Part shown: in pieces, positions 1-64,000 of the stretch | Position numbering within the stretch: position 1 is the stretch's first letter | Layout: each line of letters begins with the position of its first letter | Source of the DNA: Acidobacteriota bacterium | Lineage (GTDB): Bacteria; Acidobacteriota; Holophagae; Holophagales; Holophagaceae | DNA: 64,000 bases | Direction: 5' to 3' | NCBI GenBank assembly: GCA_021794095.1 | Contig: JAJYRN010000001.1 | Span: forward strand, 1 to 64,000 | Made by a program: the position numbers and the translations under genes | Notes under the pieces: generated by a model | The model's input: only the letters and a program-made list of their open reading frames with translations | Database searches by the model: none | What the model was told of the DNA's origin: nothing

Positions 1-225
1 CCTATCCAGTCTGCCGACATGCCTGCTGGCCCGCACCTTTGTGTTACCCCCAATGGAGGATGCACCGCCATTTTCATGCACCGCGGCGCCCCGTGGGGCA
101 TCGGCGTCTTATTTCGTTCCAGCTCCTTAGAACCTGCGGGTCGCGGAAAAGACGAAAAGAGGGAGCCCCGACCGCACAGACCTGTCCCTGGGATGCAATC
201 CACCCCGGTGCGCCGTGCTTCCGCC
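1..225. other. Window edge downstream of the OsmC operon, no confident gene
   Basis: No recognisable protein is encoded here. On the minus strand an open frame starts with ATG at 101-99 and runs off the left edge (about 33 codons), but its translation resembles nothing I know and it may be chance. The stretch does hold one copy of a 27-nt repeat (106-132, minus) that recurs at 9488-9514. No terminator hairpin with a T-run is visible after the OsmC stop. Confidence 0.4.
106..132 (-). repeat. 27-nt repeat, copy A
   Basis: Read on the minus strand, the first 18 nt (TTCTAAGGAGCTGGAACG) are identical to the copy at 9488-9514, and the next 9 nt match at 6 positions. It contains a TTC-TAA (Phe-stop) and an AAGGAG ribosome-binding-like core. 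It lies just under 100 nt past the stop of the OsmC gene, in the operon's direction. It could be the tail of a lost barrel gene or a short dispersed element. Confidence 0.55.
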
Positions 226-633
226 TCAGCCCTCGATCACGATCTCCGAGGTGATGACCGCGGTCTTCCCCAGCATGGCGGACACGCCGCAGTACTTCTC
301 CTGGGAGAGCTGGACCGCCCGCTGCAGCTTGTCCAGGGGGAGATCCCGCCCCTTGAAGCGATAGCGCAGGTGGATCCGTGTAAAGACCTTGGGATGATCG
401 GAGGATTCCTCGGCCTGGACCTCCACGGAGAGCCCTTCGAAGGGCACGCGCATCTTGTCCAGGATGCTCACCACATCCACGCCCGTGCAGCCGCCGAGAC
501 CCGCCAGCACCAACGCCTTCGGCCGGGCACCCGCGGCGCTGCCATCGGCTCCGGGCACATCCATGGAGACGCGGTGGCCCTCCAGGTCGGACTGGAAGGC
601 CATGCCCGAGGTCCAGGTGACGGTGGCGTCCAT
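226..633 (-). CDS. OsmC family peroxiredoxin-like protein
   Basis: 135 aa, the usual OsmC length. OsmC/Ohr proteins reduce organic hydroperoxides, and some act on persulfides, using two cysteines. Both are visible: Cys49 in GLGGCTGVDVV and Cys115 in EKYCGVS. The spacing and the 'K-Y-C' second site fit the OsmC/YhfA-type branch. It is the last gene of the minus-strand operon, 8 nt after the AhpD-like gene, with GGAG ahead of the ATG. Sitting with thioredoxin and rhodanese suggests thiol-peroxide or sulfane-sulfur detoxification in the cytoplasm; the exact substrate is not shown by sequence. Confidence 0.88.
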   Translation of the reverse strand: MDATVTWTSGMAFQSDLEGHRVSMDVPGADGSAAGARPKALVLAGLGGCTGVDVVSILDKMRVPFEGLSVEVQAEESSDHPKVFTRIHLRYRFKGRDLPLDKLQRAVQLSQEKYCGVSAMLGKTAVITSEIVIEG

Positions 634-641
634 GGGGGCTC

Positions 642-1031
642 CTATTCGGCGGCCAGATCCTGGAGGATGGGGCCCGCCGCATCCACGATGCCCGCGGCCA
701 TGAGGTGCCGCGCGATGCGGATGGCATCCAGCACTTCCTCAGCCGTCGCGCCTTCCTGGAGGGCCATGTGGGCCTGGGAGCGGGCACAGGCGGGCTGGCG
801 CCGGGCCAGGGCGGCGGAGACCGCCATGAGGTGCCGGTACTTCAGGGGGATGGTGCTTTCTGGGCGCTGGACGCTGCCCTTGGACAGCAGGGCGGTGGAA
901 ACCAGCAGATCGGGTGCCAGGTTGCCCAGGTGGGCGGTCCAGGCGGGCAGCGTGTCGCCCATCTTGTCCTGCATCATCTGCAACACCTGGTCGGCCGTGG
1001 GCAGGCCGGTCGTGGGGGCGGTTTCGGTCAT
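642..1031 (-). CDS. Carboxymuconolactone decarboxylase (AhpD-like) family protein
   Basis: 129 aa, all-helical AhpD/CMD-type fold. AhpD-like members normally carry an active-site C-x-x-C followed by His. Here the region reads PACARSQAH: Cys82 and His88 are kept but the second cysteine is Ser85. It may be a one-cysteine enzyme that needs an external thiol such as the neighbouring thioredoxin, or it may have lost disulfide-reductase activity. A GGAGG motif precedes the ATG. It lies between rhodanese and OsmC in the same operon, consistent with a thiol-redox role (inference). Confidence 0.8.
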   Translation of the reverse strand: MTETAPTTGLPTADQVLQMMQDKMGDTLPAWTAHLGNLAPDLLVSTALLSKGSVQRPESTIPLKYRHLMAVSAALARRQPACARSQAHMALQEGATAEEVLDAIRIARHLMAAGIVDAAGPILQDLAAE

Positions 1032-1049
1032 CGGAGCCTCCAGCTCAAG

Positions 1050-1400
1050 TCAAGAAAGGAAGGTCTGGATGCGGCGCCAGGAGCCGAGGTTGTGGACTTC
1101 CTTGAAGCCCTGGCGCTTGAGGATGCCGACGGCGAAGCCGCTGCGGCTGCCGGTATCGCAGCAGAGCAGCACGGGCCGCGCGGGATCCAGTTCCTTGGCG
1201 CGGTCCGCGAGTTGGTCGGCGGGGATGTTCTTGGCCTTCGGATGGGAGGCCGTCTTGAATTCCCCCTTGGTGCGGACATCCACGATCTGGGCGCCGCGCC
1301 CAAGCATCTCCTTGACGTCGGCCGAGGAGGCCGACCGCTTGCTCCACAGGAGGTAGCCGATGGCCGCCACGGGCAGGAGGTAGATCCAGGGAAAGCTCAT
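1050..1400 (-). CDS. Membrane-anchored rhodanese-like sulfurtransferase
   Basis: 116 aa. Residues 3-19 form one hydrophobic helix (N-terminal anchor), followed by a single rhodanese domain (about 27-116). The six-residue catalytic loop starts at Cys81 (CDTGSR), the usual single-domain rhodanese pattern that carries a persulfide during sulfane-sulfur transfer. The frame stays open upstream through the thioredoxin gene; I chose the ATG at 1400 because it follows the thioredoxin stop with a 1-nt overlap and gives the anchor. In E. coli YgaP a rhodanese domain is fused to a DUF2892 membrane segment; here the two parts are separate genes of one operon. Confidence 0.88.
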   Translation of the reverse strand: MSFPWIYLLPVAAIGYLLWSKRSASSADVKEMLGRGAQIVDVRTKGEFKTASHPKAKNIPADQLADRAKELDPARPVLLCCDTGSRSGFAVGILKRQGFKEVHNLGSWRRIQTFLS

Positions 1401-1723
1401 CAGGCGCCCATCTCCTGGAGGGCCGCGGTCAGGGCATGGGCCTGCTGCACACCGACCCAGCGCTTCTGGATGCGCCCTTCCTTGAGCACCACCAGGGTCG
1501 GGATGCTCTGGATGCCGAATTGGCTGGCGAGCTGCGGCTCTTCGTCCACGTTGACTTTGGCGATGACCGCCTTGTCTCCGATGGCCCGGGCCACATCCTC
1601 GAGGATGGGGCCCTGCATGCGGCAGGGGCCGCACCAGGGAGCCCAGAAATCAATGAGCACCGGGGCAGACTGGGAGGCCACCTTGGGGAAGGCGCCAGCG
1701 GTGAGATGGATGACATCAGACAT
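1400..1723 (-). CDS. Thioredoxin
   Basis: 107 aa, classic single-domain cytoplasmic thioredoxin. The active site WCGPC has Cys31 and Cys34, and the cis-proline loop is SIPT. The ATG at 1723 is preceded by AAGGAG at 5-nt spacing; a GTG two codons upstream overlaps that site and is unlikely. No signal peptide. It is translationally coupled to the rhodanese gene. As a disulfide and persulfide reductase it could recycle the rhodanese, AhpD-like and OsmC partners encoded downstream (inference from operon context). Confidence 0.93.
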   Translation of the reverse strand: MSDVIHLTAGAFPKVASQSAPVLIDFWAPWCGPCRMQGPILEDVARAIGDKAVIAKVNVDEEPQLASQFGIQSIPTLVVLKEGRIQKRWVGVQQAHALTAALQEMGA

Positions 1724-1762
1724 GGACACTCCTTGTCATTGGATTGGATGCGTAGGACGGCG

Positions 1763-1936
1763 CTAGCGTGCCGTGGCCCAGATGAGGCCCATCACCGCGC
1801 CGTAGGCGATGGCGCGGAGGGGGGTGGCGGTCAGGGGACAGGTCCCGGTCCTGCAGCCCACCAGGCGCTGGTAGGCATAGCCCAGGACCCCACCGATGAA
1901 GAGGCCCAGGACGATGCGGCCGGCCAGGGCCTTCAT
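1763..1936 (-). CDS. Small membrane protein, DUF6132-like
   Basis: 57 aa with two hydrophobic helices (about 6-22 and 42-56) around a short loop GCRTGTCPLT. The GC-x-(S/T)-G-x-C pattern resembles small DUF6132-type proteins. The two cysteines (28 and 33) could bind a metal or form a disulfide. Start chosen at the ATG that overlaps the DUF2892 stop by 4 nt; a longer frame upstream is only the shadow of that gene. Function unknown. Location inside the thioredoxin/rhodanese operon hints at membrane-associated sulfur or redox work. Confidence 0.65.
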   Translation of the reverse strand: MKALAGRIVLGLFIGGVLGYAYQRLVGCRTGTCPLTATPLRAIAYGAVMGLIWATAR

Positions 1937-2157
1937 CGCCCCCCCGGCACGGCGCAAGAGGGCGCCTGGTCGGGCACGCCCAGCTTGCGGAGGATGCTGG
2001 CCAGCAGACACCAGTCGGTGAGGCCGCTCTGGAAGAGGTTGGCCCCCACGAAGACCGTGATCCACAGCCAGTTGAGGTTGTGGAGGAAGTGGGCCAGGGC
2101 CAGGCTGGCCAGGATGAAGGTGCCCGCGAAGACGTGGACGATGCGGTTGACGGTCAT
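1933..2157 (-). CDS. DUF2892 (YgaP-like) inner membrane protein
   Basis: 74 aa with two predicted membrane helices (about 6-24 and 28-46) followed by a TDWCLLASILRKLG tail. This is the DUF2892 pattern, the same as the membrane tail of E. coli YgaP, which carries a Cys just after the second helix. GGAGA precedes the ATG. In YgaP this module anchors a rhodanese; here a rhodanese with its own anchor is four genes downstream. Probably part of sulfane-sulfur or cyanide/sulfide handling at the inner membrane (inference). Confidence 0.8.
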   Translation of the reverse strand: MTVNRIVHVFAGTFILASLALAHFLHNLNWLWITVFVGANLFQSGLTDWCLLASILRKLGVPDQAPSCAVPGGR

Positions 2158-2166
2158 GGGGATCTC

Positions 2167-5100
2167 CTATTCGTCGTCAGTCAGGTTGGAGGCTTCCCGC
2201 TGGAGTTCCGCAGCGCGGCCCCGGCGGGCGATGAGGTAGTAGAGGACGGGCACCGAGGGAATCGAAAGCAGGGTGGAGGCGACGGCGCCCGACATGAGGC
2301 TGATGGCCAGCCCCTGGAAGATGGGATCCGCCAGCATGACCAGGGAGCCCACGATGACCGCGGCGGCGGTGAGCAGGATGGGCCGGAACCGCACCACACC
2401 CGCTTCCTCCACGGCCAGGGTCAACGGCATGCCCTCGCGCAGCTTCAGCTCGATGAAATCCACCAGGATGATGCTGTTGCGGACGATGATGCCCGCGCCG
2501 GCGATGAATCCGATCATGCTGGTGGCCGTGAAGAAGGCGCCGAAGAGCCCGTGGGCCGGGATGATGCCGATGAGGCTGAGCGGAATGGGCACGAGGATCA
2601 CCCAGGGCACCTCGAAGCTCTCGAACCAGCCCACCACCAGCACGAAGATCAGCACCAGCACGGCGGCGAAGGCGATGCCCAGATCACGGAACACTTCGAG
2701 CGTGATGTGCCACTCGCCGTCCCACTTTATGATCAGGTTCTCGGTGTTCTCGGGCTGAGCGAGACCCAGGCGTTCAATGCGGGCGCCACCGGTGCCCTTG
2801 AAGGTGTCAATCTTCTTGTTCAGGACGGACAGGGCGTAGACCGGACTCTCGATGGCGCCGGCCAGGTCGCCGAACACATAGGTCACGGGTGCCAGATCCT
2901 TGTGGTAGATGACCGGATCCTCGGTGCCGTACTTCACGGTGACGAGCTGGCTGATGGGCACCATGCCCCGGGCGCCGGGTACCGTGAGCTGGAGGATCTG
3001 ATCCAGCCGCTCCCGCTTGTCCGCGGGAATCTGGATCACCACGGGCACGTGGCTGGAGCCGCGCAGCACATGGAAGTCCCCGGCCACATGGCCGTAGCCC
3101 GCCATGTAGAGCGTCTGAATCACGTAGGCGGGGGCCACACCGGCCTGGGCGGCCTTCTCCCGGTCCAGCACGAGGCGGATCTTGGGCGCGGTGGGGTTCA
3201 GGGTGGAATCCACATCCACGATGCCATTCACCGACTTGAAGGCATCCAGAACCTGGTGGCCCAGGCGTTCCCGCTCGGCTTCGGTGGGGCCGTAGATCTC
3301 GGCCACCATGGTGTCCATGACGGGCGGTCCCGGCGGGATCTCCACCAGCTTCATGCGGGCGCCAACCGGGTTGGTGATCTTCTCCAGCTCCGGCCGCAGC
3401 CGGACCACGATGTCGTGGCTCTGCTCCTTGCGGTCGCCCTTGGGCACCAGGTTCACCTGGATGTCCACCATTTCGGGAGCCTCCCGCAGGAAGCTGTGCC
3501 GGACCATGCCGACAAAGGTGAAGGGCGCGGCCACTCCGGAATAGACCTGGACATTCTCGACCGTGGGCTCCTTGAGCAGGCGCCGGGCCACATCCTGTCC
3601 CACCGCCAGGGCGTCCTCCTTGGGGGTTCCCGCGGGCAGATCAAGCTGGACCATGAACTCGGACTTGTTGTCGAAGGGCAGCATCTTCACCTTCACCACC
3701 CCGAAGCCCACGAGCGACATGGCCCCCAGGAGCAGCAGGAGGACGCCGCCGAAGAAGCTCCAGCGCACCACGGGCCGGTTGATCAAAGCCCGGATGACCT
3801 TCCGATAGAGGGCCGCGAATTTGGTATCAGGCGCCACTTCCGGGTTGTCGGGATGGTGGCGGTGCGCGTGGACCTCGGGCACGGCCGTTTCCGGGGTGCC
3901 GGGGTGGAGGCCGGATTCGTCGGTTTCAGGCAGGTGGGCCACGGACTTGAAGACCTTGAGGCTGGCCCAGGGGCTGATGATGAAGGCGATCAGCAGGCTG
4001 AAGATCATCGCCACGCTGGCGCCCACCGGGATGGGCCGCATGTACGGGCCCATGAGGCCGCGGACGAAGGCCATGGGCAGGATGGCCGCGATGACCGCAA
4101 AGGTGGCCAGGATGGTGGGATTGCCCACCTCGTCCACGGCCTCCACCACGATCCGCGCGAAGCTCTTCGGGCGGCCTGGCAGGTGCATGTGGCGATGGAT
4201 GTTCTCCACCACCACGATGGCGTCATCCACCAGGATGCCGATGGAGAAGATCAACGCGAAGAGCGTGACCCGGTTCAGCGTGTAGCCGAACAGGTAGGTA
4301 ATGAGCAGGGTCAGCGAGAGCGTCACGGGCACGGCCACGCCCACCACCACGGCGCTGCGCCAGCCCATGGCCAGCAGGATGAGGACGACCACGCTGAGGG
4401 TGGCGATGAGCAGATGCTCGATCAGCTCGTTGGATTTCTCGCCCGCCGTCGCGCCGTAGTTGCGGGTGACGGTCACCTTCAGGTTGCGGGGGATCAGGTT
4501 GCCGCGCAGGGCGTCCACCTTGGCCAGCACCGTCTCCGCCAGGGCCGTGGCGTTGGTGCCGGCCCGCTTGGAAAGGGTGATGCTCACGGCGGGCTCGAAG
4601 CCGGGCCGGGTGGTGTCGGCATAGAGGACCATGGGCGGCTCGGGCTCAGGCCCGTCCACCACCTTGGCCACATCGCCCAGGTAGATGGGCTTCTGGTCGC
4701 GGACCCCGACCACGAGGCGGCGCAGATCCTTGGCATCGAGGACGAAGCCCGTGCCCTCCAGAATGGTGCGCTTGTCGTGGTCCACCAGGGCCCCAGCGGG
4801 CAGCTGGGCCTCGGCGGTCTGGAGCGCCGGCTGAAGTTCGGCGATGGACATGTTGAGCGCCCGCAGGCGGTCAATGTCGGGCTCGATGCGGACCTGCCGC
4901 GGCGCGCCGCCGAGAACCTTCACCTGGGCCGTGCTGGGCACCTCGGCCAACTGGCGGGCCACCACATCGCCCAGACGGCGCAGGCCGCCCGGAGTCTGGT
5001 TTTCGCCGTGGAGCGTGAGAACCAGGAAGGGCACATCGTCAATGGTCTGGAGCTTGATGATGGGCTTCATGGCTCCCGGCGGCAGGATCTGCGGGTTCGC

Positions 5101-5511
5101 CTTCAGCTCCTGGTACACCTTCACCAGGCTGGGCTCCTGGGGCTCGTTCACCTTGAAGCGCACGGTGATGAGCGCCATGCCCGGCGTGCTCATGCTGTAG
5201 ATGTACTCGACGCCCGGGATGCCCCAGAGGCGCCGCTCCAGGGGCGTGCTGACCTGGCTTTCGATCTCCTTGGGGCTTGCGCCCGGGTAGGGCACGTAGA
5301 GATCCACCATCGGCACGATGATCTGGGGATCCTCTTCCCGCGGCGTCAGCGTCACGGCGAGGACGCCCAGCATCAGCGACGCCAGGACGATGAGCGGTGT
5401 CAGCTTGCTGCGCAGGAAGGTCTGCGCGAGCCGGCCCGCTACACCCAGCTTGGGGGCCCGTCCCTCCGGGCCGCCGGAGCCATTCGCTCCCGATCCATGT
5501 TCACTTGCCAT
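2167..5511 (-). CDS. RND efflux pump, inner-membrane permease (AcrB/HAE-like)
   Basis: 1114 aa, full length for the RND superfamily. One N-terminal helix (about 37-55) precedes a large periplasmic domain, then the helix 2-6 bundle with the signature GILVDDAIVVVENIHRH (paired Asp of the proton relay on helix 4), a second periplasmic domain and the C-terminal bundle. The Asp pair and lack of a metal-site signature suggest an organic or small-molecule pump rather than a proven heavy-metal pump; substrate unknown. Its start lies 11 nt inside the end of the adaptor gene. A roughly 30-residue Gly/Ser-rich N-terminal tail precedes helix 1. Confidence 0.92.
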   Translation of the reverse strand: MASEHGSGANGSGGPEGRAPKLGVAGRLAQTFLRSKLTPLIVLASLMLGVLAVTLTPREEDPQIIVPMVDLYVPYPGASPKEIESQVSTPLERRLWGIPGVEYIYSMSTPGMALITVRFKVNEPQEPSLVKVYQELKANPQILPPGAMKPIIKLQTIDDVPFLVLTLHGENQTPGGLRRLGDVVARQLAEVPSTAQVKVLGGAPRQVRIEPDIDRLRALNMSIAELQPALQTAEAQLPAGALVDHDKRTILEGTGFVLDAKDLRRLVVGVRDQKPIYLGDVAKVVDGPEPEPPMVLYADTTRPGFEPAVSITLSKRAGTNATALAETVLAKVDALRGNLIPRNLKVTVTRNYGATAGEKSNELIEHLLIATLSVVVLILLAMGWRSAVVVGVAVPVTLSLTLLITYLFGYTLNRVTLFALIFSIGILVDDAIVVVENIHRHMHLPGRPKSFARIVVEAVDEVGNPTILATFAVIAAILPMAFVRGLMGPYMRPIPVGASVAMIFSLLIAFIISPWASLKVFKSVAHLPETDESGLHPGTPETAVPEVHAHRHHPDNPEVAPDTKFAALYRKVIRALINRPVVRWSFFGGVLLLLLGAMSLVGFGVVKVKMLPFDNKSEFMVQLDLPAGTPKEDALAVGQDVARRLLKEPTVENVQVYSGVAAPFTFVGMVRHSFLREAPEMVDIQVNLVPKGDRKEQSHDIVVRLRPELEKITNPVGARMKLVEIPPGPPVMDTMVAEIYGPTEAERERLGHQVLDAFKSVNGIVDVDSTLNPTAPKIRLVLDREKAAQAGVAPAYVIQTLYMAGYGHVAGDFHVLRGSSHVPVVIQIPADKRERLDQILQLTVPGARGMVPISQLVTVKYGTEDPVIYHKDLAPVTYVFGDLAGAIESPVYALSVLNKKIDTFKGTGGARIERLGLAQPENTENLIIKWDGEWHITLEVFRDLGIAFAAVLVLIFVLVVGWFESFEVPWVILVPIPLSLIGIIPAHGLFGAFFTATSMIGFIAGAGIIVRNSIILVDFIELKLREGMPLTLAVEEAGVVRFRPILLTAAAVIVGSLVMLADPIFQGLAISLMSGAVASTLLSIPSVPVLYYLIARRGRAAELQREASNLTDDE

Positions 5512-6529
5512 GGCTCACCCCGCCGGAGATCTCAATGGGCTGCCCATCCTGCAGGGCTCCGGGCGCGTCAATGACCTTCTCGGTGGCCAGCAGGCCGGCG
5601 CGCACCGGGGCCACGCCATCCACGGCTTCGCCAACGGACAGCCAACGGAGTTCAGCCTGGCCATCCTTCGCCACGAACACGCCCGTCAGCTCACCGCGCT
5701 TCACCAGGGCGCTTTCGGGGACGGTCAGCCCCTCGGAGGCCAGCCCGGGGATGAGAATGCGCGCAAAGCTCCCCTGCCTGAGCCCCTTCGGCGCGAGCAC
5801 CCGGGCGCGCAGGGTGCCCTTGTGGCTGTAGGGATCCCCGCCAGGCGCCAGCGCCGTGATCTGCGCCTCGCCGTTGGTGCCATCCACCGCGAAGGCCAGC
5901 TTCTGGCCCACCTTCAGACCCTTGGACTCGCGCTCGGAAACCGTAGCCACCAGTTCCTGCTCGCCATTGGCGTACATCTCCAGGAGGGGCATGCCGGGCC
6001 CCACGAAGTCGCCTTCATTGACCTTGCGGGACTGGATCACCCCGGTGAAGGGCGCGCGGATCTGGGTGTAGGCGATGTTCGCCTTCAGGGCGGTGACGCC
6101 CGCCTGGGCCTGGGCCACCTGGGCCTCGACCTGCTGGAGTTCGGCGATGGTGCTGGCCTTCTCGGCCTGGAGGGCCACGATGCGCCGGTGCTGGGCCTCG
6201 ATGGTGGCCAGCCCGGTCTCGGCGGCCTTGAGCTGGCCCTGGAGATCCTGGTCGTTCAGCGACACGAGCAGGGTGCCGGCGGCCACCTTCTGTCCCTCCT
6301 CCGCGTACACGCGCTTCACCTGCGCGGCCATGCGGGTGGCGATGGTGGCGGTGCGGGTGGACTGGAGGGTGGCGGCAACCCAATCACCCCGCTCCGGGGT
6401 GCCGGTGGCGGCCAGCGTGACCGTCACGCGGGGCAGGGTTTTGCCCGCAGGACGCACATCCTTCTGCCCGCAGGCCAAGGTGCCCAGGAGCGCGCCGGAA
6501 AGGGCCAGGGTGGAGAGGATGGTCTTCAT
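5501..6529 (-). CDS. RND efflux periplasmic adaptor lipoprotein
   Basis: 342 aa membrane-fusion protein that bridges pump and outer-membrane channel. The N-terminus has a lipoprotein signal ending LGTLAC-GQ (Cys20), so it is probably lipid-anchored in the inner membrane. Lipoyl-like halves flank an alpha-hairpin rich in A/Q/E (about 95-160), followed by beta-barrel and membrane-proximal domains. It overlaps the TolC-gene stop by 4 nt (ATGA) and the pump gene by 11 nt, so the three are translationally coupled. Confidence 0.92.
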   Translation of the reverse strand: MKTILSTLALSGALLGTLACGQKDVRPAGKTLPRVTVTLAATGTPERGDWVAATLQSTRTATIATRMAAQVKRVYAEEGQKVAAGTLLVSLNDQDLQGQLKAAETGLATIEAQHRRIVALQAEKASTIAELQQVEAQVAQAQAGVTALKANIAYTQIRAPFTGVIQSRKVNEGDFVGPGMPLLEMYANGEQELVATVSERESKGLKVGQKLAFAVDGTNGEAQITALAPGGDPYSHKGTLRARVLAPKGLRQGSFARILIPGLASEGLTVPESALVKRGELTGVFVAKDGQAELRWLSVGEAVDGVAPVRAGLLATEKVIDAPGALQDGQPIEISGGVSHGK

Positions 6530-7839
6530 GGCTGGACTCCTTCGATGGGGGTACCGTTGGCCAGGTCGAGGCTGGCGCGACTCACGCGAAGTTCGTAGAG
6601 GCTCTGGAGGATGAGGGTCCGGGCGCCCTGGACGGCCGCCTCGGCATCAAGCACATCAATCAGCGGGGCGAGCCCTTCCTTGTGGCGGGCTTCCCAGAGC
6701 CGCCGGGATTCCTCGGCGGCAGCGAGGGCTTCCTTGGCCGCGGTGTACCGGGCCTGCGCGGCCATCACGGATTCCTTCGCCACCCGGATCTCGTGGGCCG
6801 CCTGCTGCTCCTTGAAGGTCTTCATGTCCTGGGCGGCCATGGCCTGGGCGCGCGCGGCCTGGGCCTTCGCCCGGTCCGGCGCGGAGAACACCTTCCACTT
6901 CACGCCCACCCCGGCCCAAGTCCAGTCGCCCTTGTCGGACCAGGAGTGGTGCAGGGTGCCTGCGCCCAGTTCGAGCCCGACTTCCGGCAGGCTGTTGCCC
7001 CGCGCGGCCTTGGCGCCCTCCGCGGCGGCCTTGGCCTGCAGGTCGGCGGCCAGGAGATCGCCCCGCTCCCCGGGAGTGCCCGCAATGGGGGCGGCCGCCG
7101 GTTCCAGCGGCGTGGCCAGTGGACCCGTCACGGGCCCCTGACCGAGCAGCAGCCCCAGGCCCGAGCGGGCGGTGCTGATCTGGAGGTTCACCTCGGCCTT
7201 CTGGGCATCCACCTGGGCGTGGAAAGCCTTGAGGCGCTGGAGTTCGGATTCCAGCATGAGGCCCTGCTGCACCCGCGCCGCGGTGAAGGATTCCAGGCCC
7301 TTCACCCAGGTTTCGGTGTCGTCCACCCAGGCCATGGCCTGCTCCGCCACTTCCGCACCGAAGTAGGCCTGGACCACCGCCATGGCTGTCTCCTGTTTGC
7401 GGCGCTCCTGGCTGGCGGCTTCGGCCTGGGCCATGTAGTCGCCGGCCTTGCGCGCGGCGGTGATGCGCCCACCGGCGTACAGCGGCTGCTGGATCACCGC
7501 CGAGCCGCCGTAGGCGCCGATGGCATCCGGGTGGTTCAGGGTGGCGGGGTTGAAATCCGCCATCCCGATGCGCGCCTGGTTGAGCTTGATGCCGAAGGCC
7601 ATCATGGGCTCATCCGTGCGCACCCCCTGGGCTTGCAGGGTGAGGGTGGGCAGCCGGAGGTCGCGGTAGGCCCGCGCCTCCGCCTTGCGGCTGTCCACCA
7701 TGGCCTGCCCGGCCTTCAGGCCCGACTGGTCACGCCAGGCCTTCTGGATGGCATCCGTGATGGTGAGGCTGCCCTGCGCCCAGAGCCCCGATCCCGCGAC
7801 GAGGCACAGTCCAATGCTCAAGTGCTTTTTAATGGCCAT
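6526..7839 (-). CDS. TolC family outer-membrane efflux channel
   Basis: 437 aa with a signal peptide cleaved after about residue 21 (LWA-QG). Two outer-membrane-efflux repeats of Ala/Gln-rich coiled helix are visible (about 27-220 and 240-430). First structural gene after the ArsR regulator, 51 nt apart; AGGAG lies 9 nt before the ATG. With the adaptor and the RND permease it completes a tripartite pump spanning the envelope. Confidence 0.92.
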   Translation of the reverse strand: MAIKKHLSIGLCLVAGSGLWAQGSLTITDAIQKAWRDQSGLKAGQAMVDSRKAEARAYRDLRLPTLTLQAQGVRTDEPMMAFGIKLNQARIGMADFNPATLNHPDAIGAYGGSAVIQQPLYAGGRITAARKAGDYMAQAEAASQERRKQETAMAVVQAYFGAEVAEQAMAWVDDTETWVKGLESFTAARVQQGLMLESELQRLKAFHAQVDAQKAEVNLQISTARSGLGLLLGQGPVTGPLATPLEPAAAPIAGTPGERGDLLAADLQAKAAAEGAKAARGNSLPEVGLELGAGTLHHSWSDKGDWTWAGVGVKWKVFSAPDRAKAQAARAQAMAAQDMKTFKEQQAAHEIRVAKESVMAAQARYTAAKEALAAAEESRRLWEARHKEGLAPLIDVLDAEAAVQGARTLILQSLYELRVSRASLDLANGTPIEGVQP

Positions 7840-7890
7840 ATAGACATACTCCTGCGCGAAGAGAGGGCACCATCCCGAAGGAACCAGCCG

Positions 7891-8220
7891 CTACTTAAGG
7901 GCCTTGTAGGTCATCTTGGCGCGGTCGCTGACATGACCGCAGACGAGATCGCAGAGATCCGACACCAGCGGCATCACCGGCGTGAAATAGACGGCATTGC
8001 CCTCGGGTTCGCGGACGACGAGGCCCACCCGCACTAGGCAGGCCAGATGCTTGGAGGCATTGGCCTGGGACAAGCCGGAAGCTTCCGCCACCGAGCCCTG
8101 GCTCAGCGGACCCTTGGCGTCGAGGAGGGAGCGCAGGATCTTCAGGCGCGAGGCATCCCCGAGGGCGCTGAAGAGGCCGCTCACTTCATCAATCATCGGA
8201 TTGCTGAGCTGATGATTCAT
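7891..8220 (-). CDS. ArsR/SmtB family transcriptional regulator
   Basis: 109 aa winged-helix repressor (HTH about 40-66: SVAEASGLSQANASKHL). I chose the ATG at 8220, because GGAG sits 6 nt before it; another ATG four codons upstream contains that GGAG and has no site of its own. No classical ELCVCDL metal loop. The C-terminal helix has C-x3-C-G-H (CDLVCGH), a possible metal or persulfide sensing site. YgaV/BigR/SqrR relatives sense persulfides with two cysteines, but the first of those (in the 'RLxIL' helix) is absent here. Heads the efflux/redox operon and probably represses it. Confidence 0.87.
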   Translation of the reverse strand: MNHQLSNPMIDEVSGLFSALGDASRLKILRSLLDAKGPLSQGSVAEASGLSQANASKHLACLVRVGLVVREPEGNAVYFTPVMPLVSDLCDLVCGHVSDRAKMTYKALK

Positions 8221-8238
8221 GTTCAACTCCATGCGTTA

Positions 8239-8267
8239 ATGGTTATTGGGTTTTGAATAGGCGTCAA
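8239..8267 (-). promoter_or_regulatory. Promoter and candidate operator of the ArsR operon
   Basis: On the minus strand a -35-like TTGACG (8267-8262) is followed after 17 nt by AACCAT (8244-8239). The spacer holds TATT-N8-AATA (8259-8244), a short imperfect palindrome of the A/T-rich type bound by ArsR-family dimers. A dimer there would block RNA polymerase, so autorepression of the whole operon is plausible. The -10 is weak, and no experiment supports it. Confidence 0.4.
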
Positions 8268-8429
8268 GCCCAAAATTCCTGCCGAGGAAAACTGTATATC
8301 CATCGGAGCATCCAGGCACACGACTTGCCACCCAACTAGGGGCGGCTGGGAGAAAGTTGACCGTCGTCATCCTCCAACCGGGGCCCGGCACCCCCCTCGG
8401 GCCTTGCTACCCTGGTGCCGGAGGCCCCC

Positions 8430-8954
8430 GTGGATGACCTGGATGCCCGCGCCGCGAAGATCCGCCTGGTGTGCACCGACATTGACGGCGTGCTGACCGA
8501 TGGCGGCCTGCGCTATGGCGCCAGTCCCGGCCACACCAAGGTCTTCAACGTCCGCGATGGCGCGGCCATCAAGTGGTTGCAGCGGGCTGGCATTCCCGTG
8601 GCCTTCATCTCCGGCCTCGCCTCGCCCGCCACGGACCACCGGGCCCAGGATCTGGGCGTGGAGGAGTGCTTCGCGGGCCACCTGGACAAGAAGCCCGTGC
8701 TCGACGACCTCTGCGCTCGGCACGGCCTGGCCTACGACCAGCTGGCCCACCTGGGCGACGACCTGGCGGATCTGCCCCTGCTTCGGCGCGTGGGCCTCGC
8801 CTGCTGCCCCGCCGACGCCGCCGAGGAGGTGAAGGCCGTCGCGCACTGGACCGTGCCCGTGCCTGGCGGTCGGGGCGTCCTGCGCCAGGTCGCCGAACGG
8901 ATTCTCAAGGCCCAGGGCCGCTGGGACGAGACGGTTTCCAGATACGAGGTATGA
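8430..8954 (+). CDS. kdsC: 3-deoxy-manno-octulosonate-8-phosphate phosphatase
   Basis: 174 aa HAD phosphatase without a cap domain; dephosphorylates Kdo-8-P in lipopolysaccharide core synthesis in the cytoplasm. Motif I reads CTDIDGVLTDG; the conserved GLASPATDHRAQDLGV and the HLGDDLADLPLL motif are typical KdsC. I chose GTG 8430 because GGAGG lies 5 nt before it; an in-frame GTG at 8415 lacks a site. Divergent from the ArsR operon and overlapping the next gene by ATGA. Confidence 0.88.
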   Translation: MDDLDARAAKIRLVCTDIDGVLTDGGLRYGASPGHTKVFNVRDGAAIKWLQRAGIPVAFISGLASPATDHRAQDLGVEECFAGHLDKKPVLDDLCARHGLAYDQLAHLGDDLADLPLLRRVGLACCPADAAEEVKAVAHWTVPVPGGRGVLRQVAERILKAQGRWDETVSRYEV

Positions 8955-8956
8955 CC

Positions 8957-9493
8957 ATGCGCCGCATCCTGCCCTTCCTGCTCGCCGCCCTGCCCCTCTG
9001 CGCCCAGGACGCGGCCATCGGCCTGCGGGCGAACCTCCTGGCGCCCACCGGCGACCTCCGGAACGTCACGGACACCCAGCTGGGCCTGGGGGGCGCAGTG
9101 GTGGTCAACATCCCCCTGGGAGATTTGGCCAGTGGGTTCGTCCTGCGGCCTCTTGTCGGCGGCCAGTTCATCCCCAGGGGGAACAACCTGGGTCTGGCCT
9201 CGACGAAGACCACCGTCACCACCCTGGACGTGATGCTGGAAACGCTCTGGTACCCCAGTGGGGACATCACCCGTGGCGCGTTCCTGGTGGGCTCGGTGGG
9301 CCTCCAGCACTGGCGCGTGAATTCCACGGGCGCTTCCCCCTCGACCTTTTCCGTCACCCGCATCGGGGCCAATGCGGGCGTGGGCTACCAGATCACATCC
9401 AACCTGTCCGCCGATCTTCGCGGCTTCTGGAGCCCCGTTTCCCCGGCCCTTACAGCTTCCGGCGTGATGCTGGCAGCCACCATGACCTTCTAA
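8957..9493 (+). CDS. Small outer-membrane beta-barrel protein
   Basis: 178 aa. Signal peptide (MRRILPFLLAALPLCAQ, cleaved after about residue 16), then alternating hydrophobic strands and a C-terminal Phe, as in 8-stranded outer-membrane barrels. The ATG at 8957 has GAGG at 7-nt spacing; an ATG two codons earlier overlaps the kdsC stop. No specific family recognised. Its last codon and stop are the start of repeat copy B. Confidence 0.7.
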   Translation: MRRILPFLLAALPLCAQDAAIGLRANLLAPTGDLRNVTDTQLGLGGAVVVNIPLGDLASGFVLRPLVGGQFIPRGNNLGLASTKTTVTTLDVMLETLWYPSGDITRGAFLVGSVGLQHWRVNSTGASPSTFSVTRIGANAGVGYQITSNLSADLRGFWSPVSPALTASGVMLAATMTF

Positions 9494-9514
9494 GGAGCTG
9501 GAACGGAATTTGAC
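9488..9514 (+). repeat. 27-nt repeat, copy B
   Basis: Shares an exact 18-nt core and 24 of 27 positions with the minus-strand copy at 106-132. Starts at the last Phe codon of the barrel gene and spans its TAA. An 18-nt perfect match is not expected by chance in 64 kb, so the two copies probably share origin. Confidence 0.55.
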
Positions 9515-9602
9515 CTCGCGAGGCGGGCCTCCGATGAGAGCCCAGAGGTGCGCGATCGGACGGCCTGTCGCCCTCCCACGCGCCCGGTCGTTCGAGGTCG
9601 TC

Positions 9603-12600
9603 ATGCGCCGTGCGCCCGCTGGTGATGGAACCCCCTGGCTCCGCTGCCTCACCCTCGGGCTGTCGGCCCTTCTCGCCCTGGCGTGCGGGGGCAGCAACAC
9701 CCCCTCGAATCTCCAGCCCCCGAAGACCCTCACCTACGCCGCGAATCCCGCCGTCTACACCAAAGGGACGGCGATCACACCGGACACGCCCTCCAACACC
9801 GGTGGTCCCGCCTCCTCCTACGCGGTGACCCCGGCGCTCCCGGCCGGGCTGGACCTGAACGGGACCACCGGCGTAATCTCCGGCACCCCCAGCGCCGTGG
9901 CGGCCACGGCCACATACACGGTCACCGCCTCGAACACCGGCGGATCCACCTCGGCGGCCTTGACGATCACCGTGAAGGATGTGCCTCCCGCCAGCCTGAC
10001 CTACGCCATGAATCCGGCGGTCTATGCCAAGGGGGTGGCCATCACGCCCAATGCGCCCTCCAGCACCGGGGGCGCCGTCGTGTCCTATGCCCTTTCCCCC
10101 AACCTACCTGCGGGCCTCAGCCTGGACCCGGCCACGGGCATCCTCTCGGGCACCCCCACGACGGCTGCTGCCACGGCCAGCTACACGATCACCGCCACGA
10201 ATTCCGGCGGGAGCACGAGCACGACCCTCTCCCTCACCGTGAACGACGCCCCGCCGAGTGGCCTCACCTACAGCACCCCCTCCGCCATTTACGTCCGGGG
10301 AGCGGCCATCACGCCCAACACCCCCTCCAGCTCCGGCGGAGCGGTCCTGGTCTACGCCATTACCCCGGCCCCCCCCCTGGGACTGACGCTCGATCCGGTC
10401 ACCGGCATCCTCTCGGGCACGCCCGCCACCACCGCAGCCCCGGCGGCCTACACCATCTCCGCGATAAACTCGGGCGGCAGCACCACGGCGGTCCTCTGGA
10501 TCACGGTGAACGACGCACCGCCAGGCGGGCTGGCCTACGCCGTGAATCCAGCGGTGTACACCAAGGGCGTCGCCATCACCCCGAATCTCCCCGCCAGCAC
10601 GGGGGGCGCCGTGGCAACCTACGCCGTCTCCCCCGTCCTTCCGGCGGGACTCGCCCTGGACCCGGTCTCGGGTGTCCTGTCCGGAACCCCCACGGCAGTC
10701 GCCCCGCAAACCACCTACACCATCACCGCGACGAACCTGTCCGGGAGCGCGGCGGTGGCCCTCCCCATCACGGTGAACGATGTCCCGCCTTCTGGATTGA
10801 CCTATAGCCAGCCGACCCTGACCTGCACCAAGGGCACGCCCCTGGCCCCTGACACGCCCTCTAGCGCCGGCGGCGCCGTCACCCGCTACGGCATCTCGCC
10901 CGCGCTGCCCGCGGGACTCGTCCTGGACTCCGCGACCGGCATCCTCTCCGGAATCCCCACCGTGTTGGCCCCCCTGGCCGCGTACACCGTGACCGCCAGC
11001 AACAGCGGGGGGAGCACGACCGCGAGAATCTCTCTCTCGGTGAACGATGCACCTCCGGCCGGGCTGGCCTACGCGATCCCGGCGCCGATCTACACCAAGG
11101 GCATCGCCATCGCGCCGAACGCGCCCAGCAGTACCGGGGGCCCGGTTACCGCCTACGCCATCACGCCCGCGCTGCCGGCGGGGCTCACGCTGGACCCAGC
11201 CACCGGCATCCTCTCTGGGACTCCCACCGCGTTGGCCCCCCTGGCCACCTACACCGTGACCGCCAGCAACACGGGAGGAAGCGCCACCGCGCAGCTCGCC
11301 ATCACGGTCGCCGATTTGCCCCCCACGGGACTGACCTACGCGGTGAATCCCGCCACCTTTTTCCAGGGATTGGCCATCACGCCGGATGCGCCCAGCACCT
11401 CTGGAGGGCCCGTGGTGTCCTACGCCGTCGCGCCGGCGCTTCCCCCGGGGCTGACCCTGGATCCAGCCTCCGGCATCCTGTCGGGAACCCCCACCGCCCT
11501 CGCCGCCACCGCCCCCTACACCGTGACGGCCACCAACTCCGGAGGCAGCACCACAGCCCTCCTCACCCTCACCGTCAAGGACGCCACCCCAGTGATTTCC
11601 TACGGCAGCGGGAACTTCACCTTCACCACTCAGGCAGCCCTCTCCCCCCTGGCGCCCACGAACACCGGCGGTCCGGTGGCAACCTGGGCCATCACCCCAG
11701 CCCTCCCGGCAGGCCTGAGCTTCAGCACTACGGATGGGAGCCTCTCCGGCACCCCCACCGCCATCACCCCCGCCACCTCCTACACCATCTCCGCCACCAA
11801 CACCGGCGGTACCTGCCTCGTGATCCTGGTCCTGACGGTGAATCCACCTCCTCCCGCCCTCACCGCCCAGCCCGCCAGTCAGGTGGTTCCGATCGGGCTC
11901 AACGCCAGCTTCAGCGCCTCGGCCACGGGCACCGGCTCCCTCAGCTACCAGTGGCTCGACAACGGCACGGCCATCTCCGGCGCGCATCTCCTCACCTACA
12001 CGACGCCACCTGTGACCCTGGCCGATAACGGCCATGCCTTCACCCTCCTGGTCCAGGACACCTACGGCCAGTCCGCCACCAGCAGCGCTGCCCTCCTGAC
12101 GGTGGTCCAGGGGGCGTTCTCCCTCACGTCGGGGGCGATGGGCAGCGTCCGCTACGGGCATACGGCCACGCTGCTTCCCAACGGCAAGGTGCTGATCACG
12201 GGGGGCTCCAATGGCACCTCGGTGCTGGCAAACGCCGAGTTGTTCGACCCAGCCACAGGCACCTTCACGCCCACCGCCGGTCCCATGGGCACGGCCCGCA
12301 TCCACCACGCCGCCACCCTGCTCCCCAACGGGAAGGTGCTCATCACAGGCGGCTACAACGGCACGTCTGTCCTGGCCAGCGCGGAGCTGTACGACCCCGC
12401 CAGCGGAACCTTCCAGCCCACCAACGGCCCCATGGGCACCGCCCGGCAGGATCACACCTCCACCCTGCTTCCCAACGGGAAGGTGCTCATCGCCGGCGGG
12501 GATTTCAATTCGGTGTACGCCTCGGCGGAATTGTTTGATCCCGTCACCGGAACCTTTACGCCGACCGGCGCCATGAACGCCGCCCGGGCCTTCCACACGG

Positions 12601-14141
12601 CCACCCTGCTGCCCACGGGGCAGGTCCTCATCGCCGGCGGCGGGGACATCGGGTCCACGTACACCAGCGCGGAACTCTACGATCCGGCCACCGGGACCTT
12701 CACCTCCACCGGGAGCCTGAGCACAGGACGCTCCCGGCACACGGCCACGCTCCTCCCAGACGGACAGGTCCTTCTCGCAGGAGGGCAGGACGCCAACGGC
12801 GCCTACCTCGCGGGAGCGGAGCTCTACGATCCCACCACCGGCACCTTCGCCCCCACCGGCTCCCTCGGCACGGCGCGCTGCAGCCACAGCGCCGTCCTGC
12901 TGCCGGACGGGAGGGTGCTGCTCACAGCGGGGTCCGGCACCGCCGGGGTGCTCTCCTCCTCCGAGGCCTACGATCCCGCCTCGGGAACCTTCTCGCCCAC
13001 TGGACCCCTGGCGATGGGCCGGACCGGCCAGACCGCGACCCGGCTTCCGAACGGGAAGGTGCTCGTCGCTGGCGGCTTCAGCGGAACCGGCGCCCTCGGG
13101 GAATCCGAAGCCTTCGATCCCCAGGATCCCGCCCCGGGCGTGTTCACCGCCACGGGATCCATGGCCACCGCCCGGGCCCGGGCCACGGCCACGCTGCTCC
13201 CCAACGGGAAGATCCTGGTGGCGGGCGGCACCGGGATCTCCGGCACCACCTATGCCAGTGCCGAACTCTATGATCCCGACTCTGGCGCCTTTACGCCCAC
13301 AGGCACCATGGCCTACGGGAGGGACCAGCACACCGCCACCCCGCTTCCCAACGGCACGATCCTGATTGCCGGCGGGATCAGCGGGCTCAACTACCCGTTG
13401 GTGGCGGAACTCTATGACCCCTCGAAGGGCACCTTCACGGCCACCGGCTCCATGGTGGCCCCCCGGAAGGCCCCCACCGCGACGCTGCTTCCCAACGGAA
13501 AGGTGCTCATCGCCGGAGGCGCCAATGCAGGCGGGGCGCTTGCCAGCGCCGAACTCTACGATCCCGCCAGCGGGACTTTCACGCCCACGGGCTCCATGAG
13601 CACCCCCCGGGAATTCCAGACGGCCCTCCTGCTGCCCAACGGCACCGTGCTGGTGGCCGGCGGGGATAACGGCAGCACCGAACTGAGCAGCGCGGAGATC
13701 TACGATCCGGCCACCGGAATCTTCACGCCGACCGGCTCCATGATCTCCCCCCGGGGATCCGCCACGGCCACCCTGCTCTCCAACGGCCTGGTCCTGGTTT
13801 GCGGCGGCTGGGATGGATCGGCCGATGTGGCCTCCGCGGAACGCTACGATCCCGCCAAGGGCACCTTCACGGCCACCGGCTCCATGACCGCCGCCCGCTC
13901 CCAGCAGCAGGCCACGCTCCTGCCCGGGGGGCAGGTCCTTGTGGCCGGTGGAACCAACGCCGGCAGCACCCTCGCCAGCGCCGAACGCTACGATCCGGCC
14001 AGCGGCACCTTCTCCCCCGCCGGCTCCATGCTGGCGACCCGGGGATTCTTCTCCGCCCTCCTGTTGCCGAACGGCAAGATCCTCACGGTGGGAGGCTACG
14101 ATGGCACCACCTACCTCGCCTCGGCCGAACTCTACCAGTGA
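9603..14141 (+). CDS. Giant lipoprotein: He_PIG repeats, Ig-like domain, kelch repeats
   Basis: 1512 aa. Signal peptide with lipobox LLALAC-GG (residues about 15-31), so lipid-anchored and probably surface or periplasmic. Residues about 43-750 are eight repeats of roughly 89 aa (about 267 nt) with the pattern PALPAGL-LD-ATGILSGTP, the He_PIG fold. About 750-836 is an Ig-like domain (ASFSASATGTGSLSYQW). About 838-1512 are fourteen kelch units (H-ATLLPNGKVLIAGG ... AELYDPATGTFTPTGSM). The start has GAGG 5 nt upstream; in-frame upstream starts lack a signal peptide. Likely adhesion or polysaccharide/mineral contact; ligand unknown. Confidence 0.87.
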   Translation: MRRAPAGDGTPWLRCLTLGLSALLALACGGSNTPSNLQPPKTLTYAANPAVYTKGTAITPDTPSNTGGPASSYAVTPALPAGLDLNGTTGVISGTPSAVAATATYTVTASNTGGSTSAALTITVKDVPPASLTYAMNPAVYAKGVAITPNAPSSTGGAVVSYALSPNLPAGLSLDPATGILSGTPTTAAATASYTITATNSGGSTSTTLSLTVNDAPPSGLTYSTPSAIYVRGAAITPNTPSSSGGAVLVYAITPAPPLGLTLDPVTGILSGTPATTAAPAAYTISAINSGGSTTAVLWITVNDAPPGGLAYAVNPAVYTKGVAITPNLPASTGGAVATYAVSPVLPAGLALDPVSGVLSGTPTAVAPQTTYTITATNLSGSAAVALPITVNDVPPSGLTYSQPTLTCTKGTPLAPDTPSSAGGAVTRYGISPALPAGLVLDSATGILSGIPTVLAPLAAYTVTASNSGGSTTARISLSVNDAPPAGLAYAIPAPIYTKGIAIAPNAPSSTGGPVTAYAITPALPAGLTLDPATGILSGTPTALAPLATYTVTASNTGGSATAQLAITVADLPPTGLTYAVNPATFFQGLAITPDAPSTSGGPVVSYAVAPALPPGLTLDPASGILSGTPTALAATAPYTVTATNSGGSTTALLTLTVKDATPVISYGSGNFTFTTQAALSPLAPTNTGGPVATWAITPALPAGLSFSTTDGSLSGTPTAITPATSYTISATNTGGTCLVILVLTVNPPPPALTAQPASQVVPIGLNASFSASATGTGSLSYQWLDNGTAISGAHLLTYTTPPVTLADNGHAFTLLVQDTYGQSATSSAALLTVVQGAFSLTSGAMGSVRYGHTATLLPNGKVLITGGSNGTSVLANAELFDPATGTFTPTAGPMGTARIHHAATLLPNGKVLITGGYNGTSVLASAELYDPASGTFQPTNGPMGTARQDHTSTLLPNGKVLIAGGDFNSVYASAELFDPVTGTFTPTGAMNAARAFHTATLLPTGQVLIAGGGDIGSTYTSAELYDPATGTFTSTGSLSTGRSRHTATLLPDGQVLLAGGQDANGAYLAGAELYDPTTGTFAPTGSLGTARCSHSAVLLPDGRVLLTAGSGTAGVLSSSEAYDPASGTFSPTGPLAMGRTGQTATRLPNGKVLVAGGFSGTGALGESEAFDPQDPAPGVFTATGSMATARARATATLLPNGKILVAGGTGISGTTYASAELYDPDSGAFTPTGTMAYGRDQHTATPLPNGTILIAGGISGLNYPLVAELYDPSKGTFTATGSMVAPRKAPTATLLPNGKVLIAGGANAGGALASAELYDPASGTFTPTGSMSTPREFQTALLLPNGTVLVAGGDNGSTELSSAEIYDPATGIFTPTGSMISPRGSATATLLSNGLVLVCGGWDGSADVASAERYDPAKGTFTATGSMTAARSQQQATLLPGGQVLVAGGTNAGSTLASAERYDPASGTFSPAGSMLATRGFFSALLLPNGKILTVGGYDGTTYLASAELYQ

Positions 14142-14187
14142 CCGCCTACACCGGGGATGCCCCGGACCTGAACCGGATCCGCCTGGG

Positions 14188-14385
14188 TCAGGCGCCCATC
14201 CGCTCATCCTCCTGCGGCGGCACGGATGCGAAGCGATCCTTGATCCGGTTGCCCAGGCCCTTGAGATCGCCCCGCAAGTCGGGACCGGCCTTGGGTGTGG
14301 TCAGGGCCGCGACCGCCGCGCCAACGGCTGCGCCTGCCAGGAAAATGAGCAAAGACGTTCCAAGATAACCACGGTCGTCGTTCAC
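14188..14385 (-). CDS. YtxH-like small membrane protein
   Basis: 65 aa. One glycine/alanine-rich membrane helix (about 10-28) then TTPKAGPDLRGDLKGLGNRIKDR, the YtxH-type pattern linked to general stress and envelope proteins. Start is GTG at 14385 with GAGGAGG upstream; the longer open frame is a shadow. Possibly co-transcribed with the DUF948-like gene upstream at 14453-14767, a pairing often seen (YtxH + DUF948). Confidence 0.72.
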   Translation of the reverse strand: MNDDRGYLGTSLLIFLAGAAVGAAVAALTTPKAGPDLRGDLKGLGNRIKDRFASVPPQEDERMGA

Positions 14386-14452
14386 GGGATCCCTCCTCTG
14401 GCGGCCCCGCCTTCCGGCCGCGGAACCAAATGTACGGCGCGGTGGGGCCCTG

Positions 14453-14767
14453 TCAGGATGGCCGCGAAGAATCTTCCGGAGGAGGCTCCCCGCGGAAGAA
14501 TCCCGGAATCCAGCGGACGACTCCCGCCACCACCTTGGCCAGCAGTGAGGGCAGTTCGAGGGTGCCCTTCGCCAGTTGGGTGACCGCCTCCACCTGCGTA
14601 CGGACGTCATGCACATCGGTGGCGATCTGATGGAGATCCTGCGCGGCGCTGTCGGCGAGGCGCTGGACCGACGCGGCCGTGCGCCGGGCCTGGATCAGCA
14701 CCAGCACCAGGAAGACCGACAGGATGGCGATGGCAACGGCCAGAACAATCTGCAGGATCAAGGACAT
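14453..14767 (-). CDS. DUF948-like membrane coiled-coil protein
   Basis: 104 aa. N-terminal membrane helix (about 3-25), then an amphipathic, probably coiled-coil helix (about 28-70) and a basic, Pro-rich tail. The arrangement resembles DUF948/YtxG-type proteins, which pair with YtxH. GGAGAGG precedes the ATG at good distance. No catalytic residues seen; structural or stress-related role likely. Confidence 0.65.
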   Translation of the reverse strand: MSLILQIVLAVAIAILSVFLVLVLIQARRTAASVQRLADSAAQDLHQIATDVHDVRTQVEAVTQLAKGTLELPSLLAKVVAGVVRWIPGFFRGEPPPEDSSRPS

Positions 14768-14935
14768 GGCGACCTCTCCGCGGGCACCCGCAGTATGGGA
14801 GCTTTGCCGCAGCCCTGTCGTGTCGCGGGTTATTTGCCTTGTAATTAAAGAAATTTTTTGACTTCTGACTTCATGGTCCATCCTGGAGCCAGGGCCCCGG
14901 CCCAATCTGGACGCGGCGGTCCCCCAGGAGCAGGT

Positions 14936-15073
14936 ATGTCCAACGACAAGAAACCCAAAAAGGCCAAGCCGCCCGTCGTGCATGGCGCGACCTCGCGCGG
15001 AGCAGAGCTGTCCAGCCGCTTGGCCGAGCCGGTTCAGAAAGCTGCCCTCATGCCGGCCAAGAAAAAGAAATAG
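14936..15073 (+). CDS. Short lysine-rich hypothetical protein
   Basis: 45 aa, strongly basic, with Lys clusters at both ends (DKKPKKAKPP and PAKKKK) and no hydrophobic segment. AGGAG lies 5 nt before the ATG and the base use is normal, which argues for a real gene. Divergent from the DUF948-like gene across a short AT-rich stretch. Could bind nucleic acid, but there is no recognised domain. Confidence 0.5.
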   Translation: MSNDKKPKKAKPPVVHGATSRGAELSSRLAEPVQKAALMPAKKKK

Positions 15074-15120
15074 GCCAGGGGTACGCCCCAGGGTCATGCC
15101 GCCCAGCGGAATGATGGAAA

Positions 15121-15155
15121 CCCCTGCATCCACGGGTTGAGCCGGGATGCAGGGG
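15121..15155. terminator. Hairpin between convergent genes
   Basis: Perfect 11-bp stem CCCCTGCATCC (15121-15131) / GGATGCAGGGG (15145-15155) with a 13-nt loop, between a plus-strand stop (15073) and a minus-strand stop (15188). The tract after it is not T-rich on either strand, so intrinsic termination is possible but not assured. Confidence 0.5.
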
Positions 15156-15187
15156 CGGGAGCAGACGGCTGGCTTTGGGCCAGATGC

Positions 15188-17284
15188 CTATTTGCAGGCC
15201 TTGCCGAACACCTGGTTCCGCACCAGGTCCTCGGTCTTCCAGGGCGCGGCGCCGCCGCCCAGGTACTTGTGGAACCACTCGAGGTGGGCGTTGTAGTAGA
15301 CGGGCATGGACTTCAGGGGGTCGGGCCAGTGGCCGTCGTTCTTGAAGATGAGAAGGCGGCTGGGGACATTCATTTCCTGCAGGTCCGTGAAGAACTCCAG
15401 GCTCTGGGTGTAGGGCACCCGGAAATCCTGCTCGCCGGTGATGACGAGGCAGGGCGTCTTGAAATTCTTCACGTAGCTGCTGGGGCTCATCCGGTGGTAG
15501 AGCTCGGGATTGGTGGTGGGGGTGCCCTTCAAGTCCCATTCGGGGAACCACAGCTCCTCCGTGGCGCCGTGCATGGCCGTCAGGTCGTACACGCCCATCA
15601 TCGAGGCGATGGCCTTGAAGCGGGTGTTGTGGCCTTCCATCCACATCATCGCGTAGCCGCCCCAGCTCCAGCCCATGAGACCCATGCGGTCCTTGTCCAC
15701 GTAGGGCAGATCCGCCAGGGCATCCGTCACCTTGGAGATGTCGGTCATCACCTTGCCGTCCCAGTCGCCGCTAATGGCGTCCGTGAAGGCCTGGCCATAG
15801 CCGGTGGAGCCGTGGGGATTGGGGAAGGCCACCACGTAGCCCGCGCCGGGGTACACCTGCCAGTCGCCCCGGAAGGAATCGGACCACATCATCTGCGGGC
15901 CGCCGTGGACATTCATGATCAGCGGGTATTTCTTCGCTGGATCGAAATTGTGCGGCTTGACGATGAAGACCTCGACCGGCGTGCCGTCGGCGCCCTTCAC
16001 CCACATCGTCTCCGCCGGGCGGATGTCCACAGCGTCCGCCACCTTCTGGTTGAAGGACGTGAGGCGCGTCAGGGCCTTCGTGGTGAGATCGGCCCGCCAG
16101 ATCTCCACAGGCTGGCCCACGGTGGAGCGGGTGAAAACCACGCTCTTCTGGTCCGGGCTCACCGCGAACTCGCGGATCGCCTGGCCGTCCAGCATGCGCT
16201 GGATCTTCCCGGTGGCCACGTCCACGCGGAAGAGCGGCCAGTAGCCCTTCTCTTCCACGGTGAACCAGATGGTCTTGCCATCCGGGGACCACTGGAAGCT
16301 GTCCACCCAGTTGTCAATCGCATCGGTCAGCACGCGGGTGGTGTGGGTGGCGCGGTCATAGACGGCCAGGCGGAACCGGTCGGATTCAAAGCCGGGCCGG
16401 GCCTGTTTCCGGTAGGCGATGTATTTCCCATCCGGCGAGTACTTGGGATCCACATCCGCGGCCTTGTTGCTGGCCGTGATGTCCTTGGGCGTGTGGTCCC
16501 CCTCGAGGCTCACCAGGAACAGATCCTGGTTGGTGGAGCGGGCGGGCACCGCATCGGGGTTGGTGACGACACAGACCTCCTTGCCATCGGGGCTGACATC
16601 GTAGGTCTGGGTCATCGGCGTGATGGCATCCGCGGGGTAGTCCTGCTTCCCCGGCGTCAGCTCGATCACCTTGCCGTTGAAGGGCGCGACGAACAGGTGG
16701 GTGTACTGGAAATCCTGCCACTGGGTCCAGTGCCGGTAGAGCAGCGCATCCGCCAGATGGGCCTGGACGGGGCCGTTCTCCAGCTTGTCGGCCAGCTCCT
16801 GGTTCTTCGCGCCATCCGCCCCCGCCTCGGGGAACACCGTGGATTCGAACACCAGGGACTTCCCGTCCGGCAGCAGCTTCGGCGCGTTCACGCCGGGCTG
16901 GAAGGCCGTGACCTTGCGGGCTTCGCCGCCCCCGGCATCCATGGCCCACAGCTGAGTGCTGCTCCCTTCGCGGCCCGAGAGGAAGGTGATGGTCTTTCCA
17001 TCCTTCGACCAGGCCGGCGAGGCGCAGGACTTGGGGCCGAAGGTGAGCTGCTTCGTGGCGCCCGTGGCCAGCTCCAGCATCCAGATCTCGGTGTTCCGCG
17101 TGCTGGCCTTCAGGTGCTGGGTGGACACGTCGAAGAGCAGTTTCGATCCATCCGGGCTGAGGGCCAGATCCTGCACGCCCTTCAGCCGGTAGAGATCCTC
17201 GAGGGTGAAGGCCCGTTTCTCCGCCGCTGCCAAGGGCAGCGCGAGCAGGAGGGCGGGGACCAGGAGTCGGTGCAGGTGAGCCAT
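15188..17284 (-). CDS. Secreted S9-family prolyl oligopeptidase
   Basis: 698 aa with a signal peptide (MAHLHRLLVPALLLALPLAAA). An N-terminal WD40/TolB-like beta-propeller (PDGK-type repeats, about 40-390) precedes an alpha/beta-hydrolase domain. The triad is visible: Ser540 in GWSWGGY, Asp620 in GEQDFRVP and His652 in NDGHW. Cleaves short peptides, probably dipeptidyl or acylaminoacyl type, in the periplasm. GGAGG lies before the ATG; the longer frame to 17617 is not used because it lacks the signal peptide. Probably peptide scavenging. Confidence 0.92.
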   Translation of the reverse strand: MAHLHRLLVPALLLALPLAAAEKRAFTLEDLYRLKGVQDLALSPDGSKLLFDVSTQHLKASTRNTEIWMLELATGATKQLTFGPKSCASPAWSKDGKTITFLSGREGSSTQLWAMDAGGGEARKVTAFQPGVNAPKLLPDGKSLVFESTVFPEAGADGAKNQELADKLENGPVQAHLADALLYRHWTQWQDFQYTHLFVAPFNGKVIELTPGKQDYPADAITPMTQTYDVSPDGKEVCVVTNPDAVPARSTNQDLFLVSLEGDHTPKDITASNKAADVDPKYSPDGKYIAYRKQARPGFESDRFRLAVYDRATHTTRVLTDAIDNWVDSFQWSPDGKTIWFTVEEKGYWPLFRVDVATGKIQRMLDGQAIREFAVSPDQKSVVFTRSTVGQPVEIWRADLTTKALTRLTSFNQKVADAVDIRPAETMWVKGADGTPVEVFIVKPHNFDPAKKYPLIMNVHGGPQMMWSDSFRGDWQVYPGAGYVVAFPNPHGSTGYGQAFTDAISGDWDGKVMTDISKVTDALADLPYVDKDRMGLMGWSWGGYAMMWMEGHNTRFKAIASMMGVYDLTAMHGATEELWFPEWDLKGTPTTNPELYHRMSPSSYVKNFKTPCLVITGEQDFRVPYTQSLEFFTDLQEMNVPSRLLIFKNDGHWPDPLKSMPVYYNAHLEWFHKYLGGGAAPWKTEDLVRNQVFGKACK

Positions 17285-17360
17285 GGAGCCTCCAGAAGGC
17301 GACCCCAAGGATGGCATGAAGCCAAGGGATCCCTCGGAAGATGAGACTTCCGGCACGGGA

Positions 17361-18164
17361 TCACACCCCCAGCGCCTCCCGGATGGCCCCGAAGTCGGCG
17401 CGGGACGTGGCATCCAGGCTGAGGGGCGTGACGGCCACCACCCGCTCCCGCACCAGGGCGTGGACATCGGAATCGGGCTCCAGGGCGGCCTGATCCACGA
17501 TGACGGTGATGCGGCCATCCCGCAGGCGGCTGTCCGGCCCGGGCTGATCGAGCACCATCTCGAAGTAGCGCTGGCGGGACAGGCGACTGAGGCGCCAGGG
17601 CGTGTCCGGGGTGGCATCCTCGGGCACGTCCAGCTTGATCAGATCCACATCCTGGGGCAGCCGCGCCCCCACCAGCTTCCGTGCGAAGAGGCGGAGGAAA
17701 TGCTCGGAAGCGCCCCAGTCCTTCGCCTCGTGGCGCAGGAAGTGGTCGGGGTGCATCTGCTGGGAGGCGGCCAGGGCGGGAATGCCCCGGGCGGCGGCCT
17801 CCATGGCCGCGCCCACGGTGCCCGAAGCGCCGATGCTGATGCCCACGTTCTCACCGTAGTTGATGCCCGACACCAGCAGGTCGGGCCGGCGGTCCCGGCA
17901 GAGCACCGCGAGACCGTGACGCACCACGGAGGCCGGCGAGCCTTCGCAGGCGTAGGCTCGGATGGGATGCCCGTCCACCTCGAAGGAAACCGGCTCCAAC
18001 GCCGCGTCGGGCCGGCCCGTGAAGCTCCGGCCCATGGCCGTCTGCTGGGTGGCCGGCGCCACCACCAGCACCTCGCCCAGCTCCCGCACTGCGCGCGCCG
18101 CGGCCCGCAGACCCGGCGAGTGGATCCCATCGTCATTGGTGAGGAAGAACAGGGGACGCGTCAT
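17361..18164 (-). CDS. surE: 5'/3'-nucleotidase SurE
   Basis: 267 aa, typical SurE size. The metal-binding N-terminus LTNDDGIHSPGL supplies the paired Asp (11 and 12), followed by the conserved phosphate loop (ATQQTAMGRSF) and SGINYGENVG with the metal-binding Asn. Removes phosphate from nucleoside monophosphates in stationary phase or stress. Divergent, with a 74-nt gap, from a second, unrelated 5'-nucleotidase of the HAD class. Confidence 0.95.
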   Translation of the reverse strand: MTRPLFFLTNDDGIHSPGLRAAARAVRELGEVLVVAPATQQTAMGRSFTGRPDAALEPVSFEVDGHPIRAYACEGSPASVVRHGLAVLCRDRRPDLLVSGINYGENVGISIGASGTVGAAMEAAARGIPALAASQQMHPDHFLRHEAKDWGASEHFLRLFARKLVGARLPQDVDLIKLDVPEDATPDTPWRLSRLSRQRYFEMVLDQPGPDSRLRDGRITVIVDQAALEPDSDVHALVRERVVAVTPLSLDATSRADFGAIREALGV

Positions 18165-18238
18165 GCCGGACTCCACCTTCCAGGCTGCCACAGACGGCCG
18201 CCGCCCGCTGGTCTCCCGCCGCCTTGGTATCCTGCCCC

Positions 18239-19712
18239 ATGCTCGACCGCGCCTTCCTCCCGCCCCCGTCCGCGCCCGGCCGCGGGGTGTTCTGCAACCG
18301 CACCCTGAACCTGCGTTCGGTGCGCGCCATCGGCTACGACATGGACTACACCCTGGTGGACTACCGGGTGGAGGCCTTCGAGCGCATGGTCCACGCCCAG
18401 GCCGTGGCGCGGCTGGCCTCCGAGGGCTGGCCGGTGAAGGGCCTGGCCTTCGATCCGGCCATGGTGACCCGCGGCCTCGTCATTGACACGGAACTGGGCA
18501 ACCTCGTGAAGGCCAACCGCTTCGGCTTCGTCAAACGGGCCATGCACGGCACGCGCATGCTGGACTACGCCGAGCAGCGCGAGGCCTACGCCGCCAGCCT
18601 GGTGGACCTCTCCGATCCGCGCTGGGTCTTCCTCAACACCCTCTTTTCGCTCTCCGAGGGCTGCCTCTACGCCCAGGCCGTGGACCTGCTGGATGGCGGC
18701 GCCCTGCCCCGGCCCTTCGAATACGCCAGCCTCTACCGCCACGTCCGGGCGCGGGTGGATGCCCAGCACCTCGAAGGCCACCTCAAGGCCGAGATCGCCG
18801 CCGCGCCGGACCGCTACGTGGTGCCGGACCCCGATGCGGCCCTGACCCTGCTCGACCAGCGGGCCGCGGGAAAGAAGCTGATGCTCATCACGAACTCCGA
18901 GTGGGCCTTCACCACCCGGATGATGGCCCACGCCTACGACCGCTTCCTGCCCGCAGGCATGATCTGGCGCCAGCTCTTCGACCTGGTGATCGTCAGCGCC
19001 CGCAAACCCGCCTTCTTCACCGACCGGTCACCCTTCTTCGAGGTGGCCACGGAAGACGGCCTGCTGCGACCCCTCGCCGGCCCCCTGGAGCCCGGCGGCG
19101 CCTATCTCGGCGGCTGCGCAGCCCAGGTGGAGCGCGACCTCGGCATTTCCGGCGACGAGCTCCTCTACGTCGGCGACCACATGTTCGGCGATGTGCATGT
19201 GAGCAAGCGCGCCCTGAGCTGGCGCACGGCCCTGGTGCTGCGCGAGCTGGAGGCGGAGGTCGCGGCCCTCGAGGCCTTCCAGACCACCGAGCGCGCCCTC
19301 GTCGCGAAGATGCGGCTCAAGGAGGCCATGGAGGCCGAACTCTCGCGGGCCCGACTGGCCCTGCTGCGGCGGAAGGAAGGCCATGGTCCCGCGCCGGAAC
19401 GCCCCGTCTCCGACCTGGAGCATGAGGTCACGACCTTGCGCGAGCGGCTGGTGGCCCTGGATGTGGAACTCGCCCCCCTGGCCAAGGCCGCCACGGAACT
19501 GACCAATCTGCGCTGGGGCCTGCTTACCCGCGCCGGCAACGACAAGAGCCACCTCACACGGCAGATCGAGCGCTACGCCGACATCTACACCAGCCGCGTC
19601 TCCAACCTGCTGCACGCCACCCCCTTCGCCTACTTCCGCGCCCCCCGCGGCAGCCTGCCCCATGATCCCAGCCTGCCGGGCGGCACCCCGCTGGACCAGA
19701 GCGCGGGCGGAT

Positions 19713-19714
<2 letters not shown>
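18239..19714 (+). CDS. HAD-IG family 5'-nucleotidase
   Basis: 491 aa. Family of cytosolic purine 5'-nucleotidase-like HAD enzymes. Motif I is GYDMDYTLVDY (Asp34 nucleophile, Asp36), motif II LITNSEW and motif IV YVGDHMFGDV. The C-terminal 150 residues are helical with coiled-coil tendency (LRERLVALDVELAP), as in cN-II. Two possible starts (TTG 18224, ATG 18239); neither has a clear ribosome site. ATG 18239 is preferred. Confidence 0.87.
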
Positions 19715-20899
<1,185 letters not shown>

Positions 20900-20954
20900 A
20901 GCGCGTCCGAGGATCCCGCCCAGCCCCTCCGTGCTAACGTTCACCGGAACGGCC

Positions 20955-21492
20955 ATGACACCCGCTTCTGCCCTTCCCGCCTCTGAGGATCCGGACCGCC
21001 CTCCGGCTGACCGGATTCGCTTGGCCGAGCTGCTTCGGGCCCACGCCCCCTACGACGGCAGTTTTCGACCTGCGGATCCCCGGGGTGCATGTCACACGCA
21101 CCTCCCGCATCCACAAGGAGCTGGTGCACGGCGTCCTGCGGCCCTCCCTCTGCGTCGTGGGCCAGGGGTCGAAGCGGGTGATGTTGGGGCAGGAGATCTA
21201 CGAGTACGACGCCACGCGGATGCACATGAGCCCCTCGTCCTTCCACCAGCACTTCAAGGCCGTCACGTCCATGAGCCCCCTGCAGTACCAGAAGGCCCTC
21301 CGCCTCCAGGAGGCCCGCCGCCTCATGCTGATGACCCTGCTCGACGCCGGGACCGCGGGCCGCCGTGTGGGCTACCAGAGCCCGTCTCAGTTCACCCGCG
21401 AGTACGGCCGCTACTTCGGCGAAGCCCCCACCCGGGACATCGCCCGCCTCCGTCAGCGGTCCGGCCCTCCCGAGGCGGTCTTGCCCGACTGA
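20955..21492 (+). pseudogene. Degraded AraC-family transcriptional regulator
   Basis: Two lesions. The N-terminus ([14 protein letters not shown] ... HAPYDG) reads in one frame up to about 21060; a frameshift then continues the family sequence ([20 protein letters not shown] ... [12 protein letters not shown]) in the next frame. After YEYDATR the sequence jumps to [13 protein letters not shown], so most of the cupin domain and the first helix-turn-helix, about 120-130 residues, are missing. The second HTH ([18 protein letters not shown]) is intact. A 135-aa piece from 21085 could still be translated, but would not be a normal regulator. Confidence 0.75.
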
Positions 21493-21504
21493 CCCGCACG
21501 GAAC

Positions 21505-24500
21505 TCAGCCCAGGAACCCCGCCCATTCCGCCAGCACACTCTGGGCCTGCCGGATGGCGCCGCCTTCGCTGGGCGGCATGGGCAGCAGCACCGCGCCATC
21601 GGGATTGAGCTGGGCATCCTTCCGGGCGCGCACCCAGGCCATGAGCTTGGCGGGATCCACGGGCGTCTGGGGGCTGAGGCGCAGTTTGAGGCGGCCCTTG
21701 TCCACGGTGACTTCGGACACGGCCAGAACCTGGGCGCGGAGCTTCACCTTCAGGATCTCGAAGAACCGCTGGGTGCCCTCGTCATCCTCGGGCACATGGC
21801 CGAAGCGGTCCTCCAGGTCGAGGCGGTAGAGTTCCAGCTCCTGCTCACTGCGCAGGCGGGAGAGGCGCTTGTAGGCCACCAGGCGCTCGCTGGCCTGATC
21901 CATCCACCGCCGACTGAGCTGGGCGCCACCGGAGAGGCCGTCGAGCTTCACCTCGAAGGTGCCACTGGGCTGGCCCTGCAGCTCCTGGAGCGTCTCCTCC
22001 AGCAGCTTCACGTAGAGTTCAAAGCCGATCTCGTGGATCTGCCCGCTCTGCTCGCCCCCCAGGAGGTTCCCCGCGCCGCGGAGTTCGAGATCCATGGCCG
22101 CCACGCGGAAGCCTGAGCCCAGTTCCGAGAAATCCTCCAGGGCCTGGAGGCGCTTGCGGGCCTCCTCGCTGATCTCGTGCTTGCCGGGGATGAGCAGGTA
22201 GGCGTAGGCGGGCACGTCGCTGCGGCCCACGCGGCCCCGGAGCTGGTAGAGCTGGCTGAGCCCGAAGGCGTCCGCCCGGTGGACAATGAGCGTGTTGGCG
22301 TTGGGCACGTCCAGGCCGTTTTCCACGATGGTGGTGGCCACCAGCACATCCAGACGGCCCTCCATGAAAGCCAGCATCACCTGCTCCAGGCCCTCGTCCG
22401 TCATCTGCCCGTGGCCCACGCCCACGCGGGCGTCGGGCACCAGCTCCCGCACCCGCGCGGCGATGGCCGTGATGGACTCCACGCGGTTGTGGACGAGGTA
22501 GACCTGGCCGCCGCGCCGCAGCTCGAACTGGATGGCCGTCTGGATCAGTTCGTCCGACCACGGCGCCACCACGGTTTCGATGGCGAGGCGGTCCTTGGGC
22601 GGCGTTTCGATGAGGCTGATCTCCCGCAGGCCCGTGAGGCTCATGTGCAGGGTGCGGGGGATGGGCGTGGCGCTCATGGCCAGCTGGTCCACATTGAGCC
22701 GCAGCTTCTTCAGCCGCTCCTTGTGGGCCACGCCGAAGCGCTGTTCCTCGTCCACCACCACCAGGCCCAGATCCGCGAACTTCACCCGGGCGCCGAGCAT
22801 CTGGTGGGTGCCGATGACGATCTCGATCTTGCCATCAGCCAGCTCCTGCTGGATGCGCTTCACCTCCTCCTTGGCCACGAAGCGGTTGAGCATCTCGATC
22901 TTCACGGGGAAGCCGGCGAAGCGCTCCTTGAAGGTGCGGAAGTGCTGGAAGCAAAGGATGGTGGTGGGACAGAGGACGGCCACCTGGCGGCCTTCGAGGG
23001 CCACCTTGGCGGCGGCGCGCATGGCCACCTCCGTCTTGCCGAAGCCCACGTCCCCCACCAGCAGGCGGTCCATGGGGCGGGGCGATTCGAGATCGGCCTT
23101 CACCGCCTCGCTGGCTTCGATCTGGTCCGGCGTGGGCGTGAAGGGGAAGCTGGCCTCGAAGGCCGCCATTTCGGGTCCATCCGGCGGATAGGCGTGGCCC
23201 TGCTCTAGCTTGCGCTGGGCGTAGAGCTTCAGCAGCTCTTCGGCCATGTCGCGGATGGCCTTCTTGGCCCGGCGCTTCACCTTGGCCCAGGAAGCGCCCC
23301 CCAGCTTGTCCAGGGACGGCTGATGGCCCTCGGCGCCGGTGTAGCGCTGCACCAGATCGGCCCGCTCCAGGCTCACGTGGAGCTGGCCGCCATCGGCATA
23401 GCGGAGCTGCATCACCTCCAGCTCCTCGCCGCCCACCGTCAGCGTGGCGAAGCCCACGAACTCGCCGATGCCGTGGTCCAGGTGCACCACCCGGTCGCCG
23501 GGCTTGAGGTCGCGGAGATCGGAGAGGAAGGCCGCGCTGCGGGATTTCTTCGGCGTGGCCTGCGCCGCCCGGCGGCCGAACACTTCCCGTTCGGTGAGCA
23601 CGACGAGCCCCGGCTCCTTCAGGTGCGTGCCAGCGCTCAGGGCCAGGGGGATGGCGCGACAGCCGCTGTCCAATCCGGTGGAAAGCGGGAGGTCATGCTC
23701 CCGGAGGATCTCCGAGAGGCGATCTCGCATCCCCGGCGTGGAGCCCGCGAGGAAGATGCGGTGCCCCGTGAGGGCCAGCTCTTTCAGGTAGTCGGACAGC
23801 TCCCCGATGCGGCCCTGGAATTCCCGCACCGGCTGGGCCGCGAGTGGTACCGTGGCCTCGCTCTGCCACTCAGTCAGGTGGAGAGTGGGGCGGCTGGGAT
23901 CGGCGGGCAGGAAACGGTCGTCGAAATCCGGGCACACCACGCCGCCCCGCCGCAGCACGGCCAGACCCTCCTCGATGCGGACGCGTTCGGCCTCGCGCAG
24001 GGCCTCCTCCCAGGCGCCATCCAGGCGCACCCGCAGGCAGGGCGGCACCCAGTGGACGAGCTGGCCCGCGGGCTGGGCCGCCAGCTGGCCCGCCAGGGGG
24101 TAGAACAGCTCCTCGCCCGGGAAGTGGCCATGGGAGGCCAGCCGGGCGCGGCGGAAGGCCAGATCATCGCCGGGCTCGGGCGTGCGGTCGCCCCGGGCCT
24201 CCGCCGCCTCCAGCAGCAGGCGGCGCTCCGCCTCATAGCGGGGATAGAGCGTGAGCAAGTCCAGCGCCTCGCCCGTGCGGCGCTGAGTGTCGGGATCGAA
24301 GGGGCTGAGACGCTCCAGCTCGTCCCCGAAGGTCTCCAGCCGCAGGGGCTGCTCCAGGTGGTCCGGCCAGAGGTCCACCACCATGCCGCGGGAGCTGAAT
24401 TCGCCCGGCGCCGAGGCCAGCTCCGTGCGGCGGTAGCCCAGGGCCACCAGGGTTTCCAGCAGCAGCTCCCGGGGCACCTCGGCCCCCAGGCGCAGGTCCA

Positions 24501-24921
24501 GCTTCTGCCGCTGGAACCAGGTGGGATGGGGCAGGCGCTCGCAGGCCGCGAGAGGTCCGGTGACGAGCACCTGGACGCGGCGTTCCAGCAGCCCCACCAG
24601 GGCTGAAAGCCGCTCCCGCAGCACCATGCCAGGCGGGCTGCTCTCGCCCCCGACATAGGGCGCGAAGCCCGGGAAATGGGCCACGCCGACGCCCGGCAGC
24701 AGGGCCTGGAGATCCGCGGCCAGGGTGCGCGCCTCGGCCTCGCTGGGCGCATCCACCCACAGCGAGGTACGCCGCCCGTCGCGGGTGATCCACCGCGCCA
24801 GCACCAAGGCCAGCGCCGGCGGCGACGTCCAGCGCAGCTTCGCGCCCGGGGCGTCGAGGGCCCCCGCCGGCGCCTCGGCCAGGCGGAGCAGATCCTTCAG
24901 GTCTTGAGAGAGCACTTCCAT
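21505..24921 (-). CDS. mfd: Transcription-repair coupling factor
   Basis: 1138 aa, normal Mfd length. UvrB-like N-terminal domains (about 1-330) are followed by the CarD-like RNA-polymerase-interaction domain (about 455-530, DRVVHLDHGIGEFVGF) and the RecG-like translocase with Walker A GDVGFGKT (623-630), box DEEQ and motif GRVGRSD, then the TRCF C-terminal domain. It releases stalled RNA polymerase and recruits UvrA. Downstream partner genes are absent; the plus-strand AraC remnant converges on it 12 nt away. Confidence 0.97.
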   Translation of the reverse strand: MEVLSQDLKDLLRLAEAPAGALDAPGAKLRWTSPPALALVLARWITRDGRRTSLWVDAPSEAEARTLAADLQALLPGVGVAHFPGFAPYVGGESSPPGMVLRERLSALVGLLERRVQVLVTGPLAACERLPHPTWFQRQKLDLRLGAEVPRELLLETLVALGYRRTELASAPGEFSSRGMVVDLWPDHLEQPLRLETFGDELERLSPFDPDTQRRTGEALDLLTLYPRYEAERRLLLEAAEARGDRTPEPGDDLAFRRARLASHGHFPGEELFYPLAGQLAAQPAGQLVHWVPPCLRVRLDGAWEEALREAERVRIEEGLAVLRRGGVVCPDFDDRFLPADPSRPTLHLTEWQSEATVPLAAQPVREFQGRIGELSDYLKELALTGHRIFLAGSTPGMRDRLSEILREHDLPLSTGLDSGCRAIPLALSAGTHLKEPGLVVLTEREVFGRRAAQATPKKSRSAAFLSDLRDLKPGDRVVHLDHGIGEFVGFATLTVGGEELEVMQLRYADGGQLHVSLERADLVQRYTGAEGHQPSLDKLGGASWAKVKRRAKKAIRDMAEELLKLYAQRKLEQGHAYPPDGPEMAAFEASFPFTPTPDQIEASEAVKADLESPRPMDRLLVGDVGFGKTEVAMRAAAKVALEGRQVAVLCPTTILCFQHFRTFKERFAGFPVKIEMLNRFVAKEEVKRIQQELADGKIEIVIGTHQMLGARVKFADLGLVVVDEEQRFGVAHKERLKKLRLNVDQLAMSATPIPRTLHMSLTGLREISLIETPPKDRLAIETVVAPWSDELIQTAIQFELRRGGQVYLVHNRVESITAIAARVRELVPDARVGVGHGQMTDEGLEQVMLAFMEGRLDVLVATTIVENGLDVPNANTLIVHRADAFGLSQLYQLRGRVGRSDVPAYAYLLIPGKHEISEEARKRLQALEDFSELGSGFRVAAMDLELRGAGNLLGGEQSGQIHEIGFELYVKLLEETLQELQGQPSGTFEVKLDGLSGGAQLSRRWMDQASERLVAYKRLSRLRSEQELELYRLDLEDRFGHVPEDDEGTQRFFEILKVKLRAQVLAVSEVTVDKGRLKLRLSPQTPVDPAKLMAWVRARKDAQLNPDGAVLLPMPPSEGGAIRQAQSVLAEWAGFLG

Positions 24922-24984
24922 GGACCTTTCAGAGTGCCCGAGCCTGCGCCGGAAGAGGAGAGGCGATTGTCGAAAGGCAAGCAG

Positions 24985-25100
24985 GTCACGGAAGACACGG
25001 AAAGAAGCTGGAAGGCGCGGAAGGAAGCGGGTACCCCTGTGGACCCGAAGCGCACCCTACTTTTCCGTGTCCTCCGTGTTCTTCTGTGGCTTCCGTGTCC
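24985..25100. repeat. Degenerate inverted-repeat element (CACGGAA family)
   Basis: The left arm (24985-25031) holds short direct repeats CACGGAA-GA-CACGGAAAGAAG and GCGCGGAAGG; the right arm (25060-25100) holds their inverse CTTTTCCGTGTCCTCCGTG ... CTTCCGTGTCC. Read together they can fold into a long imperfect stem. Composition differs from the surrounding genes. Similar 'cacggaa' arrays occur between genes of many environmental bacteria. Lies between mfd and the nitroreductase gene. Confidence 0.6.
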
Positions 25101-25114
25101 AGTCTCTCCACCCT

Positions 25115-25819
25115 TCAGAGTTCCCGCACGGTCCACTCCCGGGGCATGAGGATGCGGTCCCACCACACGCCTTTGTCGCTGCGCTTCCCTACGGCCAGGA
25201 ACATGGCCACTTCGGCGCCCCGGGGCAGGGCCAGTAGCTTTGCAGCCCGCCAGGGATCGAAGCCCTCCATGGGGCAGCTGTCGTAGCCTTCGGCGCGCAG
25301 GGCGAGCATGAAGGTGGCCGCAGCGAGGGCGGCGCTCTTGTGGGCCATCACCCGGACATCCGCGCGCGACATGAAATTCGGCGTGGGGCGGACGAGGGAC
25401 ACCGCCCGGCTGAAGGCCCGCTTCAGGGGGCCCAGGAGGCCGAAGGGGCCCGCGGTGTAGATGGCCGGGATGATCTTCCGGTAGTAGGCCTCCTGGCGCT
25501 TCCGCAGGGGGCCGCGGGATTCGAACACGCGCAGGATCTCGTCCCGGTTGCGCCGCCAGGTATCGCGCCGCGTCACCAGCGCCAGGAGGAGGGGCGCCGT
25601 CTTCGCGGGCAGCTGGTCCAGGCAGATCGCGTTGGCCGCCCGCCGGACCGCCGGATCGCGGATCACCACGAACTCCCAGGGCTGGAGGTTGCTGGAACTG
25701 GGCGCCAACCGGGCCGCATCGAGACAGCGGTCCAGCACCTCCGGCGGCACGGGATCGGGCAGGAAATCGCGCACGGTGCGCCGCGAGGCGACCACATCGT
25801 AGAACCCTGTTTCAGGCAT
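25115..25819 (-). CDS. Nitroreductase family FMN oxidoreductase
   Basis: 234 aa. The N-terminus SRRTVRDFLPDPVPPEVLDRCL is the FMN-phosphate Arg motif, then APSSSNLQPWEFVVI; the C-terminal part has AEGYDSCPMEGFD. Reduces nitro-aromatics or quinone-like compounds with NAD(P)H. ATG 25819 has GGAGG upstream and overlaps the RND gene by 8 nt. Last gene of the efflux operon, so reductive detoxification of the pumped compound is likely (inference). About 60 aa longer in the middle than minimal nitroreductases. Confidence 0.9.
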   Translation of the reverse strand: MPETGFYDVVASRRTVRDFLPDPVPPEVLDRCLDAARLAPSSSNLQPWEFVVIRDPAVRRAANAICLDQLPAKTAPLLLALVTRRDTWRRNRDEILRVFESRGPLRKRQEAYYRKIIPAIYTAGPFGLLGPLKRAFSRAVSLVRPTPNFMSRADVRVMAHKSAALAAATFMLALRAEGYDSCPMEGFDPWRAAKLLALPRGAEVAMFLAVGKRSDKGVWWDRILMPREWTVREL

Positions 25820-28800
25820 CGGGGGCTTCCTCCACGGGAATGGGCAGGGCTGCAACGTCCGGGCGCCCCAGCTTCCGCCGGAGCCAGGCCCACCCTCGCG
25901 CCAGGGTCAGGCCTTCGATGATCTCGAAGAACACGGGCACAACGAGAAGGGTGAGCAGGGTGGAGGTGATGATGCCGCCCACCACGGCGCGGGCCATGGG
26001 CGCCCGCATCTGGGCCCCCGCCCCCAGGGCCAGGAAGAGCGGCAGCATGCCGCCGATCATGGCGAAGCTGGTCATCAGGATGGGCCGCAGCCGCACCATG
26101 CCCGCGCGGATGATGGCTTCGCGGCGGGGGAGGCCCTCCTCGCGCTCCAGATGCAGGGCGTGGTCCACCAGCAGGATGGCGTTCTTGGTGACGAGGCCCA
26201 TGAGGAGGATCTGGCCGATGCTCGTCATCATGGACATGGAATCGCCCGTGACGAGCAGCATGAGCACCATGCCCACCATGGACAACGGCAGGCTGAGCAT
26301 GATGGCCAGCGGAATCTTGAAGCTCTCGAACTGGCTGGCCAGCACGAAGTAGATGAAGAACACCGCCAGGAGCAGGGCCTGGGCCATGTAGCCGGCGGTC
26401 TCCTTGCTGTCGCGGGTCTGGCCCAGGAATTCCACGCGCACGCCCTCGGGCAGTTTCCCGCTCGCCTTCAGGGCGGCGATCTTCGCCGCGGCGCCATTGC
26501 TCACCTCGCCCAGGGTGGCGCCCTCGTAGTCGGCATCCACTTCCACCTCATCCATGAGGTCATGCCGCAGGAGCTTCGCCGGCGCGATGTCCTCCTGGAA
26601 GCGCACCACCTGGTCCAGGCGCACCAGGGGATGCTTCCCGCCGCCCAGATCCTTGGTGCTCTGCACGGTCATGTTCCCCAGCTGGGAGGCGAAACGCCGC
26701 TCGCGATCCGAGAGGCGAACCCGCACATCCCGCTGCTCGCCGGTGGCGTCTTCGTACTTGGCCACCTTTTCGCCATCCACGAGGGGCCGCACGAGCGAGG
26801 CGATCAATGAGGGGCTGACACCCAGGTCCGAGGCCGCCTTGCGATCCACCACCAGACGCAGTTCGGGTTTGCCGCTGTCCAGACTGGTGGTGACATCCAC
26901 AGCCCCGGGCACGCCCTGGATGGCCTGCTTCACCAGGGGTACGGCCCGCACCACCTGGTCGCGGTCGGGGCCCTCCACCGCCACCATGATGGGGAAGGCC
27001 ATGCCCCAGTCGCTCACGGGCCCCACGGCCGCATCCACGCCGGGAACCGAGCGGAAGGCCGCCCGGATCTCGCGGCGGATGGTGACGGCACCGGGCCGGC
27101 GGCCATCGGCCAGCTTCACGTAGATGCCGCCGGAATCCACCGTGCCGTTGAGGCCGGTGCCGAGGGTGGTGTAGGTGTGCGCCACCCCCGGCAGGGCGCG
27201 GATGGCCTTCTCCAGCTCGGCGGCCTTGGCCCGGGTGGCCATGAGGCTGGACCCGGGCTCGGCCTTGAAGGTCACCTGGAGATCGCCCCGGTCGTAGTCG
27301 GGCATGAAGTTGTTGCCCAGGAGGCCCGACAGGCCCATGGCCAGGATGAAACTGCCGAAACCGATGCCCATCACCGTCCAGCGGTGGTCCAGGGCCCAGG
27401 CGATGGCGCGCTTGTAGAGCACTTCCCAGCGGTCCAGTTGGCGACTGAAGGCCTCCACGGCGCGCATGACTGGGTTCCGGCCCTGGTAGTGGACATGGCC
27501 ATCGGCGCTCTTCTCATGCTCGGGATCAGGCCAAACGGAACTGAGCATGGGATCGAGCGTGAAACTCACGAACAGCGACACCGCCACGGCGAAGGCCACG
27601 GTGATGCCGAAGGGGAAGAAGAACTTGCCCACGATGCCGCCCATGAACGCCACGGGCACGAACACCGCGAGGATGGACAGGGTGGTGGCGATGACGGCGG
27701 GGCCGATCTCAGCGGTGCCTTCCCGCGCCGCGGTGATGTGATCCTTGCCCATCTCGGCGTGCCGCGTGATGTTCTCGCGGACCACGATGGCATCGTCAAT
27801 GAGGATGCCGATGGCCAGCGACAATCCCATGAGCGTCATCACGTTGAGGGTGAAGTTCAGCGCCCGCATGATGATGAACGTGGAGATGACGGACACGGGC
27901 AGGGTGAGGCCCGTGATGAGGGTCGAGCGCCAGCTCTTCAGGAAGAAGAAGACGATGAGCACCGTGAGCGCGCCGCCCAGGTAGATGGACAGGTTCACGT
28001 CCTCCACGCTCTGGGAGATGAACCGGGCATTGTCCTTGGCGGTGGCCACCACCACGCCCTGCTGGGCCAGCTCGGGCTTGAGCCGCGCCAGGGCCTGGCG
28101 GACGGCCTCGACCATGGCGACGGTGTTGCCGCCGGTCTGGCGCTGGACCTCCAGGGCCACCACATCGCGGCCATCCAGGCGGGCGAGGCTGCGCCGTTCC
28201 TTGATGCCATCCACCACCGTGGCGACTTCCTGGAGTTCGATGGGGCGCCCTTCCTTGTTGCCCACGACGACATGCTTGAAGTCGTCCACGGATTTCGCCT
28301 TGGCGTCCACCTTCACGGCCACTTCGCGGCCGCCCTGGAGCAGGTTCCCGCTGGGCACGGACAGCGTGTCGTTGGCGAGGGCGTGGGTGACGGCCGGGAG
28401 CGACAGCCCCAGGGATTCAAGCTTCTGGGGGTTCACGTGGATCTCGATTTCCCGCGTGCTGCCGCCCGCCACATCCACCTTTCCCACGCCCGGGACATTC
28501 TCGATGCGGCGCTTGAGGAAATCCTCGGCGATGCGCGTCAACTCCCGGTCGCCCATGCCCGGATGCTTCGCATCGGGCAGCAGGACGAGCGAGAGCACCG
28601 GCAGCTGGGAAGGATCGAACTTGGTGATGACCGGTTCCTCGATGTTGCCGGGCAGATCGCGCCGGATCTGGCCAATGCGGGTGCGCACATCGTTCAGCGC
28701 CGCATCCACATCCCGGCCCAGCTGGAACTGGATCACCAGGGTGCCCAGCCCCTCCTGGCTGGTGGAGCTGATCTCCTTGATGCCCTCGATGGGATTGACC

Positions 28801-29009
28801 GCCTCCTCGATCTTCTTCACCACGTCCTGCTTGACGGACTCGGGACTGGCGCCCGGGTACACCACGGACACGGTGACGGTGGGGATGTCGGTGTTGGGGT
28901 ACTGGTCAATGCCCAGGTGCCGCACCGAGACGAGGCCCAGCACCACCAGAGCCAGCATGATGCAGACCGTGAGGACCGGACGCCGGATGGAGAGATCGGA
29001 CAGGAACAT
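25812..29009 (-). CDS. RND efflux pump, inner-membrane permease (HAE1 type)
   Basis: 1065 aa. Starts directly with helix 1 ([19 protein letters not shown]), as in MdtB/AcrB, then the periplasmic porter domain and helix 4 with [17 protein letters not shown] (Asp pair for protons). Probably multidrug or organic-compound export. The second periplasmic domain and the C-terminal bundle are complete. Starts 3 nt after the adaptor stop. It differs from the RND at 2167-5511, which has an extra N-terminal tail. Confidence 0.94.
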
Positions 29010-29012
29010 GGA

Positions 29013-30131
29013 TCACTTCCCTCCGGCGGGCGCTCCGCCCACGATGCGCAGACGGGTGCCATCGCCCACCAGATCCTTGCCGTCGTCCACAACCTGGGCC
29101 CCGGCCTCGAGGCCGTCCACGGGCCGGAAGCCATCCTGTTCGGGGCCGAGGCGGACCTTCCGCCGCCGGGCCACGCCGCCCTCGTCGAGGTAGAGATCCG
29201 CGTCCTGCTCCTGGGCCTTCAGCAGCGTGGCGGGCAGCGCGGGCCGCGCCTGTTCGCCTTCGCCGAGGATGACGCCGGCCACGAACAGGCCGCTCTTCAA
29301 TTCGCCACCGGGGTTGGCCACTTCCAGGCGCACGCGGAGGGTGCGGCCATCGGCCGAAAGACTGGGCGCCACCTGGGTGACCGTCCCCTCGATGAGACGC
29401 GCCACCCCGGCGGTGCGGAACGTGGCCTTCTGCCCGACCTTCACCTGGGCCATCGCCTCCGCGGGAAGATCGGCCTGGATCTCCAGCCGGCGGTTGTCCA
29501 CCACATCGAAGGCCGGCTGCCCGGGCGCCAGCATCTCGCCGGGCTGGACGTAGCGCCGGGCCACCTGCCCCGCGAAGGGCGCGGTGAGGCGGGCCTTCTT
29601 CAGCCGCAACCGGGCTAGGCCCAGGTTGCTCTCGGCCATTTGCAGCGCCGCCTGGGTGGCGCGCCAGGCGGTCTCCGCCTGCTGCTCCGCCTGCCGGGTG
29701 ATGCTGCGCTTCTGGAGCAGTTGGGTGGCGCGGTCATAGTCGCGCTGGGCCTGTACGGCTTCGGCCCTGGCCTGGGCGGCCTGGGCCGAAGCGGATTGCA
29801 CGGCGAGGAGGTAGTCGTCCTCGTCAATGGCGCCAAGCAGGGCGCCAGCCCGCACCGGATCGCCTTCATGCACCAGCACGCGGGTGACGCGCCCCGTGAT
29901 TTCGGATTTCAGCGTGGCCCGGTCCACCGCCAGCAGGTCGCCGGTGAAGGCCACGGCGGGACGGAACGTCCGCGTCGTCACGGTGACGAGCGTGACCGGG
30001 ACGAGCCCTTCGGTTTTCACCCGGGCCTGCCGGGCCAGTTCGGCATCCCGCTGCCGGCGGTGGTAGGTGGCCGCGCCGGCGATCACGAGGACAGGCAGCA
30101 GTCCGTAGAGGAGGACGGCTTTGCGGTTCAT
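29013..30131 (-). CDS. RND efflux periplasmic adaptor
   Basis: 372 aa. N-terminal membrane anchor (about 4-22), split lipoyl domain, alpha-hairpin (about 110-170, AQAARAEAVQAQRDYDRATQ) and beta-barrel domains. MdtA/AcrA type, partner of the permease just downstream. GGAG precedes the ATG. Unlike the adaptor at 5501-6529 it has no lipobox and is held by a helix. Confidence 0.93.
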   Translation of the reverse strand: MNRKAVLLYGLLPVLVIAGAATYHRRQRDAELARQARVKTEGLVPVTLVTVTTRTFRPAVAFTGDLLAVDRATLKSEITGRVTRVLVHEGDPVRAGALLGAIDEDDYLLAVQSASAQAAQARAEAVQAQRDYDRATQLLQKRSITRQAEQQAETAWRATQAALQMAESNLGLARLRLKKARLTAPFAGQVARRYVQPGEMLAPGQPAFDVVDNRRLEIQADLPAEAMAQVKVGQKATFRTAGVARLIEGTVTQVAPSLSADGRTLRVRLEVANPGGELKSGLFVAGVILGEGEQARPALPATLLKAQEQDADLYLDEGGVARRRKVRLGPEQDGFRPVDGLEAGAQVVDDGKDLVGDGTRLRIVGGAPAGGK

Positions 30132-30171
30132 GGGGGACTCCAGGGCGATCCGGCAACCGGGTGGGAAGGGT

Positions 30172-31470
30172 TCACAGGGGCGGCAAGCCGAGGGACCGGC
30201 GTTGCGCGAACAGGGCGGCCCAGACGCCCAGCTGGGCGTGGCGGCGCTGGCTCTCCGCCTGGCGCTCCGCCCGCTCGGCCTGGAGCAGATCCAGGGAGGT
30301 GATGAGGCCCTGATCGTAGGATTCGCGGCTCACCCGCAGCGCCTCGGCGGCGGCATCGTGGGCTTTGCGGGCCGCGGTGTCGAGGGCCACGGCCTTCGCC
30401 AGATCCCGGTCGGCGGTGCTGCGCTCCACCGCGATGGCCCGCTCCTGGTCAATGCGCGCCTCCCGCACCTGTTCCAGCTGGGCGTCGTTCTGGGCCCGCT
30501 TGCCGGCGCTGCGGAAGCCATCGAAGACCGGGAAGCGCATGGTGACGTTCACCCGCCAGGTGTCGTAGGGCTCCTGGAACAGCAGGTTGGTGTGGCCCGC
30601 CTGGTAGCCGTAGCTTGCGTTGAAATCGAACTTGGGGCGCAGATCGGACTTGAGGATCTTGTCGTTCTCGCGGTACATCGCCTCCTGCTGGCGGAGCTGG
30701 GCGACCTCCGAGCGTTCCCGCCCCATGGGCTTCGGGCCCAGGGTGGGCCTGCCCAGGGGCGCCAGGGCCAGTGGCGTCTTCGGATCCAGGCCCAGCTGGC
30801 TGTTGAGGCGTTCCAGCGCCTCCTGGAGCGCCGCCTCGGCCTGGAGGCGGTCGGGTTCCACGGAGAGCAGCTCGCTCTGGGCCCGGAGCAGATCCAGCTC
30901 CGTGGCAGATTGGGCCTCCAGCTTGGCCTGCACATCGGCGAGGAACTGCTGGGCCGCGGCCTTGCGCACCTTGACCACCTCCAGATCCGCCTGCGCCCCG
31001 AGCACCGTCAGGTAGGCCCTGGCCACGCCGTGGAGCACATCGAGCTGCGTCGTGGTGTAGGCATCGCGGGCTTCCCGCTCGCCCATCCGCGCGACCTTGA
31101 TGGCCGTGCCCAGCTTGCCCCAGTAGAAGAGCGGCTGCGACAGCGTGGCCTGGGTGGTCCAGACGTTCCGGGCGCCTACGAGCTGGCTGGGCGTGAAGCC
31201 GAAGAGGCTGGCGGAATCCCCGAAACTGCTGTTGAGCAGGGACACATCCCGCACCCGCGTGAAATCGCCGGTGAGGGCGATCTGCGGCAAGGCGTCCGCC
31301 CGGGTGGTGGTGATGAGCCCTTCGCGCTCCCGCACCCGCGCCTGGGCGGCGAGGATCTGGGGATTCTCGCCACCGGCCCGGGCCAGGGCCTGGGGCAGGT
31401 CCAGGGCGAGGGGAGCCGGAGCGGCTGGTGGGGTGGGCGCCAGCAGGACGGGTGGCAGGGCCAGGAGCAT
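30172..31470 (-). CDS. TolC family outer-membrane efflux channel
   Basis: 432 aa; signal peptide of about 20 residues (MLLALPPVLLAPTPPA), then two OEP repeats (about 22-215 and 230-425). Its ATG overlaps the TetR stop by 1 nt, so regulator and channel are translationally linked. 40 nt separate it from the adaptor gene. Confidence 0.92.
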   Translation of the reverse strand: MLLALPPVLLAPTPPAAPAPLALDLPQALARAGGENPQILAAQARVREREGLITTTRADALPQIALTGDFTRVRDVSLLNSSFGDSASLFGFTPSQLVGARNVWTTQATLSQPLFYWGKLGTAIKVARMGEREARDAYTTTQLDVLHGVARAYLTVLGAQADLEVVKVRKAAAQQFLADVQAKLEAQSATELDLLRAQSELLSVEPDRLQAEAALQEALERLNSQLGLDPKTPLALAPLGRPTLGPKPMGRERSEVAQLRQQEAMYRENDKILKSDLRPKFDFNASYGYQAGHTNLLFQEPYDTWRVNVTMRFPVFDGFRSAGKRAQNDAQLEQVREARIDQERAIAVERSTADRDLAKAVALDTAARKAHDAAAEALRVSRESYDQGLITSLDLLQAERAERQAESQRRHAQLGVWAALFAQRRSLGLPPL

Positions 31471-32150
31471 CAGGACCTCGGCGGCGGAAACGCCTCGGGA
31501 AGGCCAAGCCCCCGCAGGCTGAACGCGATGAAGTGCTGGATGAGGGCCTCGAGATCCTTGGGGAAATCCGGATCACCGCTCAGCAGGCGGATGAAGCCCA
31601 GGGAGTTCCGGAAATGGAGGATCTGCCCCTGGATGCTGAGGGTGGCGTACATCCGGGCCTCGTCGTTCTCGCCGGGGCAGAGGATCCGCAGCAGGGCCAG
31701 CACCCGCTCCATGTACGGCCGGGCGAACTCCACCAGCACGGGCGCGGAGACCGGATGCGGCATCTGGATCTCCCGGCCGATGAGCGCCATGGCGGCCGCA
31801 TCCACTTCGCTTTCCGCCGGACAGGACATCAGGTCCGTCACGAAGGCCCGGATGTAGTCCTTCATGCCCTGGATCGCGGCCTCCCGCGCGCCGGGGTCGC
31901 CAGGCATGGGCGGCGGCGGAAGCCCGGCCACCGCCGAGACCTTCCGCTCGTGGATGGAGCGGAGCGCCTCCCGGTAGAGCCCTTCCTTGCCGCCGAAGTG
32001 GTAGGTCACCAGGGCCGAGTTGGCCTGGGCCCGCTGGGCGATCTCGCGGATGCCCGCGCCGTCATAGCCTTTTTCGGCAAAGACGAGCAGGGCGGCCTCC
32101 AGCAACCGGTGCCGGGTGTCCTGGGTGAGGTCGAGGGAGGGAGGGGCCAT
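31470..32150 (-). CDS. TetR/AcrR repressor of the downstream RND operon
   Basis: 226 aa. N-terminal helix-turn-helix (about 8-55; AGIREIAQRAQANSALVTYHFGGKEGLY), then a ligand domain with a DUF1956-type C-terminus (MSCPAESEVDAAAMALIGREIQ...). ATG 32150 is chosen; a TTG nine codons upstream lacks a site. Two TetR-like palindromes lie in the promoter, so it probably represses itself and the tolC-mfp-rnd-nitroreductase genes until an inducer binds. Confidence 0.92.
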   Translation of the reverse strand: MAPPSLDLTQDTRHRLLEAALLVFAEKGYDGAGIREIAQRAQANSALVTYHFGGKEGLYREALRSIHERKVSAVAGLPPPPMPGDPGAREAAIQGMKDYIRAFVTDLMSCPAESEVDAAAMALIGREIQMPHPVSAPVLVEFARPYMERVLALLRILCPGENDEARMYATLSIQGQILHFRNSLGFIRLLSGDPDFPKDLEALIQHFIAFSLRGLGLPEAFPPPRS

Positions 32151-32161
32151 GGGGATCTCAA

Positions 32162-32205
32162 TCAAACGATTGACCAAGATTTAATCAATCGTTTGATTTA
32201 GTCAA
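32162..32205 (-). promoter_or_regulatory. Promoter with two TetR-type operators
   Basis: Two copies of the near-palindrome TCAA-N-CG-N-TTGA: TCAAACGATTGA (32162-32173) and TCAATCGTTTGA (32185-32196). They form a perfect 12-bp inverted pair (ATCAAACGATTG / CAATCGTTTGAT). The second lies inside the spacer between a minus-strand -35 (TTGACT, 32205-32200) and a weak -10 (TAAATC/AAATCT near 32183-32177). Strong case for autoregulation by the adjacent TetR. Confidence 0.65.
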
Positions 32206-32222
32206 GCCCCCCAAAAAGCGAC

Positions 32223-32251
32223 TTGACGGTGAGAATTTGAATTCTAAATTC
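32223..32251 (+). promoter_or_regulatory. Promoter and palindromic operator of the second TetR gene
   Basis: -35 TTGACG (32223-32228), then -10 TAAATT (32245-32250) at 16-nt spacing. The spacer and -10 carry an inverted repeat GAATTT (32233-32238) / AAATTC (32246-32251) around GAATTCT. This sequence differs from the operators of the divergent TetR, so the two regulators probably read separate sites. Confidence 0.5.
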
Positions 32252-32273
32252 GGAATGGAGATTCGGAGGCGCC

Positions 32274-32888
32274 ATGGCCGAGTCGCGCAGGGAACGGGAA
32301 CGCCAGCAGCGCCGGGAGTTGCTCCTGGAAGCCGCCAGCCGTGTGTTCGGGCGGAAGCCGTTCGACGAGGCCACCATGCAGGAGATGGCGGCGGAGGCCC
32401 AGATCGGGATGCAGGGGCTCTACGAGCAGTTCCCCTCCAAACAGGCCCTCTACGAACAGGTGATCCTCGCCCGTGCGCTGGCCTTCCAGGCCAAAGTGCA
32501 GGCCATCCTCGACCGGAGCCAGCCGCCCTTGGAGGCGCTGCGGGCCCTGGCCCTGGCCTATGCCGAGCAGTTCCGGGAGCGCCCCATGCACCTGCCCCTG
32601 TTCATCCGGGACCGGGTCCATTACGACTGGGGGTTCGATTCCCGCTTCGCGCCCCGGCTCCGGGAGGTGTACGAAGCCGAGCGCGCCCACCTCCGGGGGC
32701 TCATGGTCGGGGCCATCCAGACCGGGAAGATCCGGCCCCTGGACCCCGATTTCCTGGCCCAGCTCTGCTTCAACGTCCTGGAGGCCTCGCTGCACCATGG
32801 CCACCAGCGGGAGCCCGGGGAGAGTACGGCCACGAGCGTGGACCGGGCCCTGGATTGCTTCCTGACCGGCGTGGGGGCCCCGCCATGA
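32274..32888 (+). CDS. TetR/AcrR family transcriptional regulator
   Basis: 204 aa. HTH about 15-55 (TMQEMAAEAQIGMQGLYEQFPSK), then an all-helical ligand domain (DRVHYDWGFDSRFAPRLREVYEAER). GGAGG 4 nt before ATG. Divergent from the efflux TetR with a 123-nt shared gap. Followed at 133 nt by two small membrane proteins that may be its targets. Confidence 0.9.
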   Translation: MAESRRERERQQRRELLLEAASRVFGRKPFDEATMQEMAAEAQIGMQGLYEQFPSKQALYEQVILARALAFQAKVQAILDRSQPPLEALRALALAYAEQFRERPMHLPLFIRDRVHYDWGFDSRFAPRLREVYEAERAHLRGLMVGAIQTGKIRPLDPDFLAQLCFNVLEASLHHGHQREPGESTATSVDRALDCFLTGVGAPP

Positions 32889-33021
32889 ACGGGCTGGCGA
32901 TCCTTCCCGGCCCTGCCCGCAAGGCCGTTTTGAGATCCGTGAACGGAGCGGTGGGGAATGCATCCCCCGCCCCGCCTCCGAACCCGAGGTCCACGGGCCT
33001 CGTTCCTGAAAGGAGCCTCCC

Positions 33022-33438
33022 ATGACCATCCAGAGCCGTGTGGCCCGCCTCGACGACGCCTCGGGCGAGCTGGGCCTCAGCCTTCGCAAACTGGAGCTGG
33101 AGGCAGCCCAGGGGACCGCCAGCAAGGAAGAGCAGATTGATTTCCTCCACGATCTGCACCGGGCCGTGATCCGTCGGGAACTCCACCCCTGGCGCCTCCG
33201 CGCCGAGCGCGCAGCCGTGGCCGGCCTTGTCCTCATCATCGCGGCGCTGCTGCTGCCGACCGGCATGACCCACCGGGACATCGTCTTCCCGTCCCTCGCC
33301 GGACTCGGCGGCCTGGCCCTGCTGGCCGCCGCGACCTTCGGGATCATCTACCTCCGGGCCCTCCAGAAGGAACGCCGATGGCTCCGTCGCGAAGAGGCCG
33401 CCGTCCTGGGCGGCCAGCCACTCCTGGGCCATCGCTGA
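33022..33438 (+). CDS. Two-helix membrane protein of unknown function
   Basis: 138 aa. Cytoplasmic N-terminus (about 1-65, charged, helical), then two membrane helices (about 66-83 and 94-112) and a basic tail (KERRWLRREE). AAAGGAG before the ATG. No family recognised. May form a unit with the next gene and the TetR regulator upstream. Confidence 0.7.
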   Translation: MTIQSRVARLDDASGELGLSLRKLELEAAQGTASKEEQIDFLHDLHRAVIRRELHPWRLRAERAAVAGLVLIIAALLLPTGMTHRDIVFPSLAGLGGLALLAAATFGIIYLRALQKERRWLRREEAAVLGGQPLLGHR

Positions 33439-33511
33439 GGTTGTGATCACCTCCCTGAATTCCGCCCGGGAGGCGCCGAATCGTGATAGGAAATGGAGCG
33501 AGGGTTCGTCC

Positions 33512-33856
33512 ATGCTCTTCCTGGTCTTCTATTTCATCCTGTGCGCCGTGCTGGTCTTCCAGGGCCTCCATCTGGCCGCGGAAACCACCTCTCCTCTGGG
33601 CACCCTGCCCACGGAAGTGGCTCAGGATCCCATCACGAGCCGCGGCCTGGGCGGTCTGCTCATGGGCTATGGCGCCTTCGCCGCCCTCCTGGGCCTGGCC
33701 GGATTCGCCTACCCTGCCGCAGCCGTGGCCCGTCCCGCCCTCTTCCTGATCGGGTGCATCTTCCTCGCCCTGTTCGGCCTCTGGGTGATCGTCCTGGGGC
33801 GGAAGCCCGAGTTCATGGGCAAGCCCACCGTGAGCGACGACCACGGGCACCACTGA
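33512..33856 (+). CDS. Small membrane protein with His-rich tail
   Basis: 114 aa, about three or four membrane helices (1-21, 47-65, 69-92) and a C-terminal DDHGHH tail that could touch metals. ATG 33512 preferred over an earlier start (33443), which would add a polar non-family stretch. Followed by a strong terminator. Function unknown. Confidence 0.65.
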   Translation: MLFLVFYFILCAVLVFQGLHLAAETTSPLGTLPTEVAQDPITSRGLGGLLMGYGAFAALLGLAGFAYPAAAVARPALFLIGCIFLALFGLWVIVLGRKPEFMGKPTVSDDHGHH

Positions 33857-33874
33857 TGCTCGGGCAGGCACGAA

Positions 33875-33904
33875 AAAGGCGGCCGTTTCCGGCCGCCTTT
33901 TCTG
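33875..33904. terminator. Strong bidirectional intrinsic terminator
   Basis: Perfect 11-bp stem AAAGGCGGCCG / CGGCCGCCTTT (33875-33885, 33890-33900) with a TTTC loop, flanked by A's on the left and T's on the right. Sits between a plus-strand stop (33856) and the minus-strand cold-shock stop (33919), so serves both. Confidence 0.9.
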
Positions 33905-33918
33905 TGCGGTGAGTCGTC

Positions 33919-34122
33919 TTACAGCTTGACGACGTTGGTGGCCTGGGGGCCTTTCTGGCCCTGGGACACGTCGAAGCTGACGCGCTGATTCTCATTCAGG
34001 GTGCGGAAGCCGCCGCCCTGGATGGCGGTGTGATGGACGAAGAGGTCGGAGCCGCCTTCGTCGGGGGTGATGAAGCCGAACCCCTTCTCGGCGTTGAACC
34101 ACTTGACGGTACCTTGGGCCAT
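33919..34122 (-). CDS. Cold-shock domain protein
   Basis: 67 aa, single cold-shock domain. RNA-binding motifs RNP1 (KGFGFI, 13-18) and RNP2 (DLFVHH) are intact. The ATG at 34122 gives the canonical [10 protein letters not shown] start; the open frame further upstream is not used. A single-stranded RNA/DNA chaperone, cold or growth-regulated. The 142 nt between it and the next gene are non-coding and could form a long leader. Confidence 0.97.
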
Positions 34123-34264
34123 GATTGTTACCTGCGCTCGTCTGGTGCTGTTGATGCGATGACGCCCCCCAGACCAGGCCATCAAAGCTTTGCTTGTGGT
34201 ACCTGCCCTTGGCAGGCCAACGGGAAACAGGATGACAGGGTTGTGACGTCCGGTTTGTTTTTTT

Positions 34265-35065
34265 TCAGAACCGGACCACCACGCCGAAACCCCCGCCCTT
34301 GCGGTCCAGGTTCAGTTCCAGATCGTCCTTGATGGAGCCCTTGGGCACGTCGAAGGAGCCGCCATCGTAGAAGGCGCGCAGCCCCAGCCATGGCAGCGGG
34401 AAGTAGCGCACATCCACCCCGGAGCGGGTGTACTTGGCGGACTTGTAGCCGAGGTAGTGGAAGAAGGCCTTGGCCTCGAGGCGGTCCCCGAAGCCCTTGG
34501 CCCCGACCGCGAGGCCGAACTGGGGGATGGGCGCCGTGACGGAGGTGCTGGCATAGCTGGCGGTCGCTGGCGCGGACGGCAGGTCGTGGGCATCGAGATC
34601 AATCTTCCAGACCTGCACCCCGAGATCCAGGCCCAGATAGGCCGCCTGGCCGCGGACGAGCTTGATGGTCCAGGTGCCATCCACGCTGGAGAGCTTCACA
34701 TGGGACTGCACGCGGTCGCTCGCGGCATAGGTGGTTCCGTTCAGCGTGATGTCCCGGGTGAGGATCCGGTCCCCGCGGTATTCGTTGCTGGCGCTGGACA
34801 CCTGGAAGGCGAAGCGCGGTCCCTGGTAGTCCATGAAGAACCCCGGCGTGGTCGTGTCCTTCGCCAGGCCCAGGTCGGAATCCAGATCCAGGGAAATGGG
34901 CTGGCCATCCTGGATGCCCGAGAAGTGGCCCGTCAGCGTGGGCCCGTAGGACTGGGCGCCGATCGTGAAGGAGCGATCCGGGGCAGCCTGTGGCAAGGGC
35001 CGGGCGAGCTGGGCAAAGGCCGCGGTGCTGCAACCCAGCGCCAGAAGGAGGGGAACGATGCGCAT
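34265..35065 (-). CDS. Outer-membrane beta-barrel protein
   Basis: 266 aa; signal peptide ([19 protein letters not shown]), then amphipathic beta-strands ending in the outer-membrane C-terminal Phe (VVVRF). Possibly a 12-stranded barrel. GGAGG before the ATG. Downstream of the E1 gene by 50 nt in the same direction, but with no evident functional link. Confidence 0.75.
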
Positions 35066-35115
35066 GGAACCTCCGAGAAAGGGGGGAGTGGGGGTTCCCC
35101 CTTCATCGGCCCGGT

Positions 35116-37218
35116 TCAAACCCGCATGAGCTTCCGGTAGGCCTCCAGGAAATCCTTGGGCTGAGGCAGAATCTCATCCTCCATGGAGGGATGGTAGGCC
35201 ACCCAGGTGTCCTTGGCCGCCACCCGGCGCACGGGGGCATCCAGGTGGAAGAACAGCTCGTCTGCAATGCGCGCGGCGATCTCCGAGCCGTAGCCCCAGC
35301 TCAGCGTGTCCTCGTGGGCCACGATCACCCGGTGGGTCTTCGTCACCGTGCGCGCGATGGCAGCCCAGTCGTAGGGATTCAGGCTGCGGAGGTCGAGGAT
35401 CTCCACGGAGATGCCCTCCTTCTCCGCCTCGCGCGCGGCCTGCACGGCGCGATGCACCGTGTTGCCGTAGGTGATCACCGACAGGTCGCGCCCCTCCCGC
35501 ACCGTCCGGGCCTTGCCGAAGGGGATCATGAAGTCGGGGCCGGGATCGTTGCCCTTGTTGTGGGTCTGGCGGTAGAGGTGCTTGGGCTCGAGGAACAGCA
35601 CCGGATCCTCACAGCGGATCGCCGTGCGCAGCAGGCCCGCCGCATCCAGGGCGGTGCTAGGGCAGATGACCCGCAGGCCGGGGATGTGGGTGAAGGTGCT
35701 CTCGCCGCACTGGCTGTGGTAGGTGCCTCCACCCATGAGGTAGCCGGCGATGGGCACCCGCACCACCACAGGCGCAGCGAAGGTGCCGTTGGAGCGCCAG
35801 CGGATGTTGGCCAGCTCGTCACGGAGCTGCTGCATGGCGGGCCAGATGTAATCGAAGAACTGGACCTCCACCACGGGCTTGAAGCCCCGGGCGGCCAGGC
35901 CGATGGCCCGGCCCACGATGGTGGCCTCCGCCAGGGGCGAGTTGTACACGCGGTGGCTGCCGAACTGCTTCTGGAGGCCGTGGGTGGCCTTGAAGACGCC
36001 GCCCTTGCCCTTCACCTCCTCCAGGATCTCGGCCCGGCTTGCGTCCGCCACATCCTCGCCGAAGACGAGGATGCGGGGATCCCGCGCCAGCTCGTGCTTC
36101 AGCGTGGCATTGATGAGGTCAATCATGGTCTTCGCGCCGGTGGCCTGGTCGCCCGGCCGGTCTTCGGTGTCGAAGTCCGACCCGGTGGAATCCACGGCCT
36201 CGCTGTAGAGGTGCCGGATGAAGCTGCCGCTCTCGGGCGGCGCGGCGGCTTCGGCCTCGGCCCAGGCGGCATCAATCTCGGCCTGGATCCCGTCCTTGAG
36301 GGCCTGGAGCTGGGCCTCGGTGAGGTCGCCGTCCGCCACCAGCCGCTCTGCGAAGGTGCGCACGGGATCGCGCCGGGCCTCGGCTTCCCGCTGGGCCTTC
36401 GGCTTGTAGAGCTGCTCGTCGTCGGACAGCGAGTGGCTGTAGGGCCGGATGACCCGCGCCCGCACCAGGGCCGGTCCCTTGCGCGACCGGGCATGATCCA
36501 CCGCCGCCTGCATGGCGGCGTGACTGGCGATGGGATCGCAGCCATCCACGTCATCCAGGATGAGCAGCCCGTGGGGTTCGTAGCCCTTGAGGAGGGCGGC
36601 CACGTTGCCACCGGGGTACTGCACCTCGCTGGGCACGCTGATGGCGTAGCCATTGTCCTCCACCAGGAAGACCACGGGCACCTTGAGGTTCACGGCGTTG
36701 CTCACGGCCTCCCAGAATTCGCCCTGGCTACAGGTGCCGTCGCCGGTGGTCACCAGCACCACCTCGTCGGAGTGGATCCCGAGCTGTTCCTGGAGCCCGC
36801 CCTGCTCTGCCCGCAGGATGGCCTCGGCGGCGCCCACCGCCTGGAGGAACTGGCTGCCCGTGGGGCTGGAGGTGGTGAAGATGTTCAGGGCCGCGCTGCC
36901 CCAGTGGCTGGGCATCTGCCGGCCACCGCTGGCGGGATCGAGGGGCGAGCCCACGGAACCCAGGAGCATGTCCTTGGCGGTGACACCCAGGCCATAGGAG
37001 AGGGCCCGGTCGCGGTAGTAGAAGAAGAACCAGTCATGGCCGGGGCGCAGGACCATGGCCGCCGCCGCCTGGATCGCCTCATGACCCACGCCGTTGATCT
37101 GGAAGAACACCTTGTTCTGCCGCTTGCCCGTGATCTCTTTATCGTCAATGCGCCGGGCAGCATAGATCGTCCGGTACAGCGCCACGCGCTGGTCGCGCGT
37201 CAGGGGGGTGGCAGCCAC
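35116..37218 (-). CDS. 2-oxoacid dehydrogenase E1, fused alpha and beta chains (branched-chain type)
   Basis: About 700 aa. Residues 1-355 are the alpha chain: the thiamine-diphosphate motif [10 protein letters not shown] ... VEDNGYAIS (Gly159 to Asn189). Residues 365-700 are the beta chain ([34 protein letters not shown]). Branched-chain (2-oxoisovalerate-like) substrate is likely from the sequence type. The start is GTG 37218 with AGGAG at 5-nt spacing; GTG 37224 overlaps that site. The E2 and E3 genes are not adjacent. Confidence 0.9.
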
Positions 37219-37318
37219 GGTCACTCCTCTCGCCAGATGGCGTTCGAAGGGTCAATCTAGCATGTCCCTGGGCCTTCCAGGCTGTCTTCACAGCCTTCCA
37301 CAGACCACCGCTGCATCC

Positions 37319-38467
37319 TCAAAACGCGGCGCTCACGGTGGCGGATCGCCCCTGATGGAAACGCGCATCCTGGGCGTCCCGCAGATCCCGGTTGAGGCGG
37401 TCCTGCCGGACCTCGACCCGGGCGAACGCGAGGCCGACCTTCTTTTCAAGTCCCAGGCTGAAGGAGCGGGCGATCAGCCCCGCGCCCGCCAGGCCGCTGA
37501 AGGCCGTGCCGCCTGCATCCAGCCCCAGGCTGGCACGGATGGCCGCATCCGCCGCCAGGCGGACGCCCAGGGTGTCGTCCAAGCGCTCGACCCTGGCCAT
37601 GGCACTGACGCCGTGCCCCAGGCCCCGTGCCAGGATCAGGCCATAGCCTCGCCACGTCTCGATCTGCGGCCCCGGCGCACCCAGAATGGCCGTGGCCAGA
37701 AAGGGTTCCCGACCGAGCGATGCCTCGCCCTGGAGAAGGGTCTGTCCCCGCCGCCACTGGCCCATGAGGCAGAGCCGCTCCCGGGGCCTCCCTTCGGCGC
37801 CCGTGTTCGCAGCCGCCCCCAGATCATCCTGCTCGGGCCCGCGGTACCCGTGGACGGAGAGGTACGAATCCGCCGACCCGCCGGGATTCCAGGTGAGACC
37901 CAGCCCCACGGTCTTCCCCTGGTTGTTGTCCTTCACCCGGTCCTCGCCGTTGAACACCCAGACGTCGCTGCTCCAGGCGGGACCGAAGGCATGGTGCCAG
38001 TTCACGCCCACCTGCCCGAAGGGATCCGCGAAGGTGAACAGCAACCCGCGGCTGGCGGTGACATCCGCCGCGCCATCCAGGAACTCCATGCCGATGAAGG
38101 TGATCATCCGGCCGAGGCGCAGGGTGTCGCGTGTTCCCGTCCACACCAGCATCGCCTCCACCGGGGCGATGCTGCCCGTGTCGCCCGTCGTGGCCTGCAC
38201 CACCTCGCCGGTATGGCCCGCCAGCAGCGTGGCCCGGGCCGACCACCCCTGGGGCAGCGCGGCATCCACGCCCAGCATCAGCCCGTCCAGAGCGAACTGG
38301 CTCTGGCCCGCTTCCAGGGGCTGGAACACGAGGGAGCCGTCCGCCGTGGTCCGGTCTTGGGCCACAGCCGAGGCCCAAAGAGAGCCGCGCCATGCAAGGA
38401 CTGGCGCGGCCGTCTGGGCCGAAGCGGCGAGGGTTCCCCCAAGAAGGATCGCCATCAGGATGCGCAT
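37319..38467 (-). CDS. Outer-membrane beta-barrel porin
   Basis: 382 aa with a signal peptide (MRILMAILLGGTLAASA), many alternating strands, 'FTFADPFGQVGVNWHH' and C-terminal Phe. Resembles OmpL/BBP2-type porins (about 14-16 strands). GGGAG 5 nt before the ATG. 32 nt after amt in the same direction: a porin co-transcribed with an ammonium transporter would let ammonium cross the outer membrane (inference). Confidence 0.75.
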   Translation of the reverse strand: MRILMAILLGGTLAASAQTAAPVLAWRGSLWASAVAQDRTTADGSLVFQPLEAGQSQFALDGLMLGVDAALPQGWSARATLLAGHTGEVVQATTGDTGSIAPVEAMLVWTGTRDTLRLGRMITFIGMEFLDGAADVTASRGLLFTFADPFGQVGVNWHHAFGPAWSSDVWVFNGEDRVKDNNQGKTVGLGLTWNPGGSADSYLSVHGYRGPEQDDLGAAANTGAEGRPRERLCLMGQWRRGQTLLQGEASLGREPFLATAILGAPGPQIETWRGYGLILARGLGHGVSAMARVERLDDTLGVRLAADAAIRASLGLDAGGTAFSGLAGAGLIARSFSLGLEKKVGLAFARVEVRQDRLNRDLRDAQDARFHQGRSATVSAAF

Positions 38468-38499
38468 GCGATCACTCCCAAGGGAATCCGCTTCGGGCT

Positions 38500-39759
38500 T
38501 CAGAGCCCCTGGGGATAGGCCTCTTCGCCATGAAGCTCGGAGTCGAGTCCGCGCTCCTCGGCGGTGGGAGCCACGCGCACCGGCGTGATGCGGTCAATGA
38601 TCCAGAGCATCCCATAGGTGAAGCCGAAGGCCCACACGGAGGAGATGGCCACGGCGGCGCACTGCTTGCCGAAGAAGCCCACGTTCCCCAGCAGCAGACC
38701 GTCGGAGCCGGCGGGATTCCAGGCCTTCGAGGCGAAGATGCCCAGGAAGATCACGCCGATAAATCCGCCCACGCCGTGGACACCCCAGACGTCCAGCGCA
38801 TCGTCCCAGCCCAGCTTGTTCTTCAGGGCCACGGCGTAGTAGCAGATCACGCCGGCCAGGATGCCGATGAGGGCCGCGGTGCTGAGGGAGACGTAGCCAG
38901 CGGCCGGGGTGATGGTGGCCAGACCCGCCACCGCGCCCGTGAGCAGGCCCACGAACTTGGGCTGCTTGGCGTTCGTCCATTCCACCAGGAGCCAAGTGGC
39001 AGCGGCAAAAGAGGCGGCGATGTCGGTGTTCAGGAAGGCGGAGGCCGTCACGGAATCCACGCGGAGTTCGGACCCGGCGTTGAAGCCGTACCAGCCGAAC
39101 CAGAGGAGGCCGGTCCCCAGCGCGATGAGCGGGATGTTGTGGGGCACGTTCTCCACCACCTTGCGCCGCCCGACGTACAGGATCGAGGCCAGAGCCGCGA
39201 AACCCGCCGTATTGTGCACCACGATGCCGCCGGCGAAGTCCAGCACGCCCCAGCGGTTCAGGATGCCCTGGGGACTCCAGACCATGTGGACGAAGGGGAA
39301 GTACACGAAGATCAGCCAGCCCGTGAGGAACAGGAAGTAGGCCTTGAACGTGACGCGATTGGCAAAGGCGCCGGTGATCAGCGCCGGCGTGATGATGGCG
39401 AACATCATCTGGTAGGCGACGTGGACCATCAGGGGGATGCCCGCATCGTTGCCCCGGAACATGCTGTGCAGAGTGATGCCTCGGAGGAAGGCGTAGTGGG
39501 TGGGGTCGCCCACAATGCCGTGCCAGGTCGGGCCGAAACACATCGAATAGCCGAAGGCGAACCACAGGACCGTGGTCCAGCCCAGGGAGACGAAGCTCTG
39601 AGTCATGATGGTGAGTACGTTCTTCCGGCCCACCAGGCCGCCATAGAAGAAGGCCAGGCCCGGCGTCATGAGCATGACGAGGCTGGCACACAGCAGCATG
39701 AAGGCCGTGTTGCCCACGTTGATCGGCATCAGAGCCGGAGTGACCGCCACCGGATTCAT
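38500..39759 (-). CDS. amt: Ammonium transporter
   Basis: 419 aa, 11 membrane helices. Amt signatures: the twin His (DFAGGIVVHNTAG and DVWGVHGVGGFIG), the Phe gate region (AYQMMFAIITPALI) and WFGWYGFNAGS. Moves ammonium/ammonia into the cell. ATG 39759 has GAGGAGG upstream; a frame 20 codons longer is unlikely. No glnK neighbour is visible. The 5' region holds a sigma-54-like -24/-12 site, as expected for nitrogen control. Confidence 0.95.
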   Translation of the reverse strand: MNPVAVTPALMPINVGNTAFMLLCASLVMLMTPGLAFFYGGLVGRKNVLTIMTQSFVSLGWTTVLWFAFGYSMCFGPTWHGIVGDPTHYAFLRGITLHSMFRGNDAGIPLMVHVAYQMMFAIITPALITGAFANRVTFKAYFLFLTGWLIFVYFPFVHMVWSPQGILNRWGVLDFAGGIVVHNTAGFAALASILYVGRRKVVENVPHNIPLIALGTGLLWFGWYGFNAGSELRVDSVTASAFLNTDIAASFAAATWLLVEWTNAKQPKFVGLLTGAVAGLATITPAAGYVSLSTAALIGILAGVICYYAVALKNKLGWDDALDVWGVHGVGGFIGVIFLGIFASKAWNPAGSDGLLLGNVGFFGKQCAAVAISSVWAFGFTYGMLWIIDRITPVRVAPTAEERGLDSELHGEEAYPQGL

Positions 39760-39803
39760 AAAGACAACCTCCTCATCCTGAAATTCGGACGCGGGCAGTA
39801 TGG

Positions 39804-39818
39804 GCGGAAAGCAGGCCA
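39804..39818 (-). promoter_or_regulatory. Candidate sigma-54 promoter of amt
   Basis: Minus strand TGGCCTGCTTTCCGC: GG at -24 and GC at -12 are 10 nt apart, 7 of 11 consensus positions match. Placement gives a leader of about 33 nt before the amt ATG. Plausible because amt is often sigma-54 dependent, but the element is imperfect. Confidence 0.4.
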
Positions 39819-39886
39819 CGCCGGTTCGAGGGGGCCCTTCTTTTTACGCGCTTTTTATGTCCCCCTCCTGGGTACCCTGAACCCCC

Positions 39887-41794
39887 ATGGACGCTCCCGC
39901 CCGGCCCATCCTCGTGGCCCTCGGTTCAGAGGTCCGCGCCCTCCGCCTGATCCAGGCGGCCAGCAGGCTCGCCCGCGAACGGAATGCGCCCTGGCTGGCC
40001 GTGCATGTGGAGGCCGCCTCCGGCGCGATCCCGGATGACCTGGAACAGGTGCAGGTCTGGCTGCAGGAGGCCCAGCGCCTGGGCGCGGGAGTCCGGACGG
40101 TTCCCGCGCCGACCCTGGCCCAGGGACTGGCGGACCTGACGCGCGCCACCCATGCCCAGGCCCTGGTCCTGGGCCGGTCGCGGGACCGCTGGCCCTGGGC
40201 GCGTCTGGGGCATTCCACTGCCGACGAACTCCAGCGGCGGGGCCTGGACGCCGATCTGGTGGTGCTGGACGATCCTCCGGAAGTGGCGGGTGCGGAGCGG
40301 CCCGGGACGCCCTTCGGTGCCACCCTCGGCACCCTGCTGGTCCTGGCCGCCTGCACGGGGCTGGCTTGGCTGGTGCCGCGGGAAGGGAACCTATCGCTGG
40401 TGCTGCCCGTCTACCTTCTCGGCGTGGCCTTCATCGCCCACCGCTGGGGCCAGGGCCTGGGGGTGCTGGCCTCCACCCTGAGCGCCCTGCTCTACGACTT
40501 CCTGCTGGAGACCCCCCGCTTCCGGCATGCCGAAGAGCTCTGGCCCAACCTGCTCTTCTTCCTGGCCATGCTGCTGTCAGCGCAGCTCGTCATGGGCCTG
40601 CTGCGACGGCTGCGGCTCCAGGCCCGCGACGTCCAGCGCCGCGAATTCCACACCGCCTCGCTCTACCTGCTGGGCCGCGCCCTGGCCCGGAGCCGGACGC
40701 CGGAGGAGGTCGCCGCCGCCGCCGGGGAACACATCGGGCGGATTTTCAAGGCCAAGGCCTGGCTCCTGTTCCCCCTGGAGGACACCTGGCATGCGCTGCC
40801 CACACCGCTGGAGGATCCATCTCTGCCGCCACCCTCGGAACTGGCACCCAGCCTGGATCTGGGAGGCCGCCAGGGCGATCCCCTCGAACCCCTGCCACTG
40901 GGCGGGGCCTTCTACCTCTCCCTCACCGGCACCGACCGGAGCGAGGGCGTGCTGCGGATCCTCCCCCGCGAGGCCAAGGGACTGCCGCCCCGCACCTGGG
41001 AACTCCTCCAGGCCTTCGCCGCGCAGATCGCCCTCGCGCTGGAACGGCTCCGCTGGCTGGAGGAGGCCCGCCGCGCCCAGGTGGAACGGGAGACAGAACG
41101 CATGCGCAGCACCCTCCTCGGTGCCATCGGGCATGATCTCCGCACGCCGCTGGCGGCCATCCACGGCGCTGCGGGTACGCTGCTCCTGCCCGGCGACCTG
41201 GATGATTCGGCGCGCCGCGATCTGCTGGCCATGATCCAGGACGAGAGCGAGCGGCTGGCCCACCTGCTGGGGAACATCCTAGATTTGACCCGGCTGGAAA
41301 GCGGCGTCCTTCGGGTCCAGAAAGAATGGCAGCCCCTGGAGGAGGTGGTGGGCGCGGCCCTCGGCCACCTGGAACGCCGGGAGGGCCCCGTGTCCGTCCG
41401 GGTGGACCTCCCTTCCGACCTGCCCCTCGTTCCCCTGGATGCAGCCCTCATGGAGCAGGTACTCATCAACCTGCTCACCAATGCCCGGCGACATGCCCCC
41501 GGCCAGGCGACGGAACTCCGGGCCTGGGGCGAGCCCGGCGGCCTGGCGCTGGAAGTCGCGGATCGCGGCCCCGGGGTTCCAGAAGCCTTCCGGGAGCGGA
41601 TGTTCGATCCCTTCGTCCGCCTGCCCGGAGCAGGCGAAGGCGGGGTGGGGCTCGGCCTGGCCATCTGCCGCGCCATCATCCAGGCCCACGGCGGCACCAT
41701 CACCGCCGAGGCCCGGCCCGGCGGAGGCACGGCGTTCCGCCTCCGCCTGCCCCTGCCCGGAGAACCTCCGGCCCTGCCGGAAGACGCGCCATGA
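39887..41794 (+). CDS. KdpD-like sensor histidine kinase lacking the N-terminal KdpD domain
   Basis: 635 aa. Order: universal-stress-like domain (about 6-130), four-helix DUF4118 membrane unit (about 145-245, LPVYLLGVAFIAHRWGQGLG), GAF-like region (about 265-390), dimerisation domain with phospho-His416 (AIGHDLRTPLAAIHG) and HATPase (NLLTNARRHAP, ADRGPGVP, GVGLGLAICRAII). Canonical KdpD carries about 230 more residues with a P-loop domain in front; that is missing here, as are the kdpFABC pump genes. Stop and next start overlap by ATGA. Confidence 0.88.
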   Translation: MDAPARPILVALGSEVRALRLIQAASRLARERNAPWLAVHVEAASGAIPDDLEQVQVWLQEAQRLGAGVRTVPAPTLAQGLADLTRATHAQALVLGRSRDRWPWARLGHSTADELQRRGLDADLVVLDDPPEVAGAERPGTPFGATLGTLLVLAACTGLAWLVPREGNLSLVLPVYLLGVAFIAHRWGQGLGVLASTLSALLYDFLLETPRFRHAEELWPNLLFFLAMLLSAQLVMGLLRRLRLQARDVQRREFHTASLYLLGRALARSRTPEEVAAAAGEHIGRIFKAKAWLLFPLEDTWHALPTPLEDPSLPPPSELAPSLDLGGRQGDPLEPLPLGGAFYLSLTGTDRSEGVLRILPREAKGLPPRTWELLQAFAAQIALALERLRWLEEARRAQVERETERMRSTLLGAIGHDLRTPLAAIHGAAGTLLLPGDLDDSARRDLLAMIQDESERLAHLLGNILDLTRLESGVLRVQKEWQPLEEVVGAALGHLERREGPVSVRVDLPSDLPLVPLDAALMEQVLINLLTNARRHAPGQATELRAWGEPGGLALEVADRGPGVPEAFRERMFDPFVRLPGAGEGGVGLGLAICRAIIQAHGGTITAEARPGGGTAFRLRLPLPGEPPALPEDAP

Positions 41795-42501
41795 CCAGCG
41801 GAGCGGGCGGGCCCCGCATTCTCGTGGTGGAAGACGAACCGGCGCTGCGTCGCTTTCTGGTGCCCACCCTGGCCGGCCAGGGCTACCAGGTGCTCACGGC
41901 CGCGACCGCCGCCGAGGGCCTGGCCCTGGCGCGCAGCCACAACCCCGACCTGGTGCTGCTGGACCTGGGCCTGCCCGATCAGGACGGCATGGAAGTGCTG
42001 CGCCAGCTCCGCCTCTGGAGCGCCCGCCCCATCGTGATCCTCAGCGCCCGAAACCAGGAGCGGGACAAGGTCCGTGCCCTGGATGGGGGCGCCGACGACT
42101 ACTTGGCCAAACCCTTCGGCGCGGCCGAACTGCTGGCCCGGCTGCGGGTGGCCCTGCGCCGCACAATCCAGACAGAGGCCGGGGAGACGGTGGTGGCCGG
42201 AGGCGGCCTGCGGGTGGATCTCGCGCGCCGGGAGGTGAGCCTGGAGGGCCGTCCCGTCCACCTCACCACCCTGGAGTACCGCCTGCTGGAGGCCCTCGTC
42301 CGCCGGAACGGGCGGGTGGCCACCCACGCCCAGCTGCTGGCCGACGTCTGGGGCCCCGGTGGCGCCGGGAACACCCACTACCTCCGCATCTACATGGCCA
42401 TGCTGCGCCGGAAGCTGGAAGCCGATCCCACCCGGCCCCGCACCTTCATCACCGAGCCCAACGTGGGCTATCGCCTGGATCTGGACGCGTCCGAAGGATG
42501 A
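41791..42501 (+). CDS. KdpE-like OmpR-family response regulator
   Basis: 236 aa. Receiver with phospho-acceptor Asp58 (LVLLDLGLP) and Lys107 (LAKPFG); C-terminal winged helix (about 135-230) with TTLEYRLLEALVRRNG. Overlaps the kinase stop by 4 nt, so they form a pair. Targets unknown: no kdp operon in the window, and amt is the nearest candidate. Confidence 0.92.
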   Translation: MTSGAGGPRILVVEDEPALRRFLVPTLAGQGYQVLTAATAAEGLALARSHNPDLVLLDLGLPDQDGMEVLRQLRLWSARPIVILSARNQERDKVRALDGGADDYLAKPFGAAELLARLRVALRRTIQTEAGETVVAGGGLRVDLARREVSLEGRPVHLTTLEYRLLEALVRRNGRVATHAQLLADVWGPGGAGNTHYLRIYMAMLRRKLEADPTRPRTFITEPNVGYRLDLDASEG

Positions 42502-42509
42502 TGTTGAAC

Positions 42510-42594
42510 GAGGGGGACCACCCGAGCCCTCCGGGCTCTCTGCGTCCCCCTCGCGCTCCCCACGCGGTACCCCGGCCAAGCCGGGATACCGCGT
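42510..42594. repeat. Structured palindromic intergenic element
   Basis: Two tandem hairpins. First: GAGGGGGAC (42510-42518) pairs with GTCCCCCTC (42544-42552) around an inner stem GAGCCC/GGGCTC. Second: ACGCGGTA-CCCCGGC / GCCGGGATACCGCGT (42562-42576, 42580-42594), 14 of 15 bp, loop CAA. REP-like element or processing/termination structure between kdpE-like and bioB; no T-run. Confidence 0.6.
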
Positions 42595-42643
42595 CCGACT
42601 CCCCCCATAGCTCCGGTAGAATGACTTCTTTTGCGAGAGCCCC

Positions 42644-43594
42644 ATGCCCCTCACGCCTGCCGAGATCCGCGCCATCCACGACCTGCCCATTCCCGAACTG
42701 CTTTACCGGGCGGCCACGGCCCACCGGGCGCACTGGAACCCGGAGGAGATCCAGTTCGCCACGCTGGATTCCATCAAGACCGGCGCCTGTCCTGAGGACT
42801 GCGCCTACTGCCCCCAGAGCGCCCGCTACAACACAAACCTGAAAGTGGAACCCCTCAAGGATGTGGAGAAGGTGCTGGCCGGGGCGGCCGAGGCCCGGGC
42901 GAACGGCAGCACCCGCTACTGCATGGGTGCCGCCTGGCGCGAGGTGAAGGACGACGCCAACTTCGAGGCGGTGCTGGCCATGGTGCGCGGCGTCACCGCC
43001 CTCGGCATGGAAGCCTGCGTCACCCTCGGCATGCTCAACGAGACCCAGGCCCGGCGCCTCAAGGAGGCGGGGCTCACCATCTACAACCACAACCTCGACA
43101 GCAGCCGCGATTTCTACGAAACCATCATCCACACCCGCACCTTCGATGAGCGCCTGGAGACCATTCAAGCAGTGCGCGCCGCAGGCCTGGAGGTCTGCTC
43201 CGGCGGCATCGTGGGCATGGGCGAGACGGTGGATCAGCGCATCCACTTCCTCCAGGAGCTGACCGAACTGGAGCCCGCGCCCGAGAGCATTCCCATCAAC
43301 CAGTTCGTGGCCGTGGACGGCACGCCCCTCGCCGATGTCCCGCCCCTGCCCCCGCTGGCGCTGGTGCGCATGATCGCCACCGCCCGCATCCTCTTCCCGA
43401 AGAGCCGCGTCCGGCTCAGCGCCGGCCGCACGCAGATGAGCGACGAACTGCAGGCCCTCTGCTTCTTGGCGGGCGCCAACAGCATCTTCACCGGCGAGAA
43501 GCTGCTCACCACCCCGAACCCCGGTGGCAGCCACGACCACTGGCTGCTGGAGGCCCTCGGCATGCGCATCGAGGGCGCGGCGGTCAAGGCCTGA
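42644..43594 (+). CDS. bioB: Biotin synthase
   Basis: 316 aa radical-SAM enzyme, final step of biotin synthesis. The SAM [4Fe-4S] motif has Cys49, Cys53 and Cys56 (ACPEDCAYC); further Cys residues (MEACVTL, LEVCSGG) bind the sacrificial [2Fe-2S] cluster with an Arg in RVRLSAGR. Typical bacterial length. Other bio genes are absent nearby. Followed after 4 nt by a haemerythrin-like gene. Confidence 0.97.
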   Translation: MPLTPAEIRAIHDLPIPELLYRAATAHRAHWNPEEIQFATLDSIKTGACPEDCAYCPQSARYNTNLKVEPLKDVEKVLAGAAEARANGSTRYCMGAAWREVKDDANFEAVLAMVRGVTALGMEACVTLGMLNETQARRLKEAGLTIYNHNLDSSRDFYETIIHTRTFDERLETIQAVRAAGLEVCSGGIVGMGETVDQRIHFLQELTELEPAPESIPINQFVAVDGTPLADVPPLPPLALVRMIATARILFPKSRVRLSAGRTQMSDELQALCFLAGANSIFTGEKLLTTPNPGGSHDHWLLEALGMRIEGAAVKA

Positions 43595-43598
43595 TCCC

Positions 43599-44261
43599 AT
43601 GCAACTCCTTGACGATCTGCGCCGCGAACACGACCTCATCGAACCGATGCTGGGGTCGCTGCGCGCCTTCGTCACCGCCCGCCTGGAGGGCCGGGGCCTC
43701 GCCGCCGACGGGGCCCGGTACCTGGCCTTCTTCCGCCGCTTCGCCGGGGATTTCCACCACGACAAGGAGGAAGCCGTCCTCTTCAAGGCGCTGGTCGAGC
43801 AGGCGGAACTGCCGGGCGACCGTGGCCCCATCGCCGCCATCACCGGCGAGCACCGGCGCATGGCGGACCTCCTGGATGCCCTCGGCGGCGTTCTGGGGAG
43901 CGACCTGGCGGACGCGGACGACCGGACCAAGCTCCACACCCTGGCCGTGGACTACAGCCACGCCCTCTGGCGCCACATGGACGCCGAGAATTCCGTCCTC
44001 TTCCCCGAAGGCGAGGAGCGCCTGCGCCGGGCCCACGTCCGCGAACTGCCCTCCCGGCCCATGCATCCGGCGGAACAGGCGGCCTTCGAGGATGCCCCGG
44101 CCCTCCTGGCCGCCTACCCGCCCCAGGCGGATCCCCAGGCCCCCCGCGGCGATGGCTGTGTCAACTGCGCCTCCTACGGCACCACCTGCGATGGGCTGGA
44201 AGCCGAGTGGTGGAGCGACCTGGAGTGGGAAGACCACTGGGACCGCATGCAGAGTGACTGA
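43599..44261 (+). CDS. Haemerythrin-like (HHE) protein with Cys-rich tail
   Basis: 220 aa. Di-iron ligands are visible: His11 (REHDLIEP), His53/His54 and Glu57 (DFHHDKEE), His85 (GEHRRM), His126/Glu130 (RHMDAENSVLFP). After about residue 150 comes a tail with Cys187, Cys190 and Cys197 (CVNCASYGTTC) and a Trp-rich acidic end, which is not part of the usual HHE fold. May bind O2/NO or iron. ATG 43599 is preferred; upstream frame is a shadow of bioB. Confidence 0.85.
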   Translation: MQLLDDLRREHDLIEPMLGSLRAFVTARLEGRGLAADGARYLAFFRRFAGDFHHDKEEAVLFKALVEQAELPGDRGPIAAITGEHRRMADLLDALGGVLGSDLADADDRTKLHTLAVDYSHALWRHMDAENSVLFPEGEERLRRAHVRELPSRPMHPAEQAAFEDAPALLAAYPPQADPQAPRGDGCVNCASYGTTCDGLEAEWWSDLEWEDHWDRMQSD

Positions 44262-44392
44262 CGCGGTGGAACCCGCCTGCCGCCGCCGGTAAACTGACCC
44301 ATTGGGCTGGTCGTTCCAACAACGGTCTGTTCTCTCACGCGAAATCGGCGCAGCCGATGTCGCGCCAATCAAACCCAAGGCTAAGGATTGCG

Positions 44393-47002
<2,610 letters not shown>

Positions 47003-47003
47003 A

Positions 47004-47020
47004 CCGGCCTCCTTCGCCGG
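47004..47020. terminator. Small hairpin between convergent valS and cytochrome genes
   Basis: CCGGC (47004-47008) / GCCGG (47016-47020), 5-bp stem in the 25-nt gap between the two stops. Weak; no T-run. Confidence 0.25.
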
Positions 47021-47027
47021 GAAAGAC

Positions 47028-48377
47028 TCAGCCGCCGCCCGATCCCCGGGCCTTCCACTGGAACTGGTGGGGCCAGTTCGCCTGCTGGGGATCGGTGAAG
47101 CCGGTGTGGCAGATGTTGCAGGCCGAGGCCCGCTTGCCTGTGCCATGTTCCTCGGCCCACCCGGAGAAGCCTCCGCCCTGGTTCGAGTCGTGGCAGGCCG
47201 CGCAGCTGCCGAGGGCCTTGGCCTTGCCCTGGTACTGGATGGCCTGGGCGTTGTCGCTGGGTTGCGAGGTGGGCACCATCGCGTGCGGGCTGCCGTGACA
47301 GGCGGCGCAGTAGAGGCCGCCGTGGCCCCGGGCGTTGCGGTAGAGCGAGGTGCCCGTGTCCACTTCGGCAATGCCGGAATGGCAGGTCACGCACTTCGGT
47401 TCGTCCACCCAGGGGATGCGCGTTCCGCTCTGGACCGTGGCCGCCACCTGGGCCATATCGCCGTGGCAGGTCGTGCAGTTGCCATCCGCCGCGGTGTGGG
47501 CCAAGCTGCGGCTGCACTGGGTCTTCGCGCCGGGATGGCAGTCGTAGCAGGCGGCGCCGCGGGAAGCGTGGAAACCATGGATGGCCTGGGACAGATACAT
47601 CCCCGAAGAGCCGGGGCCGGTGGCCCCGAGGATCGGGCTGCCGTGGCAGCTGGCGCAGAGAACGGGCCGGTGCGCGTAGAGCTGGGTTCCGATGGCCGCA
47701 TCGTGCTTTTTCAGGACATCGTTCAGCGCATCGGCTCCGTGGCACTTGGCGCAGTTGATCTCATCGGAGGTCGGCACCGTGGTCGTGGTCTGCGCCAGCA
47801 CCTTGCCGCTGGCATCCTTCACGGTGATCTCGCCCACCTGGTAGGGGTTCCATACCCCCGAATCGTCCACGGGCGTGAGAGGAATGCCTGCGGCGAGGAA
47901 GTGGTCGCCCTTGGGCACCATGGTCCCCGCAAGGCCGTTGTGCACGGTCGGATCGTCCAGGTTCAAGCCCGTATCGAGGGGCAGGGTCACGCCGAACAGC
48001 GCCTGCGCGTGGACCCAGAACTGGCCGTAGGTTCCCTTGGTCGAGGAAATGGTGTTGTTCAGGATCCGGTAGCTCACCGTGAGGCCTGCGGTCACCGGCT
48101 GGGGCGGGTTGCCCCGCTTGACCACCTGGGCCACGACCGTGTTGTACGGCGGGAGAATGACCGCCGCGTCGTAGCTGGGGTTCAGGCAGTGCATGCCGAG
48201 GTCGTTCCAGGCCAGCACCACGTAGTCCCCCGGCACTGCGCCGCTCGATGGGCCGGTGGAGGATGAGCCGCCCGCATCGGCGGAGGACGAGGCATGCCCC
48301 CCGCACGCGGCGAGGAGTCCCGCGAGAACAAGGGGGAGAGCGGCACCCAGGAGGGTCTTGCGGTAGATCCGTGCCAT
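47028..48377 (-). CDS. Octahaem c-type cytochrome lipoprotein
   Basis: 449 aa. Lipobox LLAAC-GG (Cys25), Ser/Gly linker, then a domain with GMHCLNPSYDAAVILPPYN (about 50-200) and eight CXXCH haem sites at 209, 241, 277, 301, 329, 357, 392 and 420. The last is followed by a short tail. Lipid-anchored, on the periplasmic face or outer surface; probably electron transfer to external or periplasmic acceptors, a feature of metal-reducing bacteria. No matching porin is next to it. Confidence 0.9.
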   Translation of the reverse strand: MARIYRKTLLGAALPLVLAGLLAACGGHASSSADAGGSSSTGPSSGAVPGDYVVLAWNDLGMHCLNPSYDAAVILPPYNTVVAQVVKRGNPPQPVTAGLTVSYRILNNTISSTKGTYGQFWVHAQALFGVTLPLDTGLNLDDPTVHNGLAGTMVPKGDHFLAAGIPLTPVDDSGVWNPYQVGEITVKDASGKVLAQTTTTVPTSDEINCAKCHGADALNDVLKKHDAAIGTQLYAHRPVLCASCHGSPILGATGPGSSGMYLSQAIHGFHASRGAACYDCHPGAKTQCSRSLAHTAADGNCTTCHGDMAQVAATVQSGTRIPWVDEPKCVTCHSGIAEVDTGTSLYRNARGHGGLYCAACHGSPHAMVPTSQPSDNAQAIQYQGKAKALGSCAACHDSNQGGGFSGWAEEHGTGKRASACNICHTGFTDPQQANWPHQFQWKARGSGGG

Positions 48378-48606
48378 GGAACCTCCGGGGCGATGCGCCA
48401 GATGGGATGACGTCCTTGTGCTGACAGCGGACGCCGGAATGGCTCAAGATGAAGTCAGTGTCACAGATATGCAATCGCAATTAAGTGCTTTTTTATCTTA
48501 TAATTAAAAAGATGCAACCCTCCCTACACCTTTGGACCTACCTTGATGCCGAGATCCGCAGCAGCGGGAGGCAACCGGCCTCGGCCTCGGATGCTAGGCT
48601 GAAGGC
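48378..48606. promoter_or_regulatory. Divergent regulatory region
   Basis: 229 nt between the cytochrome and zinc-ribbon genes. Notably AT-rich at 48478-48515. A perfect TATAAT (48499-48504, plus) lies about 100 nt before the plus gene, with only a poor -35 (TCGCAA, 18-nt spacer). No clear promoter is visible for the cytochrome. Confidence 0.35.
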
Positions 48607-49035
48607 ATGGGAACCAAGACCTACTATGCAGGCCAGGATGTGGATGCGCCCTGCGGGCGGTGTGGCTGTGAGACGCGCCATCAGGTGCTGACGGTCACCA
48701 ACGGCGTGCCCGAACAGCTCATCTGCGCCAACTGCCGCTCCGTCCACAAATTCCGCGCGCCCCGTCCCATCCCCGAACCCCGGACACCGCGCCTCCCGGC
48801 CTCCGCCAAGACTCCGGCGGCACCGCGATCGGGAGGCTCCGCCTCGCTCTACCAGCAGCTGGTGGCCCAGGAACAGGGGGGCGCGAAGGCACTCCCCTAC
48901 GCCGTCTCCACGCGCTGGGAAGAAGGCGCCTGGATGGAGCATTCCTCCTTCGGCCTCGGCCGCGTGCAGCGCCGCCTGGGCCGGAAGGTGGATGTGCTCT
49001 TCAAGAACGGCCTGAAAACCCTGGTCAGCGCATGA
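48607..49035 (+). CDS. Zinc-ribbon protein with Tudor-like C-terminal domain
   Basis: 142 aa. N-terminal zinc ribbon with Cys16/Cys19 and Cys40/Cys43 (CGRC ... CANC). A Pro/Ser-rich linker leads to a C-terminal module about 105-142, EHSSFGLGRVQRRLGRKVDVLF-type, resembling the small SH3/Tudor fold at the end of UvrD/PcrA and in CarD. Suggests nucleic-acid or RNA-polymerase contact (inference). Stop overlaps the exonuclease start by ATGA. Confidence 0.65.
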   Translation: MGTKTYYAGQDVDAPCGRCGCETRHQVLTVTNGVPEQLICANCRSVHKFRAPRPIPEPRTPRLPASAKTPAAPRSGGSASLYQQLVAQEQGGAKALPYAVSTRWEEGAWMEHSSFGLGRVQRRLGRKVDVLFKNGLKTLVSA

Positions 49036-49670
49036 CCGACGGGTCGCTGCTGGAGCCGGCCTCACTCGGACTGCGGGAACTGCGGTTCGCGGTGCTGGAT
49101 CTGGAGACCACCGGCGGCACGCCCCGCGGACGCTGGGGCCGAGACGGCCGCTTCATCCCCGCTTCCGAGATCACCGAAGTGGGGCTGGTGCAGCTGGCCG
49201 GTACTGTGCTGGAGGACCGCTGGTCCAGCCTCGCCGCCATCGAGGGCTTTCTTCCAGAGGAGATTCAGCGCCTCACGGGCATCAGCCTGCCCATGCTGGC
49301 CGGGGCGCCTTCCTGGGAGAAGGTGGCCCTGCAACTGGCGCCGAAGCTGGAAGGCCGCATCTGGGTGGCCCATCACGCCCCCTTCGATGGCAGCTTCCTC
49401 AAGGCCTGGCTGCCCGAAGGCGTCTGGCGGCGCCACCGGCTCATCTGCACCCGCCTGCTGACCAAGCGCCTCATTCCCGAACTGCCCCGCCGCAGCCTCG
49501 CGGAACTCTGCGCCTTCCTGGGCATCGTCAACACCCGCGCCCACCGCGCCCTCCAGGATGCCGAAGCCACCGCCGAGGCCCTCCAGCACCTCCTCCAGCG
49601 CGCCGAGGACCAGGGCCTGGATGGCGATGCCTTCCTCGCCGCCGGAGAAGTGCCCTGGAGCAAGGTGTAG
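49032..49670 (+). CDS. DEDDh 3'-5' exonuclease (DnaQ-like)
   Basis: 212 aa. Catalytic residues Asp23 and Glu25 (VLDLETTGG), Asp119 (HHAPFDGSF), His171 and Asp176 (HRALQDAEAT), the complete DEDDh set. Similar to DNA polymerase III epsilon; possible proof-reading or repair exonuclease. Coupled to the zinc-ribbon protein and close to yraN. Confidence 0.9.
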   Translation: MTDGSLLEPASLGLRELRFAVLDLETTGGTPRGRWGRDGRFIPASEITEVGLVQLAGTVLEDRWSSLAAIEGFLPEEIQRLTGISLPMLAGAPSWEKVALQLAPKLEGRIWVAHHAPFDGSFLKAWLPEGVWRRHRLICTRLLTKRLIPELPRRSLAELCAFLGIVNTRAHRALQDAEATAEALQHLLQRAEDQGLDGDAFLAAGEVPWSKV

Positions 49671-49673
49671 GCC

Positions 49674-50243
49674 ATGGATTTCTCCCGCTTTCTCGAACTG
49701 GTGCATACACAGGGCTGGCAGGGCTGGGCGCTCTGGCTGGTGCTGCTGGCCCAGGCGCTGCTCTGGGTGGGGCTGGTGCGTCTGCACCTGGCCCTGCGCC
49801 GGGAAGAGGCGCCCTGGGAGGAATGCGTCGGCAAGATCCGCAGCGCCTTCCTGCGCAAACTGGATGGCGCGGAGGAACTCCAGGAACTGAAGATCCACCG
49901 GTACGCGCCCCTGGTGGACCGGCTCATCGCCCTGCACTTCGCCGAGGAGAAGAGCGACCGCTTCGACCGCTGGCTGCTGCTGCGCTGGAAGGCCAAGGAG
50001 GGCCTGCGGCCCTACTGGATCCGCTGGGGGCACCTGATCATCGGCTTCGGCGTGGTGGTGTGGTTCCTTCAGGGGCTCCGCCTGGACATCGGCACGGCCC
50101 TGCTCAAAAAAACCCCCGCCGACCCGCGCCTGCTCTGGGTCTGGCTGGGTTATGCCATGGTGCTGGCCTGGAAGCAGGTGCGCCTCCACGGCAACCTCGA
50201 GCGCGTCCAGCGCAGTCTGCTGCTCCCCCGGCGGGATGAGTGA
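49674..50243 (+). CDS. Membrane protein of unknown function
   Basis: 189 aa; predicted helices at about 18-39, 118-137 and 152-166, with a central cytoplasmic segment rich in charged residues (KLDGAEELQELKIHRYAPLVDRL). No family recognised. Starts 3 nt after the exonuclease stop and overlaps yraN's GTG by 4 nt. Confidence 0.6.
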   Translation: MDFSRFLELVHTQGWQGWALWLVLLAQALLWVGLVRLHLALRREEAPWEECVGKIRSAFLRKLDGAEELQELKIHRYAPLVDRLIALHFAEEKSDRFDRWLLLRWKAKEGLRPYWIRWGHLIIGFGVVVWFLQGLRLDIGTALLKKTPADPRLLWVWLGYAMVLAWKQVRLHGNLERVQRSLLLPRRDE

Positions 50244-50623
50244 ACCGCACCCGGCGCGGTGAGGCAGCTCGCCGCCTGGGGGCCCGCACGGAGCGGCTGA
50301 CGCTCTGGCTGCTGTGGCTGCGGGGCTGGGATCTGGTGGCTTGGCGGCAGAAGCTGGGCCGCTGGGAGCTGGATCTGCTGGTGAGCCGGGGACCGGAGCT
50401 GCGCCTGGTGGAGGTCAAGGCCCGCCGACCCGGGGCCTGGGTGGGCGCGGACACGGCCCTTTCCCCCGAGCAGCGCCAGCGCCTCCAGCGGGCGTTGCGC
50501 TCCTGGCTGGATCGCGTACCCTGGCCGGGCGGCGTCACCTTCCAGCGGGTGAGCTGGTCGGGGCTCCGGTACCGGTTCCATCCGCCGGAACGCTGGGATT
50601 CGCTGAAGATCCCCCGCGGCTAG
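50240..50623 (+). CDS. YraN family (UPF0102) endonuclease-like protein
   Basis: 127 aa. The restriction-endonuclease-like core keeps GRWELDLLVSRGPELRLVEVKAR, the Glu-Asp...Glu-x-Lys pattern. Family role unresolved, linked to recombination or repair. GTG start overlaps the previous stop. Ends 16 nt before a sigma-54 promoter. Confidence 0.85.
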   Translation: MNRTRRGEAARRLGARTERLTLWLLWLRGWDLVAWRQKLGRWELDLLVSRGPELRLVEVKARRPGAWVGADTALSPEQRQRLQRALRSWLDRVPWPGGVTFQRVSWSGLRYRFHPPERWDSLKIPRG

Positions 50624-50639
50624 ACCCGGAAGGTGCGCT

Positions 50640-50654
50640 TGGCACAGCCCTCGC
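50640..50654 (+). promoter_or_regulatory. Sigma-54 promoter of the flagellar cluster
   Basis: TGGCACAGCCCTCGC matches the sigma-54 consensus (TGGCAC...TTGC) at 9-10 of 11 defined positions; GG (-24) and GC (-12) are exactly 10 nt apart. Expected start about 50665, roughly 12 nt ahead of the flhA ATG at 50677. Implies RpoN plus an enhancer-binding activator control flhA to fliN. Confidence 0.72.
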
Positions 50655-50676
50655 CCCGCACCCATCGGGTGTCGGT

Positions 50677-52776
50677 ATGTTGACCTTCCTGGACCGTCTG
50701 CTTCCGTTCATGGGCCGCTTGGCCAAGCGGTCGGACCTCGCTGCGCCCATCTTCGTGCTGATCGTGCTGATCGTGATGATCATGCCGCTGCCCGCCTTCA
50801 TGGTGGACCTGCTCATCGTCCTGAACATCACTCTGAGCCTGCTGATCCTGATGGTGGGCATGTATGTCCCCCGCCCCAAGGAGTTCAGTTCCTACCCCTC
50901 GGTGCTGCTGGTGGTGACGCTTTTCCGTCTGTCCATCAACGTGGCCACCACCCGCCGGATCCTGCTCTATGCCGGCGACCAGGGCCCGGATGCGGCCGGC
51001 AACATGGTGCGATCCTTCGGCCAGTTCGTGGTGGGCGGCAGCTACGTGGTGGGCCTGGTGGTCTTCCTGGTGCTGCTGGCCATCCAGTTCCTGGTCATCA
51101 ACCACGGTGCCGGCCGCATCGCCGAGGTGACAGCCCGGTTCACCCTGGACGCCATGCCCGGCAAGCAGATGGCCATTGATGCGGATCTGAACGCTGGCTA
51201 CATCGACGAACAGGAAGCCCGCCGCCGCCGGAAGGATCTCCAGGAGGAGGCCGGCTTCTATGGGTCCATGGACGGCGCGGTGAAGTTCACCCAGCGGGAC
51301 GCGGTGGCCTCGCTCATCATCCTGACCGTCAACATCGTGGCCGGCATCATCCTCGGCGTGGTGCAGTACCACCTGCCCATCACCCAGGCCCTGCAGACCT
51401 ACACCCTCCTGACCGTGGGCGATGGCCTGGTCACCGTCATTCCGAGTCTGCTGGTGAGCGTCGGCGGCGCCATCCTCACCACCCGCAGCAGCGCGGACAC
51501 CAACGGTCTGGGCGGCGAGGTGCTGGGCCAGCTCGGGGCCGATGCCCGCCCCCTGTTCATCGCGGCGGCCGCCTTGTTCCTCTTCGGCGCGGTGCCGGGG
51601 CTGCCCCTGTTCCCCTTCTGGGCCATGGGTTCCATTTTCGGGATCATGGCCTACGCGGCCTGGAAGCTCCCCAAGCCCACACCGGCCGCCCTGGCGGCCG
51701 AAGCCGCCACCGCCGAAAAAGCCAAAGCCGCCGCCGAGTCGGGCGAGCGGGTGGAAGGTCTCCTCAAGCTGGATCTGCTGGGCCTGGAGGTGGGCTACGG
51801 ACTCATCCCCATGCTGGATGTGAACCAGGGCGGCACCGTGCTGGAGCGCATCAAGGCCGTACGCCGCCAGATGGCCCAGGAGCTGGGCATCGTGGTGCCA
51901 CCGGTCCGCATCCGGGACAACCTGCAACTACCCCCCAATACCTACCGCATCCTCCTGCGGGGCGAGGAAATCGCCCGAGCGGACCTCCTGCCGAACCAGT
52001 TCATGGCCATGAACCCCGGCACCGCCACCGAGGATCTGGCCGGCGCGCCCGCCAAGGAACCCGCCTTCGGCCTGCCCGCCTACTGGATCCCCGAGGGCAT
52101 GAAGGACCGGGCCCAGATGATCGGCTACACCGTGGTGGAACCGGCGACGGTGCTCACGACCCACCTCTCCGAGCTCATCAAGCAGCACGCACCGGAACTC
52201 CTCGGCCGCAGCGAAGTCCAGCACCTCCTGGACACCCTGAAGGAATCCACACCGCGGCTGGTGGATGAGATCATCCCCAACCTGCTCACCATCGGCCTGC
52301 TCCAGAAGGTCATGCAGAACCTCCTGCGGGAGCGCGTACCCGTGCGCGACCTGGGCCGCATCCTGGAAACCGCGGCGGATGCCGCCGGCATGACCAAGGA
52401 TGTGGGCCTCATCACCGAGTACGTCCGGCAGGCCCTGGGCCGCGTGCTCACGGGGCCGCACCTTTCGGAGACCGGGGAGCTGGGCGTCCTCGTCCTCGAT
52501 CCCCAGATCGAGCAGACGCTCCAGGGCGGCATCGAGCAGACCGACCGGGGCAGTTTCCTGGCCCTGGAGCCGAACCGCAGCCAGGAGGTGCTGGGCCGCA
52601 TCGCCAATGGCATCGCCGCCATGCTCCCCGGCGCCCAGCCCGTGCTGCTCACCAGTCCCATCATCCGGCCCCACCTGCGCCGCCTGCTGGAACGGGCCCT
52701 GCCCCACCTCGTGGTGCTGAGCCACAGCGAGATCCCCTCCGACGTCCGCGTCGTGAACCTCGGAACCGTTTCATGA
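50677..52776 (+). CDS. flhA: Flagellar export gate protein FlhA
   Basis: 699 aa. Eight predicted helices in the first 330 residues, with the FHIPEP signature (RPKEFSSYPSVLLVVTLFRLSINV); cytoplasmic domain beyond about 350 binds export chaperones. Typical length. In-frame ORF extends far upstream, but the ATG fits the sigma-54 promoter. FlhB, FliP, FliQ and FliR are not in the window. Confidence 0.96.
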   Translation: MLTFLDRLLPFMGRLAKRSDLAAPIFVLIVLIVMIMPLPAFMVDLLIVLNITLSLLILMVGMYVPRPKEFSSYPSVLLVVTLFRLSINVATTRRILLYAGDQGPDAAGNMVRSFGQFVVGGSYVVGLVVFLVLLAIQFLVINHGAGRIAEVTARFTLDAMPGKQMAIDADLNAGYIDEQEARRRRKDLQEEAGFYGSMDGAVKFTQRDAVASLIILTVNIVAGIILGVVQYHLPITQALQTYTLLTVGDGLVTVIPSLLVSVGGAILTTRSSADTNGLGGEVLGQLGADARPLFIAAAALFLFGAVPGLPLFPFWAMGSIFGIMAYAAWKLPKPTPAALAAEAATAEKAKAAAESGERVEGLLKLDLLGLEVGYGLIPMLDVNQGGTVLERIKAVRRQMAQELGIVVPPVRIRDNLQLPPNTYRILLRGEEIARADLLPNQFMAMNPGTATEDLAGAPAKEPAFGLPAYWIPEGMKDRAQMIGYTVVEPATVLTTHLSELIKQHAPELLGRSEVQHLLDTLKESTPRLVDEIIPNLLTIGLLQKVMQNLLRERVPVRDLGRILETAADAAGMTKDVGLITEYVRQALGRVLTGPHLSETGELGVLVLDPQIEQTLQGGIEQTDRGSFLALEPNRSQEVLGRIANGIAAMLPGAQPVLLTSPIIRPHLRRLLERALPHLVVLSHSEIPSDVRVVNLGTVS

Positions 52777-52786
52777 AGGGTGACCG

Positions 52787-54076
52787 ATGCGTGTGAAGAC
52801 CTTCGAAGCCGCCTCCATGCAGGAAGCCCTCGACACCGTGAAGCGCGAGATGGGCGAGGAGGCCTTCATCCTCTCCACCAAGACTCGCCGCCGACCCTCG
52901 GCACTGGGTCTGGGAGAGGAAGCAGTCATCGAGGTCACCGCCGCCGTGGACGAAGCCGCCGCGCCGGCGCCCAAGGCCCCGGCGGCAGTAGCCCCGGCCC
53001 TCACCTACGGCCTGCGTCCTCCCCTGGAAACGCCCGGGCTCCGAACTGCCCGGGAGGCTCCCCGGCCCCAGGCCGGCCCCCCCGCGCCGCCCCTGGATCT
53101 GCAGCCCCTGCGCCGCGAACTGCTGGAAATCAAGGGCGCCGTGGCCGCCCTCAAGGACAACGACACGCGAAACGCCGCCATCCTCGGCGAGCTGGACCGC
53201 CTGAAGTCCATGCTCACCCGGCTCCAGCGCCAGGGCATGCCGCCCGCCCAGCTCCAGCTTCCCCCGAGCCTGCTGGACCTCTACAGCGATCTGGCCGCCA
53301 ACGATGTCGAGCCCATGATCGCGCTCCGGCTCTGCGAATTCGCGCAGCGGGCCCTGGTTGAGCAGGAAGGCGATGCCGCCGCCGGTACGGTGGATCCCGA
53401 GCGGGCCCGGCTCTACCTGCGCCGCGTCATCGCCGACTTCATCCCCGTGGCGCCCCCCATCCAGCTCGAGCCAGGGAAGATGCAGGTGGCCGCCCTGGTC
53501 GGCCCCACCGGGGTGGGCAAGACCACCACCCTGGCCAAGCTCGCGGCCTATGCCCAGCTCAAGCTCAAGCAGAAGGTGGCCCTGATCACCCTGGACACCT
53601 ACCGCCTGGCGGCGGTGGACCAGCTCCAGCAGTACGCCCAGATCCTCCAGGTGCCCATGCATGTCGCCCTCACGGTGGAGGATCTCCGCGGCGCCTTCCG
53701 CTTCTACCAGGACCGGGCCCTGGTGCTCATTGACACGCCGGGGCACAGCCCCAAGGACACGGAAACCCTGGGCCAGCTGCGGGCCCTGCTGGACGAGCTG
53801 CCCGAGGTGGAAACGCACCTGGTGCTGTCCGCGACCACCAAACCACGGGATCTCACCGAGATCGCCGCCCGCTACGAGCCCCTGCGCCCCACCCGGCTGC
53901 TGTTCACCAAACTGGACGAGACCTCGACCTACGGCCCCATCCTCAGCACCCTCGTGCGGGTGAAGCGCCCCCTCAGCTACCTCGGCACGGGCCAGGAAGT
54001 GCCCGAAGCCCTTGAACTGGCCACCAGCCGGCGGGTGGCGGATCTCATCCTGCCCACCGCGAAGGAGGTTCAATGA
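52787..54076 (+). CDS. flhF: Flagellar GTPase FlhF
   Basis: 429 aa SRP-type GTPase. N-terminus MRVKTFEAASMQEAL is typical. G1 GPTGVGKTTTLAKL (about 240), G2/G3 'LDTYRLAAVDQL' and 'LVLIDTPGHSP', G4 FTKLDE. Determines flagellar pole placement and number. Pro/Ala-rich linker (about 45-105). Stop overlaps flhG by ATGA. Confidence 0.95.
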   Translation: MRVKTFEAASMQEALDTVKREMGEEAFILSTKTRRRPSALGLGEEAVIEVTAAVDEAAAPAPKAPAAVAPALTYGLRPPLETPGLRTAREAPRPQAGPPAPPLDLQPLRRELLEIKGAVAALKDNDTRNAAILGELDRLKSMLTRLQRQGMPPAQLQLPPSLLDLYSDLAANDVEPMIALRLCEFAQRALVEQEGDAAAGTVDPERARLYLRRVIADFIPVAPPIQLEPGKMQVAALVGPTGVGKTTTLAKLAAYAQLKLKQKVALITLDTYRLAAVDQLQQYAQILQVPMHVALTVEDLRGAFRFYQDRALVLIDTPGHSPKDTETLGQLRALLDELPEVETHLVLSATTKPRDLTEIAARYEPLRPTRLLFTKLDETSTYGPILSTLVRVKRPLSYLGTGQEVPEALELATSRRVADLILPTAKEVQ

Positions 54077-54939
54077 ACGACCAGGCCTCCCGTCTCCGCA
54101 GCATGGCGCAGGGGCACCACGCCGATCCGCCCCTGTTCGCGGCCCGGGTAATGGCGATCACCTCCGGCAAGGGCGGCGTGGGCAAGACGAACGTCGTGGC
54201 CGGCCTGGCGCAATCCCTGGCCCAGCAGGGCCAGCGGGTGGTGGTCATGGACGCGGACTTCGGCCTGGCCAACTTGGACATCCTGCTGGGCCTGTCGCCC
54301 AAGTACACCCTGGAGCACGTGCTCCGCGGCGAGAAGGTGCTGGAGGAGATCCTCCTCGAAAGCCCCTACGGCGTGCGGATCATCCCCGCCAGCAGCGGCA
54401 TCCAGGAACTCACCCGGCTGGATACCGCCGCCGAGCTGCGTCTCGTGCAGGGGCTCCAGCGCGTGGCGGAAACCGCGGACTGGCTGCTCATTGACACCGC
54501 CGCCGGCATCCACGATTCCGTGGTGAAGCTGCTCATGGCGGCCCAGGAAGTCATCCTCGTGACCACCCCCGAGCCCACGAGCCTGGTGGATGCCTACGCC
54601 ATGGTGAAGGTGCTGCACCTCCGCGATGCCGCCAAGCCCCTCTGGCTGCTGATCAACAACGGCCAGAGCCTGGACGAGGCCCAGGAGACCGTGGAGCAGC
54701 TCCAGGCCGCCACGGAACGCTTCCTGGGCAAACAGCTCCGGGTGCTCGGTGCCGTCCCCTCGGACCCCCATGTGCTCCAGGCGGTGCGCCAGCAGAAAGG
54801 CGTGGTGGATCTCTTCCCGCGGAGTCCCGCGGCCCAGGCCTTCCGAGCCCTGGCCGGGCAGCTCCTGGGCCAGGTATCCTTGCAGCCCGATGGCTTTGCG
54901 GCATTCTGGAGACAGCTTGCCTCGGATGATGCTCCCTAG
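54073..54939 (+). CDS. flhG: Flagellar number regulator FlhG (MinD-like ATPase)
   Basis: 288 aa. Deviant Walker A SGKGGVGKTN (31-40) and switch VVMDADFGLANLD; Walker B/other motif 'LLIDTAAGI'. Partner of FlhF, limits flagellar number; cytoplasmic, membrane-binding C-terminal helix possible. Also called FleN/YlxH. Confidence 0.95.
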   Translation: MNDQASRLRSMAQGHHADPPLFAARVMAITSGKGGVGKTNVVAGLAQSLAQQGQRVVVMDADFGLANLDILLGLSPKYTLEHVLRGEKVLEEILLESPYGVRIIPASSGIQELTRLDTAAELRLVQGLQRVAETADWLLIDTAAGIHDSVVKLLMAAQEVILVTTPEPTSLVDAYAMVKVLHLRDAAKPLWLLINNGQSLDEAQETVEQLQAATERFLGKQLRVLGAVPSDPHVLQAVRQQKGVVDLFPRSPAAQAFRALAGQLLGQVSLQPDGFAAFWRQLASDDAP

Positions 54940-54951
54940 CCCCCGGACCCC

Positions 54952-55857
54952 ATGACCCCGTTCCCGAACCCGCCCGCCGACGCTGGCCCACCGCTGAGCG
55001 AAGATGCGCTCCACGCCGCCGTCCAGTCGGCTCCCGCCGCGCTCCGCCCCTGGGCGGCGCTCGCGGCGGCCAAGGCCTACGGCAAGGGTCTGCCCCTGCA
55101 TCCGGTCGCGGCCCATGCGGAGGGCGACGAGGCGCCGGAACCCTTCGACCGCGAGAACCGCGAACAGATCATCAAGGACTACGTGCCCCTGGTGAAGTTC
55201 GTGGCCCATCGCATCGCGTCGCGCCTGCCCTCCCATGTGGAGCTGGACGATCTCATCCACAGCGGCATCCTCGGCCTCATGGACGCCATCGAGAAGTTCG
55301 AACCGGCGCGGAACATCAAGTTCAAGACCTACGCCGAGCTGAGGGTCAAGGGCGCCATCCTGGACGGCCTGCGGGATCTGGACTGGGTGCCCCGCAGCCT
55401 TCGCCGCAAGAAGAAGGATATCGAGGGGGCCTACCACGATCTGGAACAGCAGATGGGCCGGGCCGCCACGGACGAGGAAGTGGCCGCCCATCTGGGCATC
55501 CCCCTCGATGACCTGCACAAGAGCCTCGATGAGCTGAAGGGCGTGACCCTGGGCGCCTTCGTGGAGGCGGGCGAGGACGGCGAGGGCGAGAGCCTCATCA
55601 GCTTCGTGCCGGATCCCGACGCCGAGGATCCCCACCACACCTTCCAGGCGGCGGAACTCAAAGCCATCCTCCGGGTGGCGGTGGAGGTGCTGCCCAAGAA
55701 GGAGAAGTTCGTGGTGCAGCTCTACTATTTCGACGAGCTGACCATGAAGGAAATCGGCACCCTCCTGAACATCACCGAGTCGCGGGTATCCCAATTGCAT
55801 ACCAAGGCCATGCTGCGGCTCCGGGGCAAGCTCCTGGAACAGCGCATCGAGGGGTAG
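54952..55857 (+). CDS. fliA: RNA polymerase sigma-28 (FliA/WhiG family) factor
   Basis: 301 aa. Sigma-2 region (about 70-145: YVPLVKFVAHRI, DLIHSGILGLMDAIEKFEP), sigma-3 and sigma-4 (about 240-295: YFDELTMKEIGTLLNITESRVSQL). Drives late flagellar genes. About 60 extra N-terminal residues, Pro/Ala-rich, precede the core; a later internal start was not evident. Confidence 0.93.
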   Translation: MTPFPNPPADAGPPLSEDALHAAVQSAPAALRPWAALAAAKAYGKGLPLHPVAAHAEGDEAPEPFDRENREQIIKDYVPLVKFVAHRIASRLPSHVELDDLIHSGILGLMDAIEKFEPARNIKFKTYAELRVKGAILDGLRDLDWVPRSLRRKKKDIEGAYHDLEQQMGRAATDEEVAAHLGIPLDDLHKSLDELKGVTLGAFVEAGEDGEGESLISFVPDPDAEDPHHTFQAAELKAILRVAVEVLPKKEKFVVQLYYFDELTMKEIGTLLNITESRVSQLHTKAMLRLRGKLLEQRIEG

Positions 55858-55860
55858 CCC

Positions 55861-56877
55861 ATGGCCAAGATCCTGAGCCAGGAAGAGGTTGATGCACTGT
55901 TGAAGTCCCACAGCCGGGCGGGGGCCAAGGCCCCGGCGGGCGCCGCGCCCGAACGTGGAGCGCCCTCGGCCCAGGCAAAAAAAGCCCAGGCGCAACGTAA
56001 AGTCACCCTCTACAACTTCCGCCGCCCCGACCGGGTCAGCCGGGAGCAGATGCGCTCCCTGCATTTCATGCACGACCGCTTCGCCCGCAACTTCTCCAGT
56101 TCCCTCAGCGCCTATCTGCGGACCATCACCGAAGTGAACCTGGTCAGCGTCGAGCAGCTCAGCTACCAGGAGTTCCTGCTCTCCGTACCGGATCCCACCT
56201 GCTTCAACGCCATCTCTATCAAGCCCCTGGAGGGCGCCCTGGCGCTGGAAGTGAACCCCACGCTGGTGTTCCCCATCATTGACAAGATGCTGGGCGGCCC
56301 GGGCGAACCCCTGAAGCAGCTCCGCACCATGACGGACATCGAGCAGAGCATCTTCGACGGCATCCTCAAGCTGCTGCTGGAGGATATGCGCGAGTCCTGG
56401 CGCGGCATCGTGGATCTGGATTTCCGCATCCAGGCCCGGGAGACCAGCCCTCAGCTCATCCAGATTGTGGCCCCCAACGAGGTGGTGCTGCTGGTGGTCT
56501 TCGAAGTGAAGATGGGCCCGGTGAGCGGCATGATCAACTTGGCCATCCCGAGCATCATCCTCGAGCCGATCTCGACCAAGTTCGACCAGGAGATGTTCAC
56601 CGGCTACAAGAAGTCCTCCACCTTCGAGGAAGCCCGGCTGCTCATGACCAGCCTCAAGCGCTGCCCCATGGAGGCCGCCGCAGAGATCCGGGGCACCAAC
56701 CTGCGGATGGAGGAGGTGCTCCAGCTCAAGGCGGGCGACCTGATCCCCCTCACCAAGCGCTTCGATGCGGAGCTGGACCTGGTGGTGGACGGACTCCCCC
56801 GCTTCACGGGCTTCGTGGCCCTGGATCCCAACGAAAAACGCGTCTTCCAAGTGACCGGCAGCCGGTCGGAGGGGTGA
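55861..56877 (+). CDS. fliM: Flagellar motor switch protein FliM
   Basis: 338 aa. N-terminal CheY-binding motif ILSQEEVDALL (4-14), a CheC-like middle domain with GGPGEPL, and a SpoA C-terminal domain (about 255-330). Builds the C-ring, linking rotor to chemotaxis. Starts 3 nt after the fliA stop. Confidence 0.96.
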   Translation: MAKILSQEEVDALLKSHSRAGAKAPAGAAPERGAPSAQAKKAQAQRKVTLYNFRRPDRVSREQMRSLHFMHDRFARNFSSSLSAYLRTITEVNLVSVEQLSYQEFLLSVPDPTCFNAISIKPLEGALALEVNPTLVFPIIDKMLGGPGEPLKQLRTMTDIEQSIFDGILKLLLEDMRESWRGIVDLDFRIQARETSPQLIQIVAPNEVVLLVVFEVKMGPVSGMINLAIPSIILEPISTKFDQEMFTGYKKSSTFEEARLLMTSLKRCPMEAAAEIRGTNLRMEEVLQLKAGDLIPLTKRFDAELDLVVDGLPRFTGFVALDPNEKRVFQVTGSRSEG

Positions 56878-56880
56878 GCC

Positions 56881-57822
56881 ATGGATGCCCGCGACACCGA
56901 GTTCTTCCAGAAAGTGGGGAGCGCCTTTGCGGAAAGCATGGCCTCCGTGTTCTCCATGCTCACCGGCCGCGAATTCCAGCTGGCCTCCTCCCCAGGTGAA
57001 GCCCTGCAACCCGCCGCCGTGGCCGCCCTGCATGAGAGCTCCACCATCCTGGTGAAGGCCCACTACCAGAAGGGGCTGAACGGCACGCTGATCTTCACGC
57101 TGCCCCTGAAGGAAGGCACCATGCTGGTGGATCTGATGCTCGGCGGCGAAGGCGCGCCCGCCGATGCCCTGGAGGGGGATTCCAAGGATGCGCTGGCCGA
57201 AACCTTCAACCAGGTCATGGGCAGTGCCAACCAGACCCTCTCCGATCTGGCCGGAGAAACCCTGTCCATCGCCAATGTGGACATCCTCGCGGCGGAACCG
57301 GCCGCCCTGGCTGAGCCCCTGGGCGCCGGCCCCTTCCAGGACGTGCCCCTCGCCACGACCCAGGACAGCCTGAAGACCACCATCCACCTGCTCATTCCCG
57401 ACCTGCTGCTCCAGCAGATGAAACGCAAGCTGGGGCTGGTGGAAGCGCCTCCGTCCGCCCCTGAGCCCGCACCCGCGCCCGCCACGAATTCCGTCTCGGC
57501 CAGCCTGACCGCCCCACCCCGCCAGGCCCCCGCCGCCACGGGCCCGGCGATGCCCATGGACACCGGCAACCTCGATCTGCTGCTGGATATCCAACTGCCC
57601 GTGGTGGTCCGGATGGGCCAGACCGAGATGGCGATGGGAGAGCTGTTGAAGCTCACCCCCGGCTCCATCCTGGAACTGAACCGCAGCGCCGATGCCCCCG
57701 TGGAGCTGCTGGTGAACGGCAAGCTCATCGCCAAGGGCGAAGTGGTGGTCGTGGATGGCAATTTCGCCTTCCGGATCACCGAGATCGAGAGCCGCGCGAA
57801 TCGCATCCGCAGCCTGGGCTGA
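56881..57822 (+). CDS. fliN: Flagellar switch protein FliN, FliY-like architecture
   Basis: 313 aa, much longer than E. coli FliN (137). N-terminal CheC-like domain (about 10-195) with a D-x3-E-x2-N pattern (DALAETFN), like FliY and CheC phosphatases; the Pro expected later is not at the usual place. Pro/Ala-rich linker (about 195-230), then SpoA domain (LDIQLPVVVRMGQTEMAMGE...). Could dephosphorylate CheY (inference). Confidence 0.92.
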   Translation: MDARDTEFFQKVGSAFAESMASVFSMLTGREFQLASSPGEALQPAAVAALHESSTILVKAHYQKGLNGTLIFTLPLKEGTMLVDLMLGGEGAPADALEGDSKDALAETFNQVMGSANQTLSDLAGETLSIANVDILAAEPAALAEPLGAGPFQDVPLATTQDSLKTTIHLLIPDLLLQQMKRKLGLVEAPPSAPEPAPAPATNSVSASLTAPPRQAPAATGPAMPMDTGNLDLLLDIQLPVVVRMGQTEMAMGELLKLTPGSILELNRSADAPVELLVNGKLIAKGEVVVVDGNFAFRITEIESRANRIRSLG

Positions 57823-57892
57823 AGAACGGATTAAACCCTCGGACCACCCGGGCATCCTATCTAGAATCTCTGTCTAGACAACCAGGGATGGA

Positions 57893-58177
57893 ATGATCCG
57901 ACTTCGCGCCTCGAAGCTGTGGCTAGTTGCTGGTTTGGCCGCCCTGATGATGGCCTGCGGCGGGGGGGGCGGCTCCACACCCCCACCGGCCACGGATGCC
58001 TGGGCCCCGGTGACCTCCGCCATCCTGGCCGCCCAGTCCCAGTTCCCCCACGGCCTCTGTGTGGAGGTGGCCACGCCACAGGGCGTCGTCTATTCGCAGA
58101 GCTTCGGCGGCTTCACCAACGCCACCCCGACCCTCGTGGCCTCGGCATCCAAGTGGGTGATCCGCACGGTGCCCTGA
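57893..58177 (+). pseudogene. Truncated serine hydrolase (beta-lactamase-fold) lipoprotein
   Basis: 94 codons. Lipobox LMMAC-GGGG, then QSQFPHGLCVEVATPQGVVYSQ-type text and SASKW (SxxK). The normal protein is about 400 aa; this ends 5 residues after SxxK with an unrelated tail (IRTVP), so it cannot be active. No matching remainder is seen downstream. A paired TCTAGA motif (57861-57877) lies before it. Confidence 0.6.
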
Positions 58178-58222
58178 GGGGCGCGGTGGACAGGGGCCGA
58201 CCTCGGCCGATAGGATGAGATC

Positions 58223-58321
58223 ATGTCGCTTTGTCTCTTCCGGATCGGACGCCCCGTCGGCAAGATCGCCACCCAGGTTGTGGAAGAGGCCTTCGAGCGC
58301 GAGGATGCCTGGAGCAAGTAA
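58223..58321 (+). CDS. Possible small protein
   Basis: 32 codons (MSLCLFRIGRPVGKIATQ...), ATG with AGGA 9 nt upstream, TAA stop. No family seen. Could be chance; the 217-nt gap between the truncated hydrolase and the P-type ATPase otherwise holds nothing clear. Confidence 0.2.
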   Translation: MSLCLFRIGRPVGKIATQVVEEAFEREDAWSK

Positions 58322-58394
58322 CCCTGAAGGCACGCCCTTCCAGGTCAAGGGTCCATCGGACCCCCAGAGATTGCCTCCCACCCAAGGAGATTCC

Positions 58395-60836
58395 ATGCCG
58401 GAAGGCACCGAGCAGAAAGTGGACTACCAGGCCCTGGCCATTCCTGAGGTTCTGCGGCAGCTGGGCACCGATCCGGCCAGCGGTCTGACGGCCGCCCAGG
58501 TGGCCGAGCGGACGCGCACCTACGGCTTCAACGAGGTTCCCGAGGAGAAGCCCAACCGGCTGCTCGGCTTCCTGAAGAAGTTCTGGGGACTGACCGCCTG
58601 GATGCTTGAGGTGGTCATCATCCTGTCCGCGATCCTCAAGAAGTATCTGGACCTCTACATCATCCTCGCGCTCCTCGTCCTGAACGCCATCCTGGGCTTC
58701 CTCCAGGAGGAGCGTGCCTCCAAGGCCGTGGACACCCTGAAGCAGAAGCTCCGGGTGAACGCGCGGACCCTGCGCGAAGGCCGCTGGCTGATGCTCCCCG
58801 CCCGGGAACTGGTGCCGGGCGATGTGGTCCGGGTCCGGGCCGGCGATTTCGTGCCGGCGGACCTCAAGCTCCTGGACGGCCATCTCCAGGTGGATCAGGC
58901 GGCCCTCACCGGCGAATCCCTGGCCGTGGAGAAGCAGGCGTCCGACCTGCTCTTCGCGGGATCGGTGGTGCAGTCGGGCGAGTCCACGGCCGTGGTCGTC
59001 CTCACGGGCACCCGGACCTTCTTCGGGAAGACCACCGAGCTGGTCCAGGTGGCCAAGCCCAAGCTCCACATGGAGGTCGTCATCTCGCAGGTGGTGCGGT
59101 GGCTGCTGGTCATCGTCGGCGGAACGCTGGGCCTGGCCTTCGCCGTGGCCGCCTTCACCGGCATCAACCTGCTTGAGGTGCTCTCCCTGACCCTGGTGCT
59201 GCTGGCCTCCTCCATCCCGGTGGCGCTGCCCGCGATGTTCACCATCAGCATGGCCATCGGCTCCCTGGAGCTGGTCAAGCGGGGCGTCCTGGTCACCCGC
59301 CTCAGCGCCGCGGAGGACGCGGCCACCATGGACACCCTCTGCACCGACAAGACCGGCACCATCACGATGAACAAGCTGTCGGTGGCCGGCGTGATCCCCT
59401 GGAGCGGCTTCGACGAGGATGCCGTCCTGCTCTATGGGGCGCTGGCCTCCCAAGAGGCCAACCACGATCCCATTGATCTGGCCTTCCTCTCCGCCGCCGG
59501 GGACCGGGGCCTTCCCGTGGACCAGTACGCCCAGGAGCGCTTCATCCCCTTCGATCCCAGCACGCGCCGCACGGAGGCCGTGGTGGTAAAGGGCGGCGCG
59601 CGGATGCGCATCGCCAAGGGCGCCGTCAACGCCCTGGCCGCACTGGCGGGCGTGGATCCCGCAGCCCTGAACGAGCGGGCCCACGACTACGCAGAAAAGG
59701 GCTACCGCACCCTGGCGGTGGCCGTCGAGGACGAGAGTGGGTTCCGAATCGTCGGGCTGGCGGCCCTCTACGACAAGCCCCGGCCCGATGCCGGACGCCT
59801 CATCGGCGAACTCAACCGACTCGGGATCGCGGTGAAGATGCTCACGGGGGACGCGCTGCCCATCGCCCGGGAAACAGCCCGCCAGGTCGGCCTGTCCGAC
59901 GCGATCACCTCCTCGGTGGATTTCGAACGCGCCCTGCAGGAAAACCCGGAGCAGGCCGGCAGGATCGCGGAGGCCAGCGAGGGCTTCGCGGAAATCTATC
60001 CCGAGGACAAATTCCGGATCGTCCAGAGCCTCCAGCAGCGGGGCCACGTGGTGGGCATGACCGGGGACGGGCTCAATGATGCGCCCTCCCTTAAGCAGGC
60101 CGAGGTCGGCATCGCCGTCAGCAGCGCCACGGACGTGGCCAAGGGCGCCGCCAGTGCGGTTCTCACCGGCGAGGGGCTCGCCAATATCATTGATCTCGTC
60201 AAAGTGGGCCGGATGATCTACCAGCGGATCCAGACCTGGATCTTCAACAAGGTGGTCAAGACCTTCCAGATCGTCGTCTTCGTGGTGGTGGCCTTCCTCC
60301 TCACCGGGCGCTTTGTGGTATCGGCCTTCGACGTCGTGCTCCTCCTGTTCGTCATTGACTTCGTGACGCTCTCCATCTCCACCGATAACGCCCGGTGGTC
60401 CCCCACACCCGATACCTGGGACATCAGCGCCCTGGTCCGGACCTCGGTCGTCATCGGGATCCTGGTGGTCCTGGAATCCCTCGGCATCCTCTACATCGGC
60501 ATGAAGCCCTTCCACTTGGCCGGCGAAGCCCTCCGGACCTATGCCTTCTGCATCCTGTTCTACTTCGGGCTCCTCACGGTCTTCGTGGTGCGGGAGCGCG
60601 GCCATTTCTGGGCCTCGGCCCCCAGCCGCCCGCTGTTCCTCACCTCCCTCGTGGACCTTCTGGTGGTGACCTTCCTGGTGGTGCACGGCATTCCGGGCGT
60701 CCACGCCTTGCCGCTCTACGCCCCCCTGACGGTCCTGGGACTCTCCGCCCTCTTCAACTTCGTCATCAACGACGCCGTCAAGGTAGCCATGCTGCGGGCC
60801 CAGGGACACCAGGCCCACCATCTCCTCAACGGATGA
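58395..60836 (+). CDS. Plasma-membrane-type (P3A) proton-exporting P-type ATPase
   Basis: 813 aa. Actuator TGES (QAALTGESLAVEK), phosphorylation site Asp318 in CTDKTGTIT, ATP-binding KGAVNALA..., hinge MTGDGLNDAPSL. M4 has SSIPVALPAM; M6 has VIDFVTLSISTDN, whose Asp aligns with the proton-binding Asp of plant H+-ATPases; SPTPDTW matches too. GGAGA before the ATG. Likely H+ export or pH control. No cluster of subunits needed. Confidence 0.9.
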   Translation: MPEGTEQKVDYQALAIPEVLRQLGTDPASGLTAAQVAERTRTYGFNEVPEEKPNRLLGFLKKFWGLTAWMLEVVIILSAILKKYLDLYIILALLVLNAILGFLQEERASKAVDTLKQKLRVNARTLREGRWLMLPARELVPGDVVRVRAGDFVPADLKLLDGHLQVDQAALTGESLAVEKQASDLLFAGSVVQSGESTAVVVLTGTRTFFGKTTELVQVAKPKLHMEVVISQVVRWLLVIVGGTLGLAFAVAAFTGINLLEVLSLTLVLLASSIPVALPAMFTISMAIGSLELVKRGVLVTRLSAAEDAATMDTLCTDKTGTITMNKLSVAGVIPWSGFDEDAVLLYGALASQEANHDPIDLAFLSAAGDRGLPVDQYAQERFIPFDPSTRRTEAVVVKGGARMRIAKGAVNALAALAGVDPAALNERAHDYAEKGYRTLAVAVEDESGFRIVGLAALYDKPRPDAGRLIGELNRLGIAVKMLTGDALPIARETARQVGLSDAITSSVDFERALQENPEQAGRIAEASEGFAEIYPEDKFRIVQSLQQRGHVVGMTGDGLNDAPSLKQAEVGIAVSSATDVAKGAASAVLTGEGLANIIDLVKVGRMIYQRIQTWIFNKVVKTFQIVVFVVVAFLLTGRFVVSAFDVVLLLFVIDFVTLSISTDNARWSPTPDTWDISALVRTSVVIGILVVLESLGILYIGMKPFHLAGEALRTYAFCILFYFGLLTVFVVRERGHFWASAPSRPLFLTSLVDLLVVTFLVVHGIPGVHALPLYAPLTVLGLSALFNFVINDAVKVAMLRAQGHQAHHLLNG

Positions 60837-60872
60837 CCGGGCCCACCGGCCATCCGTTCGCCGGCCCCGCCT

Positions 60873-60888
60873 GTGGCCCCTGGGCCAC
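60873..60888. terminator. Hairpin between the ATPase and glmS
   Basis: GTGGCCC (60873-60879) / GGGCCAC (60882-60888), 7-bp perfect stem, 2-nt spacer, 37 nt after the ATPase stop. The loop is too short as written, so the inner pairs would open. No T-run. Confidence 0.3.
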
Positions 60889-60967
60889 GGAGCGTAGCAC
60901 TCCCGCCCCATTGGCCCCTGTCCTCCGGCCCGCTAGGGTGGAACTCAACCAGGGCAGGAGGTCTAGC

Positions 60968-62800
<1,833 letters not shown>

Positions 62801-62843
62801 GCCTCGACAGCCGCCCCCGTTCCGCTAGAATGGATCTTCACGC

Positions 62844-62918
<75 letters not shown>

Positions 62919-62933
62919 GCTAAAAGAATAAAA

Positions 62934-62970
62934 GGGGTCGCTTACGAGTGGCCCCTACCTCTATTTTTTC
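62934..62970 (+). terminator. Terminator of tRNA-Val
   Basis: GGGGTCGC / GTGGCCCC stem (62934-62941, 62948-62955; two to three non-Watson-Crick pairs), then TACCTCTATTTTTT. Starts 16 nt past the tRNA. Confidence 0.75.
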
Positions 62971-63355
62971 AACCCAAAAAGCGCTATCCCCGAAATATCC
63001 CCAAAATGCCCCCGTGGATCATCGAGGACTGGGGAGGACCGAGAGAACCCGAACAGCTCTCCCGAGTAGCCAACTGACGGATGCTGGATCCGACCGAGGC
63101 TTGCTCCATTCGTCCCTTCAACGGCGGCCATGCTGATGGAACGAGATCAATCGGTCTCATCCGGTCTCTCGGGCGCGAGGCATTCGTCCACCGCCTGAAC
63201 CGGGATGATCACCCGCTTGCCACACCGGACAGTAGCTGTCCATCGCATCCAGCCATACATGGATGGCCCAAGCTCAGGTCGGTACGCCGCCCGCCATTCA
63301 GATAGAAGACCAACTCATCCCCACCCGCTTCCGCTACGCTGGACCCTCTCCGACC
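62971..63355. other. 385-nt stretch with no convincing gene
   Basis: Short ORFs only, none with a family pattern. The start has G/C-poor tracts with the repeated words TATCCCCGAAATATCCCC. Lying just past a tRNA, it is a site type used by integrating elements; no integrase or duplicated tRNA end is visible. Confidence 0.4.
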
Positions 63356-64000
63356 ATGCTGAGCCTGACCTATGCCAACCGCACGGAGCGCCTCCTCGAG
63401 ACGCTGACGGAGGCTTTGCGCCAGGAACGGCAGGCCTTTGGAATGTGGGAGCCCATCCAGTTGGTGGTGCCCAATCCGAATGTGAAGCGCTACCTGCTGG
63501 ATGGCTTGGGAAAATCACTGGGCATTCTGGCCCACTTCAAGGTGAACTACCTGGATGGCTTGTGGCGGGGGCCTCTGGGACAGATGGATCCTCCCGTGCG
63601 GTTGTGGAACCGCCACGCGCTCCAGGGCGCGATCTTGTCCGTGCTGTCGCAGCCGGGCGCCCTGGAGACCCCGGACTTGGCGCCTTTGAAGCGCTACCTG
63701 GAAGGCGACGGGGCTGACCTGAAGCTCATGCAGCTGGCCGAGAGGGCAGCCGGCCTCCTGGAGGACTACAGCCTCACCCGCCCGGAGTGGGCCGTGTCCT
63801 GGGCCACGGGGCGGTCTGTCTCCGGTGCGCCGACCGACCTGGAAGCCTGGCAGCGGGGTCTGTGGAACCGGATTGTCGCTGGGGCGGAGGCGGGCCCCGA
63901 GCGCTGGACCACCCTCGCCGGCCTCCTGCGGGAGGGGCGTTTCGACCGGATCCCTCTGCCGCCTCGGATCCACGTCTTCGGGTTGAGCTATGCGGCCGAG
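63356..64000 (+). CDS. recC: Exodeoxyribonuclease V gamma subunit (RecC), N-terminal part
   Basis: 215 codons, running off the right edge. Begins MLSLTYANRTERLLETL; IQLVVPNPNVKRYLLDGL and GILAHFKVNYLDGLW, LWNRHALQGAIL and PPRIHVFGLSYA agree with RecC, the Chi-reading subunit of RecBCD. ATG has only a poor ribosome site. recB and recD would lie downstream. Confidence 0.78.
   Translation, partial: MLSLTYANRTERLLETLTEALRQERQAFGMWEPIQLVVPNPNVKRYLLDGLGKSLGILAHFKVNYLDGLWRGPLGQMDPPVRLWNRHALQGAILSVLSQPGALETPDLAPLKRYLEGDGADLKLMQLAERAAGLLEDYSLTRPEWAVSWATGRSVSGAPTDLEAWQRGLWNRIVAGAEAGPERWTTLAGLLREGRFDRIPLPPRIHVFGLSYAAE

Follow-up and report, generated by a model that had tools for sequence, protein, structure and literature searches.

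The locus described here lies in a window of 64,000 nucleotides, the whole stretch of DNA that was analyzed, from an Acidobacteriota bacterium of the Holophagaceae (GCA_021794095.1, contig JAJYRN010000001.1, positions 1–64,000, forward strand). The genome (G000; 2.99 Mb, 28 contigs, 99.25% complete) has Geothrix and other Holophagaceae as its nearest named relatives. An ammonium transporter gene, amt (38500..39759, minus strand), was assigned by Pfam, NCBIfam and motifs and is the sole amt match in the genome. Its product carries VHMVW, DFAGG, GVHGVGG and a C-terminal HGEEAY, which we take to be the AmtB-like twin-His motifs and the C-terminal PII-contact motif. Located 3' of amt is a BBP2 (OmpL-like) porin gene (37319..38467, minus strand; Pfam), an optional part of the block found in some relatives only. 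Divergent from this pair run a gene for a short KdpD-family sensor histidine kinase (39887..41794, plus strand) and a gene for a KdpE-like response regulator of the OmpR/PhoB type (41791..42501, plus strand), for which we use the names kdpDs and kdpEs to denote the short, amt-linked pair. A sequence-only reading of the window had already placed a KdpE-like partner next to the kinase, with both genes divergent from an amt/porin pair, and the regulator gene, amt and the BBP2 porin gene were all confirmed. Comparisons were drawn from 77 genomes of the same family (family survey) and 396 genomes of the phylum (phylum survey).

Domain architecture and conservation of KdpDs and KdpEs

KdpDs (635 aa) gave Pfam matches to DUF4118, GAF_3, HisKA and HATPase_c, and its layout of a Usp-like part, four transmembrane helices (DUF4118), GAF, HisKA and HATPase_c follows the order of canonical KdpD. 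No Pfam match to PF02702, the P-loop KdpD domain, was obtained in the protein, and positions 253–887 of the 895 in the NCBIfam KdpD model align to residues 8–629; since this alignment begins at model position 253, the missing part is exactly the N-terminal domain. A longer N-terminus is excluded by an in-frame TGA three codons 5' of the ATG. The sequence-only reading, according to which the kinase lacks the P-loop domain and begins at a Usp-like domain, thus agrees with Pfam, NCBIfam and the upstream stop codon. The score of 311 bits lies below the NCBIfam KdpD cut-off of 1123. As the Usp domain itself drew no Pfam call, its assignment as Usp-like relies on the alignment to the KdpD model and on Usp columns common to canonical KdpD, with a weak match to the solved Usp domain of Staphylococcus aureus KdpD (7ji4, E = 0.003). 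The AlphaFold model of KdpDs is poor (mean pLDDT 64, 33–54 in the Usp part). KdpEs consists of a receiver and a winged helix, matches the PDB KdpE structures 4kny and 4kfc, and scores 271 bits against an NCBIfam KdpE cut-off of 325, which it does not reach. Equivalents of the Escherichia coli KdpE contact residues R193, R200 and T215 are kept in all 19 KdpEs rows (numbering mapped by hand).

For a comparison by region, we took the positions shared by at least 90% of 19 canonical KdpD rows and counted them as kept where at least 90% of the KdpDs rows retained them. By this measure KdpDs keeps 50 of 66 canonical positions in the kinase core, where H416, N528, N532 and D559 are invariant (19/19 KdpDs), 5 of 16 in GAF, 4 of 14 in the Usp-like part, which is poorly conserved from one KdpDs subgroup to another, and 1 of 21 in the membrane part. 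Two tryptophans of the latter set the groups apart: W187 is present in 19/19 KdpDs versus 1/19 canonical KdpD rows, and W219 in 19/19 versus 0/19. These counts indicate that the membrane sensor of KdpDs is rewritten while the kinase core is retained. Trees were built for 38 kinases and for 37 regulators (quick method, SH-aLRT support only). A branch with a support of 100 divides the 19 KdpDs, and likewise their regulators, from the canonical KdpD of the same family.

Read from bit scores (at least 501 bits), 26 of the 47 genomes in the window's genus contain KdpDs, as do eight genomes from three other genera. A contig-cut KdpDs in G059 (60% identity) was left out of these 34; it and its KdpEs lie on a different contig from the amt found there, and that amt lacks the repeat described below. 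All KdpDs genomes belong to one family, so that kinship inflates the counts, and some records are duplicates (e.g. L016/L151, L007/L152 and L017/L154), which means that fewer than 34 independent species underlie the 34 target loci. Near-full-length matches in a frame of KdpDs's own length were confined to the window's family among the 396 phylum genomes, and outside the family the matches at E ≤ 1e-60 included no short relative with full coverage; more diverged short KdpDs could escape this limit. Where other families gave full-coverage matches, the frames were at least about 900 aa long, and frames of 500–590 aa match only from about residue 138 onward. Other phyla were covered by one search, from which L027–L031 were rejected as short KdpDs, their frames of 874–924 aa marking them as canonical KdpD, and L032–L034, short or cut by contig ends, were left unused.

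A canonical Kdp system on another contig

A complete kdpFABC-kdpD-kdpE set is located on contig C26 of the window genome, comprising KdpA, KdpB, KdpC, an 896-aa KdpD with PF02702, KdpE, and the very short KdpF, recognized only by eye and alignment. The statement of the sequence-only reading that no kdpFABC is present therefore holds locally and fails for the genome as a whole. That reading had also named a distinct kdp operon elsewhere, with its N-terminal sensor protein, as evidence against itself, and the genome search finds such an operon, with a full KdpD, on C26. We interpret this result differently: kdpFABC adjoins the C26 KdpD and is not linked to KdpDs, and the existence of a separate, full kdp operon means that KdpDs is not the cell's degenerate Kdp system, which strengthens the case for another role. 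The C26 KdpD also holds the only PF02702 match in the genome, which leaves KdpDs without a free-standing N-terminal domain as a complement. A third DUF4118 protein (G000:C24:97184-97480; L058 5014-6762) was considered as a KdpD and rejected, as it reads by eye like a PAS/GGDEF signaling protein.

Upstream of kdpF, six of 11 canonical kdpFABC regions (L156, L157, L162, L163, L166 and L168) carry CTAAC-N6-TTAAC, a repeat with an 11-bp period that is possibly the canonical KdpE site of the window's genus. As it occurs in six of the 11 regions and is absent from the window genome's own kdp promoter, no canonical KdpE site is claimed.

Linkage to amt and relation to PII

The amt–KdpD neighborhood, whose conservation the sequence-only reading had proposed to follow and whose absence from relatives it would have taken as a refutation, is stable in relatives: amt adjoins and diverges from kdpDs in 20 of 20 named family relatives, and it lies within 2.5 kb of KdpDs in 31 of the 34 copies from the 77 family genomes. 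In the three unlinked cases (G062, G068 and G069), kdpDs is situated about 65–165 nt from a contig end. In G071, amt, kdpDs and kdpEs run in the same direction behind a second, divergent amt. Carriers in culture include Geothrix rubra Red803, G. oryzisoli SG189 and G. limicola Red804 (loci L009, L012 and L024). Among KdpDs-free congeners, 16 were searched for bioB, which was found in 15, while five others stood outside this test; in all 15 testable genomes pdh directly adjoins bioB, without amt, kdpDs or kdpEs between them. Judged from this gene order, the amt-kdpDs-kdpEs block is gained or lost as a unit. KdpDs-free congeners keep other amt types, the four compared (two in G004 and one each in G011 and G021) being 30–42% identical to the window amt. 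In G057 (L243 3690-6705), a close homologue of amt (91%) has neither KdpDs nor the repeat and lies behind another gene pair, which encodes a PAS histidine kinase and a receiver-only response regulator.

After exclusion of matches shorter than 1000 nt (16 of 128), the family holds 112 full-length amt genes. PII lies within 1 kb of 73 of them and KdpDs within 2.5 kb of 29; no amt gene has both neighbors and 10 have neither. PII (PF00543) gave no match in the window genome, while control genomes were positive in 13 of 14 cases; the single amt of this genome is nevertheless AmtB-like with a PII-type C-terminal motif. Eight KdpDs genomes are without a PII match, including G035 (one contig, 100% completeness), and PII was likewise not found in G023, G025 and G031. 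KdpDs/KdpEs is the only regulator found adjoining amt in the window species, and there it seems to stand in for the customary PII regulator. Many KdpDs genomes keep PII beside their other amt genes, which makes KdpDs an addition in those genomes and not a replacement.

A conserved direct repeat between amt and kdpDs

The 130-bp spacer between the divergent genes contains the KdpE-type direct repeat TTTTTAC-N4-TTTTTAT (39841..39858, plus strand). The E. coli KdpE site is made up of two direct repeats of 6 bp, TTTATA and TTTACA, separated by 5 bp and contacted by R193, R200 and T215 (PMC3264566). The window repeat shares this TTTATA-N5-TTTACA layout and, read in the same register, comprises the half-sites 39843–39848 (TTTACG) and 39854–39859 (TTTATG) with a 5-bp spacer. 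With up to two mismatches, TTTTTAY-N4-TTTTTAY matches only once in the 64-kb window, where 0.01 matches are expected, and the core TTTTTA-N5-TTTTTA is conserved in 19 aligned rows (the window and 18 relatives). The loci L021 and L022 were omitted from this promoter alignment on account of inserts of roughly 270–380 bp (L021 5687-6001, L022 5586-6001), which have inverted TGCCTAAC/GTTAGGCA-like ends and leave the amt side intact.

Likely −10 elements flank the repeat on both sides. For amt this would be CATACT (39797..39802, minus strand), seen as a conserved AGTATG on the plus strand of the aligned rows, and for kdpDs TACCCT (39873..39878, plus strand), with TACYCT in most aligned rows. As the kdpDs start codon lies 8 nt past its likely −10 element, the kdpDs mRNA is probably leaderless. 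From the coordinates, the repeat would be located about 50–68 bp upstream of the inferred amt transcription start.

A strict form of the repeat pattern matched in 22 of the 77 family genomes, at the amt–kdpDs spacer in 21 of them and elsewhere in one; the match in G070, away from KdpDs, was set aside. The five KdpDs congeners that the strict pattern missed likewise have the repeat in their spacers. With the pattern reversed as a control, six matches were obtained in the 77 genomes, and lone matches accordingly mean little without conservation; a second exact match to the loose pattern in the window genome (C11:86518), in a very AT-rich stretch, was taken as chance. The relaxed repeat occurs in 34 of 34 target loci, where it is confined to amt–kdpDs or amt–amt spacers, and has no match in 302,369 nt of control DNA, comprising 17 PII-linked amt loci, six amt loci without both partners, 18 kdp loci and 15 empty sites. 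It is thus found at none of the 18 kdp loci and at none of the six amt genes lacking both partners, five of which are close homologues of the window amt (76–91% identity).

The position of the repeat within longer spacers was also compared. In four genomes of another genus it is situated about 109–149 nt from amt and 83–796 nt from kdpDs (measured by hand), and in L021 and L022 the insert parts it from kdpDs only. In these longer spacers, the repeat follows amt and not kdpDs. Where two divergent amt genes occur (G071, G068 and G069), several half-sites lie between them, many 11–12 bp apart, in arrays at L149 5916-5956, L246 1825-1900 and L247 1955-2037, respectively. Overall, the conserved KdpE-type repeat, as a candidate site, supports binding of KdpEs upstream of amt.

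Discussion

We propose that KdpDs/KdpEs is a system derived from KdpD/KdpE that controls amt, and probably itself, through one shared site, with scarcity of NH4+ as the most likely signal, and put the probability of this reading as a whole at roughly 0.55. The part of it that concerns the target is considerably firmer: given an intact kinase and regulator, a likely site at an activator-like distance, and a block and site that are co-inherited with amt, control of amt by KdpEs is very likely. That KdpDs senses ammonium carries less weight and is plausible. According to our proposal, KdpDs would reside in the membrane with its Usp-like domain in the cytoplasm, ahead of the four helices. A cation signal, most likely a shortage of NH4+ (which closely resembles K+) outside or inside the cell, would lead KdpDs to phosphorylate KdpEs, and KdpEs-P would then bind the direct repeat upstream of the amt start, on the side expected for an activator. 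The −35 region of kdpDs overlaps with this repeat as well, and self-control is probable. The KdpFABC pump of E. coli is inhibited by the N-terminal domain of KdpD, a serine kinase (PMC11018627), and the absence of this domain fits a kinase no longer serving Kdp: no inhibition of KdpFABC would be expected from KdpDs, and the transcriptional arm alone would be left. Kdp of Mycobacterium smegmatis is induced by a high NH4+ salt (PMC5401905); KdpD-type systems are thus able to respond to NH4+, although the logic there is opposite to that proposed here.

Two alternatives retain local control of amt and differ in the input. The signal might be K+ or osmotic state, as K+ uptake needs glutamate as counter-ion and would call for more ammonium. 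Descent from a K+ sensor lineage suits this view, as does a GAF domain that is still recognizable, one K+ site of E. coli KdpD having been placed in GAF (PMC11018627). We nevertheless regard it as rather unlikely, since canonical positions are kept at only 1/21 in the membrane part and 5/16 in GAF, a full K+-sensing Kdp system already exists in the genome, and the repeat is missing from the kdp loci. Alternatively, KdpDs might read internal nitrogen status or the transporter itself, via the Usp-like and GAF parts or by contact with Amt, and not a membrane-bound ion. The KdpD Usp domain binds c-di-AMP or UspC in other species (PMC4686210, PMC2714519), and inheritance strictly together with one amt type would be in keeping with a physical partnership, but the low conservation of the Usp-like part between KdpDs subgroups speaks against such an input, which we consider quite unlikely.

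The remaining alternatives dispense with amt as a target. If amt and kdpDs were neighbors only, with KdpDs/KdpEs regulating itself or distant genes, the linkage would be inherited gene order, and indeed gene order within the genus is conserved across the wider block (pdh, bioB, valS) as well. This explanation is made very improbable by the gain or loss of the block as a unit, by an amt link that holds in other genera with other flanks and despite the reversed amt orientation in G071, by the concentration of strict matches at the amt–kdpDs spacer, and by a repeat that tracks amt when the spacer grows. A degenerate or accessory Kdp copy cross-talking with kdpFABC could be imagined because the response regulators come from the same family; we give it hardly any credence in view of the invariant H416, N528, N532 and D559, the clade separate from the family's own KdpD, and the absence of the repeat from every kdp locus. 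KdpDs/KdpEs is not a Kdp remnant.

Returning to control of amt in response to NH4+ scarcity, a bolder version can be considered, in which a KdpD branch has turned into an ammonium receptor, its membrane part rebuilt, with W187 and W219 invariant, and has taken over control of amt from PII, completely so where PII is absent. We offer this version tentatively, with the odds somewhat against it. If true, NH4+ would be sensed by a member of the KdpD family, and Amt could be operated in the absence of PII. External ammonium sensing is known for few bacterial systems, and in bacteria with Amt and without PII the usual gate on Amt is absent. The block, carried by a bacterium of soil and sediment, represents a small, testable case in which a K+ sensor lineage has kept its output and rewritten its sensor and in which an ammonium channel has apparently replaced a K+ pump as the target, and related species with and without the block form a natural comparison set.

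No published KdpD/KdpE–amt system was found among titles and abstract openings on the topics Geothrix, KdpD, KdpE, amtB and DUF4118, a scope that left subscription literature mostly outside. As a local partner of an ammonium transporter, KdpDs/KdpEs resembles the AmtB–GlnK (PII) pair; there, a trimeric PII exerts a post-translational block (PMC10433425), whereas KdpDs-linked full-length amt genes are without adjoining PII in 29 of 29 cases and no PII was detected in the window genome. GrtK/GrtR of Burkholderia glumae, compared by description only, is likewise a two-component system for external ammonia without an Amt sensor domain, but serves ammonia neutralization via oxalate, and an amt link is not mentioned in its abstract (PMC12918730). 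In the Amt–histidine kinase fusion KsAmt5, a histidine kinase is also tied to Amt for ammonium signaling (PMC5764959, PMC10433425); the Amt domain acts as the sensor there, in contrast to the separate proteins and KdpD-type sensor found here. KdpD variants without the P-loop domain are already known as parts of split Kdp systems, surveyed as a KdpD/Usp chain and a kinase chain with TM, GAF and DHpCA (PMC11018627). KdpDs shares with them a KdpD-type histidine kinase free of the P-loop domain; according to that survey the commonest split kinase is without Usp, which KdpDs keeps, and KdpDs has no partner P-loop chain in a genome that also holds a full KdpD. With KdpD/KdpE of E. coli and other bacteria, finally, the pair has in common the domain order from Usp onward, the kinase core residues, the regulator family and a direct-repeat site of 6-bp half-sites with a 5-bp spacer, whereas it differs in lacking the N-terminal serine kinase, in its linkage to amt and not to kdpFABC, in its rewritten membrane sensor and in forming a clade of its own.
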